NCBI GenBank assembly: GCA_003598975.1 | Contig: QZIJ01000018.1 | Coordinates: 1-32,171, forward strand | Reading direction: 5' to 3' | Length of the DNA: 32,171 bases | Source of the DNA: Anaerolineaceae bacterium | GTDB lineage: Bacteria; Chloroflexota; Anaerolineae; Anaerolineales; Villigracilaceae | Part shown: piece by piece, positions 1 through 32,171 of the stretch | Layout: each line of letters starts with the position of its first letter | Numbering within the stretch: position 1 is the first letter of the stretch | The notes under the pieces: model-generated | What the model was told of the DNA's origin: nothing | Database searches by the model: none | Seen by the model: the letters and a program-made list of their open reading frames with translations, nothing else | Translations under genes and position numbers: made by a program

Positions 1-914
1 TTCAGGATTTCATCCAGTTTGGCCGCGTCGAAATTGGATTCGAACGCCGCAAAGTTTCCCTCATCGGGGACGATAATCGTCATCGCGGCGGTCTGACCCG
101 CGTAGGGCAACTCAACCGCCTGGTATCCGTCGCCGCTGACGTAGGGGATTCCCGTCAGGCCGTCGGACATCATTTTCACTTGAGTCTCGGAACCGTCCAG
201 CAAGTGGAATGGCGCATCGTAAGTGTTGTTGGGATCGAATTTGGTGAGCCAATCCGCTTTGAAATAAATGGCATTGACCAGCACCATGCGAGTCCGTTCG
301 TTGAGCACGCCCTGTGGAAGCAGGTCTTTGATCTTGTCTTTGGTTTGGTCTTCCACCCAGCCGTTTATTTCCTTGCGGACGGCTTCATACTGGTTGATAA
401 AATCCGCCAGGTTTATCCCCGCGCCATAGTTGACCGCCACCGTGTCGAGGAATTCCTGCACGAAGGGATAGGTCTGCTCGGCCCAGACGGCATTGGCGAT
501 GTTGAGTTGCAGGGGCGTCTGGTCCTTGCTCGCGTTTTCGCCGCGTTTGGCAAGTTCCAGGTCGAGGGCGTTGAACGCGGCGTGGATGTCCTGCCCGCGG
601 AAATGAAGGACATCTGCCATTTGGGATTCGGTTTCGCCGCGCGCGCCTGCGTACGTCATCGCGAGGGCGAGGGAAATGCTGTACGGAGACAGGATCAAGT
701 TCCCGTCCGAGGAACGAAGCGAACGGTACAGGTCCAGGGCGAAGACGTTGTTCCCGCGCACGAGCGAGTCCATGCGCGCCGTATCCACGCTTGGATTGGT
801 CTCGCGTTGCAGGTTGGACTGTGCCACGTTGACGGCGGGTGATGGGCTCCCGCAAGCAGAAAGCAGGATGGCGAGGGCGGTTAGTCCGACAAAAAGTGAT
901 TTCGGGATTTTCAT
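1..914 (-). CDS. Serpin-family lipoprotein, C-terminus outside the window
   Basis: Serine protease inhibitor of the serpin superfamily, predicted to sit as a lipoprotein on the outer face of the membrane and to trap serine or cysteine proteases. The reading frame is open from the ATG at 912-914 to base 1, giving about 304 residues out of the roughly 400 usual for serpins. A lipoprotein signal peptide ends in LLSAC (Cys21). The mature part has the serpin helix A/B region with NLILSPYSISLALAMTYAGA at about residues 75-94, followed by GETESQM, and the sheet elements ending in VELPYAG and MTIIVPDEG. The reactive-centre loop lies beyond the window, so inhibitory ability and target specificity cannot be judged. 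An AAGGAG ribosome site precedes the start by five bases. It is divergent from the ubiB-like gene. Family assignment is firm. Confidence 0.9.
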   Translation of the reverse strand, partial: MKIPKSLFVGLTALAILLSACGSPSPAVNVAQSNLQRETNPSVDTARMDSLVRGNNVFALDLYRSLRSSDGNLILSPYSISLALAMTYAGARGETESQMADVLHFRGQDIHAAFNALDLELAKRGENASKDQTPLQLNIANAVWAEQTYPFVQEFLDTVAVNYGAGINLADFINQYEAVRKEINGWVEDQTKDKIKDLLPQGVLNERTRMVLVNAIYFKADWLTKFDPNNTYDAPFHLLDGSETQVKMMSDGLTGIPYVSGDGYQAVELPYAGQTAAMTIIVPDEGNFAAFESNFDAAKLDEIL

Positions 915-973
915 TGGTTCTCCTTTCGGAAAGAGGACGAATCAGCGGCGATATTTGTTTCCAGGGTGGGTGA

Positions 974-979
974 TACAAT
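974..979 (+). promoter_or_regulatory. -10 box of the ubiB-like gene
   Basis: TACAAT lies 25 bases before the ATG at 1005, with TTGGAG at 994-999 as the ribosome site. No clear -35 element is visible. The box also supports the 1005 start over the GTG at 966, because translation could not start upstream of a promoter that lies after 966. Confidence 0.5.
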
Positions 980-1004
980 CAATTATTCCACAATTGGAGC
1001 TTGC

Positions 1005-2684
1005 ATGAAATCCCCCAACCTGCGCGGACGGTATCTCCGCATCCTGACGTTTTTCGCGGGCGTGATCGTCCGCTTCACCTACTGGGAAATCGTTTTGCGC
1101 CATCTCGGTTTTCGTCCGCTTGTGCGCAAGACGCGTTCGGAACGCTTTCGCCGCGAAGCCGTCCGTTTCCGCGCGCTGGCCATCCGCATGGGCGGTGTGA
1201 TGATTAAGGTGGGTCAGTTCCTGTCCTCGCGGTTGGATGTGCTTCCACCTGAGATCACCGACACGCTGGCGGATTTGCAGGACGAAGTCCCCGCGGAGAC
1301 ATTCAAGGATATTCGTCAACTGGCTGAGCAGGAACTCGGTGCGTCCCTCGCAGAGAAGTTCGACTGGTTCGACGCGGAACCGCTCGCTGCGGCCTCCCTC
1401 GGTCAGGTTCACCGCGCCCGACTCAAAGTCGAGGATGACGCGGGATTTCGGGACGTGGTTGTCAAGGTACAGCGTCCGAACATCGCCTCCATCGTGGACG
1501 TGGACCTGTCCGCCCTCCGAAGGGTGGGGGACTGGCTGATGCGTTACCGCCCGATCCGTGAGCACGCGGATGTCCCCGCGTTGTTGCGCGAGTTTTCGTC
1601 CACGGTGCGGGAGGAGATTGATTACATCAAGGAGGCCGAGAACGCGCGGACGTTCTACGAGAATTTCAAAGACGACCGCGATGTCCACGTGCCGCGCGTG
1701 GTGGGCGGCCTGACCACCCTGCGCGTCCTGACGCTGGAGGATGTGTACGCCATCAAGATCACAGACTACGACGCAATCACCGCGGCAGGCATTGACCGAG
1801 GCGCGGTGGCCTGCAAACTATTGGCCGTGTACCTCAAGCAGATCTTCGAAGACGGATTCTTCCACGCCGACCCTCACCCAGGCAATTTGTTCGTCACGCC
1901 CCTGCCACCGAAAAAGGGAAGCAAGAAAGTGCGCTGGCAGTTGACCTTCGTGGACTTTGGCATGGTAGGCCGCGTGCCAGAGGGGACGCAGGAGGGATTG
2001 CGCGAATTGGTGATCGGCGTCGGGACGAAGGACGCGGGGCGGGTGGTGCGTTCCTATCGGTTGCTCAACGCCCTTTTGCCCGGCGCGGATTTGAAGAGGA
2101 TCGAGCAAGTGGAGGCGCAGGCCTTCGACCGTTTCTGGGGCATGTCCATGAGCGACCTGCGGAAAACCAGCCCTGAGGAGATTCGGAAATTTGCCCACCA
2201 GTATCGCGACCTCATGCTTTCGATGCCGTTCCAGGTGCCGAATGACCTGTTGATGTTGGTGCGGTGCGTGGCAATCCTTTCTGGGATGTGCACGGGACTC
2301 GACCCGAATTTCAACCTGTGGACACAACTCGCGCCCTACGCGCAGAAAATGATCGCGTCCGATTCCGATTCGGGGCTGGATGTGATTCTGGATCAACTCG
2401 GTGAAATGCTCCAGGTTTTGGCCGCGCTTCCGTCGCAGGCCAGCCGCGTCCTGTCACAGATGGAATCGGGCGGGTTGACCGTCCAAGCGCCGCAGGTGAC
2501 GAGTGAAGTGCGCGGCCTCAGCCGATCCGTGGACAGGCTGACGGGCGGAGTCATCTTCGCGGCGTTGCTGGTCGGCGGCGTGATGCTTCTCAACGCGGGG
2601 AACGTCACCGCGGGGAATATTTTCCTCGGCGCGGCAGGAGCATCTCTGTTATGGGTCTTGTTTGCGGGAAGGGGGAAGGGGTAA
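1005..2684 (+). CDS. ABC1/UbiB-family atypical protein kinase
   Basis: Member of the UbiB/ADCK family, membrane-associated kinase-like ATPases linked to quinone or other prenyl-lipid metabolism. The 559-residue product has the family signatures in order: KxGQ (KVGQ, residues 68-71), the alanine-rich loop AAASLGQVHRA (128-138), the lysine of VVVKVQRP (154), the metal-binding HADPHPGN (287-294) and DFGM (317-320). The last 40 or so residues are hydrophobic and form one or two membrane helices. The ATG at 1005 is chosen because it has a TTGGAG site and follows the TACAAT box; an in-frame GTG at 966 lies upstream of that box. It appears to be a single-gene unit, as the next genes are on the other strand. 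The family is sure; the substrate is not known. Confidence 0.93.
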   Translation: MKSPNLRGRYLRILTFFAGVIVRFTYWEIVLRHLGFRPLVRKTRSERFRREAVRFRALAIRMGGVMIKVGQFLSSRLDVLPPEITDTLADLQDEVPAETFKDIRQLAEQELGASLAEKFDWFDAEPLAAASLGQVHRARLKVEDDAGFRDVVVKVQRPNIASIVDVDLSALRRVGDWLMRYRPIREHADVPALLREFSSTVREEIDYIKEAENARTFYENFKDDRDVHVPRVVGGLTTLRVLTLEDVYAIKITDYDAITAAGIDRGAVACKLLAVYLKQIFEDGFFHADPHPGNLFVTPLPPKKGSKKVRWQLTFVDFGMVGRVPEGTQEGLRELVIGVGTKDAGRVVRSYRLLNALLPGADLKRIEQVEAQAFDRFWGMSMSDLRKTSPEEIRKFAHQYRDLMLSMPFQVPNDLLMLVRCVAILSGMCTGLDPNFNLWTQLAPYAQKMIASDSDSGLDVILDQLGEMLQVLAALPSQASRVLSQMESGGLTVQAPQVTSEVRGLSRSVDRLTGGVIFAALLVGGVMLLNAGNVTAGNIFLGAAGASLLWVLFAGRGKG

Positions 2685-2690
2685 AAGTCT

Positions 2691-2791
2691 GTACACGGAT
2701 TGCACGGATATTTAACAAATCCATGCAATCCGTCAAATCCGCGTAACACCTGCACTGCACCGAACGCAGTGCGGTGCAAGTGTCCGTGTAC
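2691..2791. repeat. Dispersed imperfect palindrome between ubiB-like and small-protein genes
   Basis: The segment begins GTACACGGA (2691-2699) and ends TCCGTGTAC (2783-2791), and inside has repeated short blocks of the ACGGATT/AATCCG type plus a GCACTGC/GCAGTGC hairpin (from about 2751). This style of repeat is common in intergenic regions of many bacteria. It separates two convergent genes and could end transcription from both, though no T-run follows. Confidence 0.6.
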
Positions 2792-2802
2792 GGGTTTTGG
2801 GC

Positions 2803-3024
2803 CTACTCTTTTTCGTCCATCCGCTGGATGGCGGAATCGAGCAGACTGCGCATGGCGAGCAGCATTTCCTTGCGCGCCGCGCGGCGGTGTTCGATGAAGC
2901 CTTCGGGGAGGAGAAGCTTTGCAGCCTCCCGCATCTCCTTACGTGCTTTGCGATAATGCTCGCGCGTCTCTTCAGGGATGCGTTCCTTCATCTTGGATAC
3001 GCGTTCAGATTTTTTGGTTGCCAT
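2803..3024 (-). CDS. Small charged helical protein, function unknown
   Basis: Not recognised. It encodes 73 residues, very rich in Lys, Arg, Glu and Met, with no membrane segment or cysteine; the composition and spacing predict one or two long amphipathic helices. Two similar stretches can be seen, ETREHYRKARKEMREAAKLL (residues 19-38) and the later HRRAARKEMLLAMRSLL, each with an ARKEM core, suggesting an internal duplication or a helical hairpin. That it is a real gene is supported by AAGGAG eight bases before the ATG and by a TATAAT box about 24 bases upstream. It may bind nucleic acid or another protein, but that is a guess from composition. Confidence 0.7.
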   Translation of the reverse strand: MATKKSERVSKMKERIPEETREHYRKARKEMREAAKLLLPEGFIEHRRAARKEMLLAMRSLLDSAIQRMDEKE

Positions 3025-3047
3025 AAGAATCTCCTTGTTGCACTTTG

Positions 3048-3053
3048 ATTATA
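3048..3053 (-). promoter_or_regulatory. -10 box of the small charged protein gene
   Basis: On the minus strand a perfect TATAAT lies 23 bases before the ATG at 3024, with the AAGGAG ribosome site between. No convincing -35 element is seen. It lies between the cyclophilin stop codon and this gene, so the small gene can be transcribed independently of the cyclophilin gene. Confidence 0.6.
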
Positions 3054-3083
3054 GCACTGAGCAAATCGAAAGTGGGAGCCGCG

Positions 3084-3725
3084 TTACTGTTCCGTGATGG
3101 TGATATTCTCGATGGCGTCACCGGGCGTGGTGGCCGTGTCGGGATCGCGGCGGGTGATGCTGTTGACCACGTCCATGCCTTCGATGACTTGTCCAAAGAT
3201 GGTGTGAAGACCGGTCAAGTGGGGAGTGGGGGCAAAGGTGATGAAGAACTGACTCCCATTTGTGTTCGGACCTGAATTTGCCATGGCCAGGATGCCTGCT
3301 TTATCGAAAGTCAAATCGCTGAATTCATCCTGGAATTCATAGCCAGGTCCGCCCATGCCTGTACCAGTTGGGTCGCCGCCCTGCGCCATGAACCCGTCAA
3401 TGACGCGGTGGAAAGTGGTGCCGTCGTAGTAGCCAGAACGCGCCAGTTTGACGAAATTGTCCACGGTGATGGGAGCCTTGTCGGGGAATAACTGGATGAC
3501 GAACTCGCCGCCATTTTCCATTTTGACGGTGGCAAAGTATTGCTTGTTCACGTCAATTGTCAGGTCTTCGGGCATTTTGCTTTTGGCGGGCAGCATGGAC
3601 CACAGAATAACAATGCCGATCACTGCCATCACACCGATGGCAACCCATTTGATGATCTGCTCCTGGCGGGCGGCTTTGGCACGCGCCTCCCGCAGTGCCT
3701 GTCTTTTGCTTTGCTTCATGGACAT
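3084..3725 (-). CDS. Membrane-anchored cyclophilin-type peptidyl-prolyl isomerase
   Basis: Catalyses cis-trans isomerisation of proline peptide bonds, probably helping fold exported proteins. The 213-residue product has a basic N-terminus (residues 4-22), one membrane helix (about 27-45, uncleaved anchor type) and a cyclophilin domain (about 62-212). Catalytic residues are in place: Arg107 and Phe112, Gln115 in [18 protein letters not shown], and the [16 protein letters not shown] segment (149-164). The position equivalent to the human CypA tryptophan is Leu (TGLHTIFG, 171-178), as in many bacterial cyclophilins that bind cyclosporin poorly. AAGGAG lies nine bases before the ATG at 3725; an in-frame ATG two codons later is an alternative. 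A TAGAAT box at 3751-3756 is a likely promoter. Confidence 0.93.
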
Positions 3726-3750
3726 ATTTTACTTCTCCTTTTATCTGCCT

Positions 3751-3756
3751 ATTCTA
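3751..3756 (-). promoter_or_regulatory. -10 box of the cyclophilin gene
   Basis: TAGAAT on the minus strand, 25 bases before the ATG at 3725. The AAGGAG site lies between. No clear -35 box. Confidence 0.4.
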
Positions 3757-3818
3757 AGCAGAAATGACATTGGATGCCAGTGGGATGTTGTTGGGTAAAT
3801 CGCCAATTTGTCGGTTAA

Positions 3819-3852
3819 ACGGTGGAGCGGGATGACAATCCCGCTCCACCGT
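3819..3852 (-). terminator. Hairpin after the PadR/DUF2812 operon
   Basis: A perfect inverted repeat with 14-base arms (ACGGTGGAGCGGGA) and a 6-base loop lies 35 bases past the DUF2812 stop codon. On the minus strand only three T residues follow, so it is a weak intrinsic terminator or a dispersed palindrome serving as one. Confidence 0.55.
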
Positions 3853-3886
3853 TGGTGCGTGGCCGCCAGAATTTTCCGACCTGACC

Positions 3887-4411
3887 TCAAATTTTTTTCT
3901 TCAGCTTCATCACGCGTGTTGCGATCCTGACCACCGCGTAAACGTAGATGAGAAAGATGACCAGGTAGATGCCCCACAGGATTGCACCCGCTGGGCTATT
4001 GGTGTATTCGGTTACCGTGCGGAGATTGATCATCATGATGGGCAGGAAGATGATCAGGATGGTCAGCAGACGTCCGTATTTCTGCATCTTAGACTCGACG
4101 TCGGTGTAGATTTCGGGCGCGGACCCGTCGGCGCTGGGTTTGCGGAAGTACTGCCACCCGCCCATTTGTCCAAGATGGACCCAGCCCGCGTCACGAAAGA
4201 GCTGGAAGTACTCATCCCGTTTGGTGGACGACGTGATGAAATCCATGCGGTAGGTGAAATCCTGCGCCGCGCCGCGCTCGAAGGTGTAGACGGTCGGGAA
4301 GGGCAGTTCGCGCAGGTGCCAGCCTTGCAGGGACATTTCCCGCAGCCAGGCCTCTTCCTTCTCATCCTGCCAGGCCCAAAAGACTTTGAATTTTTTTATT
4401 GTCTCGTTCAT
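3887..4411 (-). CDS. DUF2812-domain membrane protein, partner of PadR
   Basis: A 174-residue protein of the DUF2812 family, whose members usually lie directly behind a PadR-type repressor gene, as here. The N-terminal soluble domain (about 1-105) has the family features: KFKVFWAWQDEKEEAWLREM, GWHL, and a paired aromatic-rich repeat ending in DAGW and GGWQYFRKP. Two membrane helices follow (about 114-135 and 146-166) and the tail is lysine-rich. The biochemical role is not established; co-regulation with PadR suggests an envelope stress or drug-response function. The ATG at 4411 was chosen over the longer frame to 4453 because it has GAGGAAG upstream and the family consensus begins there. The gap to padR is 13 bases. 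Confidence 0.85.
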   Translation of the reverse strand: MNETIKKFKVFWAWQDEKEEAWLREMSLQGWHLRELPFPTVYTFERGAAQDFTYRMDFITSSTKRDEYFQLFRDAGWVHLGQMGGWQYFRKPSADGSAPEIYTDVESKMQKYGRLLTILIIFLPIMMINLRTVTEYTNSPAGAILWGIYLVIFLIYVYAVVRIATRVMKLKKKI

Positions 4412-4424
4412 TTCTTCCTCTCTT

Positions 4425-4748
4425 TCACAACTGCGGCAGGACAGCCTGTCCATTTTTGGACATGATCCTCAGCCGCTCCACTTGTTCTGCCAGCACCAGC
4501 TTCCCTTTTCTGGTCAGGGCATAAGATTTGCGACGTTCCTCCTCCTTGACCATCTGAATCAGCCCTTCCTTTTCCAGCGTGCTGAACGCGCCGTAGAGCG
4601 TGCCTGGACCGATGATCACTTTGCCTTCGCTGATGGCCTCCACTTTTTGCATCACGCCGTAGCCGTGCAGCGGTTCGACCAGCGACAGCATGATGTAGTA
4701 GGTGGATTCAGAGAGGGGGAGGTATTTGGTGATATTTTCAGTTACCAT
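4425..4748 (-). CDS. PadR-family transcriptional repressor
   Basis: A 107-residue PadR-type winged-helix regulator of the short (PadR-s1) class. Characteristic segments are LSESTYYIMLSLVEPLHGYGVMQ (12-34), the recognition-helix region ending in GPGTLYGAFSTLEKEGLI (47-64) and the wing with RRKSYALTRKG (72-82). Such proteins are dimers that repress their own operon and release on binding a ligand. The start at 4748 is chosen because a strong promoter lies just upstream (4777-4805); the longer in-frame start at 4898 lies ahead of it. The promoter region holds palindromes that are the likely operator. The ligand cannot be predicted. Confidence 0.93.
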   Translation of the reverse strand: MVTENITKYLPLSESTYYIMLSLVEPLHGYGVMQKVEAISEGKVIIGPGTLYGAFSTLEKEGLIQMVKEEERRKSYALTRKGKLVLAEQVERLRIMSKNGQAVLPQL

Positions 4749-4761
4749 ATCGTTCTCCGTT

Positions 4762-4805
4762 ATATCGAATAACGATATATTATCATACGATATATCGGCT
4801 GTCAA
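4762..4805 (-). promoter_or_regulatory. padR promoter with palindromic operator
   Basis: On the minus strand TTGACA (4800-4805) and TAATAT (4777-4782) are separated by exactly 17 bases, a near-consensus promoter. A perfect palindrome CGATATATCG (4788-4797) fills the spacer, and a second inverted repeat ATATCG-N5-CGATAT (4762-4778) overlaps the -10 box and extends downstream. A dimeric regulator bound there would block RNA polymerase, which fits PadR autorepression. Confidence 0.8.
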
Positions 4806-4823
4806 TATATGCAAGTTGGCAGT

Positions 4824-4852
4824 TTGAGGATATTTTGTGTCCCGAGTAGAAT
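4824..4852 (+). promoter_or_regulatory. Promoter of the peptidase C26 gene
   Basis: TTGAGG (4824-4829) and TAGAAT (4847-4852) are 17 bases apart and point towards the ATG at 4873. The promoter is divergent from that of padR, and the two -35 boxes are only about 18 bases apart, so PadR binding could also affect this gene. Confidence 0.6.
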
Positions 4853-4872
4853 TCAGCCAAAGGAAATTTTCC

Positions 4873-5583
4873 ATGCAACGTCCCCTCATTGGAATCACCG
4901 CCCGTCACGTCAACACAAGTGAAGGACTTCCCGCCGTGCGGATTCTGCGCGCCTATGTGACCGCCATCGTGGATGCGGGCGGCGCGCCGATCCTCATCCC
5001 GCCCGAACTGCCCGAAGGCTGCTGGCGCGTCCTTCTGGACCGATTGGACGGGGTGCTGTTTTCTGGTGGCGCGGACATCGGCCTCGAGCATTTCGACGGC
5101 GAGCCGCATCCCACCGTGGATGTGGAACCCGTCCGTGACGCGCTCGAACTGCCTCTCCTGCGCGCCGCCGTGGACGCGGACAAACCCCTGCTGGGAATCT
5201 GCCGCGGCTTCCAGGTGATGAACGTGGCCCTCGGCGGGACGTTGTACACGCACATCCTCGACCAACTTCCCAACGCGCTCCAACACGATTGGCATGACAA
5301 GCCGCGCGACACCCTCGCCCACTCCATCCGCGTAGAGGAGGGGACGCGTCTCGCGGAGATTCTCGGCGCGCCACTGTTGCAGGTGAACAGCCTCCATCAT
5401 CAGGGCATTAAGGATTTGGCTCCCAGCCTGAAAGCGACAGCCTATTCTCCCGACGGTCTCATCGAAGGCATCGAACTCCCCAATCACAAATTCGCGCTGG
5501 CCGTACAGTGGCATCCCGAATGGATGAGGAGCCACGAGGAGATGAGGAGGTTGTTCAGGATGTTTGTGGAGGCGGCAAAGTAG
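4873..5583 (+). CDS. Gamma-glutamyl-gamma-aminobutyrate hydrolase family protein (peptidase C26)
   Basis: Class I glutamine-amidotransferase-fold hydrolase like PuuD, which cleaves gamma-glutamyl amides such as gamma-glutamyl-GABA in polyamine breakdown. The 236-residue product shows the nucleophile Cys110 in GICRGFQ, the oxyanion region FSGGADI (63-69), HHQ (175-177), and the His214/Glu216 pair in VQWHPEW. Length matches the family. The ATG at 4873 has AAAGGAAA upstream and the family consensus (RPLIGIT) starts directly after; the longer frame from 4837 would begin upstream of the -10 box. No polyamine gene lies nearby, so the natural substrate is uncertain. Confidence 0.88.
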   Translation: MQRPLIGITARHVNTSEGLPAVRILRAYVTAIVDAGGAPILIPPELPEGCWRVLLDRLDGVLFSGGADIGLEHFDGEPHPTVDVEPVRDALELPLLRAAVDADKPLLGICRGFQVMNVALGGTLYTHILDQLPNALQHDWHDKPRDTLAHSIRVEEGTRLAEILGAPLLQVNSLHHQGIKDLAPSLKATAYSPDGLIEGIELPNHKFALAVQWHPEWMRSHEEMRRLFRMFVEAAK

Positions 5584-5621
5584 TCAGAAACCCGTTTTCT
5601 CCGAGAAAACGGGTTTCTGAC
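5583..5621. repeat. Perfect palindrome with 19-base arms after the peptidase C26 gene
   Basis: The arms read GTCAGAAACCCGTTTTCTC and its complement, separated by one base. The first arm begins on the last base of the stop codon at 5581-5583. It would form a strong hairpin in either direction, but no T-run follows, so it is better called a dispersed palindromic repeat that may also stop transcription. Confidence 0.75.
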
Positions 5622-5638
5622 TCGCGAAAAATACAACG

Positions 5639-5644
5639 TATAAT
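5639..5644 (+). promoter_or_regulatory. -10 box of the AT-rich lipoprotein gene
   Basis: A perfect TATAAT, 20 bases before the ATG at 5665, with GGGAGGAA between. The weak -35 match TCTGAC (5616-5621) is formed by the end of the palindromic repeat. Confidence 0.6.
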
Positions 5645-5664
5645 TGCGAGGGAGGAATTTCGAC

Positions 5665-6795
5665 ATGAGAAAATTCATTGGTTTTTCCTTTGTTTTTTGT
5701 ATCCTGGTTTCTGCCTGTGCTCCGACTGTGGCAACCACTCCCGTAATTCAAACGCCCTCGCTAACGCCGTTGCCTACCAGAACACTCTATTTTGCATGGA
5801 CGCGAACCTTTACTCCAGTCCCAACTCGGCCACTTCCTCCATCGCCAACGTTTACCCCATCGCTTACTTTTGTACCTTCAGTGACAAGTACACAACAGCC
5901 ACCTTTGGTTGAGCACCAGTGGCAACCGGAAACTGCATTGATTCTGGTTTATGAGACACCCGGTGATGGAGGGGGCTTTATTCCATATTCCATCCCTCCC
6001 TATTTTTCACTTTTTGCAGATGGCAGGTTGTTTGTTATTCGCCGTAATGAGGAGACTTGGAATTTTCAGGTATTCACCAAACAATTGAATCGCCAGGAAC
6101 TTTGCCAACACCTAAACACCTTGGATCAAATTGGTTTTTTGGATTACGATTCGACAACCTATCGGTTTTCTAATGGCAAAAGTTTTGGTAATGGTTCGCC
6201 AGGTATTCAAATTATTGTAAATGCATGGAAATCTCACGATTATGTTTATGATGGATTAAATGGCTATGTGGAAGACTGGTCTAATCTTGAATCGGTCAAA
6301 CCAAATTGGAGGCCTGTCATTCTTCCCGCTTTGCGAGACGCCTATAACTTTTTTAGTTTTTATCCAACTGGAAATCTGGAAATATATCATCCTGAACAAG
6401 TGGTTATTCGAGTGGCGCAATTAGATCAGCCAGGTTCGGATATTACATCAAAAGCAGTCAAATGGCCTCTTGTCGATCCTTCGTTGGCCAAACTGTTTGC
6501 TGAAGGAGGATTATCATTGCCCGATTTTGACCAGTATCTTATTATTGAAAACCTTGACGCTACCGCTGTTGATAATGCTATTAAGCATTCTTATTCTGAC
6601 AACGCATTTTTCTTCGAAATCATTGACGGAGTTAAAAAATATTACTCTATTTCCTATCGTCCTGTATTGCCTTATGAACTCCCCGAAGAACGTCTCTCAG
6701 TAATTCCTGCCCTGGGCACAAAAAAACCAAATTTCACGTTGACCTGTTATCCCTCTGACGGTATTCTGTCCATCCCAACACCTCCTACTCCATGA
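5665..6795 (+). CDS. Lipoprotein of unknown function with Thr/Pro-rich linker
   Basis: Not assignable to a known family. The 376-residue product starts with a lipoprotein signal peptide (lipobox VSAC, Cys18), followed by a low-complexity linker rich in TP, PT and PTFTPSLT (about 22-80) and a globular part of about 290 residues. The linker type is common in secreted proteins of Anaerolineae and keeps the domain away from the membrane. The domain is rich in Tyr, Phe, Asp and Asn. The ATG at 5665 has GGGAGGAA upstream. Codon use is much more AT-rich in the third position than that of its neighbours, a hint of transfer or weak expression. Its stop overlaps the murI start (ATGA at 6792-6795), so the two are translationally coupled. 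Confidence 0.8.
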   Translation: MRKFIGFSFVFCILVSACAPTVATTPVIQTPSLTPLPTRTLYFAWTRTFTPVPTRPLPPSPTFTPSLTFVPSVTSTQQPPLVEHQWQPETALILVYETPGDGGGFIPYSIPPYFSLFADGRLFVIRRNEETWNFQVFTKQLNRQELCQHLNTLDQIGFLDYDSTTYRFSNGKSFGNGSPGIQIIVNAWKSHDYVYDGLNGYVEDWSNLESVKPNWRPVILPALRDAYNFFSFYPTGNLEIYHPEQVVIRVAQLDQPGSDITSKAVKWPLVDPSLAKLFAEGGLSLPDFDQYLIIENLDATAVDNAIKHSYSDNAFFFEIIDGVKKYYSISYRPVLPYELPEERLSVIPALGTKKPNFTLTCYPSDGILSIPTPPTP

Positions 6796-7616
6796 CCAAT
6801 ACTTCATCAAACCCTATCGGTGTTTTCGACTCAGGCGTAGGCGGACTGTCCGTCCTGCGCGCGATGCGGACGTTGATGCCGAACGAGAATGTGATCTTCT
6901 TCGGCGATCAAGGACATGTGCCGTATGGGCCGCGTCCGCTGGAGGAGGTACGCGCCTTTTCGGAGGGGATCACGCGCTGGCTGTTGGACGAGGGCGCGAA
7001 GTTGATCGTGGTAGCGTGCAACACCGCCTCTGCCGCCGCGCTGACGTATCTGCGCGAAACCTTTCCCGACGTGAAATTCGTGGGGATGGAGCCTGCCGTC
7101 AAACCCGCGGCCGAGTGGACGCGTTCGCGCGTGGTGGGAGTCCTTGCCACGCCCGCGACCTTTCAGGGCGCGCTGTACGCTTCGGTGGTGGAGCGCTTTG
7201 CCAACGGCGTGGACATTTTGCAGAATACCTGTCCAGGCCTGGTGCAGGAGATCGAGAAGGGGAATTTGGATGGAGCAGAGACGCGCCGAATTTTAGAGTC
7301 CGCGCTGAGGCCGATGTTGGAGAAAAAGGTGGACACGGTGGTGCTGGGATGCACCCACTATCCGTTTGTGATTCCGCTCATCGAGCGGATTGTCGGAGAG
7401 TCGGTTCGGGTGATCGATCCCGCTCCCTCGGTGGCGAAACAGGTCGAACGTCTGTTGGAAGCGAATGGGGCGAGGAATATGTCATCGAGTCGCGGACGCG
7501 TCCAGTTTTACACGTCAGGCGACGCGGTCGCGGTCGAGTCGTTACTTCCGAAATTGTTGGGAGAGTCGGGAAAGGTGTCGCGTTTGACGTGGGATGGGGG
7601 ACGACTGGTCAGGTAG
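6792..7616 (+). CDS. murI: Glutamate racemase
   Basis: Converts L-glutamate to D-glutamate for peptidoglycan, a cytoplasmic cofactor-independent enzyme. The 274-residue protein has the family order GVFDSGVGGLSVLR (10-23, with Asp13 and Ser14), ACNTAS (75-80, catalytic Cys76), GMEPAVKPA (98-106) and GCTHYPF (186-192, catalytic Cys187 and His189). Full length for the family. The start overlaps the stop of the lipoprotein gene by four bases, implying coupling, and no separate promoter is seen. It converges with the deazaflavin-type gene with only four bases between the stops. Confidence 0.96.
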   Translation: MTNTSSNPIGVFDSGVGGLSVLRAMRTLMPNENVIFFGDQGHVPYGPRPLEEVRAFSEGITRWLLDEGAKLIVVACNTASAAALTYLRETFPDVKFVGMEPAVKPAAEWTRSRVVGVLATPATFQGALYASVVERFANGVDILQNTCPGLVQEIEKGNLDGAETRRILESALRPMLEKKVDTVVLGCTHYPFVIPLIERIVGESVRVIDPAPSVAKQVERLLEANGARNMSSSRGRVQFYTSGDAVAVESLLPKLLGESGKVSRLTWDGGRLVR

Positions 7617-7620
7617 GCGG

Positions 7621-8097
7621 CTATTTCGCTGGCGTCACTGCAAGCAGGGTTAATTTCGATCCGAGAACGCGCAATTCGTCTTCGCCCTCGAATTTCATTC
7701 CCACCATCGCCATGACCGAACGCGTGTAGGCGGGTTTCTTGCGGTAGAACCGAACTATCATCTCGCCCGCGCCTTCGTTCGATAGCGGCACAGCGCGCGC
7801 TTTGAACTTTCTCCTGCCGACGCGCGCCTCGAAAACGGGATTGACCTGCATGTTGCGATACCAGTCGGCTCGCGACCCATAGGCGGCCTCGATGTAATAC
7901 GTGTCGGACGCGGCGTCGTAGTCCATCACGTCCACCATCGCTTCGCGCGGCTTTCCGCTTCTGCGTCCCGTCGTCGTGAGCAACATCCACTGCGCGCCGA
8001 TGAGTCGCTCCCAGCCGCCGAAGCCCATTTTGTGAATCCAGACGGGAATTTTGAAGAAGAATTTAAGAAATGCGCTGGGGCGTTTTTCGAGGGTCAT
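7621..8097 (-). CDS. Deazaflavin (F420)-dependent nitroreductase-family protein
   Basis: A 158-residue split-barrel protein of the DDN/DUF385 family, whose characterised members use the deazaflavin F420H2 to reduce quinones and nitro compounds. Supporting segments are LLTTTGRRSGKPR (39-51), the following V..YD strand with YYIEAAYG (67-74), and RADWYRNMQVNPVFE (76-90), which correspond to the phosphate- and deazaflavin-binding parts of the family. The N-terminus has an amphipathic helix (LKFFFKIPVWIHKMGF) that may touch the membrane. A TAGAAT box ends six bases before the ATG, which predicts a leaderless mRNA. A truncated ABC-ATPase reading frame lies directly upstream. The substrate is unknown. 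Confidence 0.87.
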   Translation of the reverse strand: MTLEKRPSAFLKFFFKIPVWIHKMGFGGWERLIGAQWMLLTTTGRRSGKPREAMVDVMDYDAASDTYYIEAAYGSRADWYRNMQVNPVFEARVGRRKFKARAVPLSNEGAGEMIVRFYRKKPAYTRSVMAMVGMKFEGEDELRVLGSKLTLLAVTPAK

Positions 8098-8101
8098 GGT
8101 T

Positions 8102-8215
8102 TTATTCTACAACGATTTCGATTTCCACGCCGACGCGCAAATCCACCGAATCGACCGCGATCACATCGCCGAAGCGCTTGGTGAGTCGATTGGTTTCGAT
8201 AGCGTAAGTGGACAT
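8102..8215 (-). pseudogene. N-terminal remnant of an ABC transporter ATPase
   Basis: An open frame of 37 codons (ATG at 8215, TAA at 8102-8104) reads MSTYAIETNRLTKRFGDVIA then VDSVDLRV. That is the typical start of an ABC transporter ATP-binding subunit (L-T-K-R-F-G, A-V-D-x-V-x-L-x-V), up to the point just before the Walker A loop. Homology stops after about residue 29, the next eight codons look unrelated, and no Walker A or other ATPase motif follows. A TAAACT box ends six bases before its ATG. The interpretation is a deletion that joined the start of an ABC gene to the upstream side of the deazaflavin-protein gene. It may still be translated as a short leader. Confidence 0.72.
8104..8109 (-). 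promoter_or_regulatory. -10 box six bases before the deazaflavin-protein ATG
   Basis: TAGAAT on the minus strand is followed by exactly six bases and the ATG at 8097. Transcription would start at or next to the A of the ATG, leaving no room for a ribosome site. No Shine-Dalgarno-like sequence is present. Confidence 0.55.
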
Positions 8216-8221
8216 GATGCA

Positions 8222-8227
8222 AGTTTA
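8222..8227 (-). promoter_or_regulatory. -10-like box six bases before the ABC remnant
   Basis: TAAACT on the minus strand, six bases before the ATG at 8215; the same -10/N6/ATG spacing as the next gene downstream. The box itself is a weak match. Confidence 0.35.
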
Positions 8228-8248
8228 CCGCGAAAGGACCCCCTCCTG

Positions 8249-8282
8249 CCTCCCCCATTTCAAAGAGCGGAAATGGGGGAGG
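8249..8282. repeat. Palindrome, 13-base arms, first of a pair
   Basis: Perfect arms CCTCCCCCATTTC and GAAATGGGGGAGG with an eight-base loop. It lies between the ABC remnant and the restriction gene and resembles the palindrome at 8337-8372. Confidence 0.7.
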
Positions 8283-8336
8283 TATGCAACTAAATCCTGA
8301 ATGCGTATTATTGTTTTCATCCAGACTACTTCTTCC

Positions 8337-8372
8337 CCTTCCCCTATTCGTGTTTGTCCGAATGGGGGAAGG
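8337..8372. repeat. Palindrome, 14-base arms, second of a pair
   Basis: Arms CCTTCCCCTATTCG and CGAATGGGGGAAGG (one mismatch) around an eight-base loop, ending 12 bases before the stop codon of the restriction gene. The arm and loop sizes match its neighbour at 8249-8282. It may act as the terminator of the restriction gene, but no T-run follows. Confidence 0.65.
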
Positions 8373-8384
8373 ACGGGATGGGGG

Positions 8385-11300
8385 TCATTTTCCTTCCACA
8401 ATCCTCACCTCTTCCTCGCTCAACCCATACAACTCATAAACGAGACTGTCAATCTGTTCATCCACGGACTTGATCTGCCGCTCGTACACATCCTGCTCGG
8501 ACTGAGTCTGCGCGCCCGCTTTGGACTTGTGCAATTCCAGCATATGACTCACCAGCGTCACCATTTTGTCGTGCTGGGATTTTTCGGCGGGGTTGGTGAA
8601 GTCTATGGCGCGGATGGGGAGTTGTTCGATAAACTGTTTGTTCGCGGCGAAATAGCCGCCATGAAAAGTTGTCGAAACTTGTTTCAAATAGAAATTGAGC
8701 AAGCGAGAGTTCAACAAGCCACACAAGTACAAATAACTGCCCTTACTCTCGTTAGTGGTTACTCCGTACCCGCCAGTGGTTACATTGATGAAATAAAAGT
8801 TGTCTCCCGTATCATAGTATGTACTCAAGTCTGTAATCATATACGGAATAAGCAGTTTTGCTTGTTCCCACATTCCCAAATTCTGATTTCGCCCAAAGCG
8901 ATACCATTGAGAATCTTTGAAAGCGCCTTTTTCTCGACCTTCGAGAAGTCTTTTATTGCTTTCAAGATATGCCCATGCCAGTGGATATTTGGATTCCAAT
9001 TCTTTGGCATTTAAAAGAGTTGCGCCATTTTCTGTGACGGCGTATGGGAAAAGAACGTATGCGGTTGTTTTTGCCCAATACCGTCCAATGCTTCCACTAC
9101 GTATCACTTTGCGCAATATACCCTTTTCAAGTTTTAGCCATTCTCCAAGTTCTTTTGAAAAAACGGAGATTGTTTTCCCTTCATCGTCTTTGAATTCCTT
9201 GAAAAGAAATACTGTATCCGCGCTAGTAATTGGACCTTGAAAGATTCTGTCTGTCACATCTCCCAACTTCACAGGCATTTGACTTAACTTCTCGAATAAC
9301 CCCGCGCCTTCGCCAACCGTGAAATTCCATTCGCTGTCAGTCACGTTCACGGCGGCAATGCGCCCAGAGACTTCCGAGTTCTTTAAGAACTCGGAAGTCT
9401 GGGTTGCCTGCTCTCGCCACGCGCCCAAATTCTGCACGCGCACCATTTCAAAATCATTATTGCCTTTTTTGTCCATGAACAACAAGCAAGTATAAGTTGT
9501 CGCGCCATCGAAAACCTGCTGGTCGCCAAAGTGAATCACCTTGCCAAGATGTTTTCCATCTGCGATCAGCCCGCGCAGGCTCGCGCCGTATTGCGAATTG
9601 AAAAATTTGTGAGGCAGGATGAACCCCATGCGTCCGCGTTCGTTCAATAGGCTCAACGCTTTTTCGACAAAGACAACGTAAATATCGTAGTTTCCTGCTT
9701 TGGCAGATTGATAAAGCTCCTTGTAAATCTCCACTTCCAGCGGAGCCCACTCCTTCATAACCTGTATGCGAATATAAGGCGGATTGCTGATGATTGCATC
9801 AAATCCTCCATTCTCCATGATTTCCTTGAATCCTGATTTCCAATTAAACGCATTGACGCGCTTCATCTCCGCCGCGTCTGCAAACATCTGCCCCGCAAAA
9901 TAATCTGTCCCAATCAATGAATTTCCATTCTTGATATTCTCGCTCAGGTCAGGCAGAACAGACTGGTGAAAGAGCGTACGTTCCTCCACCAACTCGCCTT
10001 CGCGTAAATCTTCGAGCGCCTTCAACGAGAGCGAGAAGCGTGTCACCTCCACGGCCTGCGGGTCAATGTCCACGCCGAAGAGGTTGTTCTTCAGAATCTC
10101 GCGCTTGAGTTTGGCGGTCAGGCGAATCTGTCCGCTTTCATCACGGTAGAACGATTCGCGGTCGCGTTTTTCTTTTCCTGCGCGCGCGAAATAATCCTTG
10201 TGCCATTGGATTAACCTGCTGTACGCGCCGAGCAGGAACGATCCGCTTCCACAGGCGGGATCAAGGATTTTCAATTTGGCAACGTCTGCGGGAGTTAATT
10301 CCCTTTTTGAACCGCGAAGCCCGCCAAGGTCGCCAGGATTTAATTCTTTCTTTGCGCTCTTCGCGTTCTTTGCGGTTAATTCTGAATCGGGGTCGAGCAA
10401 GTTCCCCAACGTATTCTCGACAATGTACTCCACGATGTATTGTGGGGTGTAATACACGCCGCCCGCCTTGCGCACCTCGGGCTTTTCCTCGATTTTCACC
10501 TGCTTCTCGGTGGTGCGGACGACGCGTCCTAAAAAGCGTTCGTAGATCGTGCCGAGAATTTCCACGGGCAGAACCGCAAAGTTATACGGCGAGTTTTCGG
10601 GCTGCAGGTCGTGGACAATCTCGCGCACCACCTTGTTCGACACCGTTACCGCTTCCAGTTCAGGACGCGGCGCGAAGATACTTCCGTTGTAAAAGATGTT
10701 CAACTCGTCGAAGATGGATTGGCAGGCTTTGAACCAGCCGGTGGCGTCTTCGGAGAGTCCGCTTTTTTCCACGGTCGCGGCCAGTTCGCCCAGATAATCC
10801 TTGTCCACTTCACGGTCGCTGAGGGCTTTGATGAACACGAGACGGTCGATCAACAACTGCACCGCCGCCGTGATCAATTCCCCGTCCGCATGTGGATTGA
10901 ATTTCTTCATGTCCTTCGCCAGCAGGACGCGCCAGCCGTTCTTCTCATCGTCCATTTCGGCGAGGAAGGCTTTATCGGGCGGAATGCGGTTGGCTTTTAC
11001 TTTCTGCGGCGAGAGATACATAGACCATAACCCGTAGGGGCGGGGTCGCCCCACCCTGGGCGAGAGAACCTCGCCCCTACGGGAATCGTTCAACACATTA
11101 TTTCTCTCGAACAACTCCCACAACTCATCGAACTTTTCAATGTAATCCGTGTACTTCCAATCAATGACCCTGAAGTTGTTCACGGCTTCGGGCTTGGCCG
11201 CGAACAACGTGCAATCCAGGACGATGAACTCTTGAAAGTCCGTGAGAATGGCGAAGTCAATTTTTTCGGAGGGCTTGCTGTTCTGCGTGGAATAGGCGTA

Positions 11301-11624
11301 CGAATACACCTGATACAGCCAGCGGGGATCCTTCATTGAGTACTTGACCTGCTTGGCGTCCATCACCAATACATCGCGCCCGTCCAGGTTCAAAATGTAA
11401 TCGGGACGCAGTCCCTTTTTATTCGTGACTTGCACCTTGAATTCGTAATGAGCGTGTGAAAGCCCTTCGTTCTCCGTGTTCCAATTCAAATAGCGGAACA
11501 GCGGACGAATGAAATTATTCTCGATCTGCGCTTCTGCCGCTTTTTCAAGCGTCGCTTCGTGCGCGCGAAAATCTTCCACGAGTTTTTGGATTTTCAGGCG
11601 GGCTTCTTCTTTGGTGAAGGTCAT
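8385..11624 (-). CDS. Type IIG restriction-modification protein (Eco57I-like, N6-adenine methylase)
   Basis: Single-chain restriction enzyme and methyltransferase, 1079 residues. An N-terminal nuclease domain has RPDYILNL (73-80) and VMDAK (87-91), a PD-(D/E)xK-like core as in the type I HsdR/IIG nucleases. A helical region follows (about 200-385). The methylase has GVYYTPQYIVEYIV (389-402, motif X), DPACGSGSF (455-463, motif I, AdoMet binding) and SNPPY (613-617, motif IV, catalytic). The C-terminal third is a TaqI-like target recognition domain. No separate S, M or R subunit lies beside it. GGGAG precedes the ATG at 11624 and a TAAAAT box lies at 11649-11654. Three repeat elements are read in frame, at residues 181-198, about 415-444 and 742-752, all near domain borders. 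Whether it still cuts DNA is open. Confidence 0.9.
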   Translation of the reverse strand: MTFTKEEARLKIQKLVEDFRAHEATLEKAAEAQIENNFIRPLFRYLNWNTENEGLSHAHYEFKVQVTNKKGLRPDYILNLDGRDVLVMDAKQVKYSMKDPRWLYQVYSYAYSTQNSKPSEKIDFAILTDFQEFIVLDCTLFAAKPEAVNNFRVIDWKYTDYIEKFDELWELFERNNVLNDSRRGEVLSPRVGRPRPYGLWSMYLSPQKVKANRIPPDKAFLAEMDDEKNGWRVLLAKDMKKFNPHADGELITAAVQLLIDRLVFIKALSDREVDKDYLGELAATVEKSGLSEDATGWFKACQSIFDELNIFYNGSIFAPRPELEAVTVSNKVVREIVHDLQPENSPYNFAVLPVEILGTIYERFLGRVVRTTEKQVKIEEKPEVRKAGGVYYTPQYIVEYIVENTLGNLLDPDSELTAKNAKSAKKELNPGDLGGLRGSKRELTPADVAKLKILDPACGSGSFLLGAYSRLIQWHKDYFARAGKEKRDRESFYRDESGQIRLTAKLKREILKNNLFGVDIDPQAVEVTRFSLSLKALEDLREGELVEERTLFHQSVLPDLSENIKNGNSLIGTDYFAGQMFADAAEMKRVNAFNWKSGFKEIMENGGFDAIISNPPYIRIQVMKEWAPLEVEIYKELYQSAKAGNYDIYVVFVEKALSLLNERGRMGFILPHKFFNSQYGASLRGLIADGKHLGKVIHFGDQQVFDGATTYTCLLFMDKKGNNDFEMVRVQNLGAWREQATQTSEFLKNSEVSGRIAAVNVTDSEWNFTVGEGAGLFEKLSQMPVKLGDVTDRIFQGPITSADTVFLFKEFKDDEGKTISVFSKELGEWLKLEKGILRKVIRSGSIGRYWAKTTAYVLFPYAVTENGATLLNAKELESKYPLAWAYLESNKRLLEGREKGAFKDSQWYRFGRNQNLGMWEQAKLLIPYMITDLSTYYDTGDNFYFINVTTGGYGVTTNESKGSYLYLCGLLNSRLLNFYLKQVSTTFHGGYFAANKQFIEQLPIRAIDFTNPAEKSQHDKMVTLVSHMLELHKSKAGAQTQSEQDVYERQIKSVDEQIDSLVYELYGLSEEEVRIVEGK
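9368..9400. repeat. In-frame palindrome C within the restriction gene
   Basis: A perfect inverted repeat with 16-base arms (AGACTTCCGAGTTCTT and its complement) and one central base. It is 33 bases long, equal to 11 codons, and is read through as QTSEFLKNSEV at about residues 742-752, between the methylase and the target recognition domain. Confidence 0.75.
10294..10382. repeat. In-frame MITE-like element B within the restriction gene
   Basis: Inverted ends AACCGCGAAG (10310-10319) and CTTTGCGGTT (10368-10377, nine of ten match) bound a 68-base segment rich in GCGAAG/CGCAAAG blocks. The 8-base sequence GTTAATTC occurs at both flanks (10294-10301 and 10375-10382), the latter overlapping the end of the inverted repeat, and TTAATTC occurs again at 10340-10346. 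The segment is read as an Ala/Lys/Gly-rich insert (about residues 415-444) just before methylase motif I. The form resembles small non-autonomous elements. Confidence 0.7.
11031..11083. repeat. In-frame palindrome A within the restriction gene
   Basis: A 53-base imperfect palindrome starting CCCGTAGGGGCGGGGT and ending ACCTCGCCCCTACGGG (one mismatch in 16). It is read in frame as SRRGEVLSPRVGRPRPYG at residues 181-198, between the nuclease domain and the helical region. The arginine/proline/glycine-rich insert differs from the surrounding protein. Confidence 0.78.
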
Positions 11625-11648
11625 GGTCTCTCCCAGATGAATGACCTG

Positions 11649-11654
11649 ATTTTA
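11649..11654 (-). promoter_or_regulatory. -10 box of the restriction gene
   Basis: TAAAAT on the minus strand, 24 bases before the ATG at 11624. The position of a -35 box would fall inside the terminator hairpin of the upstream acylase gene. Confidence 0.45.
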
Positions 11655-11658
11655 CAAC

Positions 11659-11698
11659 AAAAAAAAGACCTGACGGGTTTTACAAAACCTGTCAGGTC
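11659..11698 (-). terminator. Intrinsic terminator of the acylase gene
   Basis: On the minus strand the arms GACCTGACAGGTTTT and AAAACCCGTCAGGTC (one G-T pair) form a hairpin with a very short loop, followed directly by a run of eight T. It starts seven bases after the acylase stop codon. This is a textbook rho-independent terminator. Confidence 0.9.
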
Positions 11699-11704
11699 TC
11701 ACAG

Positions 11705-13876
11705 TTACGGTTTGATCACCCTATACACGCCGTCCACCCAATCCTCCATTCCCGCCTTGTAAAACGGCGAGAAGCGGTTGCCCGACGCGCCGCCCGACAT
11801 ATTGAGATGAACTTCCTCGCTGGCGAAATCCGTCACCAAACGCAGGGTGGCCGCGAAGGAATTGTCCCTGCCCGCGCTGCGATACAGTTGCGCCTGCGGG
11901 ATGGTGGCGCGGCTTCCGATGTGTTCGAACGGATAATCGAATCCGAGGAAGCGCGGAAATTTCCCGCCGAAGAACATGTTGTTGATGTAGATTCTTCGCG
12001 TCTCTCCGTGACGTGAGACGGGCGCGGCCAACCCGCGCGTGATCGCCTCTTTGAAGAGTTCCTCGCGCGTCTTTCCCGCAAACCAGACCGACGACTCGCT
12101 GAGCAAAATTTTGTCGAAGTTGCCGCTTGTCATTGAAAAGAGCAGGGTCTCTTTGAGTGTGAACTCGATCAACTCTTTGCCCAATCCCATCTCACCGAAG
12201 ACGAGTTTCACCAATTCGATGTAGATGTTCTCGAACAGCGTCGCGCCGACCGAGTCGGCGGTGTAGCGCAGATCCCAGTCACGGAGAATTTGTCCGTTGG
12301 GCGAATCGGGCAACAGTGGACGAATCACCTGCATGAAAATTTCCGCCTGCAACGAATAGCGGTCATAGTGGATGCGTTGCATTTCTTCGGGCGTGAGTTT
12401 TTCTTTTTCGGTCAATCGCCTGCGGATCATGTCGGCGCGGTAACTGGACATGGGCAGGTTCATCGGCTGGACTTCGCCGAATTGATTCAAGTCATTGTTG
12501 GCCGTGATGACGATCCCATCTTTCGGATTCAGAATACGCGGCAGTTTGCGGAAATCCACCACGCCCGTCCAATCGTCAGTGGGATCCCAGCCGAGGTAGG
12601 GGAGCAGGCCCGAGGTCCCCGCGCGTTTCGAGGGGAAGAGTCCCGCTAGTTGATAGCCGATGTTCCCGTCCGCGTCGCCCAGAATCCAGTTGAAGGGAGA
12701 GAAGGTCAACTGCGCGAACAGGTCGAGGGCTTTGTCCACGGTCTTGCAGCGGAAAATTTGGTTGAAGGCATTGATACTTTGCGCGGCCGCGCCGAGATAT
12801 TTTTTGATCGAGAGCGCAAAGGACAGGTGGTAGCCGTTCTCTTTTGGCTCGCCTTCCAATATGCCGTGTTCGGTGGAGCAGATTCTCAGTGTGATCGGCT
12901 CGCCTTTCTTCGGACGGATGACTTCCTCGCGCACGGTGAGCGGAAGCCATTCGTCCCCGCGGCGATATTTTCCATCTTTGATATCTTCGATGTAGAAATC
13001 GCTCAAGTCCATCGTGCCGTAGGTGGCCGCCCAGGCGAGATGTTTGGAGCGGCCAATTGCCACGGCAGGCACGCCCGCCACGGATGCGCCTGTCAGCGAA
13101 AAGTCACCCGCTTTGAGAATGGCGGTGTACCAAATGTTGGGGAGTTGCAGTCCGAGATGCGGATCGGAGCAGAACAGGGTTTTGCCCGAAGCGGATTTTT
13201 GCGGCGACACCACCCAGTTGTTACTGGCGGAGAAGTTTGGCAGGAGACGTTTCCATGCCACATTCGGTGAAATGATTGGCATGGCGCTCTTGGTCTTTTT
13301 GATGATCTCGATCAATTCGGGCGTAATCTCTTCTTTGATGTACGGGAACAATTCTTTGACCCGCGCGGGGTCCACGCCGTTTTGCAGCATCTGGAAGATG
13401 AATTTTTCCACGTCCGCCTGCGTGGATGCCAACCCGACGTAGCCGATCATCTTCGCAGAGAGCAGGACATCGGCTGGAGTCCACTCGTCGGGTTTGTAGC
13501 CGACCATGCGAAACTCGAGCGGTAGGCTGCTGGCTTTGACGCCCGCGTTCACGCCCGCGCAATACGCGTCCACCACGATGCGGGCTTCCGCGTCGAGCGC
13601 GTTCACCTCACGGGTCGCGTCGCCAGCGAGGTCAATCCAGCGCATGTACTTGTCGGCTTCGATCATGTCGGGCGTGGCCATCAGCAGTTCCGACGCGCGT
13701 CCGTTGCCGATGATCTTCATCAGCCACATCTGCACCATGCGGTCTGCGGCGTGCATGTAACCGAGACCGTAATACAGGTCAATCTCCTCTTTTGCTTGGA
13801 TATGTGGATACCCGTTCACCAGCCGTCGAATCTTAATTTCGCCCCGAACCCCTCGAATGGTCAGGTTGTCTTTCAT
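11705..13876 (-). CDS. Penicillin acylase family protein (Ntn hydrolase), apparently cytoplasmic
   Basis: Member of the penicillin/acyl-homoserine-lactone acylase family, amide hydrolases activated by self-cleavage that exposes an N-terminal nucleophile. The 723-residue product starts with the alpha-chain features DLYYGLGYMHAADRMVQMWLM (33-53) and the ERD-like region; the autocleavage site and nucleophile are in SASNNWVV (216-223, Ser218 as first residue of the beta chain), followed by SDPHLGLQLPNIWY (237-250). Further beta-chain signatures include FSPFNWILGDADGNIGYQLAG. Most family members are exported, but here there is no hydrophobic signal peptide at the start. GGAGG-like sequence precedes the ATG at 13876 and a TATAAT box lies at 13914-13919. 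Substrate unknown; N-acyl amino acids or lactones are possible. Confidence 0.9.
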   Translation of the reverse strand: MKDNLTIRGVRGEIKIRRLVNGYPHIQAKEEIDLYYGLGYMHAADRMVQMWLMKIIGNGRASELLMATPDMIEADKYMRWIDLAGDATREVNALDAEARIVVDAYCAGVNAGVKASSLPLEFRMVGYKPDEWTPADVLLSAKMIGYVGLASTQADVEKFIFQMLQNGVDPARVKELFPYIKEEITPELIEIIKKTKSAMPIISPNVAWKRLLPNFSASNNWVVSPQKSASGKTLFCSDPHLGLQLPNIWYTAILKAGDFSLTGASVAGVPAVAIGRSKHLAWAATYGTMDLSDFYIEDIKDGKYRRGDEWLPLTVREEVIRPKKGEPITLRICSTEHGILEGEPKENGYHLSFALSIKKYLGAAAQSINAFNQIFRCKTVDKALDLFAQLTFSPFNWILGDADGNIGYQLAGLFPSKRAGTSGLLPYLGWDPTDDWTGVVDFRKLPRILNPKDGIVITANNDLNQFGEVQPMNLPMSSYRADMIRRRLTEKEKLTPEEMQRIHYDRYSLQAEIFMQVIRPLLPDSPNGQILRDWDLRYTADSVGATLFENIYIELVKLVFGEMGLGKELIEFTLKETLLFSMTSGNFDKILLSESSVWFAGKTREELFKEAITRGLAAPVSRHGETRRIYINNMFFGGKFPRFLGFDYPFEHIGSRATIPQAQLYRSAGRDNSFAATLRLVTDFASEEVHLNMSGGASGNRFSPFYKAGMEDWVDGVYRVIKP

Positions 13877-13913
13877 GCCTCCGCCTCCAGTGTGAGTTTG
13901 ATTCTTTGTTTTG

Positions 13914-13919
13914 ATTATA
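13914..13919 (-). promoter_or_regulatory. -10 box of the acylase gene
   Basis: Perfect TATAAT on the minus strand, 37 bases before the ATG at 13876, divergent from the EamA promoter at 13966. No good -35 match. Confidence 0.55.
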
Positions 13920-13965
13920 CTTCTTGAGTCCTTCGTTGAATCCGTAGATTGATCTGATTTTCGTA

Positions 13966-13971
13966 TACAAT
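13966..13971 (+). promoter_or_regulatory. -10 box six bases before the EamA transporter ATG
   Basis: TACAAT (within TATACAAT) ends six bases before the ATG at 13978. This gives a leaderless mRNA; no ribosome site is present. Confidence 0.55.
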
Positions 13972-13977
13972 GAGTAA

Positions 13978-14859
13978 ATGCGTCTAAAAGCCGATCTCAC
14001 CCTCCTTCTCGTCTCCATCATTTGGGGAACGGCCTTCGTGGCGCAACGCGTGGCGGGCCAGATGGGGAGCGTGTACCTGTTCAATGGCGTTCGCTATCTT
14101 CTCGCCGCGCTGGTGGTCTTGCCGTTTGTAGGGCGGATTGCCAATCCGCCTCACGCCCAATATAAGTGGATGTTCGTCGCGGGATTCATCCTCTTCATCG
14201 GGAGCGCGCTTCAGCAGGTGGGCGTGGTTTACACCACCGCGGGCAACGCGGGATTCATCACGGCGTTGTACGTGGTACTCGTGCCGATCGTGTTGTTTGT
14301 CGGGTGGAGGGAGCGGCTCCACTGGCTGGCGCTCGCGGCGGTGGGGATGGCTGTCGGCGGCGCGTACCTCCTCTCGACGGGCGGCCGCTTCGAGGTCCGC
14401 GCGGGCGATGCGCTGGAACTCGTCAGCGCGCTGTTTTGGGCGTTCCACGTCGTCATCCTCGGCAAGTTCGCGTCGCAGTTCGAGTCCAAATCGTTTTCGG
14501 TGGGACAGTTGATCGTCTGTGGGCTTCTCAATCTTCTCGTCGGTCTCTTCGTGGAAAAATCCCTGCCGCTGGATTGGTCACTCGCGGCCGCCATCGCGTA
14601 CACCGCGTTCTTCTCGCTGGGACTGTGCTACACGCTCCAGATTTGGGCGCAGCGACACACGCCTCCCGCGGACGCCGCGCTGATTCTCAGCCTCGAGTCG
14701 GTTTTCGCGGTACTGGCGGGCTGGCTGTTGCTGGATGAATTCCTCGCGCCGATTCAAATTTTGGGCTGTGTGTTGATTTTTGCCGCCGTGCTTTTGTCAC
14801 AGTTCAAAGAGTGGACTTCGGGTAAAATGGATGAAACCCATCTTGTGGAGGGCCGATGA
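13978..14859 (+). CDS. EamA/DMT-superfamily transporter
   Basis: A 293-residue membrane protein with about ten hydrophobic helices in two EamA repeats, the drug/metabolite transporter type. The first repeat opens with LLLVSIIWGTAFVAQRVAG (9-27) and RYLLAALVVLPF (39-50); the second ends with PPADAALILSLESVFAVLAGWLLLDEFL, the typical second-repeat signature. Substrate cannot be predicted. The loop after the second helix contains VGRIANPPH (51-59), entirely encoded by a 27-base palindromic repeat. The ATG at 13978 lies six bases after a -10 box. Its stop codon overlaps the start of the lipid kinase (ATGA, 14856-14859), so the two genes form an operon. Confidence 0.9.
   Translation: MRLKADLTLLLVSIIWGTAFVAQRVAGQMGSVYLFNGVRYLLAALVVLPFVGRIANPPHAQYKWMFVAGFILFIGSALQQVGVVYTTAGNAGFITALYVVLVPIVLFVGWRERLHWLALAAVGMAVGGAYLLSTGGRFEVRAGDALELVSALFWAFHVVILGKFASQFESKSFSVGQLIVCGLLNLLVGLFVEKSLPLDWSLAAAIAYTAFFSLGLCYTLQIWAQRHTPPADAALILSLESVFAVLAGWLLLDEFLAPIQILGCVLIFAAVLLSQFKEWTSGKMDETHLVEGR
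14128..14154. repeat. In-frame palindrome in the EamA gene
   Basis: GGCGGATTG-C-CAATCCGCC (14132-14150) is a perfect inverted repeat; with imperfect flanks it spans 27 bases, exactly nine codons (residues 51-59, VGRIANPPH). It falls in the loop between the second and third membrane helices, a place that tolerates insertions. Confidence 0.72.
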
Positions 14860-15761
14860 CCGCCAAAGTGATTCTCAATCCGTATTCGAACCGCTGGAAT
14901 TCTCAAGCCCGCTGGCCTGAAGTGCAAGCCGCGCTCAAAGCCGCGGGCGTGGAATTTGAGTCGGTGGTTTCCGAACATAAGGGACAGGTGACCGATCTGG
15001 CGGAGGAGGCAACCCGCGCGGGATTCTCGCCGATCATTGTCACAGGCGGGGATGGGACGATTGGCGACGCCGTCAACGGGTTGGCGCGCGCCGCGAAGTC
15101 CACGGATGAGCCGATCGGTCCACTGGGCATCATGCCGACGGGATCCGCGAACGATCTGGTCGTCAATCTTGGTATCCCCACGGACTTAACAGAAGCCGCG
15201 CAGGTCATCAAAGCGGGGAAGACGCGGTCAATTGATCTCGGTAAACTCAATGACAGATTTTTCGCCAACAACTCCGCCGCGGGACTCGAGCCGTACGTCA
15301 CCACCAAGCACGAGAAAATTCACAACATCAAAGGCATTGCGCGCTATCTTCTTGCAGCAGTGCAGGCCATCATGGACAAACCCGAATGGCATGGCGAAGT
15401 GAAATGGGACGGCGGCGAATACAACGGCCCGCTGACTCTCGTCTCAATTGGAAATGGTCCGCGCACGGGCGGACTCTTCTTTATGACCCCGCACGCCAAA
15501 CTCGATGACGGCAAACTCACTTTTGCGTATGGCTTCCGCAAGACGCGCCTCAGTATGTTCATCGCCCTGCCGCGCGCCATGAAACCTGGCAAGGGTAGTT
15601 ACGTGGAAATGGACGGGATGTACGAAGTGGAGTGTACGCGGCTGACGATCCATCTCGACCATCCCTCGCCCGCGCACACGGATGGCGAACTTTTCCCGCA
15701 GTTCATCCAGGATTTCGAGTATTCGATCCAACCAGGGCGTTTGAAGATGATTGTGCCGTGA
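14856..15761 (+). CDS. YegS/BmrU-type lipid kinase (diacylglycerol kinase family)
   Basis: A 301-residue soluble or peripheral lipid kinase that phosphorylates diacylglycerol or a related lipid. Visible motifs are KVILNPYSNRW (4-14), the nucleotide-binding GGDGT (64-68), and PTGSANDLVVNLGIP (94-108), the equivalent of the family GTANDFAR motif. A later segment has DGGEYNGPL and DDGKLTFAYGF, as in family C-terminal beta domains, and SPAHTDGELF near the end. Length is typical. The start overlaps the EamA stop by four bases with GTGGAGG upstream. The transporter and kinase are probably made together; whether the transporter handles a lipid-related compound is a guess. Confidence 0.92.
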   Translation: MTAKVILNPYSNRWNSQARWPEVQAALKAAGVEFESVVSEHKGQVTDLAEEATRAGFSPIIVTGGDGTIGDAVNGLARAAKSTDEPIGPLGIMPTGSANDLVVNLGIPTDLTEAAQVIKAGKTRSIDLGKLNDRFFANNSAAGLEPYVTTKHEKIHNIKGIARYLLAAVQAIMDKPEWHGEVKWDGGEYNGPLTLVSIGNGPRTGGLFFMTPHAKLDDGKLTFAYGFRKTRLSMFIALPRAMKPGKGSYVEMDGMYEVECTRLTIHLDHPSPAHTDGELFPQFIQDFEYSIQPGRLKMIVP

Positions 15762-15800
15762 GAATTGTAAGTAACTACCAGAAAGTCGCTTAAATTCCCC

Positions 15801-15887
15801 GTCATTGCGAGAAGCGAAAGCGACGAAGCAATCCCTTGCATAACGGGGAGATTGCTTCAGGCGGAAGAGCGCCGCCTTCGCAATGAC
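15801..15887. repeat. Dispersed palindromic repeat (GTCATTGCGA type)
   Basis: Starts GTCATTGCGA and ends TCGCAATGAC, with CGACGAAGCAATC and GATTGCTTC inside in opposite orientation. Repeats of this form are widespread in bacterial genomes as multicopy intergenic palindromes. It sits between convergent genes. Confidence 0.75.
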
Positions 15888-15929
15888 TAGACCCTATTTT
15901 CAGGGACTTTTTGATACCTACTTATTTGA

Positions 15930-15959
15930 AAGCCCTGCGAGAAAACATCCGCAGGGCTT
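15930..15959. terminator. Bidirectional hairpin between convergent genes
   Basis: Perfect 10-base arms AAGCCCTGCG and CGCAGGGCTT around a 10-base loop, with TTCTTGCTTCCTT after it on the plus strand and TTTC on the minus strand. It can end both the lipid kinase and the zinc-ribbon transcripts. Confidence 0.7.
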
Positions 15960-15983
15960 CTTGCTTCCTTAAGGCAGTTGGAT

Positions 15984-16790
15984 TTATTTTTCCTTTTCAA
16001 TCTTCGTGATGTCCGAGATGCAGGGATCGCCATCTGTTGTTTTGCAGACGCGCCCCGTCACGGTAATGCGGTTGTCGATGTAGGCCAGCGTCCCGTCATT
16101 GAGACAGATCACAACGTCCCATTTGCTGAATGGATCGGGCAGGGCTTTCATCTGGTTGGGAGATGGATCCTCACCCTTCGCGGCAACTCGGACAAAAATC
16201 GTGATCTTGTTCTCGGAACCCGAATTTTCCGAAAGTAATAGTCCGCATTCTGTTCTGCAATAGGTACTCTTGAACATTTCCAATATGCCCGAAAGGATAA
16301 CCAGCCGCCCTACCGGGTAACTACTGATTGTCTCAAACGTGACTGTCACCGGCACGGGCGTGGACGTGCGCGTCGGTACCAGGGTGGGCGGCTGGCGCGT
16401 GGATGCAATGATCGGCGTGGGGCGAATGGGGGTTGGGCCAGCCGCGGTCTGTTTTGTGGACATGATAATTCCCCCGATGATGCAAGCGCCAGCCAGAAGC
16501 AACGAGATTCCCAGAATCCACGCCCACGCACGACTCTTCTTGCGCGGCGGCAGAGGAGGAGGGAGAGTTGGAGTCGCGGCTGAAGGAATCAGCGCGCTTT
16601 CGATGTGCGAATCCAGTAATTCGGATTTGCACACGGCGCATCGTCCGTCTTCGCCCGCCTCGCGCATCTCATGGCAGTTGGCGCAATACCCAACGGTTTT
16701 GACCTCGAAGCGCGCCCCGCAGAATCGGCAGGCTTTCGCCTCGAGTTGAATTGTCTCGGCGCATTGTGGACAGGTTTTGGTGGTTTCCAT
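15984..16790 (-). CDS. Zinc-ribbon membrane protein with Thr/Pro-rich linker
   Basis: Not a recognised named protein. The 268-residue product has two N-terminal zinc ribbons with CxxC pairs at Cys7/10 with Cys21/24 and Cys36/39 with Cys51/54, a Pro-rich spacer (about 73-85), a basic RKKSR stop followed by one membrane helix (88-110), a linker of the PTPIRPTP/PTRTSTPVPV type (119-150), and an outer domain of about 115 residues. The outer domain has two cysteine pairs (CRTEC, and CKTTDGDPC near the end), and its VxVxGRVC tail and ITIFVRV strand suggest an OB-like beta barrel, uncertain. Start at 16790 is chosen because GGGAGGA lies before it; an ATG six codons earlier overlaps that site. Probably a sensor or envelope-binding protein. 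Confidence 0.8.
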   Translation of the reverse strand: METTKTCPQCAETIQLEAKACRFCGARFEVKTVGYCANCHEMREAGEDGRCAVCKSELLDSHIESALIPSAATPTLPPPLPPRKKSRAWAWILGISLLLAGACIIGGIIMSTKQTAAGPTPIRPTPIIASTRQPPTLVPTRTSTPVPVTVTFETISSYPVGRLVILSGILEMFKSTYCRTECGLLLSENSGSENKITIFVRVAAKGEDPSPNQMKALPDPFSKWDVVICLNDGTLAYIDNRITVTGRVCKTTDGDPCISDITKIEKEK

Positions 16791-16849
16791 CTTTCGTCCT
16801 CCCGACAAAAGTTATTGGTGTACCCGCCCTCCCGCGGGTGGACAAAATT

Positions 16850-16877
16850 ATTATCGCGCTTTCAACTGGAAATTCAA
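16850..16877 (-). promoter_or_regulatory. Promoter of the zinc-ribbon gene
   Basis: On the minus strand TTGAAT (16872-16877) and GATAAT (16850-16855) are 16 bases apart. The mRNA leader would be about 50 bases and includes a GC-rich palindrome (ACCCGC/GCGGGT, 16822-16839). Confidence 0.5.
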
Positions 16878-16917
16878 GTAGCAAAAGTAATTTTGCGGTT
16901 GAAATCAACTGATGTTT

Positions 16918-16923
16918 TATAAT
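16918..16923 (+). promoter_or_regulatory. -10 box upstream of the glycosyltransferase operon
   Basis: Perfect TATAAT on the plus strand, 82 bases before the ATG at 17006. A second candidate, TATAGT at 16986-16991, lies 14 bases before that ATG. Which is used is not clear. Confidence 0.45.
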
Positions 16924-17005
16924 ATCCACGGTCAAAAATTGTGCTTTCCGCCTGTTGAAAAAGTGCAATTTGTGACCGAGTGCGGTATAGTTGGCGTGGA
17001 TTTTC

Positions 17006-18268
17006 ATGCTGAAACAAACCAAATTTTCATTCAGAGACTTTCAAATCCTGCTTGCCTTGACTTTGCTGGGACTCATCCTCGCCGCGGGTCTGGTCACGCT
17101 GAACTGGTGGCTCGCGGGACAATTTGGCACAGGCGCGGACTTTCTCCCCGCGTGGAACGGTGCGCGCGCATTTCTCTTTGAAGACGCCAACCCGTATGGC
17201 GGGACGATTGCGGAATCCATGCAACGGGCAATCTATGGCCGGGCCTCACGCGCGGGAGAGCATCCCTTCGCGTTGGATGTTCCGTTTCCTCTTTTGATCT
17301 TGTTTTTCCCGCTTGCCCTGATTCCCGATCCGACCTGGGCGCGCGCCGTCTGGTTGACTCTCTCCGAAATTGGATTGGTTCTCCTCGTCATCTTCTCGCT
17401 TCGTCTCACAGACTGGACGCCGCGCCGCTGGTTCTCGGTACTCCTCCTTGCCTTCGCGCTGGCGTGGTTCTTCAGTGTCTCCGCGCTTCTCGACGGTTCG
17501 TTCTCCATTTTGCTCACCCTCGCGCTGGTCGGCGCGTTATTTTCCATGCGCGGCTTCAAGGATGAACTCGCGGGATTCCTGCTCGCCATCACCGCCATGA
17601 AATGGGAGATGACTCTCCTGCCCTGGGTCTTGCTCATCCTGGCAGTGTTGACCGCCCGCCGCTGGCGCGTCTTTATTGGCACGGCCATGACCTGGTTTGT
17701 GCTGGGCGCGATTGCCTTTCTCATTTATCCAGATTGGTTCTGGCCTTACGCGCGCGCGGCCGCGGCCAACTGGCGCGCTGACGACCTCCTCACCCCCACG
17801 CGTTTCCTCTCGGAGTGGATTCCAAATTTTGGAGCGAGTCTGTCCCTGCTCATTGTTTCTGTTTTGCTTCTCATCCTCGTCATCGAATGGTTCAGCGCCT
17901 TGCGCGGCAAGGATTACCGCCGCGTGGTCTGGGTCTTCGCGCTGGCCATTGCCGCCACCCCTCTGCTCGGGTTTTCCAACACCTTCGCCAATCTCGCGCC
18001 GCTTGTGTTTTCGTTCGCTTTCATTTTGCCGTTCGCCTGGGAACGTTGGGAAAAGCGTCCCTACCTCATTCTCACCATCATCGTGTTTTTGTTTTTTGTT
18101 TTTCCGCTGGGCATTCGCTATTTATCAGTCCCCACGTTCCTCGCTGACGGTTTGATCTTCCTCCTTCCACCCGTGTTGACGCTCCTCGGTCTGTATTGGG
18201 TTCGCTGGTACGTTGTCCACCCGCCGCGTACCTGGTTGGACGGAGTCAGGCGCGAGGTCCAAAAATGA
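17006..18268 (+). CDS. DUF2029 / GT87-family membrane glycosyltransferase
   Basis: A 420-residue polytopic membrane protein of the DUF2029/GT87 family, GT-C fold enzymes that use polyprenyl-phosphate sugars on the outer side of the membrane. After the first helix (about 13-33) comes the first outer loop with TGADFLPAWNGARAFLFEDANPYGG (42-66), whose Asp45 and the following PY are the family hallmark. About ten further hydrophobic helices follow. The ATG at 17006 is preferred, as the protein then begins with a short basic tail before helix one; a TTG at 16991 is possible. The ATGA at 18265-18268 joins it to the next gene, making an operon of three GT-C proteins. Sugar and acceptor are not known. 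Confidence 0.85.
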   Translation: MLKQTKFSFRDFQILLALTLLGLILAAGLVTLNWWLAGQFGTGADFLPAWNGARAFLFEDANPYGGTIAESMQRAIYGRASRAGEHPFALDVPFPLLILFFPLALIPDPTWARAVWLTLSEIGLVLLVIFSLRLTDWTPRRWFSVLLLAFALAWFFSVSALLDGSFSILLTLALVGALFSMRGFKDELAGFLLAITAMKWEMTLLPWVLLILAVLTARRWRVFIGTAMTWFVLGAIAFLIYPDWFWPYARAAAANWRADDLLTPTRFLSEWIPNFGASLSLLIVSVLLLILVIEWFSALRGKDYRRVVWVFALAIAATPLLGFSNTFANLAPLVFSFAFILPFAWERWEKRPYLILTIIVFLFFVFPLGIRYLSVPTFLADGLIFLLPPVLTLLGLYWVRWYVVHPPRTWLDGVRREVQK

Positions 18269-19863
18269 CGCGCCGCGACCTGCTCCTCCTCTTTCTCCTC
18301 GGCCTCGCTGTCCCGCTGGTCATCGCACAATTCCAATCCCTGCCTGGCTACATGGATGCGGACTACTACTTCGGCGGCGGTATCCAACTCGCGCGTGGCG
18401 ATGGTTTCAATGAACCCTACCTTTGGAATTATCTTGCCGACCCGCAGGGACTTCCGACTCCCTCGCATGCCTACTGGATGCCTCTCGCCTCGCTCATCGC
18501 CGCGGCGGGGATGTGGCTGACGGGACAGACCACCTTCGCCACCGCCCGAATCGGATTCATCCTCCTCGCCGCGCTTGTTCCCCCGTTGACATCTCTCCTC
18601 GCCTTCCGCCTGACCTCCAACCGCGCCACCTCGCTTCTCTCTGGACTTCTGGCCTGTTTCCCCGCCTACTACGCGCCCTTCCTCCCCGTGACGGACAACT
18701 ACGCCATCTACATGCTCCTTGGCATCTCTTTCTTCTTTCTTCTTTCATCGCTCCAATCGCTAATTGCTAATCGCCAATCGCTAATCGCTTTCTTCCTCCT
18801 CGGCCTCATCTCTGCCTTGATGACCCTCGCCCGTTCCGATGGTCTCCTCTGGTTGGGACTCTCGCTTCTCGTCGCGATATGGTTTTCATACCAACAAAAA
18901 TCATCGTCATCTCCTGCCTCATTTCACCTATTCGTTTTTGCCTCTTATATATTACGTTTTACGTTTTTCGTTTTCTTGGGCTACCTCCTCCTCGTCTCCC
19001 CCTGGTATGCGCGTAACCTCAACATCTTTGGCTCACTCATGGCTCCAGGCGGATCGCGCGCCCTCTGGCTGACCAACTACAACGATACCTTCATCTACCC
19101 CGCCTCGCAGTTGACCTTCGACTCCTGGCTGGCCTCTGGCTGGAACGCAATCCTGCTGGCCCGCCTCGATGCGCTCAAACTCAATCTGCTCAATGCCTTT
19201 GCCGCGCAGGGAGGCATCTTCCTCTTCCCGTTCATCCTTATTGGCCTGTGGATTTTTCGCCGCGACATTCGCGTCCGCTTTGCCGCGTTGGCGTGGATTT
19301 TGCTGATCATCGCGATGACAGTCGTCTTCCCGTTCGCGGGGCCGCGCGGTGCGTTCTTTCACGCGGGCGCGGCGCTCCAACCCCTCTGGTGGTGTCTCGC
19401 GCCTGTAGGTTTGGATGCCATCGTTGCCTCCGCGCGTCGAAGAAACCTTTTCGATGACCGCGCCTTTGCCATCTTTCGCGCCTCTCTGGTTGGCATCGCC
19501 GTGCTGATGACGGTCGCCATCTTTGCCTTGCGCGTTCTCCCAAACTGGGAGCGCGAGGACGGTCACTACGCGAGCATCGAGACTCTTCTTGTTCAAGAGG
19601 GTGCGCCAGGGGACGCGGTCATCATCGTCCGCAACCCGCCTGGCTACAACATCGTCACAGGTCGTCCAGCCATCGCGCTGCCCGCGGGCGGCTTCCCCGC
19701 GCTTCTTGCCGTGGCAGAACGTTACGATGCCCAGTATCTTGTCCTGGAAATCCTCGGCACATCCGAAGACCTGCGCGAACTGTACCTCAGTCCAAATTCT
19801 CGCCCTGAATTTAAATACCTCGGAGAATCCGATGGCAACCGCCTCTACGAAATCGTCCGCTGA
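18265..19863 (+). CDS. GT-C membrane glycosyltransferase, second of three
   Basis: A 532-residue polytopic membrane protein with the GT39/ArnT-like first outer loop GYMDADYYFGGGIQLARGDGF (28-48), in which Asp31 and Asp33 match the catalytic acidic motif. About eleven helices fill residues 5-400 and a soluble outer domain forms the last 110 residues (WEREDGHYASIETLLVQEGA onward). Starts at ATG 18265, overlapping the previous stop by four bases. Two segments look inserted: residues 162-175 (SLIANRQSLIA, encoded by tandem CAATCGCTAAT repeats) and 228-237 (encoded by repeated ACGTTTT). Both fall beside membrane helices and differ in base composition. Donor and acceptor are unknown. Confidence 0.82.
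   Translation: MTRRDLLLLFLLGLAVPLVIAQFQSLPGYMDADYYFGGGIQLARGDGFNEPYLWNYLADPQGLPTPSHAYWMPLASLIAAAGMWLTGQTTFATARIGFILLAALVPPLTSLLAFRLTSNRATSLLSGLLACFPAYYAPFLPVTDNYAIYMLLGISFFFLLSSLQSLIANRQSLIAFFLLGLISALMTLARSDGLLWLGLSLLVAIWFSYQQKSSSSPASFHLFVFASYILRFTFFVFLGYLLLVSPWYARNLNIFGSLMAPGGSRALWLTNYNDTFIYPASQLTFDSWLASGWNAILLARLDALKLNLLNAFAAQGGIFLFPFILIGLWIFRRDIRVRFAALAWILLIIAMTVVFPFAGPRGAFFHAGAALQPLWWCLAPVGLDAIVASARRRNLFDDRAFAIFRASLVGIAVLMTVAIFALRVLPNWEREDGHYASIETLLVQEGAPGDAVIIVRNPPGYNIVTGRPAIALPAGGFPALLAVAERYDAQYLVLEILGTSEDLRELYLSPNSRPEFKYLGESDGNRLYEIVR
18754..18788. repeat. In-frame tandem repeat in the GT-C gene
   Basis: Overlapping copies of CAATCGCTAATCGC and close variants, total 35 bases, read as SLIANRQSLIA. 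The run differs sharply from the GC-rich surrounding sequence. Confidence 0.65.
18949..18975. repeat. In-frame ACGTTTT-type repeat in the GT-C gene
   Basis: Three successive ACGTTTT/TCGTTTT blocks within an AT-rich stretch (18890-18975) of a GC-rich gene, read as hydrophobic residues (RFTFFVF). Confidence 0.5.
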
Positions 19864-21310
19864 CATCAATCGCCGCGGCCTCCTCATCCTTGCGATCGTG
19901 TCCGCCCTCAGCCTTGGCATCTACCTTGCCGCCAGCGCGCTCACCCTGCGGGTTGGCTTCCCCCTCGACGACTCGTGGATCCACCTCACCTACGCGCGCA
20001 ACCTCGCCCTGCGCGGCGAATGGGCATTTCTTCCTGGCGTGCCATCGGCAGGTTCCACTTCTCCGCTTTGGTCGGCGCTCCTCGCCATCGGTTTTCTCCT
20101 CCGCCTCGCACCCTACCTTTGGACATACTTCCTCGGCGGCCTCTGCCTCTTCGCCCTCGCGTCCTTCGCGGAAATTTCCGCGCGCCGCCTGCTGATATCT
20201 TACCGTCCGAGCCTTCCCCTGATCGGACTCTTCTTTGCCTTCGAATGGCATCTCGTCTGGTCTGCGGGTTCGGGGATGGAGACTCTCCTCCACGCCTCGC
20301 TCGCGACGATCTTCCTGATCTTGCTCACCGAGCAAACGCCTCGCCCCCTGACCCTCGGCCTGCTCGCCGCGCTAACGGTCTGGGTGCGCCCCGACGGTTT
20401 GCCCCTGCTCGGTCCCGCCGTGGTGACGCTTGCCCTGCGCCCCAAGCCCGCCTCCTCCCTGACGCGCTTCTTCATCGGATTCGGTTTTCTGTTCGGGTTG
20501 TATCTTTTATTCAATTTGATGCTGTCAGGAAATCCGTTTCCAAATACGTTCTATGCCAAACAGGCGGAGTATGTCGCGTGGCAGTCCAAACCATTACTGG
20601 ACAAACTCGGATTGAGTTTTCTGCAATTTTTGACAGGACCCGCGCTCGTATTGTTTCCAGGCGCGATTCTCTGGCTGGTGAAATCCATCCGTGAGCGCGA
20701 TTGGGGGACGTTGGCAGGTATGATTTGGCTGGCGGGCTATGTGTCGATCTACGCCTTGCGCCTGCCTCCCTATCAACACGGACGATATCTCATGCCTGCC
20801 ATGCCGATCCTCTTTTTGTGGAGTCTGCTTGGGCTGGCGAAAACCTTCCAGAAAGCCGCGGCCAGCCCAACATTCGGGTTGATGCGAGCGGGATGGGCCG
20901 CGGTCGTCGCGCTGGTGACCGTCGGCTTTGTCGGGCTGGGTGCGCGTTCCTACGCGCTGGACGTCGCCTACATCGAGACGGAAATGGTGGAGACGGCAAA
21001 ATGGGCTGGCGCGAATCTCCCGCCTGACGCGTTGATTGCCGCACACGACATCGGTGCGCTGGGGTATTTTGACCATCACGAGTTGATCGATCTGGCGGGG
21101 CTTGTTTCGCCCGATGTGATTCCCTTTTTGCGCGATGAGGCGCGCATTGCCGATTATCTCAACCAGCGCGGCGCGGATTATTTTGTTGCGTTCCCGAGTC
21201 TGTATCCCCAATTGGCGTCCCGTTCGGAACGGGTGTTTTCCACGGAGGGCGCGATCGCTCCGATACTGGGCGGGGAAAATCTCGCTGTCTACCGATGGGT
21301 CGTTCGTTAA
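19832..21310 (+). CDS. GT-C-like membrane protein, third of three
   Basis: A 492-residue polytopic membrane protein with the GT-C architecture: one N-terminal helix (17-37), the acidic first outer loop VGFPLDDSWIHLTYARNLAL (41-60, with Asp46/Asp47) and the GSTSPLW segment (74-80), then about ten helices and a soluble tail of about 110 residues with AHDIGALGYF and DLAGLVSPDV. Those tail motifs recur in Chloroflexota and other bacterial membrane glycosyltransferases of this shape. The start at 19832 lies inside the preceding gene, overlapping it by 32 bases, with CGGAGAA upstream; the frame is open further back but only in the shadow of the previous gene. It ends the unit. Probable polyprenyl-phosphate-sugar transferase. 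Confidence 0.8.
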   Translation: MATASTKSSADINRRGLLILAIVSALSLGIYLAASALTLRVGFPLDDSWIHLTYARNLALRGEWAFLPGVPSAGSTSPLWSALLAIGFLLRLAPYLWTYFLGGLCLFALASFAEISARRLLISYRPSLPLIGLFFAFEWHLVWSAGSGMETLLHASLATIFLILLTEQTPRPLTLGLLAALTVWVRPDGLPLLGPAVVTLALRPKPASSLTRFFIGFGFLFGLYLLFNLMLSGNPFPNTFYAKQAEYVAWQSKPLLDKLGLSFLQFLTGPALVLFPGAILWLVKSIRERDWGTLAGMIWLAGYVSIYALRLPPYQHGRYLMPAMPILFLWSLLGLAKTFQKAAASPTFGLMRAGWAAVVALVTVGFVGLGARSYALDVAYIETEMVETAKWAGANLPPDALIAAHDIGALGYFDHHELIDLAGLVSPDVIPFLRDEARIADYLNQRGADYFVAFPSLYPQLASRSERVFSTEGAIAPILGGENLAVYRWVVR

Positions 21311-21332
21311 AAGTTCCTGCATAATTCTGTGT

Positions 21333-21338
21333 TAAAAT
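21333..21338 (+). promoter_or_regulatory. -10 box before the leader peptide and response regulator
   Basis: TAAAAT lies seven bases before the ATG of the 8-codon leader (21346) and 30 bases before the response-regulator start. No good -35 match. Confidence 0.5.
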
Positions 21339-21345
21339 CCGAAAC

Positions 21346-21372
21346 ATGAAACTTGAAGCGGGTTTCCGATGA
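21346..21372 (+). CDS. Possible 8-codon leader peptide coupled to the response regulator
   Basis: ATG at 21346 opens a frame MKLEAGFR that ends in TGA at 21370-21372, overlapping the regulator ATG as ATGA. A -10 box (TAAAAT) ends seven bases before this ATG, so the leader could be read from a near-leaderless mRNA and hand ribosomes to the regulator, whose own ribosome site is poor. Too short to be certain; it is proposed from position alone. Confidence 0.4.
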   Translation: MKLEAGFR

Positions 21373-22064
21373 AAAAAATTTCTCTTCTCGTTGTTGACGA
21401 TCATCCCCTGTTTCGTCAGGGCGTTGTGGATTCTCTGTCGCTCGAGCCGGATATGATGGTGTTGGATCAGGCCGCCAGCGGGGAGGAGGGGCTGGAGATG
21501 ATCCGCGCCTTGAATCCCCAGATTGCGCTGCTCGATATCAACCTGCCCGGTATGAACGGGCAACAGATCACGCACCTGATCGTGCAGGATAAACTTCCGA
21601 CGCGGGTTTTGCTGCTGACGGGCTACGATGATACGGAGCAGGCTGTACATGCTGCGCTGGCGGGGGCGGCTGGTTATCTTGCGAAGGATATCGAACCGCC
21701 AAACCTGGTGAAGGCGATCCGTAATGTTGCGGACGGGAAGTATGTATTCGGGTCGCACGTCTTTTCCCGCCGCGAACTGGACGATTGGCTGATCAGCCAG
21801 ACGGAAGGGGCGCGCCGCTCGTATAGTGAACCCGGCAACCCGTTCCACCCGCTATCCGATCGTGAAATGGAAGTCCTGACCTGTGTGGTGCGCGGAATGA
21901 GCAACAAGGAAATCGCAAACCTGCTTGAGATCAGTCACCAGACGGTAAAGAACCATGTCACATCCATTCTGCGGAAATTCGGGGTGGACGACCGTACACA
22001 GGCGGTGATCTATGCTCTCAAACGCGGTTGGGTTACTTTAAAAGATTCAGCAAGGCAGGAGTGA
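21369..22064 (+). CDS. NarL/FixJ-type response regulator
   Basis: A 231-residue two-domain regulator. The receiver domain (1-125) has the acidic pair Asp10/Asp11, phosphoacceptor Asp56 in LLDINLPG, Thr84 and Lys106, so it is phosphorylation-competent. A linker (126-158) leads to a LuxR-type helix-turn-helix (162-222), LSDREMEVLTCVVRGMSNKE then IANLLEISHQTVKNHVTSIL. Its kinase follows five bases later and the Tad pilus genes come next, so it probably controls pilus expression. The candidate binding site at 23161-23182 lies upstream of the first pilin promoter. The start ATG overlaps a short leader frame. Confidence 0.93.
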   Translation: MKKISLLVVDDHPLFRQGVVDSLSLEPDMMVLDQAASGEEGLEMIRALNPQIALLDINLPGMNGQQITHLIVQDKLPTRVLLLTGYDDTEQAVHAALAGAAGYLAKDIEPPNLVKAIRNVADGKYVFGSHVFSRRELDDWLISQTEGARRSYSEPGNPFHPLSDREMEVLTCVVRGMSNKEIANLLEISHQTVKNHVTSILRKFGVDDRTQAVIYALKRGWVTLKDSARQE

Positions 22065-22069
22065 TCGAA

Positions 22070-23110
22070 ATGACGAATGAACTTGAAGCCGCGTCTTCTT
22101 CAGGAGGGGCAGGCCTGGATTTGCAAGTTGAATTGGAAGATACCCAGCGCGCCTTGCGCGAAGTGACATTGATGATCGAGCAAAGCCAGGGGGAGCTGGC
22201 AAAGATTTCCCAGCGTAACGCGGCGATCACAACCCATCTGCAACAGGCTCAGGGACAGGTCAATAAATTACCGCCCGAAGAATTGCGCATGGTGTACGAT
22301 TCCGCCCTGGACGCACAACAACGCCTGCTGGTCATGCGCGGTCAATTGGAAAAATTGCAGAACGATAAGAATCATCTTGAAAAATTAAAGGCGGTTTTGG
22401 AACGCCTGAATTCGCAGACGAGCGGTGCAATTACTGCGAATGTGGCGGCGGGCAAGGGCAAAATGGCCAGCGTGGAGATGCTGGTCAACGCGCAGGAATC
22501 GGAGCGACAGAGGTTGTCGCGCCAGATGCACGATGGCCCCGCCCAAGCGCTGTCCAACTTCATTCTGCAAACCGAGATTGCGATGCGTCTATTGGAGGTT
22601 GATCCTGCCCAGGCGCGCGAAGAGCTGAGCAACCTTAAGGTCGCGGCCATGGGCACCTTTCAAAAGGTGCGCAACTTCATCTTTGAACTTCGCCCCATGA
22701 TGCTGGACGATTTGGGATTGGCGCCCACGATTCGGAAGTACGCGGACGCCTTCCGCGAGCAGACAAGTCTGGATGTCAGCGTCACGGTCACCGGGACGGA
22801 GAGGCGGCTGGAGCCTTACATCGAGGTGATGATCTTCCGCGCCATTCAGGAATTGATCGGGAACGCATCCCGGCATAGCCAGGCGACTACTGTCAAAGCT
22901 CTTTTGGATATGGGCGACCAATTGGTGCGGGTGACAGTGGATGACAACGGCAAGGGCGCGGATTCCGAAATCCTGGATCAGAGCGGCAGTCTGGGATTGA
23001 AATTAATCAAAGAGCGTGCAGAAATGCTGGGTGGCACTTTTGAAATTGACAGTGCCGTGGGAAAAGGTACGCGAGTCGTTTTTTCTGTCCCGGCGCGAAA
23101 TGTTACATAG
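22070..23110 (+). CDS. Soluble DegS/LiaS-like sensor histidine kinase
   Basis: A 346-residue kinase that would phosphorylate the adjacent regulator. Residues 17-115 form a long coiled coil without a membrane segment, so the signal is cytoplasmic, as in DegS. The HisKA_3 dimerisation domain has the phosphoacceptor His154 in ESERQRLSRQMHDGPAQALS, and FELRPMMLDDLGLAPTIRKY follows. The ATPase domain has the N box ELIGNASRH (about 262-270), DDNGKG (about 291-296) and GSLGLKLIKERAEMLGG. The ATG at 22070 has AGGAG eight bases before; the longer frame from 22028 starts with a TTG inside the regulator gene. No other promoter is visible, so the pair forms an operon. What it senses is unknown. Confidence 0.92.
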   Translation: MTNELEAASSSGGAGLDLQVELEDTQRALREVTLMIEQSQGELAKISQRNAAITTHLQQAQGQVNKLPPEELRMVYDSALDAQQRLLVMRGQLEKLQNDKNHLEKLKAVLERLNSQTSGAITANVAAGKGKMASVEMLVNAQESERQRLSRQMHDGPAQALSNFILQTEIAMRLLEVDPAQAREELSNLKVAAMGTFQKVRNFIFELRPMMLDDLGLAPTIRKYADAFREQTSLDVSVTVTGTERRLEPYIEVMIFRAIQELIGNASRHSQATTVKALLDMGDQLVRVTVDDNGKGADSEILDQSGSLGLKLIKERAEMLGGTFEIDSAVGKGTRVVFSVPARNVT

Positions 23111-23160
23111 TGTAAAAATAATATCTGAAATGGCTCATATTTGCTGAGAATTGCAGAATT

Positions 23161-23182
23161 GTTAGACTAACATTATTGTTAG
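23161..23182 (+). promoter_or_regulatory. Candidate regulator-binding palindromes upstream of the first flp gene
   Basis: GTTAG-A-CTAAC (23161-23171) abuts and shares a half-site with CTAACA-TTAT-TGTTAG (23167-23182), giving three alternating half-sites. They lie about 20-40 bases upstream of the -35 box at 23203, a typical activator position. The neighbouring LuxR-type regulator is the natural candidate. Confidence 0.45.
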
Positions 23183-23202
23183 CGAATTGCGCCTGATGTG
23201 TC

Positions 23203-23230
23203 TTGTCTTTTATACCAATCCGAATATAAT
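23203..23230 (+). promoter_or_regulatory. Promoter of the first flp pilin gene
   Basis: TTGTCT (23203-23208) and a perfect TATAAT (23225-23230) are 16 bases apart. The leader of about 48 bases contains a TGAGGC/GCCTCA hairpin (23242-23257) before the AAAGGAG ribosome site. Confidence 0.7.
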
Positions 23231-23284
23231 TTGGACAAGATTGAGGCGCTTGCCTCAGCACTTTCAAAGAAAGGAGAAAATATC

Positions 23285-23440
23285 ATGTTATTCGCACCGA
23301 AAGAAAAGGGACAGGGTCTGGTTGAGTATGCGTTGATCCTCGTTCTGGTTGCCATCGTTGTTATTGCCGTTCTGATGTTGCTTGGCCCGATCATCGGCAA
23401 CGTCTTCTCGACCATCAACGACAGCCTCGGCGGCCTTTAG
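23285..23440 (+). CDS. flp: Flp-type type IVb pilin, copy 1
   Basis: Major subunit of the Tad pilus, 51 residues. The short leader MLFAPKEKG is followed by QGLVEYALI, which matches the Flp cleavage rule: cut after Gly9, with Gln at +1 and Glu at +5. One hydrophobic helix (about 15-38) completes it, and the tail is SLGGL. AAAGGAG precedes the ATG at 23285 by nine bases. Its own promoter and terminator flank it. The copy 145 bases downstream is identical in 48 of 51 residues, although 23 of the first 48 codons differ. Processing needs a prepilin peptidase, not found in this window. Confidence 0.95.
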   Translation: MLFAPKEKGQGLVEYALILVLVAIVVIAVLMLLGPIIGNVFSTINDSLGGL

Positions 23441-23454
23441 TTTCCCCTGCTCCG

Positions 23455-23489
23455 AAAAGAGGGACTCATTTGATGTGAGTCCCTCTTTT
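23455..23489 (+). terminator. Terminator after flp copy 1
   Basis: AAAAGAGGGACTCA and TGAGTCCCTCTTTT form a perfect 14-base stem with a seven-base loop; the stem ends in four T followed by GTA. It isolates the first pilin from the second. Confidence 0.88.
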
Positions 23490-23522
23490 GTACTAGTATC
23501 GGCATTATTTGTCAGGATTGAT

Positions 23523-23528
23523 TACAAT
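23523..23528 (+). promoter_or_regulatory. -10 box of flp copy 2
   Basis: TACAAT, 56 bases before the ATG at 23585. No -35 box at the right distance. The leader holds a CTCTG/CAGAG hairpin, and the ribosome site is AAGGAGGTGA, a near-perfect Shine-Dalgarno. Confidence 0.45.
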
Positions 23529-23584
23529 AGGCTTTACTCTGGGATGGCATCAGAGAATTCTCAAGCGGAAAGGAGGTGAAACCC

Positions 23585-23740
23585 ATGTTGTTTGCCCCGA
23601 AGGAAAAAGGCCAGGGCCTAGTCGAGTATGCGTTGATCCTTGTTTTAGTCGCCATTGTTGTCATTGCGGTTTTGATGCTTCTCGGACCGATCATTGGCAA
23701 CGTTTTCTCAACCATCAATGACAGCCTCTCCAGTTTCTAA
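23585..23740 (+). CDS. flp: Flp-type type IVb pilin, copy 2
   Basis: Second Tad pilin of 51 residues, with the same leader, cleavage site (after Gly9) and helix as copy 1. Only the last three residues differ (SLSSF in place of SLGGL), although almost half of the other codons have changed synonymously. The ribosome site AAGGAGGTGA is stronger than that of copy 1. Its own terminator follows. A pilus made of both subunits, or differing use by condition, is possible. Confidence 0.95.
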   Translation: MLFAPKEKGQGLVEYALILVLVAIVVIAVLMLLGPIIGNVFSTINDSLSSF

Positions 23741-23763
23741 GTTTGGTTGCGCTTTGTGAGTTG

Positions 23764-23797
23764 GTGGGACTCTGTCGAAAGATAGAGTCCCACTTTT
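23764..23797 (+). terminator. Terminator after flp copy 2
   Basis: GTGGGACTCT and AGAGTCCCAC form a 10-base stem with a 10-base loop, followed by TTTTGTA. The arms share GGGACTC with the terminator of copy 1, so the terminators too may stem from the duplication. It separates the pilins from cpaB. Confidence 0.85.
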
Positions 23798-23826
23798 GTA
23801 TTAGACAGGTTTTTGCAATTTTCCTG

Positions 23827-23832
23827 TATAAT
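23827..23832 (+). promoter_or_regulatory. -10 box of the cpaB-tadC operon
   Basis: Perfect TATAAT, 58 bases before the cpaB ATG, after the pilin terminator. The leader contains a CCGCCG/CGGCGG hairpin (23851-23867) and AGAGGAG as ribosome site. The best -35 match, TTAGAC at 23801, is spaced 20 bases away. Confidence 0.6.
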
Positions 23833-23890
23833 GAATGTGATATAAAAGTCCCGCCGCGTTTCGGCGGCCTCAGACCAGAGAGGAGAACCT

Positions 23891-24988
23891 ATGCGTCGTG
23901 GAAGAATTTTCATTTTCCTGGCCATAATCCTGATTTTCGTCATTGTGTTGGCGGTTGTGGCGTTACCCAGGGTGTTGCCTATGTTGCGTCCAGCCACCCC
24001 AACGGCAACTGTTTATCAGGTTTATTATGCCTTGCAGAACATTTCACAAGGTACCATTATCACTGAGGATCTCCTGGGAACATATACATTACCGGAAACT
24101 TCATTTGCCCAAGTGATGTTTACCGTACAGGAAAAGTCGGTCTTGGTGGGACAGAAGGCGAAAATCGCCATTGACCAGGGTGTTCCCATTACATCAGGCA
24201 TGGTAGTGGCTCCCGATGCCGGCTTGGATGCTGGCGGACCGGCCTGGGCCAATATCATCGCTGCAGGGAAGAATGCCATCACGATCCCCATCTCGCGGCT
24301 TGCCGCTGTCGGCTATGGCATCGCAGACGGAGCGCATGTGAACGTTATCGCTTGTATGCTTGTGGTGGATGTGGATCCGTCCTATCAATCGCTAACGCCC
24401 AATTATGTGAGCGCATTGGTTGGACCGGCAAACATTGAGCCAGCCAAAATGCCGGGCATTACCGTGGGGGTCAACAATAGTGCTGTGGCGCCTCAAGTCT
24501 TCCCCTATCAGGGGCGGACCGAAGTGGAATCCGCGTTCCAACAGGGCATTTACATCGTTCCTTCCGAGCCCCAGAGACCGCGTCCCGTCTGTCAGATGAT
24601 CATGCAGGATGTCTCGGTCTTGAAACTGGGTAATTTCCCGTTGACTGCCGAACAGACAGCGGTGAATCAAGCCACTCCCACACCGCAACCGGGAGCCCAG
24701 CAACAGACAGGCAACAGTCAGACGCCGGACATTGTCACACTGGTCGTTTCACCACAGGAAGCGGTGGTATTAACCTACCTGGTTTATACGAACACTCCCT
24801 TGTACCTGACCCTGCGCAACAGCGGCGACACAGCCCGTCAGGTGACAGAGTCGGCCACACTGCAATTCCTCCTCAGCCAGCACAGTATCACAGTGCCTGT
24901 GAAACTTGCATACTCCCTCACGCCGCGCGTGGATACGCTGAGTCTCCCATTTTTGCCAAATGATATCGTGACCGTGACGCCCGAATAG
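23891..24988 (+). CDS. cpaB: Tad pilus assembly protein CpaB/RcpC
   Basis: A 365-residue protein with a basic start, one membrane helix (6-26) and an outer part. Residues 41-105 have the SAF-domain form of CpaB/RcpC: VYQVYYALQNISQGTIITEDLL, then VLVGQKAKIAIDQGVPITSGMV, a flagellar-P-ring-chaperone-like fold. The middle section is longer than average and has a Gln/Pro/Thr-rich linker (about 258-278). In Gram-negatives CpaB works with the RcpA secretin; no secretin is found here, as expected if the envelope has a single membrane, and the protein presumably acts at the wall. First gene of the second Tad transcript; AGAGGAG lies before the ATG. Confidence 0.88.
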   Translation: MRRGRIFIFLAIILIFVIVLAVVALPRVLPMLRPATPTATVYQVYYALQNISQGTIITEDLLGTYTLPETSFAQVMFTVQEKSVLVGQKAKIAIDQGVPITSGMVVAPDAGLDAGGPAWANIIAAGKNAITIPISRLAAVGYGIADGAHVNVIACMLVVDVDPSYQSLTPNYVSALVGPANIEPAKMPGITVGVNNSAVAPQVFPYQGRTEVESAFQQGIYIVPSEPQRPRPVCQMIMQDVSVLKLGNFPLTAEQTAVNQATPTPQPGAQQQTGNSQTPDIVTLVVSPQEAVVLTYLVYTNTPLYLTLRNSGDTARQVTESATLQFLLSQHSITVPVKLAYSLTPRVDTLSLPFLPNDIVTVTPE

Positions 24989-25016
24989 TCATTTGAGTTT
25001 GTGAGGCTAAAGGTTT

Positions 25017-26264
25017 ATGGCTGGCGAAAAAATTCGGGTCCTGATCGTTGACGATGTTGCGGAAACCCGCGAGAACGTCCGCAAGTTGCTTCAATTTGAA
25101 AGTGACGTTGAAGTGGTGGGCGCGGCGCGCTCCGGGAAGGAGGGCATCCAGTTTGCTCACGAAATGGACCCGGATGTCGTCTTGATGGATATCAACATGC
25201 CAGATGTGGACGGGATCACCGCGACGGAAACCATCCGCCAGAAAATGCCTCATATTCAGGTGGTCATCCTGTCTGTGCAGGGCGATCAAAACTATATGAG
25301 GCGGGCCATGCTGGCCGGCGCGCGCGACTTCCTGACCAAGCCGCCGATGGGCGATGAGTTGATTTCGGCCATTCGCCGCGCGGGCGAGATGGCGCGTATC
25401 GAACGCGCGAAAATGGCCTCGGTCCGGCCTGTTGCGTCTGCGTCCAGCGCGGGAATGCCGTCCATGGCGGCAGTCGGATTTGGATTGACGCGCGGAAAAG
25501 TCGTCTCTGTGTATAGTCCCAAGGGGGGGACTGGTTGCACCACCATCGCGGTCAATCTGGCTCTGGCCCTGCATAACGATGACACACGCGTTGTCATCGT
25601 GGACTCTAATCTGCAATATGGCGATGTGGCTGTGTTTTTCAATGAACAGGGGAAGAATACCATTGCCGACCTGGCCCCGATGGCCGATGAACTTGACCCT
25701 GACATTGTTGAAGGCGTATTGCTCAAACATGCCGCGACGGGTATCAGCATTTTGGCCTCGCCTTCCCGACCGGAACATGCCGATAAAATTTCGGCCGACC
25801 AGTTCCTGAAAATTGTTGAATTCCTGCGCCAAATGTATGCCTATGTGGTGATTGATACGACGCCGTATCTGAGTGATGTCACAGTGGCCGCCATTGACGT
25901 GAGCGATGTGATCGTCCTTATCACCACGCAGGATATTCCCGCCATCAAGAATGCCCGCCTCTTTCTTGACCTGTTGCAGAATCTGCGGATTGACCGCAAC
26001 CGCATCGCCTTTGTGATGAACCGATTCGACAAACGGATCGCCATTACAGCCGAGCGTGTGGGCGAGAATCTCAAGCAGGAAGTGGCGGCGGTTCTTCCTC
26101 TGGATGAACGCGTGGTCATCCCGGCGGTCAATCGTGGCGTGCCCTTCATGGTGGATAACAAGTCCCAGCCGGTGGCGCGTGGAATTTTTGGCCTGGCAGA
26201 GAGTGTGCGCGGCCGCCTCGCGGCGCTGGATTTGGAAGTGGACGAACATCCTGCAAAACGATAG
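25017..26264 (+). CDS. cpaE: Tad pilus localisation ATPase CpaE/TadZ with intact receiver domain
   Basis: A 415-residue fusion of a response-regulator receiver (6-122) and a MinD/ParA-type ATPase (about 160-400), which places the Tad machine in the cell. The receiver has Asp12/Asp13, phosphoacceptor Asp58 in LMDINMPDVDG, Ser86 and Lys108, that is, the full set of catalytic residues. In many CpaE/TadZ proteins that site is degenerate. The ATPase has the deviant Walker A SPKGGTGCTT (167-176) and switch-like VDSNLQYGDVAVFF (195-208, a variant of the D-x-D-L-Q-x-G-D motif). It starts 28 bases after cpaB with weak GTGAGG upstream. The next kinase upstream could target it. Confidence 0.93.
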   Translation: MAGEKIRVLIVDDVAETRENVRKLLQFESDVEVVGAARSGKEGIQFAHEMDPDVVLMDINMPDVDGITATETIRQKMPHIQVVILSVQGDQNYMRRAMLAGARDFLTKPPMGDELISAIRRAGEMARIERAKMASVRPVASASSAGMPSMAAVGFGLTRGKVVSVYSPKGGTGCTTIAVNLALALHNDDTRVVIVDSNLQYGDVAVFFNEQGKNTIADLAPMADELDPDIVEGVLLKHAATGISILASPSRPEHADKISADQFLKIVEFLRQMYAYVVIDTTPYLSDVTVAAIDVSDVIVLITTQDIPAIKNARLFLDLLQNLRIDRNRIAFVMNRFDKRIAITAERVGENLKQEVAAVLPLDERVVIPAVNRGVPFMVDNKSQPVARGIFGLAESVRGRLAALDLEVDEHPAKR

Positions 26265-26301
26265 GCCATTTTTGGTTGGATGGTGATTTAGGAGTTGGAA
26301 G

Positions 26302-27729
26302 ATGTCTCTTTTGAAGCGAATCGAACAGGGTCAAAGCGGCACGCCGGCCAGCCAGCCTGAGACGCCACCCAATGGGCAGGCAGGCGGGGGAGGCGATAGT
26401 TCGCGCTTGTCCTCCCTGCAGGCCCGACGTACCAACGCTCCCATCACCGCCCCGCAGGCAGGAACCTATTTCGATTTAAAGACCCGCGTCCAAAATCGGT
26501 TGCTGGCTGAACTCGACCCGTCCATGGATATTTCGCGGATCGACGAAGTGCGCCGCACCATCCAGGACCTCTTCGAGCAGATTCTGTCCGAGGAGAATAT
26601 CGTTCTCTCGAGACCGGAGCGCGCCCGCCTGTTCGAGCAGATTGCCGCAGAAATTCTGGGACTGGGTCCGCTTCAGCCTCTGCTGGAGGATGAGAGCATT
26701 ACAGAAATCATGGTCAACGGGGCGAAGAATATTTATATCGAGCGCAAAGGCAAGATCCACCGTGTGCCAGTGACATTTGAGAATAACGAACACGTCATGC
26801 GCATCATTGACCGCATTGTTGCCCCGCTGGGCCGCCGCATTGACGAGGCCAGCCCCTACGTGGATGCACGTTTACAGGACGGCTCGCGCGTCAATGCTGT
26901 GATCCCGCCCATTTCGCTGGTCGGCCCGGTGCTGACCATTCGTAAATTTGCCAAGAACCCGATCACTGTGGATCAGCTCGTCCAGTTTGGGTCCATTTCG
27001 CCCGAAGCCCTGCAGTTTTTGAAAGCCTGTGTTGAATCCCGTTTGAACGTTGTCATTTCGGGTGGTACAGGTTCTGGTAAAACCACGCTTCTGAATATTC
27101 TTTCGGGTTTCATTCCGAACGATGAACGCATTGTCACCATCGAAAACGCGGCCGAGTTGCAGCTTCGTCAGGAGCATGTGGTGACGCTGGAGTCGCGCCC
27201 GCCCAACATCGAAGGCCGCGGTGAGATCACCATCCGTCACTTGGTCATCAACTCGTTGCGTATGCGCCCGGACCGCATCATTGTGGGTGAAATCCGCGAC
27301 GAGGCCGCGCTGGACATGCTCCAGGCCATGAACACGGGTCACGATGGCTCGATGACCACGCTTCACTCCAACGGACCGCGCGATACCCTCTCTCGTCTTG
27401 AGACGATGACTTTGATGGCAGGCATGGATTTGCCATCGCGTGCCATCCGCGAGCAGGTCTCCTCCGCGATTGACCTCGTTGTTCACCAGGATCGTATGCG
27501 AGACGGTACGCGTAAAGTGGTCAACATCACCGAAGTCAGCGGCATGGAAGGGGATGTGATCACCATGACCGATATCTTTGCCTTTGAGCAGAGCGGCATC
27601 GAAAATGGAAAGATTGTTGGCCGCTTGCGCCCCACCGGCCTGCGCCCGAAATTCATGGACCAGATCGAGGCATCCGGCATCCATTTGCCGCCATCCATCT
27701 TTGGAATTGGAGAGCGGCGTCGCTACTAA
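26302..27729 (+). CDS. cpaF: Tad pilus assembly ATPase CpaF/TadA
   Basis: A 475-residue type II/IV secretion ATPase that drives pilus extension and possibly retraction. A low-complexity N-terminus (10-50) leads into the TadA N-domain. Conserved motifs are the Walker A GGTGSGKT (254-261), the Asp-box and Walker B RIIVGEIRDEAALDMLQAM (325-343), and the His-box HDGSMTTLHSN (347-357). It ends in the usual family tail. The ATG at 26302 has GGAG upstream. It follows cpaE after 37 bases and tadB starts two bases after its stop, so all are one transcript. Confidence 0.96.
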   Translation: MSLLKRIEQGQSGTPASQPETPPNGQAGGGGDSSRLSSLQARRTNAPITAPQAGTYFDLKTRVQNRLLAELDPSMDISRIDEVRRTIQDLFEQILSEENIVLSRPERARLFEQIAAEILGLGPLQPLLEDESITEIMVNGAKNIYIERKGKIHRVPVTFENNEHVMRIIDRIVAPLGRRIDEASPYVDARLQDGSRVNAVIPPISLVGPVLTIRKFAKNPITVDQLVQFGSISPEALQFLKACVESRLNVVISGGTGSGKTTLLNILSGFIPNDERIVTIENAAELQLRQEHVVTLESRPPNIEGRGEITIRHLVINSLRMRPDRIIVGEIRDEAALDMLQAMNTGHDGSMTTLHSNGPRDTLSRLETMTLMAGMDLPSRAIREQVSSAIDLVVHQDRMRDGTRKVVNITEVSGMEGDVITMTDIFAFEQSGIENGKIVGRLRPTGLRPKFMDQIEASGIHLPPSIFGIGERRRY

Positions 27730-27731
27730 AC

Positions 27732-28709
27732 ATGGACGGAATAACCATAATCATTATCGTTGGCGGTGTCCTTGTCCTGGGCCTTCTGGTCGTGGGTGTC
27801 ATCATCTCTGCGAACAGCGAGCGTTCGCTCGTGGAGAAGCGACTCGGCCAATATCTGGAGGGGGAGAAGACCGAGGAGGATCGCAAGGCGGATCGCTCGG
27901 TCCTGACCGAATGGGTTAATAGACGGGTCGAAAAATCATCCATGGGGGATCGCATTGCGCGTCAACTGGCGCGCGCCGATCTGAAATTCCATGTAGGCGA
28001 ATATTTCGCGTTGATCGTCATTTCGGTGGTCGGCGTAGCCGTGATCGCATGGCTGCTTTCGGGGATGGGATTAAATGCGCGCGGCGGCATTTCTGCTTTA
28101 ATCGGTGGGATCGTTGGTGTCTTTCTGCCGGGCTTCTATGTCCGCCGTCAGCAGGGAAAGCGCCTGACGCGCTTCAATGAACAGCTCTCGGATATGCTCA
28201 ACCTGATGGTCAACGGTCTGCGTGCAGGATACTCCACCATGCAGGCCATGGAGGCCGTCAGCAAGGAATTGCCCTCTCCGATTTCAGACGAATTCCATCG
28301 CGTTGTTCAGGAAATGCAATTGGGCATCCCGATGGAGACCGCGCTGGAGAACCTCTATCGCCGCATTCCCAGCGATGACCTCGATTTTGTCATCACCGCC
28401 ATTAACGTCCAGCGCGAAGTGGGCGGTAACCTCTCCGAGATTCTTGACGTTATTTCCTTTACCATTCGCGAACGCGTTCGCATCAAAGGCGAGATTCGCG
28501 TGCTGACATCGCAAGTACGCACCTCCGGGAGTGCGATGGCGCTGATTCCTATCTTCCTGACAGCCTTTCTGTGGTTCCTCAACCCGGAGTATATGAGTTC
28601 ATTCTTCGACAAGGGCCTGTGGTGCGGAATTGGGGCGTTTGCTCTGGCGGGTGGGTTGATTGTTGTCGGGTACTTCATCATGATGAAGATCGCGGATATC
28701 GAGGTGTAA
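27732..28709 (+). CDS. tadB: Tad inner-membrane platform protein TadB
   Basis: A 325-residue membrane protein with a type II secretion F domain, which with TadC forms the platform that couples the ATPase to pilin export. One N-terminal helix (3-26), two more helices (about 91-110 and 119-138), then the T2SF domain (146-275) with FNEQLSDMLNLMVNGLRAGYS and IPSDDLDFVITAINVQREVGG NLSEILD type signatures, and two C-terminal helices. It starts two bases after the cpaF stop and ends one base before tadC, implying coupling. Confidence 0.94.
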   Translation: MDGITIIIIVGGVLVLGLLVVGVIISANSERSLVEKRLGQYLEGEKTEEDRKADRSVLTEWVNRRVEKSSMGDRIARQLARADLKFHVGEYFALIVISVVGVAVIAWLLSGMGLNARGGISALIGGIVGVFLPGFYVRRQQGKRLTRFNEQLSDMLNLMVNGLRAGYSTMQAMEAVSKELPSPISDEFHRVVQEMQLGIPMETALENLYRRIPSDDLDFVITAINVQREVGGNLSEILDVISFTIRERVRIKGEIRVLTSQVRTSGSAMALIPIFLTAFLWFLNPEYMSSFFDKGLWCGIGAFALAGGLIVVGYFIMMKIADIEV

Positions 28710-28710
28710 C

Positions 28711-29676
28711 ATGCAATGGGTCATTGGCATCATTATCGGCGTGATCCTTATCGGCGGAGCGATCTACCTTGTCGTGGTGGGAAATCGCACCATGGCGGCA
28801 CAGGACGAAAACGTTGACCCGCTCATGGCGCGCCTGGCTGAGTTCAGCGAGCGCGGCGAACTGGTTTCCCTCGAACAGATCGAATTGTCACAGCCGTTCA
28901 GCGAACGCGTCATCGTTCCGATGGTGCGGCGCTTTGGCGAAATCTCCGCGCGCTTTACCCCTCAAAAGGTACTGCTGGATACCACGCGCAAATTGGAACT
29001 GGCCGGGAACCCCGGCCGGATTGATGCCGCCACGTTCCTGGCGACCCGTTTTATCGTTCCGTTCATCTTTGATGGGTTCCTGCTTTTGATTGCCCGCCTC
29101 GCCCCCACCCCTTGGCCGTTCTCCCGTTTATTCATCGCCCTGCTCGTCTTCGGCCTGCTCGGGTTTGCCTTCCCGCAACTCTGGCTTTCCAGCAAGATTC
29201 AAGCCCGCCAGAAGGAAATTCGCAAGGCCATGCCCGATGCTCTCGACCTCTTGACCATCTGTGTGGAAGCCGGCCTGAGTTTCGACTCGGCCGTGTCGAA
29301 AGTGAGTGAGAAATGGGAAAACCAACTTTCGCTGGCGTTCGCCCGTGTGATTCGCGAGATCCAATTGGGAAAACTCCAGCGTGAAGCCCTGCGCGATATG
29401 TCCGACCGGTTGGGCATTGCGGAGATGACCAGTTTCGTGGCCGCGGTGATTCAGAGTCAGCAACTCGGCGTCAGCATGGCAAAGGTGCTCCGTATCCAGT
29501 CCGAGCAGATGCGCATGAAACGCCGCCAGCGCGCTGAAGAAGAGGCTCACAAGGCCCCCGTCAAGATGATCTTCCCGATGGGTCTGTTGATCTTCCCGTC
29601 CATTCTTATCATCCTGTTGACTCCCGCCTTAATTCAAATTTCGGACGTGTTTGGCAGCGCCTTGGGAGGCCCCTAG
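28711..29676 (+). CDS. tadC: Tad inner-membrane platform protein TadC
   Basis: A 321-residue membrane protein, second platform subunit. N-terminal helix (4-24), a helix pair (about 108-150), the T2SF domain (174-300) with MPDALDLLTICVEAGLSFDS and VAAVIQSQQLGVSMAKVL, and a terminal helix. Begins one base after tadB stops. The following comF starts three bases after its stop, so comF is cotranscribed with the pilus genes. TadE, TadF, TadG and prepilin peptidase genes are not in this window. Confidence 0.93.
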   Translation: MQWVIGIIIGVILIGGAIYLVVVGNRTMAAQDENVDPLMARLAEFSERGELVSLEQIELSQPFSERVIVPMVRRFGEISARFTPQKVLLDTTRKLELAGNPGRIDAATFLATRFIVPFIFDGFLLLIARLAPTPWPFSRLFIALLVFGLLGFAFPQLWLSSKIQARQKEIRKAMPDALDLLTICVEAGLSFDSAVSKVSEKWENQLSLAFARVIREIQLGKLQREALRDMSDRLGIAEMTSFVAAVIQSQQLGVSMAKVLRIQSEQMRMKRRQRAEEEAHKAPVKMIFPMGLLIFPSILIILLTPALIQISDVFGSALGGP

Positions 29677-29679
29677 CCT

Positions 29680-30417
29680 GTGACGAACATCCACTGGTCG
29701 TATCCGCTTTACCGACTGGCTTGGAGCGGGCTCGACTGGTTGTTTCCGCCCCGTTGTGGCGGGTGCGGAAAAGCGGGTTCCCGCTGGTGTGATGATTGTC
29801 AGGCAAAAGTCCCTGTGCTCGCAGGCAGGTTGTGCGAGAAATGCGGACTGCCAGTTGCCCGCGAAGGTCTCTGTGACCGGTGCCAGGTTGAACCGCCGCC
29901 CTTCCGCTCTTTGCGCGCTTGGGCGGCTTTTGATTTTCCTGTGCGCCAGGCCCTCCACAAGTTAAAGTATCGCCGCGATATGGGATTGGGGGATGCGCTG
30001 GCTGTCCCCATCGCGCGTTTCACAGAGTCGCTGTCGTGGCCGCTGGATGTGGTTCTCCCCGTGCCGCTTGGACGGAAGCGGATGCAGGAACGCGGGTATA
30101 ATCAGGTTGACTTGATCGCCCGCCCTTTATCACTCGCTCTTGGCCTGGACTATCGGCCTGCCGCGCTCAAACGGACGCGTGAAACTGTCTCGCAGGTTGG
30201 TCTCTCCGCGGTGGAACGCCGCGATAATATGCAGAATGCCTTTGTCGCAGATGCGCTTGTCGTTCGGGGAAAAAATGTCCTCGTGATGGACGATGTCTCC
30301 ACAACGGGATCCACCCTATCGTCATGCTCCGAAGCGCTCCTCCAGGCGGGCGCAGAAAATGTCTACGCGTTAACCGTGGCGCGGGCGTTGCCGCATCACG
30401 GATTGCATCAAGTCTAA
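29680..30417 (+). CDS. comF: ComF family phosphoribosyltransferase-like protein
   Basis: A 245-residue ComF/ComFC-type protein: two N-terminal zinc-binding cysteine sets (Cys26, 29, 37, 40 and Cys52, 55, 65, 68), a phosphoribosyltransferase domain (about 100-245) with LPVPLGRKRMQERGYNQ (126-142) and the PRPP-binding DDVSTTGST (204-212). In competent bacteria ComF acts in single-stranded DNA uptake. It uses a GTG start at 29680, with GGGAGG 10 bases before, and lies three bases after tadC; the longer N-terminal alternative is absent. Being part of the pilus transcript suggests a link between the Tad pilus and DNA uptake, not proof. Confidence 0.92.
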   Translation: MTNIHWSYPLYRLAWSGLDWLFPPRCGGCGKAGSRWCDDCQAKVPVLAGRLCEKCGLPVAREGLCDRCQVEPPPFRSLRAWAAFDFPVRQALHKLKYRRDMGLGDALAVPIARFTESLSWPLDVVLPVPLGRKRMQERGYNQVDLIARPLSLALGLDYRPAALKRTRETVSQVGLSAVERRDNMQNAFVADALVVRGKNVLVMDDVSTTGSTLSSCSEALLQAGAENVYALTVARALPHHGLHQV

Positions 30418-30441
30418 CCCACCCAATTCTCAGGAGGTCCC

Positions 30442-31005
30442 ATGTCACACAATGTAGACGTTCAGACCCGCAACATGGCGATGACCGATGCCATCAATGA
30501 TTATGTGACCAACAAGGCCGAGCGCTTGGGCCGCCATCTGCCGCAGATCGAGGATGTGCGTGTCGAGTTGACCTACCTCAAGTCCGCCCGCTCTGCCAAT
30601 GACCGTTTCAATGCCGAAATCACCGTGCGTGGCAAGAACCTGCTCTTGCGTGCCGAGCAACGTGCGGATGACTTGCACGCCGCCTTCGATACCGCCCTCG
30701 ATAAAATGGATCGCCAGGTGGAGCGCTACAAGGGCAAACACTACCGCGGCCGCGGAGACGGACGCTCTGCCGCCGAAGCCGCCGAACAGATCCTGGATGA
30801 TGAGACCGGCGAATTGACCCCGCTCATTGCCAAACGCAAAAAATTCACTCTTTACCCCATGAACGAAGAGGAGGCCATCGTCCAGATGCGTGAACTGGAA
30901 CATGACAACTTCTTTGTCTTTTACAACGCAGAGACGAGCAAGATCAACGTGCTCTACCGCCGCCGCAACGGGAGTTACGGCCTGATCGAGCCAGAGATCG
31001 GCTAG
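30442..31005 (+). CDS. hpf: Long-form ribosome hibernation-promoting factor
   Basis: A 187-residue HPF that dimerises and inactivates 70S ribosomes as 100S particles in resting cells. The N-terminal S30AE domain (1-105) has NMAMTDAINDYVTNKAERL and the strand pattern with RVELTYLKSAR and EITVRGKNLLLRAEQRADDLHAAFDTALDKMDRQVERYK. A linker (about 105-130) leads to the dimerisation domain (about 131-187) with YPMNEEEAIVQMRELEHDNFFVF and NVLYRRRNGSYGLIEPE. GGAGG is six bases before the ATG. It follows comF by 24 bases and is probably also controlled separately; a terminator hairpin follows. Confidence 0.96.
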   Translation: MSHNVDVQTRNMAMTDAINDYVTNKAERLGRHLPQIEDVRVELTYLKSARSANDRFNAEITVRGKNLLLRAEQRADDLHAAFDTALDKMDRQVERYKGKHYRGRGDGRSAAEAAEQILDDETGELTPLIAKRKKFTLYPMNEEEAIVQMRELEHDNFFVFYNAETSKINVLYRRRNGSYGLIEPEIG

Positions 31006-31025
31006 CCTGCCTGCCGAACCCACCA

Positions 31026-31055
31026 CTGGCCCGGACATTGTCTGGGCCAGTTTGT
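31026..31055 (+). terminator. Terminator between hpf and folE
   Basis: CTGGCCC and GGGCCAG form the outer stem with GAC/GTC pairing inside, followed by TTTGTT. It lies 20 bases after hpf and 15 bases before the folE ATG, so folE may need read-through or its own promoter. Confidence 0.65.
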
Positions 31056-31070
31056 TAGGAACACAGAATT

Positions 31071-31706
31071 ATGGATACGCTGGATTTTGATGACGAACTG
31101 ACCGAAGACAAGATTGCCGCGAGCCATATCAACGGCCCCCTGGCGGAAGAATCAGTGGTAAACCTGCTCAAGGCGCTTGGCGAGAATCCCGAACGCGAAG
31201 GTCTCAAAAATACCCCTCGCCGCGTGGCGCGCATGTACAGCGAACTGCTGGCTGGCTACCAGGTGGACCCCGCCGCCATGATCAACGGCGCGCTCTTCGA
31301 TGTCAAATATGATGAGATGGTACTGGTGCGCGACATCGAATTCTACAGCCTGTGCGAGCACCACATGCTCCCGTTCATGGGACGTGTCCACGTGGCCTAC
31401 ATCCCCGCGGGTAAAGTGCTGGGCCTTTCCAAAATCCCGCGCGTCGTGGACATGTACGCCCGCCGCCTGCAAGTGCAGGAACGCATGACCCGCCAGATCG
31501 CCGATTTCCTAAGCGACTTGCTCAAGCCGCAGGGGGTGGCGGTCGTCGTCGAAGCCATGCATCTTTGCATGATGACGCGCGGCGTTAAAAAGCACGACGC
31601 CCGCATGACCACCTCGGCCATGCATGGCGCCTTCCGAGCCAACCTTGCCACGCGCGAGGAATTTCTGGCAAATATCTCGCGCGGCTCTTCTCCATTGCAC
31701 GTTTAA
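31071..31706 (+). CDS. folE: GTP cyclohydrolase I
   Basis: Converts GTP to 7,8-dihydroneopterin triphosphate, first step of folate synthesis. The 211-residue product has the zinc ligands Cys95 and His98 in [10 protein letters not shown] (93-102) and Cys166 in HLCMMTRG (164-171), the GLSK motif (118-121), and [20 protein letters not shown] (127-146). N-terminal 25 residues are acidic and variable, as usual. AGGA lies 10 bases before the ATG. It faces folB, whose product follows two steps later in the pathway, across a shared terminator. Confidence 0.96.
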
Positions 31707-31718
31707 TTCGACTTGCAT

Positions 31719-31770
31719 GTGCGTCGCATCCGACTCGACAGGACTTTTTCACCTGTCTGGTGCGACGCAC
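31719..31770. terminator. Bidirectional hairpin between folE and folB
   Basis: Outer arms GTGCGTCGCA (31719-31728) and TGCGACGCAC (31761-31770), inner arms GACAGG (31737-31742) and CCTGTC (31752-31757). It lies between two convergent stop codons; the plus strand continues TTCTTTATTT. Confidence 0.75.
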
Positions 31771-31774
31771 TTCT

Positions 31775-32155
31775 TTATTTGCTTCGCTTCTTCCTGACCT
31801 GAGCAGGCCGCGCGCGTTCAATCTCCACCCCCACGGACGCGGCCTCTGGCACGGCCCCGGGCTTATCCACCCTCACCATCACTTTCCGCACCTTCGGCTC
31901 CTGCAAACACAACTCGGCAATATCGTTTGCCAACGCTTCGACAGTCATCCGCGCCGCGCTCTCCGCGTAGCCGCGGATTTTTCTTGCCACATCGCTGTAA
32001 CTCACACAATCAGCGATGTTGTCCGTGCGCGCCGCTCGACGCGTATCCGTGTAGAGGGCGACATTGATGATAATGTCGCGCGGCGTCACGCGCTCCCAAT
32101 CATGGATGCCGAGGATGCCGCGAACTTTCAAATCTTTGATGAATACTTTATCCAT
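31775..32155 (-). CDS. folB: Dihydroneopterin aldolase
   Basis: Cleaves 7,8-dihydroneopterin to 6-hydroxymethyl-7,8-dihydropterin and glycolaldehyde in folate synthesis; some members also epimerise or oxidise the substrate. The 126-residue protein has the opening VRGILGIHDWER (11-22), Tyr53 in DCVSYSDVA, the conserved Glu in MTVEALAND (70-78) and Lys98 in VRVDKPGA (94-101). The C-terminus has a basic extension (RPAQVRKKRSK). The ATG at 32155 is near the window edge; the frame stays open upstream, so a slightly longer start cannot be excluded. It is convergent with folE. Confidence 0.95.
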   Translation of the reverse strand: MDKVFIKDLKVRGILGIHDWERVTPRDIIINVALYTDTRRAARTDNIADCVSYSDVARKIRGYAESAARMTVEALANDIAELCLQEPKVRKVMVRVDKPGAVPEAASVGVEIERARPAQVRKKRSK

Positions 32156-32171
32156 TTGCGCGTAGATCGGA

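Follow-up and report, generated by a model that had tools for sequence, protein, structure and literature searches.

A putative mobile GTAG REP dimer read in frame in a linker of a predicted type IIG restriction-modification enzyme from an Anaerolineaceae bacterium

A 53-base palindrome that lies in frame within a gene for a predicted type IIG restriction-modification enzyme very probably represents a non-autonomous mobile GTAG REP dimer, gained in this lineage and able to survive with the reading frame kept and at a site within a disordered inter-domain linker. The window analysed here, by which the whole 32,171-nucleotide stretch of Anaerolineaceae bacterium contig QZIJ01000018.1 is meant, carries the following features of interest.

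8385..11624, minus strand: predicted type IIG restriction-modification enzyme of 1079 residues (Pfam, PADLOC, Foldseek, motif)
11031..11083, strand ".": 53-base palindrome, being a 47-bp core plus CCC/GGG (own reverse complement, shuffles, copy alignment)
11034..11056, plus strand: first GTAG REP, with GTAG, an 8-bp stem with one mismatch and a 3-nt loop (copy alignment)
11057, 1 nt: spacer between the two REPs (sequence)
11058..11080, minus strand: second GTAG REP, inverted (head-head), with a 3-nt loop and an 8-bp stem whose closing pair is G-T
10296..10394, minus strand: insert in the second linker, residues 411-443 (DPDSELTAKNAKSAKKELNPGDLGGLRGSKREL), orthologues having mostly 4 residues (orthologue alignment)
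9368..9400, minus strand: third element, a 33-nt coding palindrome read as QTSEFLKNSEV (scan, homologue alignment)

The palindrome and its host gene

Alignment of positions 11031-11083 with their own reverse complement gave 12 matches, one mismatch and three matches, that is, arms of 16 bases, and this stretch encodes residues 181-198 (SRRGEVLSPRVGRPRPYG) of the uninterrupted 1079-codon minus-strand frame. The near-perfect palindrome in an open frame described by an earlier, sequence-only reading was borne out by this self-alignment. When the window was scanned for palindromes whose 16-base arms matched at 15 or more positions within a span of 33-60, five distinct places including this one were recovered, and none was found in 60 dinucleotide-preserving shuffles, a result by which a chance palindrome was rejected. 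Folding of the coding strand of the insert gave z = -3.3 and none of 200 shuffles was as stable. Further near-perfect palindromes were observed outside the restriction gene at 3817-3854, 5581-5623 (perfect arms of 20 bases) and 11666-11699, the last directly upstream of the restriction gene start, and 145-nt direct repeats at 23284-23428 and 23584-23728 were 83% identical and 300 nt apart.

The host protein matched the Pfam families Eco57I (1.9e-45), TaqI_C (2.9e-07) and N6_Mtase, and the PADLOC model REase_MTase_IIG (7.8e-202). A PD...DAK motif was read by eye in the nuclease part, where D75 and K91 are the same in all 27 aligned rows. Nuclease, N6-adenine methyltransferase and recognition parts are therefore combined in one chain, the nuclease being assigned by its motif and by weak fold matches, and the host is a predicted type IIG restriction-modification enzyme. 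A structure model of residues 1-640 had a mean pLDDT of 73.8 and a pTM of 0.57; its best Foldseek matches were PglX/BrxX, DrdV, BsaXI, BpuSI and MmeI with TM-scores no higher than 0.31, so these fold matches support the enzyme class and nothing beyond it. Stretches with pLDDT below 50 included residues 186-196, within the first insert, and 428-439, within the second. The first of these low-confidence segments separates an N-terminal nuclease-like domain from a helical region, as had been proposed from the sequence, and the two other elements previously noted in the same gene correspond to the palindromic or repeat-like stretches at 10296-10394 and 9368-9400.

Structure and genomic copies of the GTAG REP

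Judged by its sequence, the 47-bp core at 11034-11080 consists of two 23-nt GTAG REPs that form a head-head dimer around a 1-nt spacer. Both units begin with GTAG, which forms the foot of a stem-loop, and their 8-bp stems and 3-nt loops fall within the 5-13 bp and 2-20 nt given for GTAG REPs in Table 1 of PMC3733652. The stems are flawed by a C-A mismatch in the left REP and a G-T pair in the right one, and the left mismatch tells against the reading of the element as an inserted REP dimer. The palindrome does span 53 bases as first described, but the common unit is only 47 bp because the outer CCC/GGG is absent from the other aligned copies, with the exception of one 27-bp copy that has GGG on one side.

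The genome is represented by a draft assembly of 3.94 Mb that is 84% complete. Many genomic copies, which the sequence-only reading had named as support for an inserted element, were found in it. A 67-base query gave 29 matches at E<=10, nine of which covered the whole 47-bp core (the window being counted and its own minus-strand match excluded). A two-foot pattern with GTAGGGGCG at each end occurred at 14 places, comprising five 47-bp dimers and nine copies of 27-29 bp, and a single-unit pattern gave 23 matches. The latter fits the second REP and misses the first because of the stem mismatch in the first. The repeats thus occur both as singles and as dimers with GTAG ends outside. Reversed control patterns, for both the two-foot and the single-unit form, had no match in this genome. 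Across the family sample the two-foot pattern was present in 116 of 150 genomes, and a control pattern occurred once or twice in some genomes.

Several copies lie within Pfam matches of other open reading frames, namely MoeA (L002), homocysteine methyltransferase (L020) and GMP synthase (L129), and another fell within an MmeI-like enzyme (L011), in a C-terminal domain whose Pfam match was below cut-off. Other copies were outside long open reading frames, near gene starts or in doubtful open reading frames. The presence of GTAG REPs inside unrelated open reading frames argues for general tolerance over a role specific to the enzyme.

Linker 1 among orthologues

Searches for further orthologues detected the N-terminal part of the enzyme in eight of 396 genomes of a class sample and eight of 152 family genomes, the window's own genome being counted in both. 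After duplicates L028, L029 and L030 had been dropped, 11 distinct orthologues spanned the site, and none of the 11 had the 18 insert residues, an absence which had also been put forward as support for an insertion. A conserved native linker was rejected on this basis. L024 has the first five of the 18 residues and no others because another GTAG dimer sits there. A linker of five residues was present in L023, L027, L032, L122 and L123, and one of nine residues in L119, L120 and L121. The three other orthologues had longer inserts, each of a different kind: 21 residues in L024, encoded by a degenerate dimer of GTAG units that belongs to another subtype and begins at the same codon as the dimer of the window; 18 residues in L022, encoded by a CGTCCTTCG...AGGACG repeat; and 33 residues in L036, encoded by a GTCATTGCGAG repeat. 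The insert of L022 gave 27 matches at E<=1 in its genome (G137), six of them besides itself below 1e-4, and that of L036 gave 61 in G001, with at least 18 of those listed besides itself below 1e-4. These matches show both types of insert to be dispersed, although many of the matches were short. The fold signal of the L022 insert was weak (z -1.6, with 14 of 200 shuffles equally stable).

These data bear on whether the palindrome might be a native linker, a chance arrangement or an assembly error. High G+C, an Arg/Pro/Gly-rich translation and the draft state of the assembly would favour such an origin, but comparable palindromes were lacking in the shuffles described above, full-length copies 83-87% identical are present elsewhere in the assembly, the insert is absent from orthologues, the frame is open throughout it and like inserts recur in other genomes, so that we regard this explanation as extremely improbable.

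In a tree built from N-terminal codons with the linker excluded, all nine inner branches were strongly supported. The window paired with short-linker L023, L036 paired with short-linker L027, and L022 paired with L024, their inserts differing. Parsimony would place about four gains of a linker-1 insert among the 12 genes, or three gains and one replacement. The codons for NDS and those for GLWS lie 48 nt apart in the window versus 15 nt in L027 and L032. The element does encode 18 residues, as was originally stated, but the net gain relative to the 5-residue orthologue linkers is 11, and the orthologue linker alignment ruled out a clean insertion of 53 bp and 18 residues. A clean gain of 47 bp would throw the gene out of frame, indicating loss or replacement of a portion of the earlier linker; about 14-15 nt of it were probably affected, in the insertion event or a later one. 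An exact empty site was not recovered because the nearest relative is only 83.5% identical, which also counts against the reading as a REP-dimer insertion.

Candidate transposases

Three Y1 transposases were detected by Pfam in the genome, and none of the three had GTAGGGGCG within approximately 1.5 kb. The arrangement of a RAYT flanked by its own REP, as expected of a REPtron, was accordingly found at none of them, which weakens the case for a mobilized REP dimer. Among 29 Y1 loci of the family, GTAGGGGCG was nearby only in L111. Two RAYT-like open reading frames of the same genome, however, carry the unit inside, namely L021/L141 (1260-1826, minus strand) and L126 (1136-1798). Both were missed by the Pfam Y1_Tnp search and scored below cut-off with the NCBIfam model REP_Tyr_transpos. 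Homologues of the L021/L141 frame were present in 82 of 152 family genomes. A total of 31 RAYT loci were examined (30 from the homologue search plus L126), of which L146, L155, L160 and L165 were unread; the unit was located between HUH and Tyr in 25 of the 27 readable loci, L154 and L162 being without the exact unit. By eye, the Y1-transposase gene of L056 was seen to adjoin CCCCGAAGGGG-type repeats and that of L058 to have GGTGCGTCGCACC-type inverted repeats around it, both in this genome.

These observations suggest a route by which the dimer could have reached the restriction gene. A RAYT (TnpA-REP, an HUH/Tyr single-strand nuclease) with the same REP in its own gene is the likely mover, the element probably moved as single-stranded DNA, and insertions that broke the frame would have been removed by selection.

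Other linkers of the restriction gene

The insert in linker 2 of the window gave a fold with z -2.6, one of 200 shuffles being equally stable, and it has the appearance of what we take to be a dispersed repeat. Among 11 distinct genes, linker 2 consisted of four residues in eight, and different long inserts were present in the window, L024 and L027, each of which has a sister free of the insert on the N-terminal codon tree. The folds of the L024 and L027 inserts were moderate (nine and six of 200 shuffles equally stable, respectively). Several other small indels gave no fold signal in the shuffle test.

Linker 4 is situated immediately before the GFDxxIxNPPY motif. No insert was present there in the window or in L022, L023, L024, L027, L031 and L036. 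Different hairpins were observed at this site in L119, L120, L122, L123 and L124, with none of 200 shuffles equally stable; the hairpin of L032 was weaker (four of 200). In L121 (1-2850, minus strand), approximately 170 residues in linker 4 match the Y1 transposases of Pfam (7.6e-12, at residues 650-750 within the part of the frame that was read), so that a type IIG gene here has a Y1 domain embedded in frame and its Eco57I match is split in two; with NCBIfam REP_Tyr_transpos this domain gave 4.6e-13, under the cut-off.

The in-frame domain of L121 is one of several observations that would fit a linker acting as a preferred target of RAYTs or other enzymes, for example through older hairpins exposed as single strands. 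Unrelated repeats are found at one codon boundary, the GTAG dimer of L024 begins at the same codon as that of the window in spite of its other subtype, and the frequency of gains estimated above would also agree with targeting. Survivorship in a few tolerant places of the protein would look alike, however, and no common target sequence was found; targeting of this kind appears unlikely.

Beyond the window, the coding palindrome that forms the third element was also present at the same linker in L022, L023, L031-L035, L037, L039-L047 and L049. Among 26 homologues spanning linker 3, perfect arms of at least 12 were seen in 17 besides the window, L042 had 10 and eight had six or fewer, five of these eight having no more than 40% identity in the linker-3 segment. 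The palindrome is found in most homologues more than 50% identical in that segment. The loop of the palindrome itself holds another hairpin-like insertion (GTCCCCGTAGGGGGGAC) in L037 and L049. The linker-3 pattern was detected at 22 of 170 loci, and matches away from the type IIG linker (L061, L097 and L043:249-281) indicate that this element is also dispersed.

Changes in the two arms were analyzed in 15 elements including that of the window, with omission of L040 and L046 (the same element as in L041 and L047), of L037 and L049 (owing to the extra loop insertion) and of rows without a palindrome. The arms of one gene differed by no base in 13 of the 15 elements and by one base in the other two, versus a mean difference of 1.96 when the left arm of one gene was set against the right arm of another. 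Two-sided changes were observed in six of 15 pairs (17 cells) and none of 500 shuffles gave a count as high, although the rows had for the most part been selected because they carry the linker-3 element and the pair counts consequently lean towards structure. For further pair types, the count among the 15 elements did not rise above the level of the shuffles (259 of 500). On a tree computed from the flanking protein sequence, in which seven of 14 inner branches are weak, arm positions 11-12 showed at least eight changes. In these alignments the arms of the linker-3 palindrome change together, which could be explained equally by correction of one arm by the other, by renewed insertion or by selection on the hairpin.

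Selection on the hairpin touches on a further explanation, that inserts are kept for function, with linker length or an mRNA or DNA hairpin tuning the enzyme, for example its cleavage-methylation coupling or its expression. The recurrence of hairpins in linkers 1-4, and the retention and co-varying arms of the linker-3 palindrome, are in keeping with such a role. Eight of the 11 orthologues, however, are without a long linker-1 insert, the inserts that do occur differ in sequence and length, and the GTAG REPs in unrelated open reading frames point to general tolerance. A functional origin is therefore considered quite improbable, and the insertion of a mobile GTAG REP dimer is the preferred reading of the linker-1 element, within a picture of recurrent REP-type insertions of which those that kept the frame were retained in linkers. 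On a broader scale, it is conceivable, though somewhat less likely than not, that type IIG genes of Anaerolineales-like Chloroflexota collect palindromic mobile elements, with unrelated hairpin repeats gained in frame again and again in at least four linkers, in one case together with a REP-transposase-like domain, and with the linker-3 palindrome kept near perfect by arm correction or re-insertion, such that the dynamics of hairpin DNA would write protein.

Relation to known elements and significance

The sequence-only reading knew of no named family of this form in Chloroflexota. That view has to be given up, since GTAG REPs fit the element and have been described both in Chloroflexi and within open reading frames (PMC3733652), and an unnamed family was ruled out by the literature on GTAG REPs (PMC3733652, PMC6006769). 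GTAG REPs were described in 2013 by Di Nocera et al. as 24 families that include intragenic and chloroflexal ones (PMC3733652). The element resembles them as portrayed there in its GTAG foot, short stem, 2-3-nt loop and copies inside open reading frames, and, matched by structure, it is like some of the families in being a head-head dimer with a 1-2-bp spacer; unlike the GTAG REPs of that account, its host is a type IIG restriction enzyme. The same source proposes flexible linkers and reports different REPs at about the same recB site in two Xanthomonas species (PMC3733652).

In the classification of Quentin et al. (2018, PMC6006769), TnpA-REP/RAYT genes of subclass 2.4 carry in-frame REPs, generally between HuH and Tyr. 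The two RAYT-like open reading frames described here, with their in-frame internal unit, are like subclass 2.4 genes in build, and the unit shares with subclass 2.4 REPs a stem base of three G-C pairs and double-foot versions; unlike the case given there, it is also found in a restriction gene. Single-strand cleavage of GTAG REPs by TnpA-REP has been shown for Stenotrophomonas (PMC8266576), whose REPs likewise are 23-nt units in which GTAG is followed by an 8-bp palindrome with a 3-nt loop. Sequence and host differ, and the activity was shown in that system. As in REPINs/BIMEs (PMC3116915), two inverted REPs form the unit, although the spacer here is 1 nt. In-frame palindromes in coding genes are also a feature of the Rickettsia palindromic elements as presented in PMC3733652, which equates intragenic repeats of R. 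conorii with RPE-4 and RPE-6 and keeps the longer RPE-1 apart; the comparison with Rickettsia RPEs is one of analogy.

Among the titles and openings of abstracts listed, a literature search yielded no precedent in a restriction enzyme, no Rickettsia elements at one fixed place, and no instance of the four-linker pattern, of an in-frame transposase domain or of a co-varying coding palindrome. What stands out is less the element itself, which belongs to a known class, than the multi-linker pattern. With the element, a phenomenon already on record is extended to an enzyme of phage defence in Chloroflexota. Of greater weight, if true, would be the pattern as a whole, which would allow in-frame gains of mobile hairpins to be counted event by event on the tree of one gene family, and the co-changing coding palindrome makes it possible to test whether protein linkers are shaped by correction within hairpins or by re-insertion.
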